A stretch of DNA of 52,460 bases from Verrucomicrobiota bacterium (GTDB taxonomy: Bacteria > Verrucomicrobiota > Verrucomicrobiia > Chthoniobacterales > UBA10450). Below, one piece after another: positions 1 to 52,460 of this stretch. The stretch is from the NCBI GenBank assembly GCA_003218415.1, contig QHNK01000096.1, forward strand, positions 1-52,460, given 5' to 3'. Each line of letters starts with the position of its first letter. Positions within the stretch are counted from its first letter, which is position 1. Both the position numbers and the translations under genes were made by a program. A model generated the notes under the pieces. That model made no database searches. It was given only the letters and a program-made list of their open reading frames with translations, and was not told the origin of the DNA.

Positions 1-260
1 TAAGCGACGCCGCGGCGCTCCAAAATTCTCTGAAGCTGGCCGTCTTCGCCGAATGTTCCGTGAATCGTAATGAACGCAAGATCGACATCGCCGGGTAATT
101 CGAAGTCTTTATTCTGCACATCGATTTCCGCCACTTTCATGCCTAACGAGCGAAGCGCCTTCGATACACCTCGCCCGGTGGCGAGCGAAACGTCGCGTTC
201 GGAGCCAGGGCCTCCCATGAGAACCGCAATTTCTTTTGGCAGATCCTCGCGGCTTTTCAT
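1..260 (-). CDS. ddl: D-alanine--D-alanine ligase, N-terminal part (cut by window edge)
   Basis: Absent from the ORF track because it runs off the left edge. Reading down from an ATG at 260 gives MKSREDLPKEIAVLMGGPGS, then ERDVSLATG and IHGTFGEDGQLQ. These match the Ddl N-terminal GGxSxE-x-VSLxSG loop and the HGxxGEDGxxQ motif of the ATP-grasp fold. Ddl joins two D-Ala molecules in the cytoplasm for the peptidoglycan stem peptide that MurF consumes. The start overlaps the murC-murB stop as ATGA, so it is the next gene of the dcw transcript. About 86 residues are visible of the roughly 300 usual. The ATP-binding C-terminal half lies outside the window. Confidence 0.9.
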   Translation of the reverse strand, partial: MKSREDLPKEIAVLMGGPGSERDVSLATGRGVSKALRSLGMKVAEIDVQNKDFELPGDVDLAFITIHGTFGEDGQLQRILERRGVA

Positions 261-2611
261 CCCGGTTCCCCCACAATTTCCACTTCAGTCTCCAATTCGA
301 TCCCGCGCATTGCCCGCGCCGCGCTTTGGATCTTGTCGATCAACTGAAGCATTTCCGCCGCAGTCGCGCCGCCATCGTTCACGATGAAATTGCCGTGCAC
401 TTCCGACACGCGCGCGTTTCCGACTCGCGAATTCTTTAGACCCAATTCATCCACCAGTCGTCCCGCCGGAATGTTGCCGGGGTTCTTGAAAATGCAGCCT
501 GCGCTCTTGGCGATTGGCTGCGTAGTGCGTCGTTTCTTCTGCGATTCGCGCAAGCGACTATCGATCTCTGCGCGCTCGGCGGGCTGCGTACGGAATGTCG
601 CCGAAATCGCAAAATTATTTTCCAGCAACGGAAACCGCCGGTAAAAGACCTCCAGCTCATCTCGATCATTGACGTGCGGATTGCCTTCGGCGTCGAGATA
701 GCGAATCCGGGTCACGCTCTCGAAAGTTTGCGCGCCCATTGCGCCGGCGTTCATCCGCAACGCGCCACCGACGGCGCCCGGAATTCCTTCCATCCACTCG
801 AGCCCGCCGAGATTTGACGCGCGCGCCGCGTAAGCAATTTCCCTCAACTTTACGCCTGCGCCTGCGGTAATTTCGGAGCTGTTGACCTGGATTTTGTCGA
901 AATCGCCGCCGCGCGGATGAACCACCACACCGCGGATTCCACCGTCGCGAACAAGAAGATTTGATCCACGACCCATTGCGAAAAGCGGCAGGTTTTCATC
1001 GCGGCAAAACCGAATCAAATCCGCAAAGGCCTTTTCGTTCCGCGGCTCGACCCAAAATTGCGCGGGGCCGCCTACGCGCAGCGTCGTGTGTTTCGAGAGT
1101 GGCTCATAAAGGCGGACGTCACCTTCTTCGCCGACGACCGCCTTTAACTTTTCGGCAATCACCAGATCCGCCGCCAAGATCGACAATTGCTCGTGAATAT
1201 TGCCAGCACCGAGACTCAACACGAAATCGCCGACATCGAGGGCGTTGCCGATATCGCAATGCACGCGCTCGAACCGCGGCTGGTAACTCGCACCGCGATG
1301 ACCGCGTTTGACCATTTCATCAACAATTGTCTGCCCGCTGATCCCAGGAATCGGCGGTTCGCTTGCGGGGTAAACATCCGTCACCACCACGCGATCAGCC
1401 TCATCGAAGGCGGAGCCAAACTCCCTGCACAGCGCTTTGGTGCGGGAATAGCGATGAGGTTGAAACATGGCCAGCACCCGTTTGCGACCCATGGCTCGCG
1501 CAGTCTTCAATGTAGCGCGAATTTCGGTGGGGTGATGCGCGTAATCGTCAATAAGCAGAAAACGATCGCTCTCATACTTGATCTCAAACCGGCGCCGCGC
1601 GTGCTCGAATTTACGAAGCGAAGCCGCAATTTTTTCGAACGGAATTCCAAGCTCTGAGGCGAGTGCGATTACCCCAAGGGCATTGTGCACGTTGTGTTCT
1701 CCGGGAACATTAAGAATCGCCTCACCCAGTTTTCCGCCGCACCTATCAACGCAAAAAACCGAACCAAAATCCCGCAGCTCGACATCAATGCCGCGATAAT
1801 GGGCCTCCTCAGAAAATCCGTAGGAAACCGCACCTTTACGTTTCGCACACAACCGCGCAGCGTTGGGATCATCAGCGTTATAGAAGACTGTTCCACTCGT
1901 TTGATCGATGAGCTGCTCAAAGACCTTCTCGATCGCGGCTAGGTCGGCATAAAAATCGAGATGCTCTTCCTCGATATTTAGAATGAGGGACTGCTCGGGA
2001 TGAAAGCAGCGCAGGGTGCCGTCGCTTTCGTCCCCCTCAGCAACAAAATATTCGCCGCGCCAATCCCAGTGTGCGTTCGTTCCGAGAAGCGGAATTTCGG
2101 CGCCGACATAATGGGACGGATGGAGGCCGCCTTCGCGCAACACGTGTGCAGTCATTGCTGAAGTTGTTGTTTTGCCGTGCATTCCGGCGATAACAATCCC
2201 GCGCTTTGCGCGCATGATTGCAGCCAGGGCTTCCGCGCGACGCACGACCGGTTTACCGGAATCGCGGCTGGCCACAAGAATTGGATTGTCGCTTTTGATT
2301 GCGGAAGAAAAGACCACAAGATCGGCGGCATCCGCGTGCTCCGGCCGATGCTGGTCATGAAACCGCAGGCCCAGCCGCTGCAATCGCTCCGTCTCCGTAG
2401 TGGTGACCTTGTCTGAGCCGCTCACTGCGTGCCCGAGCTCAATCAAAAGCCCAGCGAGGCCGCTCATGCCGCTTCCGGCTACACCAACAAGGTGGATCCG
2501 GTGGTGCTCGCGCGTGAGGAATCGCGGCAAGTCAAGCGGTGGTACGCGACTCGGAAATTCTTCGCGAGCAGAGTCGGCGAGCGCGTCGCATTCTTCAGAG
2601 GCGGGCTTCAT
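257..2611 (-). CDS. murC-murB: Fused MurC-MurB: UDP-MurNAc--L-alanine ligase / UDP-enolpyruvyl-GlcNAc reductase
   Basis: One 784-residue frame carries two consecutive enzymes of muramyl-peptide synthesis. The MurC half (to about residue 490) has the nucleotide-binding GVAGSGMSG at 43-51 and the P-loop GMHGKTTT at 143-150, then the Mur-ligase central and C-terminal domains. The MurB half (about 500 to the end) has the FAD-binding TTLRVGGPAQFW and GRGSNLLVRDGG motifs, then GCIFKNP and HGNFIVNDGGATA. In GCIFKNP a Cys stands where many MurBs have the catalytic Ser. MurB makes UDP-MurNAc and MurC adds L-Ala, so the fusion links successive steps. The start overlaps the murG end by 17 bases and the stop overlaps ddl as ATGA. 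There is no stop codon or shift between the halves, so this is a genuine fusion in this sequence. Confidence 0.96.
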   Translation of the reverse strand: MKPASEECDALADSAREEFPSRVPPLDLPRFLTREHHRIHLVGVAGSGMSGLAGLLIELGHAVSGSDKVTTTETERLQRLGLRFHDQHRPEHADAADLVVFSSAIKSDNPILVASRDSGKPVVRRAEALAAIMRAKRGIVIAGMHGKTTTSAMTAHVLREGGLHPSHYVGAEIPLLGTNAHWDWRGEYFVAEGDESDGTLRCFHPEQSLILNIEEEHLDFYADLAAIEKVFEQLIDQTSGTVFYNADDPNAARLCAKRKGAVSYGFSEEAHYRGIDVELRDFGSVFCVDRCGGKLGEAILNVPGEHNVHNALGVIALASELGIPFEKIAASLRKFEHARRRFEIKYESDRFLLIDDYAHHPTEIRATLKTARAMGRKRVLAMFQPHRYSRTKALCREFGSAFDEADRVVVTDVYPASEPPIPGISGQTIVDEMVKRGHRGASYQPRFERVHCDIGNALDVGDFVLSLGAGNIHEQLSILAADLVIAEKLKAVVGEEGDVRLYEPLSKHTTLRVGGPAQFWVEPRNEKAFADLIRFCRDENLPLFAMGRGSNLLVRDGGIRGVVVHPRGGDFDKIQVNSSEITAGAGVKLREIAYAARASNLGGLEWMEGIPGAVGGALRMNAGAMGAQTFESVTRIRYLDAEGNPHVNDRDELEVFYRRFPLLENNFAISATFRTQPAERAEIDSRLRESQKKRRTTQPIAKSAGCIFKNPGNIPAGRLVDELGLKNSRVGNARVSEVHGNFIVNDGGATAAEMLQLIDKIQSAARAMRGIELETEVEIVGEPG

Positions 2612-3692
2612 GAGTCGTATATTTCTCCATCGTGGTAGCTACTAGGCCGGCCGCGTCTTTCGGTGCCAGACGCGAACAATTCGCAGCCATTTGCTGAATC
2701 AGCTGCGGGTCCTGGATCAGTTCGCGGATTTTGCGTGCGAGCAATTCCCCGGTTACCTCTGACTCCTTGAGAAGAATCGCCGCCCCAACGCGAGCGTAAA
2801 TTTCTGCGTTACGCGTCTGATGATCATCGGTGGCATAAGGGAATGGAATCAGGATGCCGGGCAACGAAAAAGCGGCGAACTCAGCCAGGCTGGCCGCGCC
2901 AGCTCGCGCGACAAACAGATCGGCAGCGCTGTAAATTTCTTCCATCCGATGGTAAAAAGCAGCGATGTAAGCAGGGACATTTTCGCGGCGATAGTTATCT
3001 GCAACTAGGCGTTCATCCCGCGTGCCGGAGAGGTGGATCACCTGGAGCGGCACACCTTGCAAGAATGGGACGGATTTGATCAGCGCCTGATTAATTCCGC
3101 TCGCACCCTGGCTGCCTCCCATAACAAGCAACGTGGGAAGATCCTCGTGTAGCCCGAGTTTTTGGCGCGCAACCTTCCGATCCAAACGTACCAGTTCGGT
3201 CCGGACCGGCGTACCCGTGACTTCAGTGTGTGTTTTTGGAAAAAAGGGCGCGCATTCCTTGAAGCCGAGCATGACCGCATTCACTACCCGCGCCGTCATC
3301 CGGTTCGCCTTTCCGGGGACGGCGTTTGATTCGTGAATAAAGGTGGCAATGCCGCGTATCCTCCCGGCCAGCACCGGCGCGGTGGAAGTGAACCCGCCCA
3401 TGCCGAGAACCACCTGAGGTTTGAACTTACGATAAAGAGACCGGCAAAGTGACAAGCTTTCACAAAACCGGCGAATGAACCCAAAGAACGCCGGGGAAAA
3501 CGCGGAGGGTAGCCCGACCGTGGGTAACTTCTCGACTTGGAAAGTTGTGCGACCAGAAAGCGCCAGAGCGTCAATATCTTTCTCGGAAATTAACAGCATC
3601 ACTTCGTGCCCGCGATCGCGCAGCACTTCCGCCACGGCGATGCCGGGGAAAAGATGGCCGCCCGTTCCTCCGCATGCGATCACTGCATTCAT
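2595..3692 (-). CDS. murG: UDP-GlcNAc:lipid I N-acetylglucosaminyltransferase MurG
   Basis: MurG adds GlcNAc to lipid I at the cytoplasmic face of the membrane, giving lipid II. The ORF track begins at 3860, but the family N-terminus starts at MNAVIACGGTGGHLFPG (ATG at 3692). The 56 residues before it are cysteine-rich and unrelated, so 3692 is chosen, giving 365 residues, normal for MurG. Visible motifs are GGTGGHLFPG near residue 8, IHESNAVPGKANR (acceptor region), GGSQGA, and a GAASLAEFAAF donor-site region. It follows ftsW after a gap of about 59 bases and overlaps murC-murB by 17 bases. Confidence 0.96.
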   Translation of the reverse strand: MNAVIACGGTGGHLFPGIAVAEVLRDRGHEVMLLISEKDIDALALSGRTTFQVEKLPTVGLPSAFSPAFFGFIRRFCESLSLCRSLYRKFKPQVVLGMGGFTSTAPVLAGRIRGIATFIHESNAVPGKANRMTARVVNAVMLGFKECAPFFPKTHTEVTGTPVRTELVRLDRKVARQKLGLHEDLPTLLVMGGSQGASGINQALIKSVPFLQGVPLQVIHLSGTRDERLVADNYRRENVPAYIAAFYHRMEEIYSAADLFVARAGAASLAEFAAFSLPGILIPFPYATDDHQTRNAEIYARVGAAILLKESEVTGELLARKIRELIQDPQLIQQMAANCSRLAPKDAAGLVATTMEKYTTHEARL

Positions 3693-3751
3693 GAAAGTCG
3701 GTTTTCGGTTTTTGGTTGCCGCACAGGATTCATAGGATTCATCAGTCGCAT

Positions 3752-4894
3752 CTAGATCCGCAGTGTCATCCTCGCATGCATGGTGGCACGTCTCTTGTGC
3801 GGCGGTTCTAGAATGCCCTGCCGATAAATGTTCAGCAACAAACCGATGCCGAACATGCACGCCACCAAATTCGAACCTCCATAGCTGATAAAAGGCAGCG
3901 GCAAGCCCTTATTCGGCAGCAGCGACGTGGTCACGCCGATGTTGACCGCAGCCTGTAGGGCGAGGAGCGAAACAATGCCGCAGCCGAGCAGCAGGCCGAA
4001 ACGATCCTTGGCGTGCAGCGCAATCATGATGCCGCAAACAATTATCACCACGAATAAAAAAACCACGAGGAGACTGAACCGCAGCCCCAGCTCTTCACCG
4101 ATAATTGGAAAAATAAAATCTGTGTGCGCGTAAGGTAGATAAAGCATCTTCTGGCGCCCGTTGCCCAGGCCAAGCCCTTCCATTCCACCGCTGCCCCAGG
4201 CGATCAACGCCTGCATCTGCTGCAAGCCAGCGTCTTCTTTGAAATTTTCCGGGTGAAGAAACGCAGAGAGCCGCCCCATCCGCTCGGAGATTTGCGTAGC
4301 GACGATCAGAAGCGCGCCGAGGCCGGCAAACGACACAGCACCGAGCCATAGAGGATTAGCGCCGGCAATGAACATTACGACGAACGCCGTCGTTCCGATC
4401 AAAGCCGTTGTTCCCAGATCGACTTCGCCCAGCACAAGCGAGGCCGGCAGGGCGATAATCGCAAGTGGAAGAATCAATCCAAAGAGCACATTGCCACTTG
4501 GTTTTTCATAGCGCGCAAACCACGCAGCGAGAAAAAAGATTGCGGCCAGCTTTCCCAGTTCCGATGGCTGAAAAGTAAGCGGTCCCCAACCGATCCAGCG
4601 GCGCGATCCGTTGAGGCGCATTCCGATATGCGGAACATAGCAAAGCGCCAGAGCCGCCAGTGCCAACCCGAACCAAAGCCACCATGTCCGCCGCCAGAAG
4701 TGATAGTCGATCAGCGCGGCAAAGATGCAGAGGAAAAGTCCAATCCCAACCCACATCGCCTGCCGTTTAATGAAGAAATAAACGTCCCCGTGACTGTCGC
4801 GCGCAAACGCGCTCGTACTGAAAAGCATGACGATCCCAATGACGAGTAGTCCCAGCACTGCGAGGAAAAGGATGTAAGCGCTCTTACGATGCAT
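3752..4894 (-). CDS. ftsW: Lipid II polymerase / division SEDS protein FtsW
   Basis: A polytopic 380-residue protein of the SEDS family (FtsW/RodA/SpoVE), the septal glycan polymerase that works with the class B PBP encoded upstream as ftsI. The N-terminal segment (YILFLAVLGLLVIGIVMLFS) and many further hydrophobic stretches suggest about ten membrane helices. The family signature PLPFISYGGSNLVACMFGIG lies near the C-terminus, and HTDFIFPIIGEELG precedes it. FtsW is preferred to RodA because the gene sits between murD/LysM and murG in the dcw order. The LysM gene stop is 22 bases upstream. Confidence 0.95.
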   Translation of the reverse strand: MHRKSAYILFLAVLGLLVIGIVMLFSTSAFARDSHGDVYFFIKRQAMWVGIGLFLCIFAALIDYHFWRRTWWLWFGLALAALALCYVPHIGMRLNGSRRWIGWGPLTFQPSELGKLAAIFFLAAWFARYEKPSGNVLFGLILPLAIIALPASLVLGEVDLGTTALIGTTAFVVMFIAGANPLWLGAVSFAGLGALLIVATQISERMGRLSAFLHPENFKEDAGLQQMQALIAWGSGGMEGLGLGNGRQKMLYLPYAHTDFIFPIIGEELGLRFSLLVVFLFVVIIVCGIMIALHAKDRFGLLLGCGIVSLLALQAAVNIGVTTSLLPNKGLPLPFISYGGSNLVACMFGIGLLLNIYRQGILEPPHKRRATMHARMTLRI

Positions 4895-4916
4895 AATTAG
4901 ATTCCGGCATCGATTT

Positions 4917-5480
4917 TCATTTCTTGGCTTTTTTTGGGTTTGTTGTCTTGGGGATTAAAAGCTTTTGGCCAATCTGCAATTTATGCGGATCTTCGATGTG
5001 GTTGAGAGCAATCAGATCGTCGTAAGAAATTTTCAGTTTCTTTGCGATTGTGACGGGGTTATCGCCCTTTTTTACAATGTAAGTTTTTCCAGAAGACGCA
5101 GGCGTGTTCGCGTGTTCGTCCTTCGGAGTCGAATGTGAAAGTTTCGCATCGTTGCGCGACGCAACTTCCTTTTGCGAAACTGAAGGCCGCCGCTTGGCCA
5201 CATCCGCGCCAACTGGCGTCCCCGCCGTGTCAGCCACCTTATTTTCTGTGTTCGTTGGGACTGCCGGGACAAATGAACTCTCTCGGGTCTTGATCGCGTT
5301 GAACGCGATGATTCCCGACACAGCAACCACGTGCAATAGCAACACGATCAGCAGCGCCCGCGACAGCTTCATGTTTGGCTCCGGGATGTCCCCGAAATCC
5401 ATTCCTGCAGACGCAGCCGAGGCGCGGCGCGCGGTCGCCGCCAGGAGTTTTTTATATTTGAAGAGTTGCAGGATTTTCAT
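4917..5480 (-). CDS. Membrane-anchored LysM-domain protein of the dcw cluster
   Basis: A 187-residue protein with a hydrophobic segment at about residues 40-63 (ALLIVLLLHVVAVSGIIAFN), a low-complexity Ser/Thr/Lys linker, and one C-terminal LysM domain (YIVKKGDNPVTIAKKLKISY ... LQIGQKLLIPK) ending in a basic tail. LysM binds peptidoglycan GlcNAc chains, so a single-pass protein with its LysM outside the membrane is likely. The start overlaps the murD stop as ATGA at 5477-5480, which supports the long start. An internal ATG just before MKLSRALLIV is the alternative. It lies between murD and ftsW, so a role in septal wall synthesis is likely but unproven. No catalytic domain is seen. Confidence 0.85.
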   Translation of the reverse strand: MKILQLFKYKKLLAATARRASAASAGMDFGDIPEPNMKLSRALLIVLLLHVVAVSGIIAFNAIKTRESSFVPAVPTNTENKVADTAGTPVGADVAKRRPSVSQKEVASRNDAKLSHSTPKDEHANTPASSGKTYIVKKGDNPVTIAKKLKISYDDLIALNHIEDPHKLQIGQKLLIPKTTNPKKAKK

Positions 5481-6820
5481 CGGTCTGTTTGGGGCAGGGC
5501 CTGCACGAGCGCACGAAATTGATCACCCCGATCGGCGTAGCTTTTGAACATGTCGAACGAGGAGGTTCCGGGAGAAAAGAGAACCACTTCCCCTGGTCGT
5601 GCGCTGGCATGTGCCCGCTCGACTGCGTCCGCGAGCGAATTTGCAATTTCGCATTCGACCGCGCCGCTCCAGGAACGCCTGATGCTCTCGCCCATTTCGC
5701 CGATCAAAATCGTCGATCTGACCTTCTCTTTCACCAGGGATCGAAGCGGATCAAAGTTAAAACCTTTGTCCTTGCCGCCAGCAATAAGGACGACCGGCTT
5801 GTTTTGCGCACGCAGCGCTTTGTCCACTGCGTCGAGGTTGGTCGCCTTGGAATCATTCACATATCCAACGCCGCTGACTTCGCGCACAAATTCACAACGA
5901 TGCGGACGCGGTTCATAGGCACGCAGCGGCGGCACCATCTCCCGAAACGACAATCCGCGCGCCATGCCGGCCGCAAGTGTCGCCATTAGATTCTCGATGT
6001 TATGCAGGCCGCGCAGTTTGGTGTCCGCCAGCCGCAGGACCGCTTCGTTGTGATAAAGGATCGCGCCTTCCGAGACACGGAAGTCCGCTTGATCGACATA
6101 AGCACTAAACGTGATCTTGCGCAGGCGAATCGCGGGAAATTTTTCGATGGCGTTTACCACTGCCACGTCAGTGTCGGTTTGATTTTCGAAAATGCGCAGC
6201 TTGGCCGCGCGATAATCAGCCACGGAGCGATAACGGTCGAGATGGTCGGGAGCGAAGTTGAGCCAGAGGCTGATCGATGGGCGAAAGGTGCGGATCGCTT
6301 CCAGTTGAAACGAGCTCACTTCAACCGTGAGCACATCGAATGGCTGCCTTTCCCGCGCCACTTCCGAAAGCGGTTTGCCAATATTTCCGCAAGCAATCGT
6401 TCGCTGACCGCAGGCATTCAACATTTGAGCCAGCAATTCGGTCGTGGTCGTTTTGCCGTTGGTGCCCGTAACAGCGATGACCGGAATTTCGCAGGACCGC
6501 CAGCCCAACTCGATTTCGCTGATGGTTTCAATCCCGCGCGAGAAAAAATTGCGCGCCAATCGGGAAGCCGGATCGATGCCCGGACTTAAAATGGCAATGT
6601 GATATGCGGCTGAATCTTCATCAGCCGCAGCGCTGCAAATCACACGGACACCGTGTGCCCGCAGATTGTCTATGGTTGATTTGAGTAAGCTTCTCTCCTC
6701 GGCCCTATCGAGCACCGTGACCTGTGCGCCCTCCGACCTGAGCAGAAGCGCCGCAGCGCTGCCGCTCAAGCCTGCACCAAGAACGGCGATATTCTGATTT
6801 TTGTAGAGCGCGTTTTTCAT
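5477..6820 (-). CDS. murD: UDP-N-acetylmuramoylalanine--D-glutamate ligase MurD
   Basis: MurD adds D-Glu to UDP-MurNAc-L-Ala in the cytoplasm. The 447-residue frame is a normal MurD length. It has an N-terminal Rossmann-like segment (IAVLGAGLSGSAAALLLRSEG), the ATP-binding P-loop VTGTNGKTTTTELL at about residue 118, the NFAPDHLDRY motif, and the C-terminal YVNDSKATNLDAV plus IAGGKDKGFNF motifs typical of MurD. Both ends use 4-base overlaps, with mraY upstream and the LysM gene downstream, so translation is probably coupled. Confidence 0.97.
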   Translation of the reverse strand: MKNALYKNQNIAVLGAGLSGSAAALLLRSEGAQVTVLDRAEERSLLKSTIDNLRAHGVRVICSAAADEDSAAYHIAILSPGIDPASRLARNFFSRGIETISEIELGWRSCEIPVIAVTGTNGKTTTTELLAQMLNACGQRTIACGNIGKPLSEVARERQPFDVLTVEVSSFQLEAIRTFRPSISLWLNFAPDHLDRYRSVADYRAAKLRIFENQTDTDVAVVNAIEKFPAIRLRKITFSAYVDQADFRVSEGAILYHNEAVLRLADTKLRGLHNIENLMATLAAGMARGLSFREMVPPLRAYEPRPHRCEFVREVSGVGYVNDSKATNLDAVDKALRAQNKPVVLIAGGKDKGFNFDPLRSLVKEKVRSTILIGEMGESIRRSWSGAVECEIANSLADAVERAHASARPGEVVLFSPGTSSFDMFKSYADRGDQFRALVQALPQTDR

Positions 6821-7917
6821 CTCAGTTTCAGTGTCGCCAGGCCAAGCAAGGCGAAGATGATTGACAGGATCCAGAACCGAACGATCACGGTGCTTTCCTT
6901 CCAGCCCGTTAGTTCGAAATGATGATGAAGCGGAGACATGACGAAAAATCGCTTGCCCGTCAGTTTGAAACTCAACACCTGCAAAATCACTGAGACGGCT
7001 TCGATCACGAAAACACCGCCGACCACCACCAAAAGCAGCTCCTGCTTACAGCAGATCGCGACGACGCCCATCATGCCGCCGATGGCCAGCGATCCGGTGT
7101 CGCCCATGAAGACTTTAGCTGGATAGCAGTTGAACCAGAGAAACCCGAGACCCGCGCCGATGAGTGCCGAGCAAACAACCGTCAGTTCGCCAGCAAACGG
7201 ATAAAACGGGACCTGCAAATATTCGGCGATCCGGAAATTGCCAGCCGCGTAAGAAAGCAACGCATATGCAAATGCCGCGGTAATAGTACAACCGATCGCC
7301 AAGCCATCCAGCCCGTCGGTGAGGTTCACAGCGTTTGAGGAACCGACAATGACGAGAGCAAAAAAAACAAAGGTAAACCAGCCCATATTGGTGATGACTG
7401 GCGCCTTGACGAAGGGCACGTACAAAGAGCGCGCCTGCACTTCCAGCAATGGGCTCGTGAGAAAAACAGCTGTGACGATTGCAGCAAGGGCGATCTGAAA
7501 AACGAGTTTGATCCGACCGCTGATCCCGTCAGATTTCTTCTTCGTCACCTTTAGGTAATCATCGGCGAAGCCAAGCGCGCCTAGATAGACCATGCTGAAC
7601 AGAGCCAACCAGACGAAGCGGTTGTCCAGACGAGCCCAGATAACACTCGACACAAAAACAGCTCCGATAACCAGCACCCCGCCCATGGTGGGCGTGCCTT
7701 GCTTGCCGCCGTGCAGCTCGGCAAGGCGGTGAACCTCTGCCGCTCCGCGAATCGGTTGTCCCAACTTCAGGGCAGTCAGTTTTCGAATGATAAAATTTCC
7801 AAAAATCAACGTGCCCAGAAAAGCCGTGACGGACGCAGCAATGGCTCGAAAAGTGACATAAAGGAAAACATTAAACCCGATGAAATGATCGCTCAGGCGA
7901 TGGAGGTAGTACATCAT
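6817..7917 (-). CDS. mraY: Phospho-N-acetylmuramoyl-pentapeptide transferase MraY
   Basis: MraY transfers phospho-MurNAc-pentapeptide to undecaprenyl phosphate, making lipid I at the inner face of the membrane. The 366-residue polytopic protein shows the family's catalytic motifs in order: FADDYLKVTKKKSDGI (Asp pair), NLTDGLDGLA, GDTGSLAIGG and PLHHHFELTGWKE. These place it in MraY and not WecA. It is joined by 4-base overlaps to murF upstream and murD downstream. Confidence 0.97.
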   Translation of the reverse strand: MMYYLHRLSDHFIGFNVFLYVTFRAIAASVTAFLGTLIFGNFIIRKLTALKLGQPIRGAAEVHRLAELHGGKQGTPTMGGVLVIGAVFVSSVIWARLDNRFVWLALFSMVYLGALGFADDYLKVTKKKSDGISGRIKLVFQIALAAIVTAVFLTSPLLEVQARSLYVPFVKAPVITNMGWFTFVFFALVIVGSSNAVNLTDGLDGLAIGCTITAAFAYALLSYAAGNFRIAEYLQVPFYPFAGELTVVCSALIGAGLGFLWFNCYPAKVFMGDTGSLAIGGMMGVVAICCKQELLLVVVGGVFVIEAVSVILQVLSFKLTGKRFFVMSPLHHHFELTGWKESTVIVRFWILSIIFALLGLATLKLR

Positions 7918-9322
7918 GGCGAGTTGGCGAATGATGAATGATGCAGCTCGAATTGGTTGATGACTTCCTCCGTTCGCGCGGCGCGACTTCCCTTGATCAG
8001 GATAAGATCGCCAGGCGCCGCGATCTCATTCAAGAGTCCTGCGGCTTCCGATGTTGAGTTTACAACGGTCGTTTTTCGCAAGCCTGCATGTCTTGCGCCG
8101 TCAGCAATCGCAGCCGCGACGTCTCCGATCGCGATCAAATGATCGATCTTTAGCGCGGCCGCGGTTTCGCCTACCTCGCGATGTCCACGCTCGGACTCAT
8201 CGCCCAATTCGTGCATTTCGCCCAGGATGGCGATGCGCTGTCCATCGGCGTCCAGTTCCACCAATGTATGCAACGCTGCCTTCATCGAATCGGGATTTGC
8301 ATTGTAACTGTCGTCTAGAAATTGCACGCCACCGATATCCCTGATTTGCAAACGCGCCTTTGTGAGCGGCGCGGCGAGCAGGCCGGCGGCGCAATCCTCC
8401 AGCGACACACCAAAGACGCGACCTGCTGCAACCGCTAGCAACGCGTTTTGCACCATGTGCAGTCCGGGCACGGGCAACTGGGCGCGGCAGCGATGCGCCG
8501 CCTCGAGAATCGTGAAATCTGTTCCGGTTCCGCTCTGGCTAATTTCAGCGGCTTGAATAGTGCCCGTTGTGGTACCGGCTAAAATTACTTTCCCGCGCGT
8601 CCGGGTTGCTATGTCCTTGGTAAATGGATCATCCGCATTCAAAATGACTGTTCCTTCGGGACCCACAGCGTCTGCAAGCGCTCCTTTCTCCTCCGCAATT
8701 CTTTTGCGCGATCCCATGAACTCGATGTGCGCCAAACCAATGTTTGTAATAACGGCCACATCGGGGGCTGCCACTTTCGCCAACGTCGCAATTTCACCCG
8801 GGTGGTTCATGCCGATCTCCCAGACAGCGACTTCATCGCCCGAAGTGGCCTCCAAAATTGTTCGGGGCACGCCGACGTGATTATTGAAATTTCCTTCTGT
8901 TTTCGTGACTCGAAAACGGCGAGCCAGCACTGCTGCAGCAAAGTCTTTCGTGCTCGTCTTGCCGTTGCTTCCAGTGATTGCGACCACCTTTAGCGTGAGT
9001 GATTTCCGGTAGTTGGCAGCGAGTTCCTGGTACGCCTGTAACGTGTCTTTCGCTCGGATAAGCGCGAAATTTTTCGGGACGCTCCCCTTCCAGTTGGAAT
9101 CGACAATCGCCCCGGCCGCGTCGGTTTTAGCGGCGGATTCGACGAAATCGTGTCCATCGAAATTTTCGCCGCGTAACGCGACGAATAATTCGCCCGGCTT
9201 AACAGTGCGCGAATCGCTACTGACCTTGGCGATCACTACAGTTCCATCTCCGGATGCGAGCGAACATCCGGCAAACTGCGCGATTCGAGAAAGTGGAAGT
9301 GGATTCATGCTAACAGATAAAG

Positions 9323-9326
<4 letters not shown>
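7914..9326 (-). CDS. murF: UDP-MurNAc-tripeptide--D-Ala-D-Ala ligase MurF
   Basis: MurF attaches the D-Ala-D-Ala dipeptide made by Ddl to UDP-MurNAc-tripeptide. The 470-residue frame has the P-loop AITGSNGKTSTKDF near residue 115, the EIGMNHPGEIA motif specific to MurF, and FLDDSYNANPDSMKAAL in the central-to-C-terminal part. The track start is a TTG at 9326 that overlaps the murE stop. An ATG six codons on (9308, MNPLPLSRIAQFAG) is an equally plausible start. The stop overlaps mraY by 4 bases. Confidence 0.96.
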
Positions 9327-10801
<1,475 letters not shown>

Positions 10802-10829
10802 GAGGTTTCAACATGCCGCGGCGAGGCAT

Positions 10830-12647
10830 TCAATGGCGTGCGGCATTGGTTAAGGCGATTCGTTCCGCCGAGGCAGTTTTGCGGGCTCGCTCTGCCGGCG
10901 GCGGTTTTTCGACTCGCTCCACGGGAACCGCTTTGCGAATCTCCTCATGCGGCTCAAGATCGAGATAGCGGGCGGCCTTCTCCGCAAGATGGGAAAAGAT
11001 CGGCCCCGCGACAAGCCCGCCGTAATTCAACTCCGGTTTGCTCGTGTGCGCATCATCGAGCACCACGAGACCGACAAACTCGGGATGCTCAGCCGGAAGA
11101 TAGCCAGCGAAAGAAACGACGTACTTTCCCTCTTCATATCCGCCTCGAGGATCAACTTTCTGCGCGGTTCCGGTTTTTCCAGCAATGGTAAAGCCTGGCA
11201 CGGTCGCGGCGGCGGCGGTCCCGCTGTCGCTCACGACGCCTCGTAGCGCATCACCAATTTCTCTGGCGGTTTCAGGAGAAATAACCTGACGCAGCACCAC
11301 TGGAGAAAGCGAACTGATGCTTTTGCCGTCCGACGTTGTGATCGATTTCACAATGCGCGGCATGATCAACTTGCCGCCGTTGGCAATCGTCGCCATTGCC
11401 ACCGTCATTTGCAGTGGCGTCACCCCGATTTCGTGCCCCATCGGAATACGGGTGATCGAGATTTTGCTCCAAGATTTCGGAGACCGGATGAGCCCGTTGA
11501 TCTCGCCGGGCAGCTCAATTCCCGTGCGCTCGCCGAATCCGAAGCGTCGAATGTATTCGTAAAACTTTTGCTCGCCTACACTGAGGCCAAGTTTGGCCGC
11601 TCCGATATTGCTCGATTTGATGAGAATCTCGCGCACGCTGAGATACGAAAACGAGCGATGATCGTGCAGGGCGGTGCCGCCGAAGTTCCAGAGACCGTTC
11701 TCACAAAAAATCGACGAATCAGGCCGCACCTTGCGTTCATTGAGAGCTGCGGCGGCTGCGACAATCTTGAAGGTGGAGCCCGGCTCCATCATGTCGATAA
11801 TGGCCCGGTTTTTCATCTGATCAGGCCGGGCCTCCGAGCGGAGGTTCAAATCAAAATGCGGCCGATTGGCCATCGCCAGGATTTCACCGGTCTGCGGCCG
11901 CATCAGAATAATGGTGGCTTTTTGCGGGAAATATTGCGCCATCGCGGCGTCGATTTCATTCTCCACGATGTTCTGCAGACCAAGATCGACGGTCAGATGG
12001 ATCTGGTAGCCGTCGCGTGGAGCGCGCTCCTGTCCGCGGTAAGGCACGATCTCCTGGCCGGCTCGGTTGTGCTCGATGAAACGATAGCCGTCCTGCCCGT
12101 GGAGATATTCCTCCATCGAGGCTTCCACGCCTTGAATCCCGTGATGATCAAAGTCGGTAAATCCGATGACATGACAAAGCATGGAGCCGTTTGGGTAGAT
12201 GCGCGTGGCGTCGTGCTCGAAATAAATTCCGCGCAAATTGCCCGCCCGAAGTTTCTCACGCAGCGCGTTTGCAGTGGCGGCGGGCACTTCCCGCTTGATC
12301 ACGATGTAACGGCGTTCGTTGTCTAATTTTTCCGCGAGCTCCTTGGACGGAATGCCAAGTTCGTGGCTTACGAGAGCAACGATTGCTTGCCGATTGTTAA
12401 GATGCGTAGCATCGGCGACCACGGTTTCGACAGGAATGTTGTGCGCGAGGACCTCGCTGTTCGCGTCGAGAATCGTGCCGCGCTCTGCATGAATGATTTG
12501 CTTGTAAACGTGTTTTTCAGCAGCAAGCCCGGCGTATTCGTCGTGCTTTATTGCCTGCAGATAAATCAAGCGAAATGAAAAGATGCTGAAGAGCCCGATA
12601 AAACCAGTGCATACTAAGACACAACGGCTTCGGCTATTTGGATTCAT
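10830..12647 (-). CDS. ftsI: Septal class B penicillin-binding protein (FtsI/PBP3-like transpeptidase)
   Basis: A 605-residue bitopic transpeptidase. There is a short cytoplasmic N-terminus, one membrane helix (CVLVCTGFIGLFSIFSFRLI), a PBP dimerisation domain, and a transpeptidase domain with the three active-site motifs: GSTFK (SxxK), SSN and AGKTGTAQ (KTG). It crosslinks septal peptidoglycan in the periplasm with FtsW. No PASTA domain is seen. The C-terminal tail after about residue 560 is Glu/Lys/Arg-rich and may be poorly ordered. The start overlaps the ftsL-like stop (ATGA at 12644-12647). Confidence 0.95.
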   Translation of the reverse strand: MNPNSRSRCVLVCTGFIGLFSIFSFRLIYLQAIKHDEYAGLAAEKHVYKQIIHAERGTILDANSEVLAHNIPVETVVADATHLNNRQAIVALVSHELGIPSKELAEKLDNERRYIVIKREVPAATANALREKLRAGNLRGIYFEHDATRIYPNGSMLCHVIGFTDFDHHGIQGVEASMEEYLHGQDGYRFIEHNRAGQEIVPYRGQERAPRDGYQIHLTVDLGLQNIVENEIDAAMAQYFPQKATIILMRPQTGEILAMANRPHFDLNLRSEARPDQMKNRAIIDMMEPGSTFKIVAAAAALNERKVRPDSSIFCENGLWNFGGTALHDHRSFSYLSVREILIKSSNIGAAKLGLSVGEQKFYEYIRRFGFGERTGIELPGEINGLIRSPKSWSKISITRIPMGHEIGVTPLQMTVAMATIANGGKLIMPRIVKSITTSDGKSISSLSPVVLRQVISPETAREIGDALRGVVSDSGTAAAATVPGFTIAGKTGTAQKVDPRGGYEEGKYVVSFAGYLPAEHPEFVGLVVLDDAHTSKPELNYGGLVAGPIFSHLAEKAARYLDLEPHEEIRKAVPVERVEKPPPAERARKTASAERIALTNAARH

Positions 12648-13012
12648 CTTGTGGCAGAGGAGTTGGCTGCGGGTTGGATCGCATCTTCGTCTGCTGACCG
12701 GGGAGGAATAGTCAGCCGCACGATGTTTGCCTCCGAAATGGGGACCATTTTCAGGTAGCCTTCTTTCAATCGGCGTTGCAACGCCGAGCGCGAGGTCAAA
12801 GCCGCGATTTGCGCGCTGGCTATATCATTTTGAGTGCGCAGACTAACAAGCTCGTTCTCGACTGCCTTTCTGCGCTCGCCCAGATGGTAGAGTTGCAGCG
12901 TCAAATAAACGTAGCTCAATCCGGCCAGCGCCAGAAAGGCAGTCATCAAAATCCAGCGCGCAAGCGAGGCCGCGTTTACCGCATTACAGTTTCTTCGACG
13001 TGAGCGCTTCAT
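12644..13012 (-). CDS. ftsL: FtsL-like small bitopic division protein
   Basis: A 122-residue protein with a basic N-terminus (MKRSRRRNCNAVNA), one membrane helix (WILMTAFLALAGLSYVYLTL) and a coiled-coil-like segment after it (ERRKAVENELVSLRTQN). This is the FtsL/DivIC architecture. FtsL sequences diverge strongly, so the call rests on topology, size and position between rsmH and ftsI, where ftsL sits in most dcw clusters. FtsL normally forms a complex with FtsB and FtsQ that activates FtsWI. Its ATG directly abuts the rsmH stop and its own stop overlaps ftsI. Confidence 0.8.
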   Translation of the reverse strand: MKRSRRRNCNAVNAASLARWILMTAFLALAGLSYVYLTLQLYHLGERRKAVENELVSLRTQNDIASAQIAALTSRSALQRRLKEGYLKMVPISEANIVRLTIPPRSADEDAIQPAANSSATR

Positions 13013-14029
13013 TTAAATCTTCTCGGCCACGCGCAACTTCGCGCTCCGCGAGCGGGGATTTGCGCGCTGTTCTTCATCACTCGGCTCCACCGGTTTCGGC
13101 GTAACCAATTCAAGATCGTAATCGGGGTTGCGCTGCGGCTCGGGCCACTCCGGCTTGTCCAACCATTCCCGGCTGTGATCGCGAAAAAAGTTCTTCACGA
13201 TCCGATCCTCCAGTGAGTGAAAAGTGATCACGGCAATGCGCCCGCGAGGTGCAAGTCGCGCAGTTAAGACACGCAAGCCTTCTTCAAGCGCGCCAAGCTC
13301 ATCATTCACTTCCATCCGCAGCGCTTGAAAAACCTGCGTGGCTGGATGATGACGACCGTGTCGGCCGACCAACTTTTCGATGGCGCGTGCCAGCGGCAGA
13401 GTTTCGCGAAACGGCGAAGTCCTGCGCATCTTCACGATCAAGCTCGCGATCCTGCGCGCGGCCGGTTCCTCACCGAGTTCACGAAACAGGCGAGTCAATT
13501 CCTCTTCGCCGTACTCATTTACAATCTTACCAGCAGTCAGCTTGGTTCGCGGGTCCATGCGCATGTCGAGCGGACCATTTCGAACGAAGCTGAAACCGCG
13601 ATGCGCATTCTCGAGTTGGCGGGAAGAAACACCAAGATCAAGGAGTGCGCCGCCGATGGTACCGAGGCCACGCTCGTCGAGAACGCTGGCTGCATGCCGG
13701 AAATTCGCCTGCCGCACGATGAGGCGCCGGCCGAAATGTGCCAGTCGCTCGCTCACATGCTGGACTGCATCAGGATCCTGATCCAGGGCCAGAACGTCGG
13801 CCCCACTTTGCAAAAGCGCTTCGGTATGGCCGCCACCGCCACATGTTCCATCTACGATGAGGAAACCGGGTTTCGGCTTTAGCAACCCCAACACTTCTCT
13901 CTGCAACACTGGACGGTGGTACACGAAATCCTCGATCGCATGCGGTTCCTCGTCGTCGGCCCGCGGATCAATGGCGAGCCACAAAAGCCGCTCAAGACAG
14001 AGTGTGTTCATAGCGTTTTGACGAAACAT
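13013..14029 (-). CDS. rsmH: 16S rRNA (cytosine-1402 N4) methyltransferase RsmH (MraW)
   Basis: RsmH methylates C1402 in the decoding centre of 16S rRNA using SAM. Motifs are YHRPVLQREVL, the SAM-binding DGTCGGGGHTEALL, ALDQDPDA, GGALLDLGVSSRQLE and VITFHSLEDRIVKNFF. The track starts at a TTG (14044) inside mraZ. The first ATG is at 14029 and another is at 14011. The family core begins near YHRPV, so about 40 residues precede it and the exact start is uncertain. It is the second gene of the dcw transcript, directly after mraZ. Confidence 0.95.
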   Translation of the reverse strand: MFRQNAMNTLCLERLLWLAIDPRADDEEPHAIEDFVYHRPVLQREVLGLLKPKPGFLIVDGTCGGGGHTEALLQSGADVLALDQDPDAVQHVSERLAHFGRRLIVRQANFRHAASVLDERGLGTIGGALLDLGVSSRQLENAHRGFSFVRNGPLDMRMDPRTKLTAGKIVNEYGEEELTRLFRELGEEPAARRIASLIVKMRRTSPFRETLPLARAIEKLVGRHGRHHPATQVFQALRMEVNDELGALEEGLRVLTARLAPRGRIAVITFHSLEDRIVKNFFRDHSREWLDKPEWPEPQRNPDYDLELVTPKPVEPSDEEQRANPRSRSAKLRVAEKI

Positions 14030-14033
14030 CTGC

Positions 14034-14513
14034 TTACAATCCAATTACACCTGCCACGTGCTGGTAAGTCGGCGTTTCCTCCTCGTGCGCTCGTTTCCAG
14101 CGTTGCAAATTCCAAATCTCAAAGCGGCCTTGCCCGCCAACGAGAGCAACTTCACCTTTCAATCCGAGCTTTCGGCAAAGGTCTTCCGGCAAGACAAGGC
14201 GCCCTTGTCGGTCCGCGCCCGCGTGCTGAGCCCGCGAATGCAGTTGGCGCAAAAAAACGCGGCGATCACGCGCGGAAACGTTCTGGTTTGTTTCCGCGGC
14301 CGAACTCATTTTCGCAAACTCCTTGGGCGACATAACGAGGAGAAATTGATGCGTCGCCTCCGGCAAAAGAATGAATTCCTCAGGACGGTCGCGTCGCCAA
14401 CGAGAGGGAATCGTGATTCGATTCTTGTCATCGATGGAATGCCGGAACTCTCCGGCATAGAAGCGTTCGGATGGGGAATCGGCGTCCATTGATCGAGTGG
14501 CATAATCGTCCAT
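14034..14513 (-). CDS. mraZ: MraZ, AbrB-fold regulator at the head of the dcw cluster
   Basis: MraZ is a ring-forming DNA-binding protein with two SpoVT-AbrB half-domains, and in E. coli it represses its own dcw promoter. Both halves are visible: FYAGEFRHSIDDKNRITIPS and ADRQGRLVLPEDLCRKLGL. The track start (14543) would translate the operator region as MVKSGVEWSK. The ATG at 14513 is preferred because GGAG lies 4 bases before it and the MraZ-box-like repeats then fall upstream of the coding region. An ATG at 14489 is also possible. The product is about 159 residues, near the family size of 140-155. Confidence 0.92.
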   Translation of the reverse strand: MDDYATRSMDADSPSERFYAGEFRHSIDDKNRITIPSRWRRDRPEEFILLPEATHQFLLVMSPKEFAKMSSAAETNQNVSARDRRVFLRQLHSRAQHAGADRQGRLVLPEDLCRKLGLKGEVALVGGQGRFEIWNLQRWKRAHEEETPTYQHVAGVIGL

Positions 14514-14517
14514 TTTG

Positions 14518-14562
14518 CTCCACTCGACCCCACTTTTAACCATCTCCCCAGCCTGTGGTCAA
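14518..14562 (-). promoter_or_regulatory. Putative dcw promoter with MraZ-box-like repeats
   Basis: On the minus strand TTGACC (14562-14557) is followed after 17 bases by TTAAAA (14539-14534), a good -35 and a weak -10 element. TGG-type pentamers TGGTT, TGGGG and TGGAG begin at 14542, 14532 and 14522, exactly 10 bases apart, with a further TGGGG at 14550. MraZ is known to bind direct TGGGN repeats spaced by 5 bases, which is the same period, so these probably form an autoregulatory operator overlapping the promoter. The last repeat also supplies the GGAG ribosome binding site of mraZ. Confidence 0.65.
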
Positions 14563-14617
14563 CAAAAATTTTTCAGCATATTGCGCCCGTCCGCCTTCAC
14601 CGTAAGCTCCTCGGGTC

Positions 14618-15133
14618 ATGAAATTTTTACCGCTCGGGCTGGCGGTTCCTTGCGCCCTCCTCGTCTGCGGCAGCGCGATCGGATTTGGCGAGTCACCGGA
14701 GCAAGCTCAGAGTGACGCGGTGCGGGTAACCGTATCGATGCACCCGGACGGCTCACGCACCGTTTACAACTTCGATAACGCGCAGCATAAGGCGGTGGCG
14801 ACGACCACCGATGTGGACGGCAAACTTCGCCAGACAATTCGTTACGAACTGGATGACGCAGGGCGTTTCTCGAGCGCGGAAATTTCGGGACCTGACGGCC
14901 GCCTTCGGCTCAAGAGTCGCTACAAGTACGACGATACAGGCCGCATCCTTGAGGAAACTCAAAGCGCCGCGGACGGCACTCTTCAGCACAAGATCGTTTA
15001 CAACTACGACTCATCCGGAAAGCAAACCGGCTACTCCGTCTTCGACGCTTCGGGCAAATTAGTTAGCGGCAAGGGCGCTGCTGTCGTTCGCGCGTCTCCC
15101 TCGCCAAAACCGCGCGAGAAAAACAGGCGATGA
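14618..15133 (+). CDS. Small exported protein with YD-repeat-like strands
   Basis: A 171-residue protein with a signal peptide (MKFLPLGLAVPCALLVCGSA, likely cleaved near residue 23). It then has a run of repeated Tyr/Asp-rich strands such as YELDDAGRFSSAEI, YKYDDTGRILEETQ and YNYDSSGKQTGY, the pattern of RHS/YD repeats that build beta-sheet surfaces. The C-terminus is basic. It is transcribed away from mraZ and shares a 104-base spacer with it. A secreted or periplasmic structural role is likely. No catalytic motif is seen and the function is unknown. Confidence 0.7.
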   Translation: MKFLPLGLAVPCALLVCGSAIGFGESPEQAQSDAVRVTVSMHPDGSRTVYNFDNAQHKAVATTTDVDGKLRQTIRYELDDAGRFSSAEISGPDGRLRLKSRYKYDDTGRILEETQSAADGTLQHKIVYNYDSSGKQTGYSVFDASGKLVSGKGAAVVRASPSPKPREKNRR

Positions 15134-15218
15134 GAAGTCCCGCTCCGAGTAGCCTCCCGCAGAGTGTGCATAAGGTTGTTGCCTTGCCACAGTCGAGAAA
15201 GAGCGCTACAAAACCGGC

Positions 15219-15899
15219 GTGATCGATTACATCCAAAAAGGCGGACTGTTGATGTGGCCAATCCTGGGCTGCAGCATCATCTCGATCGCTGTTTTTGCCG
15301 AGCGCCTCTTTTACTTGCACCGCGCCAGCATTCATGTCGGCGAATTCTTGAAGGGACTGTCGAACCTGATTCGGCGTCGCAATTTCGCTGAGGCGCTGCA
15401 TGAATCAGCCGGGACGCCGGGGCCGGTGGCGCGAGTGATTCATGCCGCGATTATCAGACACGATGCGCCCCGGGCGGAATTGCGCGATATCGTGCAGGAC
15501 GCCGCCCAGCTGGAAGTACCCAAACTGGAGCGGTTTCTTGCCGTGCTTGCTACGATCGCGTTCCTGACGCCGTTGCTCGGATTGCTTGGGACCGTCGCGG
15601 GAATGATCGATGCCTTCGGGACCATCGCTTCAAGCGGTGGTTATGCGACAGTGACTGAGCTTTCCGGCGGCGTGTATAAGAGTTTGCTGACCACCGCCGC
15701 CGGCCTGGTCGTAGCGACACCCACTTTCGTTGCTTATAGCTATCTCTCTTCGCGCGTGAACACGATGCTTCATGATATGGAACGCGCAGGGATTGAAATC
15801 GTCCACATGTTAACTGAAAGCCGTCCGATCAGCGGCATCATCAGCTTTCAACAACCCGAAGAGGCGGCCCGGGAGGTTGAAGCCCGCCAGGATCTGTAG
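15219..15899 (+). CDS. exbB: ExbB/TolQ/MotA family proton-channel protein
   Basis: A 226-residue membrane protein with three hydrophobic segments: WPILGCSIISIAVFAERLFY at the N-terminus, FLAVLATIAFLTPLLGLLGTVAGMI near residue 110, and LLTTAAGLVVATPTFVAYSYL near 165. LLGTVAGMIDAFG and TTAAGLVVATP are the conserved ExbB/TolQ motifs. With ExbD it forms the inner-membrane motor that uses the proton gradient to drive TonB or TolA. The start is a GTG with no strong ribosome binding site. The following exbD gene makes a TonB-type motor more likely than a flagellar stator. Confidence 0.9.
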   Translation: MIDYIQKGGLLMWPILGCSIISIAVFAERLFYLHRASIHVGEFLKGLSNLIRRRNFAEALHESAGTPGPVARVIHAAIIRHDAPRAELRDIVQDAAQLEVPKLERFLAVLATIAFLTPLLGLLGTVAGMIDAFGTIASSGGYATVTELSGGVYKSLLTTAAGLVVATPTFVAYSYLSSRVNTMLHDMERAGIEIVHMLTESRPISGIISFQQPEEAAREVEARQDL

Positions 15900-15920
15900 A
15901 ATTTACCCTGTGCACGGCAC

Positions 15921-16014
15921 TGTCATGTTGAGCGAAGCGAAACATCTCTAATTAATTTCTGTGGGGATCGATCTAAAAAATGGTCAGAGATTCTTCGCTT
16001 CGCTCAGAATGACA
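15921..16014. repeat. Inverted repeat of the GAGCGAAGCGAA family between exbB and exbD
   Basis: The left arm (15921-15949) holds TTGAGCGAAGCGAAACATC and the right arm (15986-16014) is its near-perfect reverse complement, containing GATTCTTCGCTTCGCTCAG. The arms are 29 bases with a 36-base AT-rich centre. The transcript would fold into one long hairpin between two genes of the same operon. A related but interrupted copy lies at 36228-36351. No open reading frame is present. Confidence 0.85.
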
Positions 16015-16034
16015 TTAGGAGGTGGGCTCGCTTC

Positions 16035-16439
16035 ATGAAGCTTCACCGCACGATAAACTTCAATTTCGCGTGGATTGTCCTTGTGGCGCTGGTGGATGTC
16101 GCCTTTCTGCTTGTTTTCTTCCTGTTGCTCAGTTCGAATTTCATCCTGCAACAAGGCATCTCAGTTTCGATGCCGTTCTCGCGCTTTACGCTTGGTCCGC
16201 AGACCAGCGGGCAAATCATCAGCATCACTGGCGGCGCAGTTCCGGCCATTTATTTCCAGGACCAGAGAGTGACAATGGAGGAACTCGGGCCATTACTGGA
16301 TGCAGCCAAACGCAGGGACGAATCAATTATCATCAAGGCGGACCGTTCTACGTCTTACGAAACGGTTGCCGAAGTGGCAAACGCTGCGCTTGAACACGGC
16401 ATCACTTCCGTCGCATTGGCTGCGACTCCGCCGCGATGA
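16035..16439 (+). CDS. exbD: ExbD/TolR family biopolymer transport protein
   Basis: A 134-residue bitopic protein with one N-terminal membrane helix (AWIVLVALVDVAFLLVFFLLLSS) and a periplasmic domain. The helix carries an Asp (LVALVDVAFLLVFFLL), matching the proton-carrying Asp conserved in ExbD/TolR. The C-terminal part, with IIIKADRSTSYETVAEVANAALEHGITSVALA, is the typical ExbD/TolR fold. It completes the motor with ExbB. The stop overlaps the next gene start by 4 bases. Confidence 0.9.
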   Translation: MKLHRTINFNFAWIVLVALVDVAFLLVFFLLLSSNFILQQGISVSMPFSRFTLGPQTSGQIISITGGAVPAIYFQDQRVTMEELGPLLDAAKRRDESIIIKADRSTSYETVAEVANAALEHGITSVALAATPPR

Positions 16440-17076
16440 ACAGCGTTATCGCGCAGAGCGCAGCCGAACCGCTTATCTTCAGTTGGGATTCGCCTCGTGG
16501 CGAAAAACTCGCGATTACAGTCTTTCTGGCGATCTCTTTGGTCGCGCACGCCGTCTGTTTTTACATTTTTCAAATTGTTTATCCGCCAACGGTCGCTCTT
16601 CTGCCGCCGCCAGCCCGCGTCACGTTGATCACGCCCGCCTCCGAAGAAGGTCGCACGCTTCTTCGGTGGATCGATGCGGAAGATCCTGCACTCGCCTTCA
16701 CAACTCGTCGTCCGCAGGAAACAAGGCTGCGTGCGCTGCCAAAAGCTGAGCATGTGCCGTCCTATTCCGCGATTGAGCCGACTTTGAAGAATATTCCGCC
16801 GCTGGAGCGCCATCTGCGAATCCCGAGTTGCCAGCCACCGGGCGCGGTACACTTTGCCCGCTTGGAGAAATCCGCTATTGTTTTCCTGTTAATTCATCAG
16901 GTGACTCCGCGCTGGATGAGCAAGCCCGCTTATATGTTGCGCATTGCCGTTTTTCTCAAAACACCGCAAACGCTGGCAAAGCCGACTCGTTTCTGGCTTG
17001 GGGCACTGCAACAATCGTATGGGGCAATGACATCGCGCGCCCACAGCCGGCACGAGCAGCCAGCGTTACCCAGTGA
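16436..17076 (+). pseudogene. TonB-like energy transducer gene, apparently frameshifted
   Basis: The 216-residue track ORF (16436-17086) begins like TonB: a membrane helix with an embedded His (LAISLVAHAVCFYIFQIVYP), then a Pro-rich stretch. After PSCQPPG near residue 135 the frame stops looking like protein. In the -1 frame, from about 16828, the sequence PLGEIRYCFPVNSSGDSALD ... LAWGTATIVWGNDI is open and has a TonB C-terminal-domain character. That frame ends at 17074-17076 and overlaps the next start as GTGA, as expected for an operon. A frameshift between about 16840 and 16865 therefore seems likely, either a real mutation or a sequencing/assembly error. Position after exbB-exbD supports the TonB-like role. 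Confidence 0.65.
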
Positions 17077-17312
17077 TTCGCGTTAGTCTTGCCACTCTGG
17101 TCACGATTTATCTGCTGCTTTTTCTTGCGGCGGTTTTCCTCTTCTGGATAGTTGGAGAATGGAATCGGAGGCGGCGGGAGCGACGGGCTCTCGAGCACCG
17201 GTTGCGCTGCGTGATTTGCGCGTTCGAATTTGAGGATCGAACCGACGCGCTGCTTCCCCGGTGCCCGCACTGCGGAAGTTTAAACGAACGATCCAAGATG
17301 GAGCAGATTTAA
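17073..17312 (+). CDS. Small membrane-anchored zinc-ribbon protein
   Basis: A 79-residue protein starting at a GTG that overlaps the stop of the shifted TonB-like frame. It has an N-terminal membrane helix (LATLVTIYLLLFLAAVFLFWIV), a strongly basic RRRRERR patch, and a four-cysteine knuckle (LRCVICAFEF ... LPRCPHCGSL) of the zinc-ribbon type. The ribbon would face the cytoplasm. The family is not recognised. It sits between the motor genes and guaB3 with one base before the next ATG, so it is probably co-transcribed with both. Confidence 0.75.
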   Translation: MIRVSLATLVTIYLLLFLAAVFLFWIVGEWNRRRRERRALEHRLRCVICAFEFEDRTDALLPRCPHCGSLNERSKMEQI

Positions 17313-17313
17313 C

Positions 17314-18492
17314 ATGGGAATGTGGATAGGCCGAAATCGCAAGGCGCGTGTGACCTACGGGTTCGATGAAATCGCGTTGGTACCCGGGCGCGTGACGATC
17401 AACCCCAATGAAGTCGATATCAGGTTCCGTTTACCGCGCAAGGAGGCAGAGCCGCTCGAATTGAAAATTCCAATCCTCGCCAGCGCCATGGATGGAGTCG
17501 TCGACGTGCTTTTCGCCATTGCCATGAACAAGTTGGGTGGGCTGGCCGTTCTGAATCTCGAAGGAGTACAAACGCGCTATAAAAACCCGCAGGAAGTGCT
17601 GCAAAAGATTGTGGATGCAAATAAATCCGACATCACCGCGCTGCTGCAACGGATCTACCAGGAACCGATTCAGGAGGATCTAATCGCGGCGCGTGTGCGC
17701 CAGATCAAAGATGGCGGGGTATTGGCTGCGGTCAGTTCCATTCCTCAGCGTGCCGCGGAATTTGGCAGGATCGCGCAAGATGCGGGCGCGGATGTTTTCG
17801 TGGTGCAAAGCACGGTTTCCACCGTGCGGCATATTTCTTCTGAGTACAAGTCGCTTGATTTGGAAAAGTTTTGCCGGGACATGCGCATTCCAGTCATCGT
17901 TGGAAACACGGTCGGTTACGACGTGACTCTCGAGATCATGGAGTGCGGGCCGGCTGCGGTTTTGGTTGGTGTTGGACCGGGGGCGGCCTGCACTTCACGC
18001 GGCGTGCTTGGGCTCGGTGTTCCGCAGGTCACCGCAACGGTCGATTGCGCAGCGGCGCGTGACGCTTACTTCAAGAAAACATCACGCTACGTGCCGATCA
18101 TCACCGATGGCGGGATGAGCAGAGGCGGCGACGTGTGCAAGGCGTTGGCGTGCGGCGCGGACGCCGTGATGGTGGGCAGCGCGTTCGCCAAAGCGCATGA
18201 AGCGCCTGGGCGCGGCTATCATTGGGGCATGGCTACTCCACACGCAAATCTTCCGCGAGGCACCCGCATCAGGGTGGGTGCTACCGGGTCGCTAAAACAA
18301 ATCCTGTTTGGTCCTGCAGAAGTTGACGATGGCAGCCAAAATCTGGTCGGCGCGATCACTACTTGCATGGGCAACGTCGGCGCGCGCAGTGTTGCCGAAT
18401 TTCAGCAAACCGAGATTATCATCGCGCCATCGATCAAGACCGAAGGAAAACTCTTCCAAGCCGTTCAAAGCGTCGGAATGGGAACCAGTTGA
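17314..18492 (+). CDS. guaB: GuaB3-type IMP dehydrogenase family protein
   Basis: A 392-residue TIM-barrel protein without CBS domains, which is the GuaB3 architecture and shorter than classic IMPDH (about 490). Visible motifs are ILASAMDGVVD near the N-terminus, the catalytic-Cys loop GVGPGAACTSRGVLG (classic GPGSICTTR), IITDGGMSRGGDVCKALACG, and AVMVGSAFAKAHEAPG. IMPDH oxidises IMP to XMP, the first step to GMP. Whether GuaB3-type enzymes always do this is less certain, as some family members act on other purine nucleotides. It follows the zinc-ribbon gene by one base. Confidence 0.85.
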   Translation: MGMWIGRNRKARVTYGFDEIALVPGRVTINPNEVDIRFRLPRKEAEPLELKIPILASAMDGVVDVLFAIAMNKLGGLAVLNLEGVQTRYKNPQEVLQKIVDANKSDITALLQRIYQEPIQEDLIAARVRQIKDGGVLAAVSSIPQRAAEFGRIAQDAGADVFVVQSTVSTVRHISSEYKSLDLEKFCRDMRIPVIVGNTVGYDVTLEIMECGPAAVLVGVGPGAACTSRGVLGLGVPQVTATVDCAAARDAYFKKTSRYVPIITDGGMSRGGDVCKALACGADAVMVGSAFAKAHEAPGRGYHWGMATPHANLPRGTRIRVGATGSLKQILFGPAEVDDGSQNLVGAITTCMGNVGARSVAEFQQTEIIIAPSIKTEGKLFQAVQSVGMGTS

Positions 18493-18520
18493 CGCTTTGA
18501 CGCTTTAACGCTATACCGCC

Positions 18521-19771
18521 ATGCCCGATCGCAGAGTTGTTCTCACTGGTCTCGGCGCAATCACGCCGCTTGGCAACGACGTCGAGACGTTTTGGGCCAA
18601 TCTTAAAAACGGAGTCAGCGGCATTCGTGCAATCGATGCTTTCGATGCCACCGGTTACGATTGCAAAATCGGGGGACAAGTCCGCGGTTTCGATCCTAAA
18701 CGATTCTTCAAAAATCCGAAGGACCTCCGCCGTACCGATCGATTTACACAACTTTCGATGGCCGCAGCCAAAATGGCGCTGGAGGACAGTGGGATTGATA
18801 TCGAAAACCTCGAACGGCGAGACCGTTTCGGTGTGATCGTTAGCACCGGAATCGGCGGACTCAAAACTCTCCAGGATCAATTGACGATCCTGCTAACGAA
18901 AGGACCCTCGCGAAATTCACCATTCACGATCCCGATGCTGATCAGCAACATGGCCAGCGGGGTCATCTCGATGGAGTTCGACCTGCACGGTCCCAATTTG
19001 TGTATCGTCACCGCCTGCGCGACATCGAACAACGCCATCGGCGAATCCTGGCGGATCATCAAATTTGGCGATGCCGACGTCTTCCTCGCCGGCGGCTCCG
19101 AGGCGTCCATCGTAGAAATTGGTCTTGCGGGATTTTCAGCCATGAAAGCGCTCAGCACCCGCAACGACGAACCCGAACGCGCCTCCCGGCCGTTCGATCG
19201 TGACCGCGACGGTTTTGTGATGAGCGAAGGCGCGGGAGTCGTGGTGGTGGAGGAGTTGGAACACGCCAAAGCGCGTGGCGCGAAGATTTACTGTGAACTC
19301 ACAGGATACGGTCTGTCTGCCGACGCCTATCACATGACTGCGCCGCCGCCGGACGGCGAAGGCGCCGTGCGCGCCATGCAAATGGCGCTCGAGCATGCCC
19401 GCATATCACCTGATCAGGTTGATTACATCAATGCGCATGCCACCTCCACTGATATCGGCGACATTTGCGAGACCCGCGCGATCAAACAAGTGTTCGGGGA
19501 CCACGCTTACAAGGTTACCATCAGTTCCACGAAATCGATGACCGGCCATTTGTTAGGCGGCGCAGGTGGCGTCGAGATGGCGGCGTGCGCGCTCGCCATT
19601 CGCGATTCCGTCATTCCGCCCACGATCAATCTGGAAAATCCGGGGGAAGAATGCGATCTCGATTACACACCAAACGTCGCTCGCGAAAAGAAAGTGCGCG
19701 TCGCTCTAAACAACTCTTTCGGTTTCGGGGGCCACAATGCCACGCTGGTCGCCACCGCATTTGAAAAGTAG
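18521..19771 (+). CDS. fabF: Beta-ketoacyl-ACP synthase II FabF
   Basis: A 416-residue thiolase-fold condensing enzyme. It extends acyl-ACP with malonyl-ACP in fatty-acid synthesis. The catalytic triad is visible: Cys166 in VTACATSN, His306 in INAHATSTD, and His343 in KSMTGHLLGGAGG. The N-terminus RRVVLTGLGAITPLGNDV is canonical, and length and motifs fit FabF better than FabB. No acpP lies next to it. The ATG is preceded by three tandem GACGCTTT-like units instead of a clear Shine-Dalgarno sequence. Confidence 0.95.
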   Translation: MPDRRVVLTGLGAITPLGNDVETFWANLKNGVSGIRAIDAFDATGYDCKIGGQVRGFDPKRFFKNPKDLRRTDRFTQLSMAAAKMALEDSGIDIENLERRDRFGVIVSTGIGGLKTLQDQLTILLTKGPSRNSPFTIPMLISNMASGVISMEFDLHGPNLCIVTACATSNNAIGESWRIIKFGDADVFLAGGSEASIVEIGLAGFSAMKALSTRNDEPERASRPFDRDRDGFVMSEGAGVVVVEELEHAKARGAKIYCELTGYGLSADAYHMTAPPPDGEGAVRAMQMALEHARISPDQVDYINAHATSTDIGDICETRAIKQVFGDHAYKVTISSTKSMTGHLLGGAGGVEMAACALAIRDSVIPPTINLENPGEECDLDYTPNVAREKKVRVALNNSFGFGGHNATLVATAFEK

Positions 19772-19815
19772 CGCGGCGCCTTTGACTATTCACCAGCCAC
19801 AGTCACTATTCCCCC

Positions 19816-19836
19816 GCGAACGCTTTCGGAGTTCGC
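19816..19836. repeat. Short hairpin just upstream of tRNA-Gly
   Basis: GCGAAC (19816-19821) pairs with GTTCGC (19831-19836) around a 9-base loop, five bases before the tRNA. It could be a processing signal or the remnant of a dispersed repeat. No T-run follows, so it is not a terminator. Confidence 0.4.
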
Positions 19837-19841
19837 TACGC

Positions 19842-19912
19842 GCGGGCATAGCTTAATGGTAAAGTTCCAGCCTTCCAAGCTGGCCATGCGGGTTCGATTC
19901 CCGTTGCCCGCT
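19842..19912 (+). tRNA. tRNA-Gly, anticodon TCC
   Basis: A 71-base cloverleaf. The acceptor GCGGGCA (19842-19848) pairs with TGCCCGC (19905-19911), followed by discriminator T. The D-arm is GCTTAATGGTAAAGT, the anticodon stem CCAGC/GCTGG encloses the loop CTTCCAA with anticodon TCC, and the T-arm contains GGTTCGATTCC. TCC reads GGA and GGG glycine codons. The CCA end is not encoded, consistent with the CCA-adding enzyme at 40443. It lies between fabF and a membrane-protein gene. Confidence 0.96.
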
Positions 19913-19978
19913 ATGCTCTTTCCCTCGGGTCCGCGGTGCCACCCGAGACGGCGCAACTGATTATTTGGCTTCGCCACG

Positions 19979-21514
19979 ATGCAGACTTGTGAAATCAAAT
20001 CCGCCCGACTTCCCGATCTCTTGTGCGCGGCGCTTCTGCTTGCGTTCGCTGTCGCCATAGCCTATCCCCGCTGGCGCGCCGGGATCGATTGGCGCGATGA
20101 AGGTCTTCTCGCTTACGGCGCGGTGCGTGTGATGCACGGGGAGGTTCCGCAGCGCGATTTTGTCAGCGTGCAGCCGCCGTTGTCGTTTTACACAGCCGCT
20201 GGCATTTTCAAGCTCTGCGGCACGTCACTTGTCTCGCTCCGCGGTTTCGGTTTATCGATCTTCTTTCTTTTGCCGCTTCTCACCTACGGCGTTGGCCGCA
20301 ACTTCATGGATCCCGTTCTCTCTTTCGCGGCAGCCACACCTGCCTGCATCCTTGGCCTTCCATATTGCAACTTTGTACCGCTCGCCATCTGGCAAGGCAT
20401 TGCCGCTTCGCTGGCCGCGGTGTTCTTCTTCCTCCTAGCGGCATTGTCAACCCGCCAATGGCTTGCCTTTCCCGCTGGAGCACTCAGCGCGCTTTCGCTC
20501 TTCCTGCGGCACGATCAGGCGGTGTACACGATGGTGTCGATTGCTGCGCTCACGATAGCGCTCGCTCTCGCACGAGGCGATTCCATTCCGGGAACGAACT
20601 TAAAACGCGCGTTGCTTCTCTGGCTGGCCGGTATCGCCATCGTTTTGATTCCAGCGATCCTGATTTGCTGGAGGATTGGGGCTCTGCCTGAAATGTTTCG
20701 GCAGTTGATTCTGTTTCCGTTCACGACTTATCGAAAAACCAGTTCACTGCCGTTCCCGAGATTTACCGTGTGGCGGTCCGTTTGGGAAACTGCCGTCGTG
20801 CTCTTGTTTTACCTTCCGCCATTTGTTCAGGCGATCGCCTTACTTTATCTCGCGCGATCTGTCATTAGCCGCCGGTTTGGTCGGCGTGAAGCGCTACTCA
20901 CCTTCCTCGTGATTTGGTCGGCGCTGTTCTATCTCCAGGTCATCATCCGATCCGACTTCACACACCTCGCGATAACACTATCGCCATTTTTTCTCCTCAC
21001 GGCGTTCGGTTGGTCAATCGTGCACGAGAAAATCGCCAATTATCGTAAGCTTAAGCTCGCATTGTCCGCCGTCGTCGCCATCTTGGTCGCCTCGTTTCTA
21101 TGGATCCTTCATTCATTCGCTTTACCTGATGGGACGCGGGCGAACGAGCAACTGGCGTTGGAGCGCGGCGGTGTGCGGATTGAGCAGGCACACGTCATTG
21201 CCGATTTTGTTCAACGGCTGCAGGCGAGTGTTCCCCCGGAGCGCTCGATACTGGTGTTGCCTTACCAGCCGATGTTTTATTTTCTCTGCGAACGGCGAAA
21301 CCCGACCCGCTGGAACTATCTGTGGCCGGGCGATCAAACCGCGCAAGATCACGAGCGCTTGATCGAAGAAGCAGAGCGCGATCCGCCCGCGATAGTGTTG
21401 CTCGCACAGCAAAGCGACGTAGCCGCATTCGCACCTGCCATTGTCGAGTATCTACGTGCGCGCTACCTCTGGACCGGCGATGTCGGCGATATTGCGATCT
21501 ATGTTCGCTTTTAA
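19979..21514 (+). CDS. Polytopic membrane protein, GT39/ArnT-like glycosyltransferase
   Basis: A 511-residue protein with about ten hydrophobic segments. An acidic first loop, IDWRDEGLLAYGAVRVMHGE followed by PQRDFVSVQPPLSFYTAAGI, resembles the DE motif and following region of polyprenyl-phosphate-sugar dependent GT39/PMT/ArnT transferases. The C-terminal 130 residues are soluble and probably periplasmic. A role in sugar transfer to lipid or protein is inferred from this loop and topology only. The next gene is another large polytopic protein on the same strand, so the two may act together. Confidence 0.6.
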   Translation: MQTCEIKSARLPDLLCAALLLAFAVAIAYPRWRAGIDWRDEGLLAYGAVRVMHGEVPQRDFVSVQPPLSFYTAAGIFKLCGTSLVSLRGFGLSIFFLLPLLTYGVGRNFMDPVLSFAAATPACILGLPYCNFVPLAIWQGIAASLAAVFFFLLAALSTRQWLAFPAGALSALSLFLRHDQAVYTMVSIAALTIALALARGDSIPGTNLKRALLLWLAGIAIVLIPAILICWRIGALPEMFRQLILFPFTTYRKTSSLPFPRFTVWRSVWETAVVLLFYLPPFVQAIALLYLARSVISRRFGRREALLTFLVIWSALFYLQVIIRSDFTHLAITLSPFFLLTAFGWSIVHEKIANYRKLKLALSAVVAILVASFLWILHSFALPDGTRANEQLALERGGVRIEQAHVIADFVQRLQASVPPERSILVLPYQPMFYFLCERRNPTRWNYLWPGDQTAQDHERLIEEAERDPPAIVLLAQQSDVAAFAPAIVEYLRARYLWTGDVGDIAIYVRF

Positions 21515-21565
21515 ATTCACGACGGCTTTGATTTTTCCAGTCCTGGCGGTCACCATTTCCGCCTA

Positions 21566-23884
21566 ATGGCAAACCGGCGTTCCACGATCTTTTCGCTGAT
21601 CCTCTTGCTAGCAGTGGCGCTGGCTATGTTTGGCGATCTTTTATTCGCGGGCCCCACGCGCGTGCTTGGACATCCGGGCAGCGATATGTTCTTGCAATAC
21701 TTCGCATGGCGCGAATTCGGTTTCCGCGAATTGGCGAAGGGAAATTTCGCGTTGTGGAATCCCCATATCTTTAGCGGCGCGCCGTATTTCGGTGGAATGC
21801 AAGGTGCGCTGCTCTATCCGCCGAATTGGATCTTCCTGGTTTTGCCCACGCCTGTCGCGATCAACTGGACAGTGGCGCTGCACGCTTTCGCCATTGGCGC
21901 GTTCATGTTTTTTTGGATGAAACAACGCGATCTCTCCGCCATGGCCAGTTTCTTTGCCGGCACACTGGTTATGTTCTGCGGCGCCTTTTTTCCGCACGTT
22001 TTTGCCGGGCATTTGCCTCAGTTGAGTGCGATGACGTGGTCGCCGCTGATTTTTTGTTCGATCGACGCCGTTTTCAGGACTCAGTGCGTTCGTTGGTCGT
22101 TGCTTGGGATGTTTGCTATCGCCATGCAGACGTTGGCGGGATTTCCGCAGTACGTCTTTTACACCGCAATCATTGCCGGGCTCTACGCCGCATTGCGATT
22201 GATCGGCCACTGGAATTGGCGGATCGCAGCGGCCTTGCTGAGCATTTATCCAGCCGGCGCTCTACTTGCAGCCGTGCAATTGCTGCCCGCTATCCAGACA
22301 ACGCGCGAAACCACGCGCGGGTTCAGGCTGCCTTTTCAATTTGCCTCTATGCTCTCCCTCCCACCGGAGAATTTTGTGACGCTGCTCGCACCGGATTTTT
22401 TTGGCCAAATCGCGAAATACTGGGGACGCTGGTACTTGTGGGAAACGTCAGTTTTCATCGGCATAGTGGGCGTCGCGTTCGCCATCTATGCGACGATTCG
22501 GTGCGAACGCGGAACGAAATGGCGCCCGCTGATTGTTGTTTGCGTTGCATTTTTATTGGCCCTCGGCGCCTACACACCCTTGTTCGGTTTTCTTTATGCA
22601 TGGGTGCCCGGCTTCGATCGCTTCCGCAGTATTTCGAAGTTTAGTTTTCTGGCGTCGCTGTTTCTTTGTCTGCTCGCGGCCAGCGGACTCGATCGCTTGT
22701 TCCGACAAAAGAGAATCGAGACTCCATTTATCGCTGCCGTTTTCGCGGGTGCCGCGGCCTTGGGCGTCGCCGGATGGTGGATCGCGAGCACTGGGTCCTG
22801 GCCGGGACTAATGAACGCCAGTCGCGCCAGTGGCCAATCGTACTTGTTCCCGCAACTCTACGCGGACACGGAATTTATTGCCCAATCGCAGCATCTCGCA
22901 GCGATGTCGCTGTTTGTCGCCGCTGGAGTTTGCACGCTCCTTGGCATCATCCTGGCCTTCGCCAGGCGAGAGCCGCGTGCGCTCTTTGGCGTGTTCGCTT
23001 TGGGCGCGGCGGAAATGTTTATTCTTGCGCACGGCGCGCGTGCCACGTTTGACAGCGCTACCATCGTGAATCGCGATGAAAAGCACTTTCTCGAGGAACA
23101 CGTCGGCGATTACCGGATCATGAATGTCGCGAACCCGAACAGCGCGATGTTGATCGGCGCGCAAGACATGTGGGGGTACGAAGCGACCGTGGTGCGGCGC
23201 TACGCCGAGTTCATGACTTGGAGCCAGGGGGGTGATCCCAACCAGGCAATGTCGTATGTGAAGTTCGTCCGCTACGATCCGCTCTTCGCCATGCTGCGTC
23301 TGCGATATGCCGTTGGGCAACGCGGAAATGAATTGGAAATTGGTGATGCGCCAGAACCCGCCATGTCGCACCTCCACCTTGTTTCCAGCTATCGTGTCCT
23401 GCCTGACCGCAATGCAATCTTCGACGCCTTGCGCTCGACTGCATTTGACCCCGCGCGCGAAGTAATTTTGGAATCGGAGCCTGAGCCGAGGCCGTCGCCC
23501 TCCGAAAGCGCCGGCACGGCGCGAATTGTTGCCGCTTCAACCGACGCGCTGGAAATTGAAGCAGATGTCGAACAACCGGCCATCTTGCTGATCACGGATG
23601 CATTCACGCAATCGTGGCGAGCTGTCGCCCTGCCCGGGAGCGTTCAGACAAATTACAAATTGGTGCCGGCAAATTACATCTTGCGAGCGGTGCCGCTGCT
23701 GGCCGGTCATCACCATTTACGCGTCGAGTACGCCCGTGACGCGCTTACAATTGGAAAGTGGATTTCGATTCTCGCCATGCTCGCTTTTCTCGCGGCCCTT
23801 GGCAGTTGCGCCATATTTGATCGCCGCTATTGGTCGGGCGCGATCAGTTCGCGATTTCGCCAGGTGAAGCCCAGACCGGAGTAA
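21566..23884 (+). CDS. YfhO-like polytopic membrane protein
   Basis: A 772-residue protein with a long membrane region to about residue 490 and a soluble C-terminal domain closed by one more helix. The N-terminus, PGSDMFLQYFAWREFGFREL followed by LWNPHIFSGAPYFGGMQGAL, is the pattern of YfhO-family proteins, implicated in lipoteichoic-acid or glycolipid glycosylation in Firmicutes and of unknown substrate elsewhere. The soluble part has VDQPAILLITDAFTQSW-type strands seen in the same family. It follows the GT39-like gene by 51 bases. Its last 58 bases overlap the convergent pgsA gene. Confidence 0.7.
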   Translation: MANRRSTIFSLILLLAVALAMFGDLLFAGPTRVLGHPGSDMFLQYFAWREFGFRELAKGNFALWNPHIFSGAPYFGGMQGALLYPPNWIFLVLPTPVAINWTVALHAFAIGAFMFFWMKQRDLSAMASFFAGTLVMFCGAFFPHVFAGHLPQLSAMTWSPLIFCSIDAVFRTQCVRWSLLGMFAIAMQTLAGFPQYVFYTAIIAGLYAALRLIGHWNWRIAAALLSIYPAGALLAAVQLLPAIQTTRETTRGFRLPFQFASMLSLPPENFVTLLAPDFFGQIAKYWGRWYLWETSVFIGIVGVAFAIYATIRCERGTKWRPLIVVCVAFLLALGAYTPLFGFLYAWVPGFDRFRSISKFSFLASLFLCLLAASGLDRLFRQKRIETPFIAAVFAGAAALGVAGWWIASTGSWPGLMNASRASGQSYLFPQLYADTEFIAQSQHLAAMSLFVAAGVCTLLGIILAFARREPRALFGVFALGAAEMFILAHGARATFDSATIVNRDEKHFLEEHVGDYRIMNVANPNSAMLIGAQDMWGYEATVVRRYAEFMTWSQGGDPNQAMSYVKFVRYDPLFAMLRLRYAVGQRGNELEIGDAPEPAMSHLHLVSSYRVLPDRNAIFDALRSTAFDPAREVILESEPEPRPSPSESAGTARIVAASTDALEIEADVEQPAILLITDAFTQSWRAVALPGSVQTNYKLVPANYILRAVPLLAGHHHLRVEYARDALTIGKWISILAMLAFLAALGSCAIFDRRYWSGAISSRFRQVKPRPE

Positions 23885-24405
23885 ACCGTCAGCGCCACCG
23901 TAATCCACACCAGCACGGGACCGGCTTCGCTCCAGGCCCGCGCCCACCATGTAGATGTTTCATTGGCGTAGCGCAGTTCTACAATCGAAAGGAGCGCCAG
24001 AAAGAAAATAATCGTAATCATTTGCCACGAAGTTTTCTGTTTGCCGAGACTTTCCGCCGGAAGAATCCGGCCTTTGGCGGTGGCCATCAGGCGCAAACCA
24101 GTGATCAAAAAATCTCGGGCCACAACTGTCGTGGCCGCCCATGCCGGCACGGCTTTTAGAGGCACGAGTGAAATGAAAGCAGCCGCCACCATGATTTTGT
24201 CCACGAGCGGGTCCATTAACTTGCCAAAATTCGTGATTATTCCGTAGCGCCGGGCGATCTCGCCGTCGATAAAATCAGTCAATCCGGCAATGAGAAAAAT
24301 CACGAGCGCGGTCGTGCGCGCGTAATGCCAGGAGGAATTGAGCGCAATCACAAAAAGCGCCGTCAGCGCCAGCCGACCCAAAGTAATCCGATTCGCCCAA
24401 TTCAT
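23827..24405 (-). CDS. pgsA: CDP-diacylglycerol--glycerol-3-phosphate 3-phosphatidyltransferase PgsA
   Basis: PgsA makes phosphatidylglycerol phosphate, the committed step to PG and cardiolipin. The CDP-alcohol phosphotransferase motif DGxxARxxxxxxxxGxxxDxxxD is exact in DGEIARRYGIITNFGKLMD followed by PLVDK. Several hydrophobic helices follow. The track start at 24510 adds 35 charged residues. The ATG at 24405 (MNWANRITLGRLAL) is the family start and overlaps the moaE stop as ATGA, so it is chosen (192 residues). The 3' end overlaps the convergent YfhO-like gene by 58 bases. Confidence 0.94.
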   Translation of the reverse strand: MNWANRITLGRLALTALFVIALNSSWHYARTTALVIFLIAGLTDFIDGEIARRYGIITNFGKLMDPLVDKIMVAAAFISLVPLKAVPAWAATTVVARDFLITGLRLMATAKGRILPAESLGKQKTSWQMITIIFFLALLSIVELRYANETSTWWARAWSEAGPVLVWITVALTVYSGLGFTWRNRELIAPDQ

Positions 24406-24836
24406 CTTGCTGTAGCCGCGGCCCTGTGGGCCGCGTGGGGCTGTTTTTCTGTTGTAAACCGTGGCTTCTTCCAAATCGGCACTTTCTTCTTCAACTCGTT
24501 GACGATCCATTGACTGGCTCGAAACGCTTCTTCCCGATGCAAACTGGTCACGCGCAGAAAAAGCGATGGCTCCCCAACGGCGATAAAGCCGATTCGGTGA
24601 TGAATGATAACAACCCGAAATCGAAATTTCTCCGCGGCCTGCTCGGCAATTTGTCTCAACTGATGTTCGGCCATTTCTCGATGCGCTTCATATTCAATTC
24701 CATCGATCTCGCGTCCATCCTCAATGCTCCGGACGATCCCCGAGAAATCGACGACCGCGCCGGCTCCGAGGGGATCATTCTCCGGCGGCCTAAGTGGTGC
24801 GTTAGTCAACAAAACTTCGTAAACGATATTTGCCAT
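24402..24836 (-). CDS. moaE: Molybdopterin synthase large subunit MoaE
   Basis: MoaE, with thiocarboxylated MoaD, inserts two sulfurs into precursor Z (cPMP) to make molybdopterin. The 144-residue frame shows GAVVDFSGIVR, IEYEAHREMAEHQL, IIHHRIGFIAVGEPSLF and VNELKKKVPIWKKPRF, which are the conserved MoaE segments including active-site Lys residues. No moaD or other molybdenum-cofactor gene is in the window. The 4-base overlap couples it to pgsA, an unusual pairing. The last 15 residues (EKQPHAAHRAAATAR) are low complexity. Confidence 0.93.
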   Translation of the reverse strand: MANIVYEVLLTNAPLRPPENDPLGAGAVVDFSGIVRSIEDGREIDGIEYEAHREMAEHQLRQIAEQAAEKFRFRVVIIHHRIGFIAVGEPSLFLRVTSLHREEAFRASQWIVNELKKKVPIWKKPRFTTEKQPHAAHRAAATAR

Positions 24837-24895
24837 CAGCTCAAAGTGCTCGTTAGAGTGGTGTCTTCTCCGAAATCAGAAAAGAAGATACTAAA

Positions 24896-26380
24896 ATGAC
24901 AACCAATCAATGTGATATTGGCCTGATCGGTTTGGGTGTGATGGGCGAAAATCTCGTCCTCAACGTGGAGTCGAAGGGATTTTCTGTTGCCGTGTTCAAT
25001 CGCACCACCGAAGTCACCGAGAAATTCGCTGCCGGCCGCGCCAAAGGGAAAAACATTCAGCCGACGCGCACGATGGAAGAATTCGTCGCGGCGCTTAAGA
25101 AACCGCGCATAGCGATGATGATGGTCAAAGCGGGTGCACCCGTGGACGCTGTGATCAGCCAGCTCGCGCCGCTGCTCGAAAAAGGCGATGTCATTATCGA
25201 CGGAGGAAATTCGCTGTTTACCGACACGCAGCGTCGCGACAAAGAATTAGAGGGAAAAGGAATTCATTTTGTCGGCATGGGCGTGTCCGGCGGTGAAGAA
25301 GGCGCGCTCAAGGGTCCTTCGCTAATGCCGGGCGGTTCGCGCGAGTCGTGGGAAATCATCGCGCCGATTTTTCGCAAGATCGCCGCGCAAGTGGATGGCG
25401 AGCCATGTTGCCGTTATATGGGACCGGACGGCGCCGGTCACTACGTCAAAATGGTGCACAACGGCATCGAGTACGGCGACATCCAGTTGATCTGCGAATC
25501 GTACGCCATTCTTAAGGACGTCGTGGAGATGGACGCTGCGCAACTGGCTGAAGTTTTTGCAGAATGGAACAGAGGCGAGCTCGAGAGCTACCTCATCGAA
25601 ATTACATCGCAGATCTTTCGTAAGATCGATCCCGAGACCGGTAAGCCGCTGGTCGACATGATTCTCGATAAAGCCGGTCAAAAAGGCACCGGCATCTGGA
25701 CACTTCAAGCTGCGATCCGCCAATCCGTCGTCATTTCCACAATCAACGCGGCAGTCGAAGCGCGCGTTGTCTCGTCAAGGAAAGATGAACGCGTAGCTGC
25801 GTCGAAGATTTTGCCGCAACCGAGAGCTCGAAAGTTTAAAGGCAATCGCGCGCGGCTCGTCGAGGGGGTGCGCGACGCGCTTTATGCGTCGAAAATTGTG
25901 TCTTACACACAGGGAATGGAGCTTCTGAGCTCTGGAAGCGCCGAATACAAGTGGGACCTCAACCTAAGCGATATCGCCACCATCTGGCGAGGCGGCTGCA
26001 TCATTCGCGCGAAATTTCTAAACCGGATCGTGGAGGCGTATCGACGCGATGCCGCGCTGCACAATCTCCTGCTGGATCGATATTTCACGAGGGCGATCAA
26101 AAAGGCACAGCGGAAATGGCGTCTCGTAGTTTCGACGGCGATCAAACATGGCGTAGCCGTCCCCGCGTTTTCCGCCTCACTCGCTTACTTCGACAGTTAT
26201 CGTCAAGCGCGTTTGCCGGCAAACCTCCTGCAAGCACAACGCGATTTCTTTGGCGCGCACACTTACGAGCGCATCGATAAGCCTGGCGTCTTCCACACCG
26301 ACTGGATGGAACCAGTAGAAAAGTCCGCCGAGAAACGGAGCGAACCAAAAACACCCCCGCCGCATCACGCAGGAGAGTGA
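24896..26380 (+). CDS. gnd: 6-phosphogluconate dehydrogenase (decarboxylating)
   Basis: Gnd oxidises 6-phosphogluconate to ribulose-5-phosphate and CO2 with NADP in the pentose-phosphate pathway. The 494-residue length is the classic long form. Motifs are IGLIGLGVMGENLVLN, VFNRTTEV, GGNSLFTDTQRR, GVSGGEEGALKGPSLMPGG, VKMVHNGIEYGDIQLICE (catalytic Lys) and the C-terminal IWRGGCIIRAKFL. It starts 59 bases from the divergent moaE and ends before a palindromic repeat shared with convergent dnaE2. Confidence 0.97.
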   Translation: MTTNQCDIGLIGLGVMGENLVLNVESKGFSVAVFNRTTEVTEKFAAGRAKGKNIQPTRTMEEFVAALKKPRIAMMMVKAGAPVDAVISQLAPLLEKGDVIIDGGNSLFTDTQRRDKELEGKGIHFVGMGVSGGEEGALKGPSLMPGGSRESWEIIAPIFRKIAAQVDGEPCCRYMGPDGAGHYVKMVHNGIEYGDIQLICESYAILKDVVEMDAAQLAEVFAEWNRGELESYLIEITSQIFRKIDPETGKPLVDMILDKAGQKGTGIWTLQAAIRQSVVISTINAAVEARVVSSRKDERVAASKILPQPRARKFKGNRARLVEGVRDALYASKIVSYTQGMELLSSGSAEYKWDLNLSDIATIWRGGCIIRAKFLNRIVEAYRRDAALHNLLLDRYFTRAIKKAQRKWRLVVSTAIKHGVAVPAFSASLAYFDSYRQARLPANLLQAQRDFFGAHTYERIDKPGVFHTDWMEPVEKSAEKRSEPKTPPPHHAGE

Positions 26381-26384
26381 TAGT

Positions 26385-26453
26385 AAATGTGGGAGGGACC
26401 TCAGTGTCCCGACCAATCGTTGAAATCGCCGCGCTGAGGCGGCTCCCACATTT
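26385..26453. repeat. Palindrome between convergent gnd and dnaE2
   Basis: AAATGTGGGAG (26385-26395) and CTCCCACATTT (26443-26453) are exact reverse complements, and an inner pair CCTCAG/CTGAGG strengthens the fold. The hairpin ends in T-rich sequence and sits exactly between two convergent genes, so it may act as a two-way terminator. It also looks like a member of a dispersed repeat family. Confidence 0.7.
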
Positions 26454-26455
26454 TG

Positions 26456-29400
26456 CTATCTAAAGTCGTGTGACTCGCTGCCGATGAGTTGTTCGTGCGC
26501 GAGCGCTCTGATCTGACGCGCTTTAATCAAAACTATATTGTCTGAATTTTGCACTTCCCCTTCGATGAGAAGAAAGGCTTCTTCGGTAATCACCAGCCGA
26601 AAATCTTCGAACAAGTCAGGATCGACAATCGCATTTGAAACGCCGGTCTCGTCTTCCAGGCTGATGAAAACAAATCCTTTCGCCGTGCCGGGGCGCTGAC
26701 GGCAAATCACATTGCCGGCGATCTGAACGATTGAACCGTGCCGGGCGTGAACTAGATCAATCGCTCGCCAAATGTTCGGCAAACATTCGCGCAGCAGTTT
26801 CATCGGATGCGGCCCAGTGGTCAGATTCATGGTTTCATAATCTGCGCGTACACGCTCGGGTAAGCTCATTGCTGCCAGCGGCAATCGCGAAGTCTGGGGA
26901 GCACAGGCTGCTAGCCTGTTGCGTCCGGCAGCTTGCGGGACGCTCTGTGTGTTTGCACGCGTGGGGTAGAAAGATGTTTGCGGCAAGCTGCCGCAAACTG
27001 CAGGCTGGCAGCCTGCGCTCCCCAGAATCGCGCGATTCAGCAAATCGTCGTGCACAGTTTCTTCCACCTCCCACATCGCGGCGCGGCGATGTTCGGCAAA
27101 ACAATTCAAAGCACCCAGTTCTGCCAATGTGCGTAATTCGTCTTTCGTCAGGGGAACTCTCCGCTTGAAATCTTCCAACGACTCAAATTGCCGATCTTGT
27201 CTTTGGCTGACGAGTTCTTTGGAGTGTTCCTGCCGCAATCCATTCGTCACGCATAGCCCGAGCCGAAATGTATTGTCGTCCACGACGCTGCAGCGCCAAT
27301 CTGATTTCATGACGCAGACCGGTTTGACTTTCACTCCGTGTCGCTGCGCATCTTTGACGATTGTCGCTGGCGTGTAAAAGCCCATCGGCTGATTGTTGAT
27401 GAGGCTGGCGTAAAATTCCGGCGGGCGATGCACCTTCAAATACGCGCTCCCGTACGCGAGAATGGCGAAACTGATCGCGTGCGATTCGGGAAAGCCGTAA
27501 AGCGCAAACGACGAGATCGATTGAACGATTTTCTCCATTTTGTCCGGCGCCACGCCTTTTCGCTCCATAGCGGCGCGCAATTTCACGCTCACTTTGTTCA
27601 TTCGTTCTTCGGAACGGTGGAAACTCAGTGCACGTCGCAACTCTTCGGCTTCGTCGCCAGAAAAATCCGCCATGACCATCGCGATCTTGAGCATTTGTTC
27701 CTGAAACAATGGGACGCCAAGAGTGCGCTGCAGCACTGGCTTCAATCGTTCGTCATAATATGTGATTGGCTCTTTTCCCGCGCGTCGCGCGAGATAAGGA
27801 TGCACCATGTCGCCCTGGATCGGGCCCGGCCGGATGATTGCCACTTCAATAACGACATCGTAAAAACATTCGGGCTTCATGCGCGGCAACGTCGCCATTT
27901 GCGCGCGACTCTCGATTTGAAAAACGCCGATTGTGTCGGCGTGCTGCATGATGTCGAAAGTCGCGGGATCATCTTTTGGAATGTGCGCCAGATCGAGCGG
28001 CCGCCCGCGTTGGCGGCAAAGCTCCAGCGCATCCTGCATCACTGACATCATGCCAAGCCCGAGGAGATCGACTTTCACGATGCCGAGGTCTTCGCAATCG
28101 TCCTTGTCCCATTGGGCGACGACGCGGCTCGACATGGACGCGTTCTCCAGCGGTACAAACGAACTGAGTTTGTTCTGGCAAATGATCATCCCACCGGAAT
28201 GTTGACCTAGGTGTCGTGGTAAGCCGTAGATTGCGTGATACAACCGGATGAACGCGGGCATGCGCGGATGATTTTTCGGCAAGCCGGCCTGCTCGATCTG
28301 CGATTCCAACTCGAGCGTGTGCGGAAAATCGCCGCTGGCAAACAGATGTGAGAATCGATCAATAATGCTTGGTGGAAAGTTCAGCGCTTTGCCAATCTCG
28401 CGCGCGGCGCTGCGTCCGCGATAACTGATCACGTTTGCGGTCATCGCAGCGCCGTGTTTGCCATAGCGGCGATAAATTTCCTGGATCACCGCTTCCCGGC
28501 GATCGCCGCTGGGGAGATCGAGATCGATATCCGGCCAACCTTTGCGGCTCTCGTTAAGGAATCGCTCGAAGACGAGATGACTTTCGACCGGATCAACCGG
28601 TGTGATCCCAAGGCAATAACAAACCGCGCTGTTGGCGGCGCTGCCCCGTCCCTGGACCATGATGTTGTGTTCACGACAGAAATTGACGATGTCCCAGACA
28701 ATCAGGAAATAACCGGGGAACCCAAGTTTCGTGATCAGCGCGAGTTCTTCCTCAATCTGACGTTTTACTTTCGCGCTGATGGCGGCGTAACGCTGTTGCG
28801 CGCCGAACCAGACGATGGTGCGCAAAAATGAATCCATGGTGTGACCGGCCGGAACGGGATATTCGGGAAATTCATACCCGAGATTTTCGAGGGAAAACGT
28901 GAGCCGCTCGGCCAGGCGCGATGTGTTTTCGATTGCTTCTGGCAGATCTCGAAAGAGTTCGCGCATTTCGCGATCACTCTTCAAATGCCGTTCGGCGTTC
29001 TGCGTCAGCAATTTCCCCGCAGCATCCAGGTGCGTGTGTTCGCGAATGCAGGTGAAAACATCCAGCACTTCGCGTCCGTACGGCTTCGCATATTGCACGC
29101 CATTCGTGGCGAGGAGCGATAATCGATTTGCACGCGCAAGATCAATCAGTTCGCGGTTGATGCGTTCCTCGCCGCGAATGAAATGCCGCTGAAGTTCTAC
29201 GAAAACATTTTCGCGACCGAAAGCATCGATCAACAATCGCGCGCGACCTTCTGTGCTCCCCAGCAGTACCACTAATCCTTTTGCAAATTGCGCGAGCTCA
29301 TCCCATCCCACCGCGCATTCCCCTTTTTCGCTGCGCAGATGCGCCTGGGTCAGCAGTTCGCACAAATTTTTGTAACCCGTGCGATTTGCAACCAGCACAG

Positions 29401-29590
29401 GTAAAATGCTGCCGTCTTCCATCGACAATTCGCACCCGATGATCGGTCGCACACCGTGCTCGCGCGCAGCGACAGAAAATCGTTGTGCGCCGTAAACGCC
29501 GTTGCGATCAAGCAATGCCATCGCTGGCATTTTCAGTTCCGCTGCGACTTCAGCTAATTGCTCGGGGAAAGAGCCGCCTCGAGATGACAA
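26456..29590 (-). CDS. dnaE2: Error-prone DNA polymerase DnaE2 (ImuC)
   Basis: A C-family polymerase used for SOS mutagenesis and lesion bypass with ImuB. In order: a PHP-like N-terminal domain (ALLDRNGVYGAQRF, IIGCEL), the palm with catalytic PDIDLD at 353-358 and KVDLLGLGMM, fingers, and an OB-fold C-terminus. Two oddities stand out. The frame opens at a TTG (SSRGGSFPEQLAEVAA) and lacks the first PHP metal motif (HxxSxFSxL) that normally precedes GxSxPEEL. An ATG only 17 bases upstream lies in another frame. Residues 856-899 are encoded by a palindromic element. It follows the palm-less imuB, whose stop lies 1-2 bases from the start. Confidence 0.93.
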   Translation of the reverse strand: MSSRGGSFPEQLAEVAAELKMPAMALLDRNGVYGAQRFSVAAREHGVRPIIGCELSMEDGSILPVLVANRTGYKNLCELLTQAHLRSEKGECAVGWDELAQFAKGLVVLLGSTEGRARLLIDAFGRENVFVELQRHFIRGEERINRELIDLARANRLSLLATNGVQYAKPYGREVLDVFTCIREHTHLDAAGKLLTQNAERHLKSDREMRELFRDLPEAIENTSRLAERLTFSLENLGYEFPEYPVPAGHTMDSFLRTIVWFGAQQRYAAISAKVKRQIEEELALITKLGFPGYFLIVWDIVNFCREHNIMVQGRGSAANSAVCYCLGITPVDPVESHLVFERFLNESRKGWPDIDLDLPSGDRREAVIQEIYRRYGKHGAAMTANVISYRGRSAAREIGKALNFPPSIIDRFSHLFASGDFPHTLELESQIEQAGLPKNHPRMPAFIRLYHAIYGLPRHLGQHSGGMIICQNKLSSFVPLENASMSSRVVAQWDKDDCEDLGIVKVDLLGLGMMSVMQDALELCRQRGRPLDLAHIPKDDPATFDIMQHADTIGVFQIESRAQMATLPRMKPECFYDVVIEVAIIRPGPIQGDMVHPYLARRAGKEPITYYDERLKPVLQRTLGVPLFQEQMLKIAMVMADFSGDEAEELRRALSFHRSEERMNKVSVKLRAAMERKGVAPDKMEKIVQSISSFALYGFPESHAISFAILAYGSAYLKVHRPPEFYASLINNQPMGFYTPATIVKDAQRHGVKVKPVCVMKSDWRCSVVDDNTFRLGLCVTNGLRQEHSKELVSQRQDRQFESLEDFKRRVPLTKDELRTLAELGALNCFAEHRRAAMWEVEETVHDDLLNRAILGSAGCQPAVCGSLPQTSFYPTRANTQSVPQAAGRNRLAACAPQTSRLPLAAMSLPERVRADYETMNLTTGPHPMKLLRECLPNIWRAIDLVHARHGSIVQIAGNVICRQRPGTAKGFVFISLEDETGVSNAIVDPDLFEDFRLVITEEAFLLIEGEVQNSDNIVLIKARQIRALAHEQLIGSESHDFR
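26894..27025. mobile_element. Palindromic element inserted in frame in dnaE2
   Basis: A 132-base segment bounded by CTGGGGAGC and GCTCCCCAG. The outer arms GGGGAGCACAGGCTG and CAGCCTGCGCTCCCC are near-perfect inverted repeats. Inside are smaller hairpins, notably GTTTGCGGCA-AGC-TGCCGCAAAC (26976-26998). Its length is 44 codons and its boundary falls on a codon edge, so it adds residues 856-899 without breaking the frame. It lies in the linker before the OB-fold region, where an addition is likely tolerated. This resembles the Rickettsia palindromic elements in principle, but no sequence relation is claimed. Confidence 0.8.
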
Positions 29591-29592
29591 TT

Positions 29593-30549
29593 TCAGTCAT
29601 AAATCCCATCCACCTTCCAAGTTCTCTCAGCTTCATGAACACGAACCAGATCACCGCTTTCCAGTTGCACATCCCATTCGGCGCGGGCCCAAGATTTTTC
29701 GCCCCACCAATTTCCAGAAATCAAATACGGCCCCTGTTGCTCGATGACTTTCCCGCAAATTTCTGCGCTGCGAAGATGCGCGGGCGTGTCTCCATCCACT
29801 AAAACTGATGCAGACACTGCGGGCCGAAATCTTCGTAACGCCAGCTTCAAGAATGCTGTGCGCTGAGGGCGATTGAGGTCAATCGCCCCTACCTCCCACG
29901 CGAATGGCTCCATTCGAAATGCATCTGGCCGATGAGTCTCTTCCAAAACCGGCGTGCCAACTCGGTCAGCGCCGAGAAGAGCGCTCAAACGTGCGAGCGT
30001 TTCTGATAGTTGATGCGGATTGCGCAGGGTTGTTTCAAATAATCCGAATTGTTCCCTGGCCGGTTTAATCGGCTGCGCGCTCAGCGCCACAGCAACGATC
30101 GGATATTCGGATTTAAAATTCTCCAGATGCGTCTGGAGCATGCGAAACAGAAGATCGACATCGTTTGTCGGCTCCGGAATTTTGAAAACGCGTTCGTAAA
30201 CTTGTTCGTTTGCGAACGTGATTTGCAGAGTCAGTTCTTTTGCGATGAGATAAATTGCGCGCAGCCGCACTGCGAGCTGCTCCAAAAAACGGCGCAGTAT
30301 GAACAGGAGCGGCTCGGCTGTTTCAATTTCATTTTCAAATTCGAACCTCTCCTCGAACGACTCCGGGGGTCGAACCAGTTTGAGTAATCGATTGGATTGC
30401 CCATTCGCCCGCTCCCACATTCGAACAGCTTCCGGTCCAAGCCGCGCGCCAAGCTGCTGCTTATCAAGTGCCGCCAGCTGCCCAAGTGTATGGATCCCCC
30501 ATTTGTGCAGGATCGCGAAGATTTCCTGCGCCTGCATGTCCCCTTCCAT
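29593..30549 (-). CDS. imuB: ImuB-like protein lacking the N-terminal polymerase-fold palm
   Basis: A 318-residue protein that matches only the C-terminal two thirds of ImuB, a catalytically dead Y-family polymerase that links DnaE2 to the sliding clamp. It begins in the helix-hairpin-helix thumb (AILHKWGIHTLGQLAALDKQ ... LGARLGPEAVRMWERANGQ), continues through the little-finger-like domain, and ends in the C-terminal WWGEKSWARAEWDVQLESG module. Typical ImuBs are about 480-550 residues. The palm (about 170 residues) is missing and an in-frame TAA lies four codons upstream. No imuA is present. A LexA-like palindrome lies 27 bases upstream, so the reduced gene still has an SOS-type control region. 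Confidence 0.82.
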   Translation of the reverse strand: MEGDMQAQEIFAILHKWGIHTLGQLAALDKQQLGARLGPEAVRMWERANGQSNRLLKLVRPPESFEERFEFENEIETAEPLLFILRRFLEQLAVRLRAIYLIAKELTLQITFANEQVYERVFKIPEPTNDVDLLFRMLQTHLENFKSEYPIVAVALSAQPIKPAREQFGLFETTLRNPHQLSETLARLSALLGADRVGTPVLEETHRPDAFRMEPFAWEVGAIDLNRPQRTAFLKLALRRFRPAVSASVLVDGDTPAHLRSAEICGKVIEQQGPYLISGNWWGEKSWARAEWDVQLESGDLVRVHEAERTWKVDGIYD

Positions 30550-30576
30550 CGGCGCAATTTAGGGCAAAGGGGTATA

Positions 30577-30590
30577 TGTTCAAGAGAACA
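30577..30590 (-). promoter_or_regulatory. Putative LexA operator (TGTTC-N4-GAACA)
   Basis: TGTTCAAGAGAACA is a perfect 5-4-5 palindrome in the 42-base gap between dinG and the imuB-dnaE2 unit, 27 bases before the imuB ATG. The TGTTC-N4-GAACA pattern is the LexA-binding motif reported for Verrucomicrobia (recalled, not checked). Position before the mutagenesis genes fits SOS control. Confidence 0.7.
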
Positions 30591-30591
30591 T

Positions 30592-32574
30592 TTAGATAAT
30601 TTCCACCGGGCATTTCGGCAGCGCTTGCATGAAAGCCCGACCGTACGGTCTGGTCACGATGCGATTGTCGAGAATGACGATGATGCCGCGGTCGCTCTTG
30701 GTTCGAATCAAGCGGCCGACGCCTTGACGGAGTTTGAGGATCGCTTCCGGCAAGGAGTATTCGGTGAACGGATCGCCGCCGCGCGCTTCGATCAATTCGA
30801 GTTTCGCTTCGATGAGCGGATGATCGGGCACGGCAAACGGCAGGCGGGTGATAATCACATTCGAAAGCGCCTCGCCCGGAACATCAACGCCGCCCCAAAA
30901 GCTGTCCGTGCCAAAGAGGACACTGCGCGGCGTTGATTTGAATTGCTCCAGTAGCTTACTGCGCGGCGCGCCCGCACCCTGCATGAGAAGATTCATGCCC
31001 TTCTCGACAAAAAATTTCTGTATGGCCGCTGCCACCTGCTGCATGTCGCGGTAATTTGTGAAAAGGACAAAGGCGCGCCCATCGGTTTTTTCGACGAAAT
31101 GCGCGATCCATCGCTCCAGCTCTTTCTGATAAGCGGCGTCGCGCGGGTCGGGCATCTTTTGGACGACGAACATTTTCATTTGCCGCTGAAAATCGAACGG
31201 GCTGCCGAGCTGCGACGGTTCCGCCTCGGTTGCGCCGGTGCGCTCGCGAAAATACGCGAGATCTGCGCGGCCGACTGCCAGAGTCGCGCTGGTCATGACG
31301 CAACAACAGTTTTCGCGAAAGAGCATTCGCCGTAACACCGGCGCCAGATCGACAGGCGCGGCGTTGAGAGCGAAGAACCGCTCCGTTTTACCCGTGCGCT
31401 CGACCCAGTAAACATGCTCTGGCGCGCTTTGTTCTAGAAAAATGGCGATGCCGTCCCGTGCGTCGCGGATGCGCCGGCCGAATTCCTGTAGTTCCGCTTT
31501 CAAAATTTCGTCATCGGCACGTTTCACCGCCTCGACGATCCGTGCCTGAAGCGCCGTCAACCGGCCGGTGATCGTGTCCGGAACAAAATCGACCTCGCGG
31601 ACGCGAAACTCGCGGCCTTTGCGAAAATCTGATTTTGAGTCGATTGCGGCGAAAAATTTCTCAACATCATCAATCAGTTCCGCCGCGAGTCGCACGCCGG
31701 CCGCGTCGCGCATTACTGTGAACAGTCCCTTACGCGTCCGCGAATTATAGAGCCGCTGGATTGTCGATCGCAGTCCGTATTGCGAGACGCCGATACCGAT
31801 CTGCTTGGACGCGACCTGCTCGACCGTGTGCGCTTCGTCGAAAATAATGAAGTCATTGGGAAAAAGAAACCCGTTCTCACGCTCTTGCTGCGCCTCCGGT
31901 GAGCCTAGCAAAATGAAAAGCATGGTGTGATTAAGCACGATCACGTCCGCAGCCAGCAAACGTTTCCGCGCCTGCTGATAAAAACAGCGCGGATTCTGGC
32001 CGCAGGTTTTCTGGGTGCAGATGTGCGCTTCGCTGCAAACTTGTGCCCAAACTTTTGGATCTGGCTCTACCGACAAATCACTGAGCGATCCGTCACGCGT
32101 CGTGCTCGCCCACTCGGCTAGGCGCTGCAATTCGCTCGCCTCAGGTCCGGTGAAAAGTTCCTTCGCGCTTTGCAACGCGCGCTCCAGCCTCCGCGGGCAG
32201 AGATAATTTTGCCGGCCTTTCATCAACGCTGCTTCGAACTCAATCGGCAGCACTTTTTTCAAAATCGGAATGTCTTTGTGCAGCAGCTGTTCCTGAAGAT
32301 TGATCGTGTGCGTGGAAACGATGGCCTTTTTGTGGCGCTCGATTGCGAACAGGACCGACGGCACGAGGTAAGCCAGCGATTTGCCCACGCCCGTTCCCGC
32401 TTCGATTACGAGATGGCGCTCTTCCTCCAGCGCCTGCGCTACGCGCGCCGCCATTTCCTGTTGTTGGGGCCGAAACTCGAAATTTTTCGCCTTCGACAAG
32501 GGCCCGTTGTCAGAAAAGAACGCGTGGACTCGTTCCACAAATTCGCTGTTCACGGTGTCTTTTAAAGCGATCAT
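30592..32574 (-). CDS. dinG: DinG/YoaA-family ATP-dependent DNA helicase
   Basis: A 660-residue superfamily 2 helicase of the XPD-like Fe-S group. Walker A is EAGTGVGKSLAYL near residue 60 and the DEAH box is IIFDEAHTVEQVASKQ. The four Fe-S cysteines are in CSEAHICTQKTCGQNPRCFY. The C-terminal helicase domain shows VLFGTDSFWGGVDVPGEALS and LRQGVGRLIRTKSDRG. Such helicases unwind 5'-tailed DNA, D-loops and R-loops during repair. There is no exonuclease domain. The transcript is followed after 42 bases by the LexA-box-controlled imuB-dnaE2 unit, giving a DNA-repair neighbourhood. Confidence 0.93.
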   Translation of the reverse strand: MIALKDTVNSEFVERVHAFFSDNGPLSKAKNFEFRPQQQEMAARVAQALEEERHLVIEAGTGVGKSLAYLVPSVLFAIERHKKAIVSTHTINLQEQLLHKDIPILKKVLPIEFEAALMKGRQNYLCPRRLERALQSAKELFTGPEASELQRLAEWASTTRDGSLSDLSVEPDPKVWAQVCSEAHICTQKTCGQNPRCFYQQARKRLLAADVIVLNHTMLFILLGSPEAQQERENGFLFPNDFIIFDEAHTVEQVASKQIGIGVSQYGLRSTIQRLYNSRTRKGLFTVMRDAAGVRLAAELIDDVEKFFAAIDSKSDFRKGREFRVREVDFVPDTITGRLTALQARIVEAVKRADDEILKAELQEFGRRIRDARDGIAIFLEQSAPEHVYWVERTGKTERFFALNAAPVDLAPVLRRMLFRENCCCVMTSATLAVGRADLAYFRERTGATEAEPSQLGSPFDFQRQMKMFVVQKMPDPRDAAYQKELERWIAHFVEKTDGRAFVLFTNYRDMQQVAAAIQKFFVEKGMNLLMQGAGAPRSKLLEQFKSTPRSVLFGTDSFWGGVDVPGEALSNVIITRLPFAVPDHPLIEAKLELIEARGGDPFTEYSLPEAILKLRQGVGRLIRTKSDRGIIVILDNRIVTRPYGRAFMQALPKCPVEII

Positions 32575-32581
32575 TAGGAAA

Positions 32582-32716
32582 TAGCCCAGCGTTTCAACGC
32601 TGGGTCATGATAGCGACATTTGCCAAGTCCCGAAAGGGACGGGAGAAAATTGCTTTCGTCCCTGCGGGGCTCGATTCCTTTCTTTTTCCGGAACCCAGCG
32701 TTAAAACGCTGGGCTA
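32582..32716. repeat. Nested hairpin repeat (CCCAGCGTT family) between dinG and lptF/G
   Basis: Two hairpins face each other: TAGCCCAGCGTTTCAACGCT at 32582 and a matching AACCCAGCGTTAAAACGCTG at 32692. Each is itself palindromic and the pair also forms a long inverted repeat. An inner AGTCCCGAAAGGGACG and CGTCCCTGCGGGG add further stems. It fills most of the gap between divergent genes and contains no ORF. Confidence 0.8.
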
Positions 32717-32785
32717 CTGTCGGGAAAATGTCGGTGTCGCAATGCTATTGTAATTCGCCAATCCCTGTCGAAATTGGGAAACTCG

Positions 32786-33925
32786 ATGAGAATTCTCGAT
32801 CGATACGTCATTCGGAATTTCTTGCAGGTTTATTTTTACTGCATTGCCGGCTTCATCTCCATCTGGCTCATCTTCGACGTCAGCGACAATATTTCGACGT
32901 TCATTGACCAGCACGTCGGTCTTCGGCTTGTCATTCGGTACTACGCCACACAACTCCCACAGGTATTGATCATCCTGCTGCCGGTTTCGCTTCTTTTGTC
33001 GCTCCTTTTTGCCTTGGGTCGAATGTCGCGTGCGAACGAAATCGTTTCCATGCTCACCGCAGGCGTAAGTCTTCCCCGCGTTCTGCGGCCGTTGATCGGC
33101 ATAGGACTGCTCACGGTGGCGGCGACTATGGCGCTAAATTATTCGCTGGCACCGCACGCGGAACTGGCGCGCAAAATGTTCATTTCAGAGGTGCAGGCAC
33201 GTCCCGGTCGTTACATCCAGGGGCAAATTTTCCGAAATCGAACCGATTCGCGCACCTGGTTTGTTCAGAATTTTCTCCCCCGCAGCAATACGTTTAACAA
33301 CGTGCAGGTGCTGCAACAGGACGCCAACGATAACATCGTTACAAACTATGTTGCGACTCGCGCCTTTTACCGTCCGGAAACGAAAACCTGGGATTTGGAG
33401 AACGTGAAAGTTGTTCACTATGATCACGCTGGAAATATCGTTGACGAACAGATTTATCCTTCGCTCGAGATCGAGCACTGGAGCGAAACGCCGTTTCGAC
33501 TGGGCAGCGCAAATGAGCGGGCCGAATTCCTAAGCCTGCCAGAACTCCGAGAGTATTTGCACTTCAACGCGGACTTTCCCGCGACGCTGCTCGCGCCGTT
33601 TCGCACGCATCTGCAGTATCGCGTTGCCTTGCCGTGGACCTGTTTCGTTGTTGTTTGCATTGCGGCTCCACTGGGAATCGGCTACTCGCGCCGGGGTGTG
33701 TTGTCGAGTGTTGCGGCTGCGGTTTTTCTTGTTTTTTCAATGAACTTCCTCGTCCATCTTTTTCTTGCGCTGGGCGAAGGCTACCGCGTACCTGCGTGGA
33801 TCGCCGCCTGGACACCAAACATTCTTTTCATGGCGATTGGCCTCTACTTGTTGTATCTGCGCGCCTCCAATCGCGAGCCGCCCAGCTTTCATCTTTTCAC
33901 TGCGCGACGTATAGTTGCGCAATGA
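32786..33925 (+). CDS. LptF/LptG-family lipopolysaccharide export permease
   Basis: A YjgP/YjgQ-family permease. With LptB it extracts LPS from the inner membrane and passes it to LptC. The 379-residue protein has paired N-terminal helices (IRNFLQVYFYCIAGFISIWLI, QVLIILLPVSLLLSLLFAL), a periplasmic beta-jellyroll domain (about 130-270), and three or so C-terminal helices. MRILDRYVIRNFL is the typical LptG-like start, so the ATG at 32786 is preferred to the TTG at 32774. Only one permease gene is here, so the partner must lie elsewhere. The stop overlaps the next ATG. Confidence 0.9.
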   Translation: MRILDRYVIRNFLQVYFYCIAGFISIWLIFDVSDNISTFIDQHVGLRLVIRYYATQLPQVLIILLPVSLLLSLLFALGRMSRANEIVSMLTAGVSLPRVLRPLIGIGLLTVAATMALNYSLAPHAELARKMFISEVQARPGRYIQGQIFRNRTDSRTWFVQNFLPRSNTFNNVQVLQQDANDNIVTNYVATRAFYRPETKTWDLENVKVVHYDHAGNIVDEQIYPSLEIEHWSETPFRLGSANERAEFLSLPELREYLHFNADFPATLLAPFRTHLQYRVALPWTCFVVVCIAAPLGIGYSRRGVLSSVAAAVFLVFSMNFLVHLFLALGEGYRVPAWIAAWTPNILFMAIGLYLLYLRASNREPPSFHLFTARRIVAQ

Positions 33926-34431
33926 ACCCTCTCCCAAACGAATGGGCGATTAGGCATCGCGCGGACTTCTGTGCCGTGACCCATCGGCCCTTTGTGTCTG
34001 GCGAATATTTTTACACGCTGCTGTATCACGATGCCAATGGCTACCGGCGCGAGGATCTGAGCGAAGAAGCGTGGCGAAACCGGAACGAAAACATTCAGCC
34101 GTTTTCATTTTGGAAATCACGTTACGAGCCATTGCCGCCAAAGGCCGCCGAACCTGTGGCCAAAGAAAATGCGGAGCAACTCTTCCGGCGTTTGATGGCG
34201 TCGGATAATCCCCCTGCAAACGCTTGCTACGTCCTGGCCGCGATGCTCGAACGCAAACGCGTCCTAAAACAAGTAAAGACAGAGTCCCGCAACCGCGGGA
34301 GGCGCGTTCTCATTTACGAACAGGGCACAACGGGCGACGTGTTCGTCGTGCCCGATCCGCAATTGCGCCTGGACGAAGTCGAAACTGTGCAAAACGAAGT
34401 CGCCGAGTTGCTGCTGAGCGCAACACCATGA
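33922..34431 (+). CDS. Conserved-looking protein of unknown function
   Basis: The track ORF from 33634 overlaps lptF/G for most of its length. The ATG at 33922 overlaps the permease stop (ATGA) and is the real start, giving 169 residues beginning MNPLPNEWAIRHRADFCAVT. The N-terminus has a Cys/Thr-containing segment (CAVTHRPFVSGEYFYTLLYH) followed by RREDLSEEAWRN. The middle is Pro/Ala-rich and the C-terminus has VLIYEQGTTGDVFVVPDPQL. There is no signal peptide or membrane helix. The 4-base overlaps on both sides tie it to the permease and the Fe-S carrier. The family is not recognised by name. Confidence 0.75.
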   Translation: MNPLPNEWAIRHRADFCAVTHRPFVSGEYFYTLLYHDANGYRREDLSEEAWRNRNENIQPFSFWKSRYEPLPPKAAEPVAKENAEQLFRRLMASDNPPANACYVLAAMLERKRVLKQVKTESRNRGRRVLIYEQGTTGDVFVVPDPQLRLDEVETVQNEVAELLLSATP

Positions 34432-34799
34432 CCACTGAATCTCCACCGCTCAGTTACAAGATCGGTAATGAGCGCCTGATCAGCGTTACTGAAAAAGCGG
34501 CCACTAAATTAGCGTCGCTGCTTGAAGAAAAAGGCAAGCCAGACGGTGCCTTGCGCCTGAAGGTGGTCGGTGGAGGCTGCTCCGGCCTGCAATATGTCAT
34601 GGATTTGGTAGATGGCCCGAAGGAGCGGGATATTCTAGTGCCAACGCAAAACGTTCGACTGGTTGTCGATCCAAAGAGCGCGCTTTTCGTCAGCGGTTCC
34701 GTGCTTGATTACAGCGAGGACCTGCAAAAGGGCGGTTTTAAGGTGACGAATCCCAACGCCGTCGCGCACTGCTCCTGCGGCGAAAGTTTCGCTGTTTAG
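34428..34799 (+). CDS. A-type iron-sulfur cluster carrier (IscA/SufA/ErpA family)
   Basis: A 123-residue HesB-fold protein that carries assembled Fe-S clusters to client enzymes. The ligand cysteines are in VVGGGCSGLQY and HCSCGESF, and the ISVTEKAATKLASLLEEKG start is typical. The track start (34224) lies inside the previous gene. The ATG at 34428 overlaps that gene's stop and is chosen. No isc/suf operon is nearby, so ErpA-like use is possible but cannot be separated from IscA or SufA by sequence alone. Confidence 0.92.
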   Translation: MTTESPPLSYKIGNERLISVTEKAATKLASLLEEKGKPDGALRLKVVGGGCSGLQYVMDLVDGPKERDILVPTQNVRLVVDPKSALFVSGSVLDYSEDLQKGGFKVTNPNAVAHCSCGESFAV

Positions 34800-34854
34800 A
34801 ACCTGCTTTCAGCCCAGCGATCGTGCTGTCGAGCTATCTGGTGAGTCGCATGGA

Positions 34855-35415
34855 CTACACTTTCATGATCTCGGCTTCCTTGTGCTTGAGATGATCATCG
34901 ATGGATTTGACGAAGCGATCGGTGAGCTTTTGCACTTCATTCTGAACATCGCGCAAGCCGTCCTCGGTTAGTTCACCGGCGGCTTTCAGCTTCTTCGCTT
35001 CGTCGAGCGCCGCGTGCCGATTCGCGCGCACACGCACACGGGCTTCCTCGGCCATTTTGCCCAGGGAACGTACAAGTTCTTTCCGTCGCTCTTCTGATAG
35101 CTCCGGAATTGGCAATCGAATGATTTTGCCGTCCACTGCAGGTGTAATGCCGATCTTCGATTCCTTGAGCGCTCTCTCGATGTCCGGCACCGTGCCAGCG
35201 TCGAATGGTTGAACAACGAGCAAACGCGACTCGGGTGTCGTGATCAAAGCAAGTTGCTTTAGTTTCATGGTCGAGCCGTAGGCGTGCACGTCCACATTTT
35301 CTACCAGGCCGGGTGAGGCTTTGCCTGTGCGCACCGCGGCAAATTCGTGCACCATGTAATCGACGCTTTTTTCCATCGACATCTCGGCTTCGAGAAGAAG
35401 GTCATCTCTGCTCAT
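34855..35415 (-). CDS. frr: Ribosome recycling factor
   Basis: RRF splits post-termination ribosomes together with EF-G. The 186-residue protein has the three-helix-bundle and hinge sequences MEKSVDYMVHEFAAVRTGKA, LLVVQPFDAGTVPDIERAL, IRLPIPELSEERRKELV and the C-terminal DDHLKHKEAEIMKV. It lies one base after pyrH, the common pyrH-frr pairing. It is convergent with the Fe-S carrier gene, with a 55-base gap. Confidence 0.96.
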   Translation of the reverse strand: MSRDDLLLEAEMSMEKSVDYMVHEFAAVRTGKASPGLVENVDVHAYGSTMKLKQLALITTPESRLLVVQPFDAGTVPDIERALKESKIGITPAVDGKIIRLPIPELSEERRKELVRSLGKMAEEARVRVRANRHAALDEAKKLKAAGELTEDGLRDVQNEVQKLTDRFVKSIDDHLKHKEAEIMKV

Positions 35416-35416
35416 A

Positions 35417-36169
35417 TCACTGAATTTTTACGTCTGAAGGAAGTTCATCGCAAACCAGGGTCCCGACTTTGCGCCCCAGTACAGCGTCGCGAATACTACC
35501 GGGCTTATACATGTCGAAGACGACGATCGGGATCTTGTTGTCCATACAAAGGCTGAACGCCGTCGAATCCATGATGCGCAAACGTTTCGTCAGCGCTTCG
35601 GTGAAACTGAGACGGTCGTAGAGACGCGCGTCTGCATGGGTCTTCGGGTCCCGATCATACACGCCCTGGACTTTCGTGGCTTTCAAAATCACGTCGGCGC
35701 GAATCTCGCTCGCACGCAGTGCCGCTGTCGTGTCGGTGGAAAAATAGGGATTGCCGGTGCCTGCAGCGAAAATCACAACGCGTCCCAGTTCAAGATGCCG
35801 GATCGCACGACCAAGAATAAATGGCTCGGCGACATTTTTCATTTCGATGGCCGTCTGCACGCGCGTCTCTACGCCCATTTGGTCGAGCGTGCTTCGCAGC
35901 GCCAGCGCATTGATAACGGTGGCCAGCATTCCCATGTAATCGGCCGTGGTTCGATCCATCCCGCGATGTGACGCAGAAAGACCACGCCATATGTTTCCGC
36001 CGCCGATCACAACCGCCACTTGCACACCGAGGTCGCGCACCTCTTTTATGCGCTCGGCGATCTCGCGGACGACGGCGAGCGAAATATTGTCGCGGGCGCC
36101 GCGCTCCTGCATGGCTTCGCCGCTTAGCTTGAGTACGATGCGCTCATAGACTGGCGTTTCCTTTTGCAT
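35417..36169 (-). CDS. pyrH: UMP kinase PyrH
   Basis: PyrH phosphorylates UMP to UDP, feeding pyrimidine nucleotides and UDP-sugars. It is a hexameric amino-acid-kinase-fold enzyme. The 250-residue protein shows [42 protein letters not shown] and a [19 protein letters not shown] loop. The C-terminal KVGTLVCDE fits the family. The usual upstream tsf is absent. Upstream lies a repeat and fmt, and frr follows immediately. Confidence 0.96.
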
Positions 36170-36227
36170 GGGCTACCCAACCATCATCAAACAGAAGATA
36201 TGGAAACTTGGAAAGCACAAACACGCG

Positions 36228-36351
36228 GGTCATCCCGAGCCCCGAACGCTTTCGGGGCCAGGACCTCCCCAAAGCTGATTGATCACACAAAGGTACTTTT
36301 GCGTAACCCTCGCGCCCTTTGTGAGGTCCTTCGCTTTCGCTCAGGATGACC
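36228..36351. repeat. Interrupted inverted repeat (GAGCGAAGCGAA family) ending fmt
   Basis: GGTCATCCCGAG and GGACCTC on the left (36228-36267) pair with GAGGTCC...GGATGACC on the right (36323-36351). The right arm carries TTCGCTTTCGCTCAGGATGA, related to the repeat at 15921-16014. The left arm is split by an 8-base-stem hairpin GCCCCGAACGCTTTCGGGGC (36239-36258). The right end encodes the last residues and the stop of fmt. Confidence 0.75.
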
Positions 36352-37249
36352 GCCCATGATGTCCACGGAGAAATTCCGCGGCGCTCATTTTGCGCTTGCC
36401 TTCGAGTTGTACTTCGCCCAACAAGAGCGCGCCTTTGCCCGCGGCGATCACTAGTTCATTCTCGCTTTTCAGGATTTCCCCCGGCTCGCCGCTAAGATCG
36501 ACAACAGATGCGGAAAATATTTTTAGGTTTCGCCCGCTGATTTCCATGAACGCGCCTGGCCACGGATTAAACGCGCGGATTTTTCGCTCGATTGCTTCTG
36601 CCATTTCCGACCAATCGATTCGCCCATGTTCGCGCTTCAATTTCGGAGCCCAAGTAGCCTGCGCATTGTCCTGCGGAATACGGGGCGCGCTGTTCTTTTC
36701 AAGCATTCGCAAAGATTCGAGCAATGCTTCGGGAGCAATCTGCGCCAACCGGTCCTGCAGCGATCCGCCCGTGTCGTCGGGCAGAATGTCGATCGTGCGT
36801 TGCAATAAGATGTCGCCGGTATCGAGTCCCTCATCCATGTACATCACAGTGATGCCAGTCTCCCGATCGCCTACCGCGATGGCTGCCTGAATCGGCGCGG
36901 CACCGCGCCAGCGCGGCAGAAGAGATGCGTGCAGATTCAATGAGGCAATCTTCGGAATTTCGAGGACATCGCGCGGCAAGATTTGCCCATAGGCCATCAC
37001 AACAATCACGTCAGGTGTTAGCGCACGAATCTCTTCAATTGCTTGAGGATCTTTGATCCGCGGTGGTTGCAAGACCGGAACATTTGCCGTGGTAACCGTT
37101 TTTTTCATTGGCGTCGGTTCAATCAACTGCGCACGCCCGGCTGGTTTGTCGGGTTGAGTCACGACTGCTACGACGTGGTGCTCCGACTTTAGCAACGCTC
37201 GCAGCGCCGGCACGCCGATTTCGCCGGTGCCGATGAAAACAATGCGCAT
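36341..37249 (-). CDS. fmt: Methionyl-tRNA formyltransferase
   Basis: Fmt formylates Met on initiator tRNA using 10-formyl-tetrahydrofolate. The 302-residue protein begins MRIVFIGTGEIGVPALRALL. It has the catalytic SLNLHASLLPRWRGAAPIQ (Asn and His) and GLDTGDILLQ (Asp) motifs, followed by the C-terminal tRNA-binding domain with IRAFNPWPGAF. The last residues (HHGRSS) and the TGA come from the end of the palindromic repeat, so the natural C-terminus has been replaced or extended slightly. It follows the zinc-ribbon gene by 6 bases. Confidence 0.95.
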   Translation of the reverse strand: MRIVFIGTGEIGVPALRALLKSEHHVVAVVTQPDKPAGRAQLIEPTPMKKTVTTANVPVLQPPRIKDPQAIEEIRALTPDVIVVMAYGQILPRDVLEIPKIASLNLHASLLPRWRGAAPIQAAIAVGDRETGITVMYMDEGLDTGDILLQRTIDILPDDTGGSLQDRLAQIAPEALLESLRMLEKNSAPRIPQDNAQATWAPKLKREHGRIDWSEMAEAIERKIRAFNPWPGAFMEISGRNLKIFSASVVDLSGEPGEILKSENELVIAAGKGALLLGEVQLEGKRKMSAAEFLRGHHGRSS

Positions 37250-37255
37250 GCCGAA

Positions 37256-37504
37256 TTACTGCGTCAGTTGATGGACGGCGGCACGGCGACGCGGGCGCCG
37301 CCCGGCCATGGCTTGGGCCAGCATTTTCTCTCCGGCGGTGATCTCCCGCCGGCCTACCGACGATCCGCACCCCGTGCAGAGATAATCGAAAATTTCCCGG
37401 TCAGGAAGAACTAAGAGCAGCCGCTCGCGCACCGGCATCGCGGCTCTGCATTTCTCGCAGTAAAGACTGGAGGCAGTGAAATTTTCAAACTGCTGCTGGT
37501 TCAT
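37256..37504 (-). CDS. Small zinc-ribbon protein between adk and fmt
   Basis: An 82-residue soluble protein with two CxxC knuckles (LYCEKCRAAM and YLCTGCGSSVG), likely binding one zinc, followed by a basic tail (GRRPRRRAAVHQLTQ) that could contact nucleic acid. It overlaps the end of adk by 20 bases and precedes fmt by 6, so it is part of a translation-linked operon. Function is unknown. The basic tail and neighbours suggest RNA or ribosome binding, but this is only an inference. Confidence 0.75.
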   Translation of the reverse strand: MNQQQFENFTASSLYCEKCRAAMPVRERLLLVLPDREIFDYLCTGCGSSVGRREITAGEKMLAQAMAGRRPRRRAAVHQLTQ

Positions 37505-38087
37505 ACACGCCGTCGTTCACGCTCTGTAGGATCTCGAGCAGAACTTTGGCGGGCGGCTGAGTCGCGTCAACCACGGTAACGAGCTCTTGTGGATAATATG
37601 AAAGCACCGGCTTCGATTCCGTCTCGTATGTGTCGAGACGCCGCTGAATGACCTCCTCGTTTGCATCGTCGAGGCGGTTCTCTTTTAGAGCGCGCTTCTT
37701 AAGCCGGTAAAACAGCGTTTCGCGATCGGGACACGCCAGATGAAATACTTTCTTTACGTCTATCATTTCCTCCATGATTTTGGCCTGGCCAAGGTTTCGC
37801 GGGATCCCGTCCAGCACCAGAGTGTCGATGTCCGGCTTGAACTTGTGCGCTTCCACGGCCGCATCGATTGCCTGTCGCCAAAGTTCCACCGTAATATCAT
37901 CCGGTACGAGCTGACCTTTACTGGAATAATCAAGGAATGCCTTCCCGACTTTCGTGCGCGTGTCGATGGAGCGGAATACGTCGCCACAAGCGCAGTGATA
38001 CAAGCGGGGGATCGTGCCGAGTGTTTTCCCCTGCGTGCCTTTGCCGCTGCCCGGCGCGCCAAAAAGGATAAAGGTGTTGTATCTCAT
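37485..38087 (-). CDS. adk: Adenylate kinase
   Basis: Adk interconverts ATP + AMP and 2 ADP. The 200-residue frame has the P-loop FILFGAPGSGKGTQG, the AMP-site region ACGDVFRS and LVLDGIPRNLGQAK (where FPR is more common), and a short LID (KENRLDDANEEVIQRRLDTY) without zinc cysteines. The track starts at a GTG next to an ATG, and the ATG at 38087 is preferred. It lies downstream of rpmA and overlaps the zinc-ribbon gene. The IPR variant and diverged LID make it a less typical family member. Confidence 0.93.
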   Translation of the reverse strand: MRYNTFILFGAPGSGKGTQGKTLGTIPRLYHCACGDVFRSIDTRTKVGKAFLDYSSKGQLVPDDITVELWRQAIDAAVEAHKFKPDIDTLVLDGIPRNLGQAKIMEEMIDVKKVFHLACPDRETLFYRLKKRALKENRLDDANEEVIQRRLDTYETESKPVLSYYPQELVTVVDATQPPAKVLLEILQSVNDGVYEPAAV

Positions 38088-38147
38088 CACGAGCGAAATC
38101 CGCTTATACTACAGGCCGGCTGGGACGGGGAAGCAGAATCCGAGCGC

Positions 38148-38405
38148 CTACTTCCCGGTCAACAGCGGATCGACATTTACCCGCCGCCCGCCGCGATCGA
38201 ATCGCACGCTGCCGTCCAGCAGCGCAAAAATTGTGTAGTCGCGACCCAGTCCAACATTTTTTCCGGGCAAAAATTTCGTCCCGCGCTGGCGCACAATGAT
38301 GTTGCCGGCCACAACCACTTCGCTGCCGAATTTTTTTACACCCAGCCGCTTGCTGACGCTGTCGCGCCCATTCTTAACGCTGCCTTGTCCTTTTTTATGA
38401 GCCAT
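38148..38405 (-). CDS. rpmA: 50S ribosomal protein L27
   Basis: L27 sits at the peptidyl-transferase centre, its N-terminal tail reaching the P-site tRNA. The 85-residue protein starts [16 protein letters not shown] and contains [20 protein letters not shown], typical of the family. There is no N-terminal cleavable extension as found in Firmicutes. It follows rplU with an 81-base gap containing a short dispersed palindrome, and precedes adk. Confidence 0.97.
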
Positions 38406-38425
38406 TGAAGAGAGTTGATGGTTGA

Positions 38426-38451
38426 TCCGCCTTCGCCAAGGCTACGGCGGA
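38426..38451. repeat. Short palindrome between rplU and rpmA (TCCGCC family)
   Basis: A 26-base imperfect palindrome bounded by TCCGCC and GGCGGA, with centre TTCGCCAAGGCTAC. Its reverse complement differs from the copy at 50151-50176 at only two positions. It lies in the 81-base gap between two ribosomal-protein genes. Confidence 0.75.
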
Positions 38452-38486
38452 CGTGGAGTTGACAGTTTTTAGGCGGTTATGCTTTC

Positions 38487-38837
38487 TTATCCGTCAGTTT
38501 TCTTCGCTGTGGCATTTTTCGCTCCCACACTAATGCTTTTAATTTTCACGCGCGTCAATTTGCGACGATGGCCAACTGTGCGGTGATAGCCTTTGCGCCG
38601 CTTATACTTAAAAGCGATAACCTTCTTATCCTTGCGCTGCTGGAGAACTTCAGCAGTCACCTTCGCTCCGGAGATAACTGGATTGCCATGTGTCACGTTT
38701 TTTCCGTCGGCAAACATTAATACGTGATCGAAGGTCGCTGTCTTGCCGGGATCGACCTCGAGAAGATCGACATCGATCGTGTCACCTTCCGCGACGCGAA
38801 ACTGCCTGCCTCCAGTTTTGATAATTGCGTAAGCCAT
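38487..38837 (-). CDS. rplU: 50S ribosomal protein L21
   Basis: L21 binds 23S rRNA together with L20. The track adds 19 residues. The family start is MAYAIIKTGGRQFRVAEGD at an ATG at 38837, preceded by an AGAGAG ribosome binding site, giving 116 residues. KYKRRKGYHRTVGHRRKLTRVKI is the conserved basic segment. A short Lys-rich tail (NATAKKTDG) follows the core. It heads the rplU-rpmA pair, as is usual. Confidence 0.97.
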   Translation of the reverse strand: MAYAIIKTGGRQFRVAEGDTIDVDLLEVDPGKTATFDHVLMFADGKNVTHGNPVISGAKVTAEVLQQRKDKKVIAFKYKRRKGYHRTVGHRRKLTRVKIKSISVGAKNATAKKTDG

Positions 38838-38971
38838 AAGCTCTCTTTGGGGGGAAAAGCCGTCAAAAATTCCATAGACCGGCCGGTTTGGCAAACAGAA
38901 AGCTCAGGCGCCAGCATGTAAAATGGTCGCCTCTCCCTTCGCTAGGGAGAGGCGAAGAGGTCCGACTTGAG

Positions 38972-40423
38972 CTACGCAGTTGCTTCACCACTCGCGCCAA
39001 CGAGTTCTCTGTAAAGAGCTTCATAACGCTGCGCGGACGCGTCCCACGAAAAATTCCGTGCCATCGCTCGTTTCATCAGCCGCGTCCAGAGGCGTCGGTC
39101 GCGGAAGATTTGCCGTGCACGCTTGATCGCGTCCCAGAAAGCTTCGCTCGAATATTCGTAACAGAGAAAGCCGTAACCGCTGTCGGTTGTCGGATCGTAA
39201 TCTTCGATGATTTCCTGAATTCCACCGGTCACCCGCGCAACCGGGAGGGCGCCATACTTCAAGTTGTACATCGCGCTCAAACCGGCTGGCTCGAAACGCG
39301 ATGGAATCAGGCTGATGTCCATGCCAGCCTCGATCAGATGTGCCAGTCTCTCGTCGTAGTTTTTTTGGTAGGCAAATCTTGTTGGAAATTTTCTGGCTGC
39401 GACGGCGAGCGCTATCTCATATGCGGGGTCGCCTTCTCCGAGAATGATCAAGCGGACATCGTCCCAGAGAAGGCGATCGAGCAGTGGCACGAGGATTTCG
39501 AAACCCTTTTCCTGAACGACGCGAGTCACCATCCCGAAGACTGGGCCGCGAGGCGCAGGCGCGAGGTTCATTTCTTTCAGTAGCGTCTCACGGCAGACTT
39601 GTTTTCCCCGGAGCCGTTTCGCGTCATAACGCGCCGGGATCAAACGATCAGACCCCGGATTCCAGCGCGTGTAATCTACGCCATCTAAAATGGCGCTCAG
39701 CCGATGCGCATTTTCGCTCAGCACACCATCAAGACCATGGCCGCCAGCTGGCGTCAGAATTTCGCGTCGGTAATGTTCGCTTACCGTTGTAATCCTGTCG
39801 GCATAGAGGATCCCGCCTTTCAAAAAATTCAGTCGGCCAAAAAATTCAAGCCCATGCAGGGTGAAAAAGCGCTCCGGCAAGTTTGTGACCGCGAAATCCA
39901 GTCCCCAAAAACTACCTTGGTCAGCCACGTGATGAATAGTCAACACAGTCTTGAACGGCAGCCCTTGCGCATGAACAAAGACCGGCACCAGCGCCGCGGC
40001 CCAATCGTGTACATGCAAAACCTGCAATTGCGGCGTCAACCGCCGGGCCAGTTCGAGCGCCGCTTTACAGAAAAAAATAAATCGCGCGGAATTATCTTCG
40101 TACGGCTTGCCGCGATCGCCGTAAATTCCAACGCGATCAAAAAACTCATCGCAGCGGATCAGAAACAACTGCACGCCGCTGGCGCTGCGCCGCTCGAGGT
40201 ACCGGGCAACGTGAATTTTGTCCCCCACCTGCACATCGACGGTTATGCCGGTGTTTTTTTTCTTAAACGCGCGATTCTCCTTAATCTCGCGGTAGAACGG
40301 CAGGACTACGCTTACCTCGTGTCCTCGAGCACGTAGCGCGTTTGGCAACGCGTCCATTACGTCAGTCAGCGCGCCCGCTCGTTGCAACGGCGGCCCTTCT
40401 GCGCTGATCATCAGGATTCTCAT
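38972..40423 (-). CDS. glgA: Glycogen (starch) synthase, GT5 family
   Basis: A GT-B fold glucosyltransferase that extends alpha-1,4-glucan from ADP-glucose. The 483-residue protein has the N-terminal domain with VLPFYREIK and LHVHDWAAALVPVFVH, and a C-terminal domain with FGMVTRVVQEKGFEILVPLL and SRFEPAGLSAMYNLKYGALP followed by TGGIQE (catalytic Glu). The nucleotide-binding KTGGL motif near residue 15 is replaced by RAGAL, so the usual Lys15 is Arg and the second Gly is Ala. This may alter donor choice. No other glg gene is adjacent. It follows cca by 19 bases. Confidence 0.92.
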   Translation of the reverse strand: MRILMISAEGPPLQRAGALTDVMDALPNALRARGHEVSVVLPFYREIKENRAFKKKNTGITVDVQVGDKIHVARYLERRSASGVQLFLIRCDEFFDRVGIYGDRGKPYEDNSARFIFFCKAALELARRLTPQLQVLHVHDWAAALVPVFVHAQGLPFKTVLTIHHVADQGSFWGLDFAVTNLPERFFTLHGLEFFGRLNFLKGGILYADRITTVSEHYRREILTPAGGHGLDGVLSENAHRLSAILDGVDYTRWNPGSDRLIPARYDAKRLRGKQVCRETLLKEMNLAPAPRGPVFGMVTRVVQEKGFEILVPLLDRLLWDDVRLIILGEGDPAYEIALAVAARKFPTRFAYQKNYDERLAHLIEAGMDISLIPSRFEPAGLSAMYNLKYGALPVARVTGGIQEIIEDYDPTTDSGYGFLCYEYSSEAFWDAIKRARQIFRDRRLWTRLMKRAMARNFSWDASAQRYEALYRELVGASGEATA

Positions 40424-40442
40424 TCGATGTTTGGCGTTTTGT

Positions 40443-41762
40443 TTATTCCTCTTTGCCAGATAAATATTCGCGTTTTACCCACTCCAGCGCTTCCTCTCTC
40501 GTCCGCAGCGTCCCCTCTAGTTGTCGTGTCTCGACTGCTTCGAGGATTTGGCCAAATCTCGGGCCCGGCTTTAGACCGAGCGCGATCAAATCGTCTCCGC
40601 GCACCAGCGGCGGTGGAATGATCGGCTCGTTGGCGAATTCCTCGCGTTTGCGCAGGAGAAATTCGTAGTTGTCGAGCATCCGATGGCTGCTTTCGCAATC
40701 GACCCGGTGCAATTCCAGCTCGTCGTCAAAGGTGGGTCGCGCCATGAAACGCTTCAGCTTCGCCACTCGCATATTCGGCGCGTCCTTGAAAACCATGTGC
40801 TGCCGAACCATTTCGACCGTCGCCTCAATCTGAGCGCCGGAAAATCGCAGACGCCGCATGATGGCTTCCGTCATCTGAGCACCGATACGGTCGTGCTCGT
40901 TGAAACGGATTCGGCCGGTTTTATCCACCATCGCCGTGACCGGTTTCGCGACATCGTGAAACAACACGGCGAAAACCAGCGGAACAGAAACTTCCGCTGG
41001 AAGCAGCTGCAACATTAGCCGGGTGTGCACGAAGACGTCGCCTTCGGGATGAAACTGTTCCGGCTGTAAGACACCTTTCATCGCTTCCAGCTCGGGCAGA
41101 ATCGCGCGCATCAAGCCGCTGGCATCGAGCAGGTCCCAACCGCGTACGCGATTCGGCGAGAGAAAAATGCGCACCAGTTCCTCGCGGATTCGTTCCGTGC
41201 TGATCTGGTTGATTGAAGGTGCGTTGGCCACGAGGGCGTCCCACGTGTTCTGGTCGATCTGGTAATCGAGCACCGTGGCAAAGCGCACGGCCCGGAGCAT
41301 TCGCAAGCGATCTTCTGCAAACCGTTGTGCCGGGTCGCCAATTGCGCGCACCAATTTTGCGTCGATATCCGCGCGGCCGCCGACGAAATCGATTTCCTCC
41401 TCCGCCACCGGATCATAAAACATTCCGTTGATGGTGAAGTCGCGCCGTTGGGCGTCCTCTTCGGGCGAAGAAAAATGCACCGCGCTGGGATGTCTTCCGT
41501 CAATGTAGGCGTCGTCGGAACGAAAGGTCGCCACCTCGAATTGAAAACCGTCCTCTAGCACGATGATCACGCCAAAGTGCGCGCCGACTGCCACCGTCCG
41601 TTGGAAAATCCCCTGCACGGCTTCGGGTCGGGCGTCGGTAACGATGTCGTAATCCTTCGGGATCAAACCGCGCACCATGTCACGCACACAACCGCCCGCG
41701 AAGTACGCGATATGGCCGCTCTTACGCAAGCGTGCAGCGATTTCGCGCGCGACCTTTTCCAT
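40443..41762 (-). CDS. cca: CCA-adding tRNA nucleotidyltransferase / poly(A) polymerase family, with HD domain
   Basis: A class II nucleotidyltransferase. The head has FAGGCVRDMVRGLIPKDYDI (GG and DxD catalytic region), the template motif RRDFTINGMFYDP and EDRLRMLRAVRFA. A helical neck follows, then an HD domain (FHDVAKPVTA ... FNEHDRIGAQ). It adds CCA to tRNA 3' ends, consistent with tRNA-Gly not encoding CCA. Poly(A) polymerase activity cannot be excluded by sequence. The track starts at TTG 41813, and ATG 41762 (MEKVAREIAARLRKSG) fits the family better. It lies downstream of lspA. Confidence 0.92.
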   Translation of the reverse strand: MEKVAREIAARLRKSGHIAYFAGGCVRDMVRGLIPKDYDIVTDARPEAVQGIFQRTVAVGAHFGVIIVLEDGFQFEVATFRSDDAYIDGRHPSAVHFSSPEEDAQRRDFTINGMFYDPVAEEEIDFVGGRADIDAKLVRAIGDPAQRFAEDRLRMLRAVRFATVLDYQIDQNTWDALVANAPSINQISTERIREELVRIFLSPNRVRGWDLLDASGLMRAILPELEAMKGVLQPEQFHPEGDVFVHTRLMLQLLPAEVSVPLVFAVLFHDVAKPVTAMVDKTGRIRFNEHDRIGAQMTEAIMRRLRFSGAQIEATVEMVRQHMVFKDAPNMRVAKLKRFMARPTFDDELELHRVDCESSHRMLDNYEFLLRKREEFANEPIIPPPLVRGDDLIALGLKPGPRFGQILEAVETRQLEGTLRTREEALEWVKREYLSGKEE

Positions 41763-41857
41763 CGGCGGAGATTTCACAAAAGCAGTGTAGCCGCTTCGCC
41801 ATGCGAAGCGCAACGCGCGCGTGATTCACATCGGCGTCCTTGGGACAGCGCGTCGTT

Positions 41858-42325
41858 CTACCCAGCACTCTTCTGCTTTCGAAAAGAGTGGATGATGAAG
41901 AGGACTACCGCGATCGAGATGCACGAGTCGGCGACATTAAAGGCGGGCCAGGGATCGGCGTACCGAATGTGGAGATTGAAAAGGAGAAAATCGATCACAT
42001 GCCCGTATAGCAGGCGATCGGTCACATTACCAAAAATTCCGGCAAGCAGCAGTGCAAGGGAGAGATCGCGCCACGCATCAGGCCGTCGCGGTCTGACGAG
42101 CAGGATCGCCACAACCACTAACGCGACGATCGAAATTACAATGAAGAAAGTGTTGTTCCCCCTGAATGATCCAAACGCTGCGCCGGTGTTGGTCACGTTA
42201 ACCAGACTGAAGAAATCCGGTACGACAGTGTGCGCCTCATAAGGGCCAATGAATCGCAAGACCAACTGTTTGCTCCATTGGTCAAGCGCGTAGAGCGGCA
42301 GCGAGAGAAAAAGAATGAATTTCAC
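41858..42325 (-). CDS. lspA: Lipoprotein signal peptidase (signal peptidase II)
   Basis: LspA cuts lipoprotein signal peptides before the lipid-modified Cys, as needed for the lipoprotein at 45357. Four hydrophobic helices and the two catalytic-Asp regions are visible: GNVTDRLLYGHVIDFL and FNVADSCISIAVV. The track start (42373) would translate 16 residues out of a palindromic repeat. A GTG at 42325 beginning VKFILFLSLPLYALDQWSKQ is the likelier start (155 residues). It lies downstream of ileS, a common ileS-lspA order, but here a repeat separates them. Confidence 0.93.
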   Translation of the reverse strand: MKFILFLSLPLYALDQWSKQLVLRFIGPYEAHTVVPDFFSLVNVTNTGAAFGSFRGNNTFFIVISIVALVVVAILLVRPRRPDAWRDLSLALLLAGIFGNVTDRLLYGHVIDFLLFNLHIRYADPWPAFNVADSCISIAVVLFIIHSFRKQKSAG

Positions 42326-42367
42326 GTCGATTCCCAACCAGGAAACGCTGCAGCGCGTGACGCGCCT

Positions 42368-42525
42368 GAGCACCGTAGGCGCGGCATGTTTATAGAAGCC
42401 AACCCCTCCAATGCCTCAGCCCCGTAGGGGCGGCATGTGTCGTGACCAAGACGACATGTCGCTCCTACGGAGCTTTTGCTTTGGACTTGACTGGGGACTA
42501 TAAACATGACGCACCTACGGTGCTA
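42368..42525. repeat. Nested inverted repeat (CCGTAGG family) filling the ileS-lspA gap
   Basis: The outer arms are 28 bases. The left (42368-42395) starts GAGCACCGTAGGCGCGGCAT, and the right (42498-42525) ends ACGCACCTACGGTGCTA, its near reverse complement. An inner pair, CCCCGTAGGGGCGGCATGTG (from 42420) and ACGACATGTCGCTCCTACGG (from 42451), forms a second stem. The right end provides the TAG stop of ileS (42523-42525). It looks like two related copies nested or stacked. Confidence 0.85.
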
Positions 42526-45243
42526 AGCTTCGATAGCCGTAACCACGCTCTCGCACCGATCGCACAAATCCGGATGCGCCTTGCTCGCGCCGACGGTTGG
42601 CCGATGGCGCCAGCAACGTGCACATTTTTTATACGGCGTTTTCGTCACCGAAACGCTCGCTTCCTTCGTCTGGTGGATCGTCAGATCACTCACTATGAAG
42701 AATTCTTCGAGTTCTTCCTTGTCGATCTTCTCCGTGACGTCGGAGTCCGAATTCAACACGACCCGCGCTTCCAGCGTGTTGCCAATTAGTTTTTCCTGAC
42801 GCGCGCGCTCGATCGCCTGCCCAATCACGCTGCGTAATCTCAACAGCTCCGCCACCTGAGCACTGGTCCCGCCATCGCGGGATCGATCCTGTAGTTGAGG
42901 AAATTCCTCAAGGTGAACGGAACCCTCTGCTTCTGAATGGCGCCACGCTTCCTCGGCCGTAAATGCAAGAATGGGTGCCAGCAACCTGCACAGCACGTCG
43001 AAAATCTCATGCATCACCACTTGAGTCGCACGCCGACGCGGCGAATCCGGCGCATCGCAATACATCCGGTCCTTGGTGATATCGACATAGAGGCTGCTCA
43101 GATCGACGGCGCAAAACTGGTTGAGCGTGTGATAGATCTTGTGGAACTCGAACGATTCGTAGGCTGCTCGACAATCGCGAATCACTTCATCCATTCGCTC
43201 GAGAATCCAGCGATCAATTAAGCTCAAGTTTTTCCTGGTTTCCTGGTTTCCTGATTCGAAGTCATACAAATTGCCCAACAGAATGCGCAGCGTGTTTCGG
43301 ATCCGCCGATAGGTGTCGCCCAGACGGGTAAACATTTCCTCAGAGAACGGCACGTCGGCGGTGTAATCGATGCTGCTCGCCCAAAGCCGTAGCAGATCGG
43401 CGCCATACCGGCCGACGAAGTGATCGGCGGCCGTTGGCTTCTCGTACGTTCCCGATTTCGAAATCTTTTTGCCGTCAAGGTCGACAACGAAACCGTGTGT
43501 GACGCAAATTTTGTACGGCGCGCGATTATTCAGCGCGACGCTGGTCAAGAGCGATGATTGAAACCACCCGCGATGTTGATCCGTCGCTTCGAGATACATA
43601 TCAGCAGGATCGCGCAGCTCGGGATGCAGTGCGCAAACGGCTCTGTGCGAAACGCCGCTGTCGATCCAGACATCGATCGTGTCGTTGCGTTTCGTTGTGC
43701 CCGGCGGAAGCCCGAGTCTTTTCGCAAGGTCGCCATCGCTCAGTTCAAACCAAATGTTTGACCCGCGCTCGGCGACCAGATCAGCGAGCTTTCGGATGAT
43801 TTTTGCATCGAGAATGGCTTTCCCATCCTTCGAATAAAAAACCGGGAGCGGCACGCCCCAGCTGCGTTGGCGCGAAATGACCCAGTCGGGGCGCGATTCG
43901 ACTGTGCCCGCGATGCGATTCTCGCCCCATGCTGGAATCCACTTCACCTCGTTGTGAATCGCATCGAGCGCTTTGCCACGCAGCTCACCGATTCGGATGA
44001 AGAATTGCTCGACATTGCGAAAGATGATCGGTGTTTTCGAGCGCCAGCAATACGGATAGGAGTGATGAAACTTTTGCGCTCCCAACAACATTTCGCGTTC
44101 GCGCAGCAATTCGACAATGTCCCGATTGGCGTCGAAGACATATTTTCCAGTGAGATTTCGCAAACTGGCTTCCTCAGTAAAGCGGCCATGGTCATCGACC
44201 GGCGATAAGATCGGCAGGTTCTTTGCCATCCCCAAAGCGTAATCGTCCGCGCCATGGCCTGGTGCGATGTGAACTGCGCCGGTGCCGCTGTCCATCGTCA
44301 CAAAATCGGCAGTCAGCACGATAGCGTCACGATCGAGAAATGGGTGGCGCGCCTTGATTTTCTCGAGCTTGGTGCCGGAAAATGATGCGAGCGGTTCACC
44401 CGCGGGATGAAAGTTTGTGTTTGCGGAAAATTGCGGAACTAATTTCTCAGCGAGAAGCAAGGTCTCCGTCGCACCGTTGCGTGAGAATTTCTGAACGACG
44501 TACGTTTCGTCAGGATCAACCGCGATGGCCAAATTCGCTGGCAACGTCCATGGCGTTGTGGTCCAGATAGCGATGCTCGCGTTGTCTTTCCACTCACCAC
44601 TCGCGATCGGAAATCGGACGTAAACAGCGGTGTCGTCGCGCTCCTGATATTCCACTTCGGCTTCGGCCAGCGCAGTCTGTGCGCCGGTGCTCCAAAAAAC
44701 GGGCTTCTGCGCCTGATACACCAGCCCTTCCTCGACGAATACCGCAAAGGCGCGCAAAATTTCCGCTTCATATGTGGGATCCATCGTCAGATACGGATGT
44801 TCCCAATCGCCGAAGACGCCCAAGCGCTTGAATTGCTCGCGCTGGATGTTGATAAATTTTCGCGCAAACGCTTCGGATTTTTTGCGGACCTCCAACGGAG
44901 AAAGCGCCCGCGATTCCTTTACCACTTTGTATTCGATTGGAAGGCCGTGACAATCCCAGCCGGGGACGTACGGCGCGCGCTTGCCCAGCATCGTTTGCGA
45001 TTTCACGACGAAATCTTTTAGAATTTTATTAAGCGCAGTGCCCATGTGGACATCGCCGTTGGCAAAGGGCGGCCCATCATGCAGGACAAACAGTTCTCGA
45101 CCCTCTCGCGATTTCTGAATTTGCCGGTACAGGTGCGTCTCCTCCCAAGCCCTGAGCATCTCCGGCTCGCGCGCGGCAAGATTCGCCTTCATCGGAAATT
45201 CTGTCCGCGGCAGATTCAGCGTGTCTTTGTAGTTCTGGCTCAT
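42523..45243 (-). CDS. ileS: Isoleucyl-tRNA synthetase
   Basis: IleRS charges tRNA-Ile and edits mischarged Val. The class I motifs are PFANGDVHMGTALNK (HIGH as HMGT) and KKISKSG (KMSKS). The CP1 editing domain lies between them. The C-terminal zinc site CARCWRHRPTVGASKAHPDL followed by CDRC is present, marking the bacterial type. The track starts at a GTG, and the ATG three codons on (45243, MSQNYKDTLNLPRTEFPM) matches the usual IleRS N-terminus. Length is 906 residues. Its stop codon lies within the repeat. Confidence 0.96.
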   Translation of the reverse strand: MSQNYKDTLNLPRTEFPMKANLAAREPEMLRAWEETHLYRQIQKSREGRELFVLHDGPPFANGDVHMGTALNKILKDFVVKSQTMLGKRAPYVPGWDCHGLPIEYKVVKESRALSPLEVRKKSEAFARKFINIQREQFKRLGVFGDWEHPYLTMDPTYEAEILRAFAVFVEEGLVYQAQKPVFWSTGAQTALAEAEVEYQERDDTAVYVRFPIASGEWKDNASIAIWTTTPWTLPANLAIAVDPDETYVVQKFSRNGATETLLLAEKLVPQFSANTNFHPAGEPLASFSGTKLEKIKARHPFLDRDAIVLTADFVTMDSGTGAVHIAPGHGADDYALGMAKNLPILSPVDDHGRFTEEASLRNLTGKYVFDANRDIVELLREREMLLGAQKFHHSYPYCWRSKTPIIFRNVEQFFIRIGELRGKALDAIHNEVKWIPAWGENRIAGTVESRPDWVISRQRSWGVPLPVFYSKDGKAILDAKIIRKLADLVAERGSNIWFELSDGDLAKRLGLPPGTTKRNDTIDVWIDSGVSHRAVCALHPELRDPADMYLEATDQHRGWFQSSLLTSVALNNRAPYKICVTHGFVVDLDGKKISKSGTYEKPTAADHFVGRYGADLLRLWASSIDYTADVPFSEEMFTRLGDTYRRIRNTLRILLGNLYDFESGNQETRKNLSLIDRWILERMDEVIRDCRAAYESFEFHKIYHTLNQFCAVDLSSLYVDITKDRMYCDAPDSPRRRATQVVMHEIFDVLCRLLAPILAFTAEEAWRHSEAEGSVHLEEFPQLQDRSRDGGTSAQVAELLRLRSVIGQAIERARQEKLIGNTLEARVVLNSDSDVTEKIDKEELEEFFIVSDLTIHQTKEASVSVTKTPYKKCARCWRHRPTVGASKAHPDLCDRCESVVTAIEA

Positions 45244-45356
45244 TGGAGGCACGCGATGCTAACATTCGGCGATTGGTGAAGCAACGTAGTGAGCATTTCG
45301 TGAGATCGACAAAACCGGGATGTTGTTTACGGCTGTTCGTTAGTGAAAAGTTCGGC

Positions 45357-45905
45357 ATGCGCACGCTGCTGTTCGTGTGTGTGGCCACATCGCTTTTAGT
45401 AGTCGGCGGATGCAAGGAACGCCGACCCGGAGCAATCGTGCGTGACGCCTGCAACCTCCTCTCCAAAGAGGAAGTCGAATCCGTTCAGGCAGCGCCGCTC
45501 AATGAGACGAAGAGCAGCGAACATTCAGACGGAGTTTTCCTTGTTTCCCAATGTTTCTATACCGCAGCGGAATTCAGCAAGTCAGTAACCCTGGCACTCG
45601 TACAATCTGACCCGAAGCAAGGCAGCAAGCGCAGTCCAAAAGATTTTTGGAAAGAGAAGTTTGATCCGTACGAAAACGAAGAACGCAAGGCGCAGACCGG
45701 CGACGAGAAGGAGCAAGGCTCCGCGCCCAAAAAGATCGAGGGCTTGGGAGACGATGCTTATTGGGTCGGCAATCGGTTCGGGGGCATTCTTTATGTGCTA
45801 AAGGGAGATGCATTCATCTCGATCGGCCTTGGCGGAACGGATGACGAAGAGACCAAACTTAAGAAATCGAAAACGCTCGCCCAAAAAGCGCTTCAACGCC
45901 TGTAG
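45357..45905 (+). CDS. Predicted lipoprotein of unknown function
   Basis: The 220-residue track ORF starts divergently inside the ileS promoter region. The ATG at 45357 gives a lipoprotein signal peptide, MRTLLFVCVATSLLVVGGCK, with the lipobox VVGGC at about residue 19. The mature part (about 164 residues) is charged, with the Cys-containing segments DACNLLSKEEVESV and SQCFYTAAEFS and a GLGDDAYWVGNRFGGILYVL strand. This pattern recalls small periplasmic or outer-membrane lipoproteins that act as binding or inhibitor proteins. The family is not recognised. Confidence 0.75.
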   Translation: MRTLLFVCVATSLLVVGGCKERRPGAIVRDACNLLSKEEVESVQAAPLNETKSSEHSDGVFLVSQCFYTAAEFSKSVTLALVQSDPKQGSKRSPKDFWKEKFDPYENEERKAQTGDEKEQGSAPKKIEGLGDDAYWVGNRFGGILYVLKGDAFISIGLGGTDDEETKLKKSKTLAQKALQRL

Positions 45906-45988
45906 CGCCTTAAAAAACCGGGCTCGACAGGCGACCGACATCGCTCATTTTCCCGAATCTTAAAGCAGAATTTACAAAGGTTCTGCCT

Positions 45989-48859
45989 ATGAAAAATATT
46001 TCCTCCTCTTCAATGACGGCGCGCGCCACTATCGGCGCGCTTTTTTTTGTTACGGGTATTTTCCTGATTGTATTTGGGTTCTTCGCGGCCCGCCTACACT
46101 CAGCGATGCCCAGTTCCGGAACACTTAATCCCGGCGGACCACAACTAAATTGGGTCGGCACGGCGGTTGGTGGTGGCTCGCTGGACGAAAGCACCTGTGT
46201 TGAAGGCGTAAACTGCGACACGTTCGTAGTAACGTTATCCGGCACGCCAACTAACTGGTCTGGGCTGAAGGCGCGCATCGTCATCAGTTGCGCTGATCCT
46301 TCCGGGCTCAGCGACTACGATCTTTACGTTCACAAAGGCGATAACTCGGGGCCGCTTGTGCCGGGTGGAGTATCGGCACATGGCGGAACGCCCCCGGAAA
46401 TCGTCGATCTCGATCCAAGCAATCCTGATGTCGGCACCGGGCAATTTTCCGTGCACGTGGTTTATTTTAGTGCCTTTGCAGGCTTCCAATATTCCGGCAG
46501 CGCCAGTGCGGTGTCTGCATCAGCGGGAACCGCGTTAGCTCCTTCGGCGCCTCAAGACAGAGGGCCGAAGATCGGCTTTCAGAATTTCGAGGCGCCGGGG
46601 ACGTTGGTGCAGGTTACCGACAGCAGTCAGGGGCCGGCCGTGCACACGGTCGAATACACCGCTCACGATGCGGGTGAACCCTCCATCGGCGTCAATTGGA
46701 ATTCACCAAACTCAGCGAGCGGTGTAACGAATTTCCAATCAGATCTTCAAACGCTCTTTATCAAGTTCGACGACAGCTGCCCCGCAAACGGCCAGAGCGC
46801 GACCTGGTATAACAGTGCTGCGCCAACATCGCAGTTTGTTGACTCTGATCCCATCGGCTTCACAGATCGTCAGACTGGCCGTGTGTTCGCAGGAGAACTC
46901 ACGCTTACTTCGCCGACGTGCAAAGTTTCGTTCACAGACACTGACGGCCTCGATCAATTAGGTCAGCCCAGTTATGCTGGCTGGTCACCAAGTTCTGGGC
47001 CGCTCGGGTCCGGGATTGATCATGAGACGATCGGCGGCGGACCATATCACGCGCCTGCTCCTCCTCACGGCCCATACCCGAATGCAGTTTATTATTGCTC
47101 GCAAGACCTGGTCACTGCGTTTTGTCTGCGCAGCGACGACGGAGGCGCCACATATGGCCCGCCAGTACCGACCTACACGTCGCAATGCGGAGGATTGCAC
47201 GGTCACGTTAAGGTCGCACCTGACGGAACAGTCCATCTTCCCAATAACAGCTGCGCTGGAACTGGGGCCGTTGTCGTTTCGGAAGACAACGGTCTCACGT
47301 GGAATGTACGTCCCGTCCAAAACGCAAGCAGCCAGACGCGCGCTAACGCAAATCTTCAGGACCCGGCGGTCGGCATCGACAGTGCCGGTAGGGTCTATTT
47401 TGCGATGTCCAGCAGCACGGTAGCTGGCAGCGCTACTGGTGGTTCCAACGCGATCGTGGCGACATCCACCGACCGCGGCCAGACGTGGCAGAACATCTAT
47501 GACGTAGGCGCAGTTTACGGTCTGAAGAACATTGCTTTCCCCGCGGCAGTCGCAGGCGATACCGGTCGCGCTGCAGTTTCCTTCTACGGTTCGACAACGT
47601 CGGGCGATCAGTCGGCGAACAGCTTCAGCGGTATCTGGCATCTTTACGTAGCGAGCACTTTCGATGGCGGCCTGCATTGGACAACAACGGACGCCACGCC
47701 GAAGGATCCAATGCAGCGCGGTTGCATCTGGATGCATGGTGGCGCCGATATTTGCCGCAATCTGCTCGACTTCTTTGACATGACAGTCGACAAACAGGGA
47801 CGCGCGCAGGTTGGCTACGTTGATGGGTGCACCGACGGGGCCTGTGGTCAGGCAGCTTCCACAGCGAAGGGCAACGCCTACACGGCCAGAGGCGTGATCG
47901 CGCGGCAATCGAGCGGACGCCGGCTTATTGCTAGCTTCGATCCGCCAAATCCGCTGCACGCCAGATCGGCGCCGGGCATGCCGTCGGTGACGGTGCGCCG
48001 AGTCAACTCGGTTGTTCATCTCGCCTGGTCGGAAGCCGACACAGGAAACGCCAACATCACCAGCTATCGGATCATGAGAGGCATTGCTAGCGGCGCTGAG
48101 ACTCTGCTGACGAGCGTTTCGGGAAATCAGACAACCTATAACGACACTACTGCCACCGACCCCACGAAAACATATTACTACAAGGTGCTCGCAGTAAATG
48201 GGGCTGGCACCTCATGCGGAAACAACGAAGTCGCCGCACCGTATGTCGGCGATACGTGTACTGGATTGATTGTTCAAAAGACACCGCCGGGCCATCCGGA
48301 ACAACCGCTCCAGGGTCTGGCGCCCGCCTCGCTCGCTATCGACTATGTTGCCGTCGCTGAGCCTCCCGGGACAAACAACCTAATGTTCAAGATGAAAGTC
48401 ACTAATCTGGCGAGCGTGCCGCCGAGCAGCAGGTGGAGAGTGGTTTGGAATTCATATGCTGCCCAATCGTACGATCCGGCAGCCGAGCAGTTCTACGTCG
48501 GTATGAGGACGGACCAAAACGGGACGGCTAGCTTTGAGTACGGGACGATCGCTACAGCCGTCATCGGTCTGGTTATTGGCGTTCCCACGGAAACTCAAAT
48601 CGGTCTCTTGCCGGGAAGCAGCTTTAACGCGGATGGAACGATTACGCTGATTGTCCCGAAGTCCGCAGTTGGCAGCCCAGCACCCGGTGATCTGCTTGGA
48701 GCCGTAAACGGAAGGACGTTTACCGGCGACACGCCAGAAACCCAAAACCTGGAGCGCTCAACTCTCCTGGTAGACCACACCTTCGTTAAAGGCCAGCGCG
48801 ACAACGGACATCCGGCCGCCACGTACACCATTGTAGGCAACGTATCTTGCGGACCGTGA
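45989..48859 (+). CDS. Large secreted protein with Asp-box (sialidase-like) propeller and FN3 domain
   Basis: A 956-residue exported protein. The N-terminus holds a signal peptide (ATIGALFFVTGIFLIVFGFF). It is followed by a beta-sandwich-like region (DYDLYVHKGDN, typical of bacterial pre-peptidase-type domains), then a central repeat region with Asp-box motifs SDDGGATYGP, SEDNGLTWNV, STDRGQTWQN and TFDGGLHWTT. These suggest a sialidase/BNR-type beta-propeller. An FN3 domain (about 665-755) follows, then a C-terminal beta-rich domain. Catalytic residues of sialidases were not identified, so it may bind glycans or be structural. AAAGG lies 8-9 bases before the ATG. Confidence 0.8.
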   Translation: MKNISSSSMTARATIGALFFVTGIFLIVFGFFAARLHSAMPSSGTLNPGGPQLNWVGTAVGGGSLDESTCVEGVNCDTFVVTLSGTPTNWSGLKARIVISCADPSGLSDYDLYVHKGDNSGPLVPGGVSAHGGTPPEIVDLDPSNPDVGTGQFSVHVVYFSAFAGFQYSGSASAVSASAGTALAPSAPQDRGPKIGFQNFEAPGTLVQVTDSSQGPAVHTVEYTAHDAGEPSIGVNWNSPNSASGVTNFQSDLQTLFIKFDDSCPANGQSATWYNSAAPTSQFVDSDPIGFTDRQTGRVFAGELTLTSPTCKVSFTDTDGLDQLGQPSYAGWSPSSGPLGSGIDHETIGGGPYHAPAPPHGPYPNAVYYCSQDLVTAFCLRSDDGGATYGPPVPTYTSQCGGLHGHVKVAPDGTVHLPNNSCAGTGAVVVSEDNGLTWNVRPVQNASSQTRANANLQDPAVGIDSAGRVYFAMSSSTVAGSATGGSNAIVATSTDRGQTWQNIYDVGAVYGLKNIAFPAAVAGDTGRAAVSFYGSTTSGDQSANSFSGIWHLYVASTFDGGLHWTTTDATPKDPMQRGCIWMHGGADICRNLLDFFDMTVDKQGRAQVGYVDGCTDGACGQAASTAKGNAYTARGVIARQSSGRRLIASFDPPNPLHARSAPGMPSVTVRRVNSVVHLAWSEADTGNANITSYRIMRGIASGAETLLTSVSGNQTTYNDTTATDPTKTYYYKVLAVNGAGTSCGNNEVAAPYVGDTCTGLIVQKTPPGHPEQPLQGLAPASLAIDYVAVAEPPGTNNLMFKMKVTNLASVPPSSRWRVVWNSYAAQSYDPAAEQFYVGMRTDQNGTASFEYGTIATAVIGLVIGVPTETQIGLLPGSSFNADGTITLIVPKSAVGSPAPGDLLGAVNGRTFTGDTPETQNLERSTLLVDHTFVKGQRDNGHPAATYTIVGNVSCGP
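46021..46048 (+). terminator. Terminator-like hairpin within the 5' coding region
   Basis: GCGCGCC (46021-46027) and GGCGCGC (46034-46040) form a perfect 7-bp GC stem with a 6-base loop, followed by eight T. It begins 32 bases inside the secreted-protein gene and encodes part of its signal peptide. It could act as a translation-coupled attenuator, or be incidental. Confidence 0.4.
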
Positions 48860-48985
48860 TGGCCGTGACCAATCGGTCTGATTAGCTCAAACTGAAAAGG
48901 CGTCGGCGACGAGGCGGCCTTGTTCGCGTTTGTGGTGAGTGGATGCAGGCTTGATTTCGTCGCGACTTTTTCCTTAGATCGTAGT

Positions 48986-49759
48986 GTGCCTGCTGATGAT
49001 GAGGCAACTTCGCTGACCCCGATTGGTTCTGCGGCTACCGAACAACACAGTGGGGCCGCGTTTACGACGACGCATTGGAGCGTGGTGCTTGAGGCGCAAG
49101 GTGAATCGCCAGCTGCACACGAAGCGCTCGAGAAACTTTGCCGCATGTACTGGCGACCGATCTACAGCTTCCTCAGGCGACAAGGCATTGGATCGGCAGA
49201 GGCGGAGGATATTACCCAGGGATTTTTTGCGCAGTTATTGGAGCGCGGGAGTTTCGGTGCCGTCCGCAAAGAAAAGGGGAGACTTCGCTCTTTTCTGCTC
49301 GCGTCGCTGAAATATTTTCTGGCGGACGAGCAGCGTCGCGCGATGGCGATCAAGCGGGGGAAAGGTCAGCGGCTCATTCCACTGGAAGAACTGCATGCTG
49401 ACGAGCGGACCGATATGGAACCATCAGATCCAATGACTGCCGAAATGATGTACGAACGCCGGTGGGCTTTGACGGTTCTTGAGCGCGTGATCAACCGATT
49501 GAAGGATGAATACCGCGCGGCAGGTAATGCCGCGTTGTTTGATTCGTTGAAGCAATTGCTGCCGGATGAACCGGGCGCGCCATCACAGGCGGAGATCGCC
49601 GCGCGCTTGGGGATGACCGAAAATGCGATTCGGCAGGCGTTTTACCGATTTCGGCAGCGCTATCAATCGTTATTGCGAGAGGAAATCGCGCACACCGTTG
49701 CGACACCCGGCGATATCGAAGATGAGCTGCGCCATCTAATTTCGGTGGTCGAGGCGTAA
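48986..49759 (+). CDS. ECF-type RNA polymerase sigma factor
   Basis: A sigma-70 family protein of 257 residues (GTG at 48986). The track start at 48920 is a TTG that adds residues of poor quality. Region 2 is represented by LEKLCRMYWRPIYSFLRRQG and AEAEDITQGFFAQLLE, and region 4 by AEIAARLGMTENAIRQAFYR followed by FRQRYQSLLREEIA. The TTHWSVV start is typical of the sigma factors that accompany Ser/Thr kinases in Planctomycetes and Verrucomicrobia. No anti-sigma gene is adjacent. The kinase gene begins 256 bases downstream on the same strand, so the kinase may signal to it. Confidence 0.85.
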   Translation: MPADDEATSLTPIGSAATEQHSGAAFTTTHWSVVLEAQGESPAAHEALEKLCRMYWRPIYSFLRRQGIGSAEAEDITQGFFAQLLERGSFGAVRKEKGRLRSFLLASLKYFLADEQRRAMAIKRGKGQRLIPLEELHADERTDMEPSDPMTAEMMYERRWALTVLERVINRLKDEYRAAGNAALFDSLKQLLPDEPGAPSQAEIAARLGMTENAIRQAFYRFRQRYQSLLREEIAHTVATPGDIEDELRHLISVVEA

Positions 49760-49787
49760 AGACATCAACTAGACGAACGCTGTTGAT

Positions 49788-49955
49788 GGACACGAATTGC
49801 ACGAATTATCACGAAGGATTCGAAGGCTTGAAAGCACTGTACATCCATGAACTTCGTCTCTCGATCAGCATACATCCCGGCAATTCGTATCTGAGTTCGT
49901 GTGAATTCGTGGAATTCGTGCCGGAAATTGGTGTGAATTAGTGAAATTCGTGTCC
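49788..49955. repeat. AATTCGTG repeat cluster between sigma factor and kinase
   Basis: GGACACGAATTGCACGAATT on the left (49788 on) is mirrored on the right by TTCGTG, AATTCGTG and AAATTCGTGTCC units up to 49955. The arms are multi-unit versions of ACGAATT/AATTCGT in opposite orientation, separated by about 80 bases. It is AT-rich compared with flanking genes and has no ORF. Confidence 0.75.
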
Positions 49956-50015
49956 GCGTAACGCATGGGAAAATTTTACGGAGTACAAAAGGGAGCGTGC
50001 GCGAACGACTCGACC

Positions 50016-52460
50016 ATGATCAGGGTAATCAGAATTTGCCGGAAGTGCGGCGCAAAGGTCTTTTCCGACGCGCCGGAAGGGCTTTGCGCGAGGTGTGTGC
50101 TGAAAATCGCGCTGGCGACGTTGCCTGAGGCTGTAGCCGAGGGCGACTTGTCCGCCGTAGCCTCGGCGAAAGCGGATGACTCCGGCCGCGTGGAACAATC
50201 TGCAGGCGAAGATCGAGCATCAGCGTCACAAGACAAAACAACCGTCCGCGCCGCCGAGCTGCTGGGAGAATTGGGCGATTACGAATTGCTGGAAGAAATC
50301 GGTCGCGGCGGTCAGGGCGTAGTATTTCGAGCGCGGCAAAAGAGTCTCAATCGCATCGTCGCATTAAAAGTAATTGGCCTTGGTCAGTGGGCGAGCAAAG
50401 CGCATCTGAAACGGTTTCGCCGCGAAGCGGAAGCCGCCGCCAGCCTGGAGCATCCCGGTATCGTCCCAATCCATGAAGTCGGTGAGCGCGACGGCTCGTG
50501 CTACTTCAGCATGAAATTCATCGAGGGCGGCCAGCTCGATGAAATAGTCCGGCGCGAACCGATGCCCATTCGGCAGGCGGCGGAACTAATCGCCAAGGTA
50601 GCGCGCACCGTGCATTACGCGCATGAACACGGCATCCTGCACCGAGACATCAAGCCGGGAAATATTCTACTCGATGCAGAAGGCGAACCGCATCTGACTG
50701 ATTTCGGCCTTGCGCGATTGCTCGAGACTGAGAGCACAGTCACGCGCACGCTGGAAGTACTGGGCACACCCAGCTACATGGCCCCTGAGCAAGCGTTGGG
50801 AGAGAACGCTGCTGTCAGCAGCGCAACGGATGTGTACGGGCTCGGCGCAGTGCTTTACCAATTGCTCACTGGGCAGCCGCCCTTTGCCGGAGGAACAACC
50901 TACGAGACCATCAAATTACTGCTCGACACTGAGCCGCGGCAGCCGCGTCTGCTGAATCCGAAAATAGATCGCGATCTATCAACAATTTGCCTGAAGTGTC
51001 TCGAGAAAGATCCAAAGCGCCGCTACTCTTCCGCTCTCGCGCTGGCGGAAGACCTCGAACGTTGGTTTAAGCACGAACCCATTCAGGCCAGCCGCGCCGG
51101 AGTTTTCACCCGCGGAAGGAAATGGGTGCGACGAAATCCAACGAGTGCGCTGCTGGCGGCGTCTCTGGTTGCTCTTGCAGCGGCGAGCGGCTGGATCGTT
51201 TGGAAAAGTGAATTGATCCGGCAACCGGTAACAACGAGCCCACCACCCGACAAGAGCATCGCCGTGCTGCCCTTTGAGAATTTCAGTGACAACAAAGAAA
51301 ACTCCTACTTCGCCGCCGGGATACAAGACGACGTGCTGACGAGTCTAGCGCAGATTCACGACTTGAAAGTCATCAGCCGCGCGAGCGTGATGGTTTATGA
51401 AAAACCCGGCGTGCGCAATATGCGTGAGATCAGCCAGGCGCTGGGCGTGGCGAACGTTCTTGAAGGGAGCGTCCGCCGCACGGGCAACCGCGTGCTCGTC
51501 AACGTCCAGCTGATCGACGCACGCAACGACCGCCACATCTGGGCGGAGCGTTACGACCGGGCCGTCGCCGATTCGATTGGCCTCCAAGGCGAGCTGGCCA
51601 CACAGATCGCGTCCGTTCTGAAAGCGAAACTCGCTCCGGAAGAAAAAGCCCGCCTAGGTGTCGAACCTACCGCTAACTCAGAGGCCTACGTGCTTTACCT
51701 CACAGCACTCGGCAAGGAAGGAACAGATTGGATCGCGGCGGAGCAGCTTTACGTGCAGGCCGCTGCGGTTGATCCGACGTTCGCATTAGCTTACGCGCGA
51801 GCTTCCATTCTCAATAGCTCGATTGCCGGGTCAACGACCGGCGATCATCGGGCGCCCATGGCGAAAGCGCGCGCCCAGGCGGAGGTAGCTCTGGGATTAT
51901 CGCCAAACTTGGGCGAAGCGCATCTGGCTTTGGGTCTTTGCCTCTATTGGGGGGATAAGAATTACGACGCAGCGCTTAAGGAGTTCGAGGTCGCCGCGGC
52001 GACTTCTCCCAATAACGCCGAGATCTACATTTACGTTGCAGGCATCTATCGCCGGCAGGGGCGCTGGCGCGAATCGGTGGCAAGCTTCCAACGGGCCCTG
52101 TCCCTCGATCCTCGCAACCGTTCAGTCGCTTTCAACGCCGGCAACAATCACCTTTTCATGCGTGACTGGCCTGCGGCTGCCGCCGATTACAATCGCGCGC
52201 TGGGGATCTCGCCGGATTTCTTGCGTCCCAAGATCGGCCTTGCCTACCTCGAAGTATTTCGTAACGGCAATCCCGCTGCCGCCAGAAAAATTTTGGAAAA
52301 CATTCCGGCCGCCAGTGATCGCAACGGACTGTTGGCTGCGGCGCGCTGGGACCTGGCCATGCTGGAGCGAGATTATGCCGCAGCGGAAAAGGTTCTGACT
52401 GATTTTCCGTTGGAAGATTTTCCTAGCGCCGGAGACGCCCCGAAAACATTTTACCAGGGC
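50016..52460 (+). CDS. Ser/Thr protein kinase with zinc ribbon, TolB/FlgO-like domain and TPR repeats (cut by window edge)
   Basis: Not in the ORF track because it has no stop in the window. It is open from ATG 50016 to the end (815 codons). Order: a zinc ribbon (Cys8, 11, 24, 27), a linker containing a dispersed palindrome, a Hanks kinase domain (IGRGGQGVVF, ALKVIG, HRD at 209-211 in HRDIKPGNILLD, then TDFGLA), a membrane helix at about 376-396 (TSALLAASLVALAAASGWIV), a TolB/FlgO-like domain (IAVLPFENFSDN ... GVANVLEGSVRRTGNRVLVN), and several TPRs to the edge. It probably senses a periplasmic or partner-protein cue through the TPR part. It lies downstream of the ECF sigma gene. Confidence 0.9.
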   Translation, partial: MIRVIRICRKCGAKVFSDAPEGLCARCVLKIALATLPEAVAEGDLSAVASAKADDSGRVEQSAGEDRASASQDKTTVRAAELLGELGDYELLEEIGRGGQGVVFRARQKSLNRIVALKVIGLGQWASKAHLKRFRREAEAAASLEHPGIVPIHEVGERDGSCYFSMKFIEGGQLDEIVRREPMPIRQAAELIAKVARTVHYAHEHGILHRDIKPGNILLDAEGEPHLTDFGLARLLETESTVTRTLEVLGTPSYMAPEQALGENAAVSSATDVYGLGAVLYQLLTGQPPFAGGTTYETIKLLLDTEPRQPRLLNPKIDRDLSTICLKCLEKDPKRRYSSALALAEDLERWFKHEPIQASRAGVFTRGRKWVRRNPTSALLAASLVALAAASGWIVWKSELIRQPVTTSPPPDKSIAVLPFENFSDNKENSYFAAGIQDDVLTSLAQIHDLKVISRASVMVYEKPGVRNMREISQALGVANVLEGSVRRTGNRVLVNVQLIDARNDRHIWAERYDRAVADSIGLQGELATQIASVLKAKLAPEEKARLGVEPTANSEAYVLYLTALGKEGTDWIAAEQLYVQAAAVDPTFALAYARASILNSSIAGSTTGDHRAPMAKARAQAEVALGLSPNLGEAHLALGLCLYWGDKNYDAALKEFEVAAATSPNNAEIYIYVAGIYRRQGRWRESVASFQRALSLDPRNRSVAFNAGNNHLFMRDWPAAAADYNRALGISPDFLRPKIGLAYLEVFRNGNPAAARKILENIPAASDRNGLLAAARWDLAMLERDYAAAEKVLTDFPLEDFPSAGDAPKTFYQG
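50151..50176. repeat. TCCGCC-family palindrome inside the kinase coding sequence
   Basis: A 26-base imperfect palindrome starting TCCGCCGTAGCC and ending AAAGCGGA, almost identical to the reverse complement of 38426-38451. In the kinase it is read as SAVASAKAD, in the low-complexity linker between zinc ribbon and kinase domain, where it does not disturb known motifs. Confidence 0.75.

Follow-up and report, generated by a model that had tools for sequence, protein, structure and literature searches.

An in-frame palindrome in dnaE2 of a Verrucomicrobiota bacterium and a related RAYT clade within the reading frames of conserved proteins

The error-prone polymerase gene dnaE2 of a Verrucomicrobiota bacterium (assembly GCA_003218415.1, contig QHNK01000096.1) contains a 132-bp palindrome translated in frame, which is very probably a tolerated, non-autonomous dimer of terminal inverted repeats (TIRs) mobilized in trans by a RAYT (REP-associated tyrosine transposase), the best candidate for the mover being a RAYT embedded in the RecG protein of the same genome. 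The palindrome story extends further, to whole transposase genes that carry the same ends and lie in frame in recG and other genes.

The palindrome in DnaE2 and its copies

In the window, by which we mean the whole 52,460-nt stretch analyzed, dnaE2 occupies positions 26456..29590 of the minus strand and encodes an error-prone DNA polymerase III alpha of 1044 aa as read, with a probably truncated 5' end. The REPIN-like element lies at 26894..27025, also on the minus strand, and consists of two terminal inverted repeats, TCTGGGGAGC...GCTCCCCAGA. Its 44-nt arms (plus-strand positions 26893..26936 on the left, with two smaller hairpins within, and 26983..27026 on the right) are 84% complementary and reach one base beyond the element on each side. 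On the minus strand the element folds with -83.9 kcal/mol (z = -9.5), a stability equaled by none of 200 shuffles. As 29590-27025 equals 855 x 3, the element spans codons 856 to 899, exactly 44 in number, and is read in frame as DnaE2 residues 856-899 (LGSAGCQPAVCGSLPQTSFYPTRANTQSVPQAAGRNRLAACAPQ). A sequence-only reading of this DNA had described a 132-base, in-frame inverted repeat of 44 codons, and both its coordinates and its codon numbers are borne out.

Pfam places PHP, polymerase, finger, helix-hairpin-helix and OB-fold domains around the insert, and an AlphaFold2 model based on 37 sequences predicts a disordered linker (pLDDT < 50) at residues 847-901 (26888..27052, minus strand), between the helix-hairpin-helix region and the OB-fold part, with confident helices at 835-843 and 910-920. 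Most of this linker, predicted to be disordered, is filled by the palindrome, in agreement with the earlier proposal that the insert sits in a tolerant linker before the OB-fold. The host protein had also been called an otherwise normal DnaE2, which is not quite accurate: at 29501-29600 it lacks the first ~15-18 residues, where relatives present 'YVELHASSAFSFL-RGGSFPEQLAE', and the stop codon of the preceding gene stands directly upstream. This is probably a small deletion or a misassembly in the metagenome-assembled genome (MAG).

BLAST searches with the element returned 22 matches, spread over about ten further locations in its own genome, and a single-arm pattern produced 13 matches against none for the reversed-pattern control, so the 132-bp repeat is a copy of a mobile element and not a chance palindrome. 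The copies fetched from this genome are mostly intergenic, with unrelated genes on either side; matches were likewise found in 32 of 35 genomes of the genus, whereas a search of the plasmid collection with the element gave none. Alignment of 74 end pairs, in both orientations, defined common ends of the form T|CTGGGGAGC...GCTCCCCAG|A. The element thus resembles REPINs and TIR dimers in being a short dimer of inverted repeats with numerous copies dispersed around the genome, and like them it lacks a target-site duplication. The flanking direct repeat AATCGCG had been put forward as a possible insertion footprint, but in 53 flank pairs of related copies the shared words were no longer than in mismatched flanks, which is the chance level. 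Neither tetranucleotide of the GTAG- and CGTC-type REPs occurs at the hairpin foot of the element.

Copy lengths, sorted by the remainder of division by three (17, 8 and 13 copies), show no bias to multiples of three. Copies have on average 3.2 of six frames open, against 2.2 in dinucleotide shuffles, a comparison whose sample includes in-gene copies and in which the palindrome couples its two strands; this is only suggestive of an element 'built to be open'. Among 79 sampled copies, 11 lie in genes (8 by a conservative coding-score test and 3 by reading of the host protein) and about 68 are apparently intergenic; genes are therefore not preferred targets of the short element. The in-gene copies are found in the PHP domain of dnaE2 (L146, L147, L151, L153), the dnaE2 linker (the window and L343), metH (L350, L366), recG (L382), ftsY (L165) and an unnamed gene (L344), so that, as with Rickettsia palindromic elements, the palindrome is translated in frame in unrelated proteins. 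The expectation that the repeat would recur in other coding genes is in this way substantiated. A single favored frame inside genes had also been anticipated; nine of the 11 copies share one reading frame, but by site the figure is only 4 of 6, and a strict preference is not supported. A strict coding-score test, weak in that it recognized only 4 loci, detected no gene-breaking, out-of-frame insertion.

Comparison of 80 related DnaE2 loci revealed that in most of the more distant Verrucomicrobia the linker comprises 29-42 residues and no hairpins, whereas Udaeobacter-like relatives have longer linkers, mostly with strong hairpins of differing kinds and always in frame. At least five unrelated palindrome families are present, every one of them in frame: the family seen in the window (L041, L069 and, by peptide, L045), the GGGTAGCGCACGCG family (L040, L046, L070), the ATCCCGAGCG family (L043, L044, L095, L111), the GATCGGTGATCCC family (L038, L039, L042; read from the peptide) and others (L037; L047, L053, L094). 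A joined-flank probe showed the linker to be interrupted yet open in almost every family genome that it matched. Rapid divergence of the linker prevented a precise empty site for the window insertion from being found in relatives at the level of DNA. As judged from these alignments, the DnaE2 linker is a repeated landing place of unrelated palindromes, and close relatives either lack residues 856-899 or carry unrelated palindromes there, as the earlier reading had suggested an alignment might reveal. Hence neither of the findings named beforehand as fatal to that reading was made: the homologs do not all carry the same 44 residues, and the repeat is not absent from other genes.

Other palindromes were observed in the window. 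An intergenic one at 15921-16014 (TGTCATGTTGAGCGAAGCGAAACATCT...GAATGACA) resembles the ATCCCGAGCG...GGAATGACA type located inside DnaE2 of L044 and L111, and inverted repeats with arms of 24-30 nt, not obviously of the same family, lie at or beside gene boundaries at 32582-32716, 42366-42527 and 49788-49955.

The presence of unrelated palindromes at one site argues against a dedicated function of the 44-residue peptide. That the insert is a functional DnaE2 module, such as a partner-binding segment kept for its benefit to the polymerase, is unlikely: a lengthened linker is found at this position in almost all family genomes, indicating that its length has at least long been tolerated, but the occupants of the spot belong to different families in different relatives, members of the element family mostly lie between genes and disorder is predicted for the segment.

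RAYT genes within host reading frames

A Y1_Tnp search of the source genome, a MAG that is 87% complete, identified only two matches, each in a long open frame. The first, on contig C124, is a RAYT with both element ends that lies in frame within recG, between helicase motifs Ia and Ib. The interrupted gene (L024:971-3772) is an ORF of 933 aa with no stop, the Pfam order of its product is wedge-DEAD-Y1_Tnp-Helicase_C, and both ends of the RAYT unit (L024 2165-2780) are 89-90% identical to those of the palindrome; the same ends thus surround a RAYT gene of the same genome, as in REPIN and TIR-dimer systems. No second recG was found in this genome, and further RAYTs with the element's ends may be missing from the incomplete assembly. 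The second match, on contig C92, is a different RAYT type with other repeats, in frame within carB; downstream of this insert (L035:1286) about 49 codons have been lost and the frame changes.

The recG RAYT has E. coli TnpA_REP (PDB 4ER8) as its nearest solved structure. NCBIfam REP_Tyr_transpos (NF047646) is the best family for the RAYT members, all of which match it, with scores of 73.6 and 70.3 bits for the two members shown against a curated cut-off of 80. The HUH motif and a single catalytic tyrosine (Y-I/V-x-x-N-P) are present, as is similarity to known RAYTs. These genes depart from RAYT/TnpA_REP genes in one defining respect, since most of them are not extragenic, free-standing genes. 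Using a recG-type RAYT profile built from alignment A1, we obtained 70 strong matches (E <= 1e-50) in the family, 62 of which lie in frames of 520-1619 aa, none with a stop. Operon junctions hold the remaining eight, as ORFs of 211-271 aa, in one orthologous setting for six and another for two, and most of them are still read through both repeat ends. The setting of six (L296, L298-L302) is a single operon junction in six genomes of three genera, at which the RAYT stop codon in several cases overlaps or touches the ATG of the next gene.

The range of hosts widens with the sampling. Many of the Y1_Tnp matches in the genus fall in frames of 570-1619 aa, the hosts being recG, carB, metH (two sites), alaS, rarA and tsaC; the family adds mqnA, thrS, valS and clpB, and the class (384 genomes; 44 of 44 strong matches in frames of 698-1513 aa) adds ispG, leuS, a restriction-modification gene, additional sites in alaS and one alaS that holds two RAYTs. 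Host names rest on a reading of the conserved sequences, backed by Pfam for recG, carB, alaS, ispG, thrS, valS, clpB and mqnA. The doubly occupied alaS (L388, G176:C141) has 1398 codons, with about 330 residues between its two RAYT domains, and the restriction-modification-type gene (L404, G424:C101) has 1622 codons and a carB-type RAYT in frame.

On the inferred tree, the recG-type in-gene RAYTs form one clade (100/100), which also includes a copy from carB (L204), implying that a single carB site has served two RAYT types. By contrast, 20 RAYTs from other clades of the same genomes stand free, as ORFs of 143-252 aa. At L217-L219 and L227 there are ordinary free-standing RAYTs accompanied by GCCGGGATCACCGATCCCGGC repeats; the repeat in places supplies their TAG stop codon, and it matches the DnaE2-linker type of L038, L039 and L042. 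In the recG genes of G007 and G019 (L195, L199), extra in-frame palindromes beside the RAYT produce mosaic linkers. Together, the sequences examined indicate that nearly all members of this RAYT clade are in-frame inserts within conserved proteins of the Verrucomicrobiae.

Empty sites, selection and competing explanations

Relatives provide empty sites for both insertions seen in the source genome. recG is uninterrupted in 31 genomes, carries the RAYT with both flanks in one frame in all 32 genomes for which both flanks are listed, and in five further genomes contains a short insert that is likewise in frame. For carB, 23 genomes are uninterrupted and 29 have the RAYT and both flanks in one frame, with three exceptions: two frames in G012, Ns in G016 and a partial RAYT beside an intact flank in G080. 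In the last (L331/L337, G080:C14), the carB N-flank and partial RAYT are followed in tandem by an intact, uninterrupted carB junction, and these may be filled and empty alleles of mixed strains joined by the assembler.

The HUH motif and the region of the catalytic tyrosine are intact in the RAYT copies read. In 18 close pairs, using unsaturated dS only, dN/dS of the RAYT core is 0.06-0.27, compared with about 0.03-0.13 for the host flanks, values that point to purifying selection on the core. An open frame alone would not conserve amino acids, and the RAYT is therefore probably useful to itself or to its host. In some carB pairs RAYT dS is lower than host dS (for L186/L196, 0.28 versus 0.95-1.0), suggesting that some copies moved or were converted after their hosts had split.

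Genes that host inteins are often conserved and mostly essential, and the RAYT hosts (recG, carB, alaS, metH and others) are of the same kind. The inserts might accordingly be removed beforehand, through RNA splicing as in IStrons, protein splicing as in inteins or programmed DNA excision. We regard such removal as very unlikely: Rfam identified no match, and hence no catalytic intron RNA of the IStron or group I type around the transposase, at four RAYT-bearing loci (L024, L035, L386, L387), Pfam scans showed only Y1_Tnp besides the host domains and no intein domain, and neither the strict keeping of frame nor the low dN/dS of the RAYT core would be needed for an insert spliced out at the RNA or DNA level. 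It is highly improbable that the genes with embedded RAYTs are defunct host genes or products of chimeric assembly. Most of the genomes are MAGs, and there are a few broken loci (carB of G012, G016 and G080, and the source genome's own carB, with its lost codons and frame change), but the same arrangement recurs in dozens of independent genomes, dN/dS is low in the host flanks on both sides and the source genome yielded no other recG. In-gene RAYTs are moreover present in two single-contig genomes, of 4.73 Mb (L386, alaS) and 5.68 Mb (L387, ispG, carB-type RAYT), so MAG assembly is not their cause. Finally, an immobile palindrome generated by local duplication or inversion in dnaE2 is hardly credible, as only the single site viewed alone would favor it and related copies with conserved ends occur elsewhere in this genome and in most genomes of the genus.

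Under the explanation that we favor, a TIR dimer mobilized in trans, the HUH/Y1 chemistry of a RAYT acting on single-stranded hairpins would move the dimer without target duplication, and the RecG-embedded RAYT is the candidate mover suggested by the shared ends. The element would have entered the dnaE2 region encoding the flexible linker ahead of the OB-fold and been kept there because its length is divisible by three, it has no stop in that frame and the loop tolerates it, DnaE2 being produced with a 44-residue unstructured insert. Gene-breaking copies would be lost, and in-frame copies in linkers would survive. The RAYT clade may have taken the same route, with translation running across both ends and the RAYT produced as one domain of an enzyme needed by the cell; the fusion proteins are presumably made and active, and the essential frame could both protect the element from loss and supply its expression. 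It is likely, on these grounds, that the clade is a near-obligate resident of reading frames, in which TIR-RAYT-TIR forms one open frame and an extra domain in RecG, CarB, MetH, AlaS and ThrS (related RAYT types occurring in ValS, LeuS, RarA, TsaC, MqnA, ClpB and IspG), is expressed only via the host gene, retains an intact active site and gives rise to the palindromes in DnaE2 and elsewhere, an intein-like lifestyle without splicing.

Relation to known systems

In-frame REPs inside genes, in Verrucomicrobia and in DnaE2 among others, were published in 2013 (Di Nocera et al., PMC3733652); in that study Opitutus terrae had the largest number of intragenic GTAG repeats, and DnaE2 was one of the hosts. 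The suggestion that the window element represents a separate, Verrucomicrobia counterpart of the Rickettsia elements consequently stands in that its in-frame palindromes are real, and loses part of its novelty. Compared with the GTAG/CGTC intragenic REPs of that paper, the window element is longer, has TCTGGGGAGC ends and lacks GTAG/CGTC feet. Sections 15 and 16 of the same paper do not describe whole RAYT genes within other genes. It does present TIRtrons or TIRYTs (TIR-associated tyrosine transposases), with GGGG-rich long TIRs (consensus GGGGWSAS) and dispersed TIR dimers. These likewise have a RAYT between long terminal inverted repeats, and the ends of our element resemble their GGGG-rich TIRs, whereas in our case TIR, RAYT and TIR together form a single open frame inside a host gene.

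Similarly, REPINs and RAYTs as treated in PMC8049555 (Bertels & Rainey) pair a non-autonomous inverted-repeat dimer with a vertically kept, catalytically intact HUH transposase, but the REPs there are extragenic and the RAYTs single-copy genes, whereas members of this RAYT clade are embedded in proteins of the host. Rickettsia palindromic elements (Ogata 2000, 2002; via PMC10969869), of ~150 bp and in ten families, are also translated in frame in unrelated proteins; they differ in phylum and ends, that source names no transposase for them, and most copies of the present element are intergenic. In tnpAREP subclass 2.4 (Quentin et al. 2018, PMC6006769), REPs enter RAYT genes in frame, without breaking them, while here it is the transposase gene that enters host genes. 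That survey discarded over-long proteins as fusions or annotation errors, and RAYT surveys that do so will miss the in-frame class. A search of the open-access literature, with subscription papers and supplements outside its reach, retrieved no report of in-frame transposases of the RAYT class in housekeeping genes. Since in-frame REPs have been published and no such report was found, the element falls within a described kind, of which the in-frame RAYT clade seems to be a new form.

These results portray a soil Verrucomicrobia lineage in which small mobile palindromes, and transposase genes with the same ends, are translated in linkers and loops of essential proteins. The literature covered leaves open what moves protein-coding palindromes; here a candidate enzyme with the same ends is lodged in an important frame of the same genome, which makes the question testable. 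The insertions also provide a catalog of linkers with room for 40 to 200 extra residues, in RecG, CarB, AlaS, ThrS and MetH, and they suggest a possible route by which a transposase may persist, as a tolerated domain of an indispensable enzyme.
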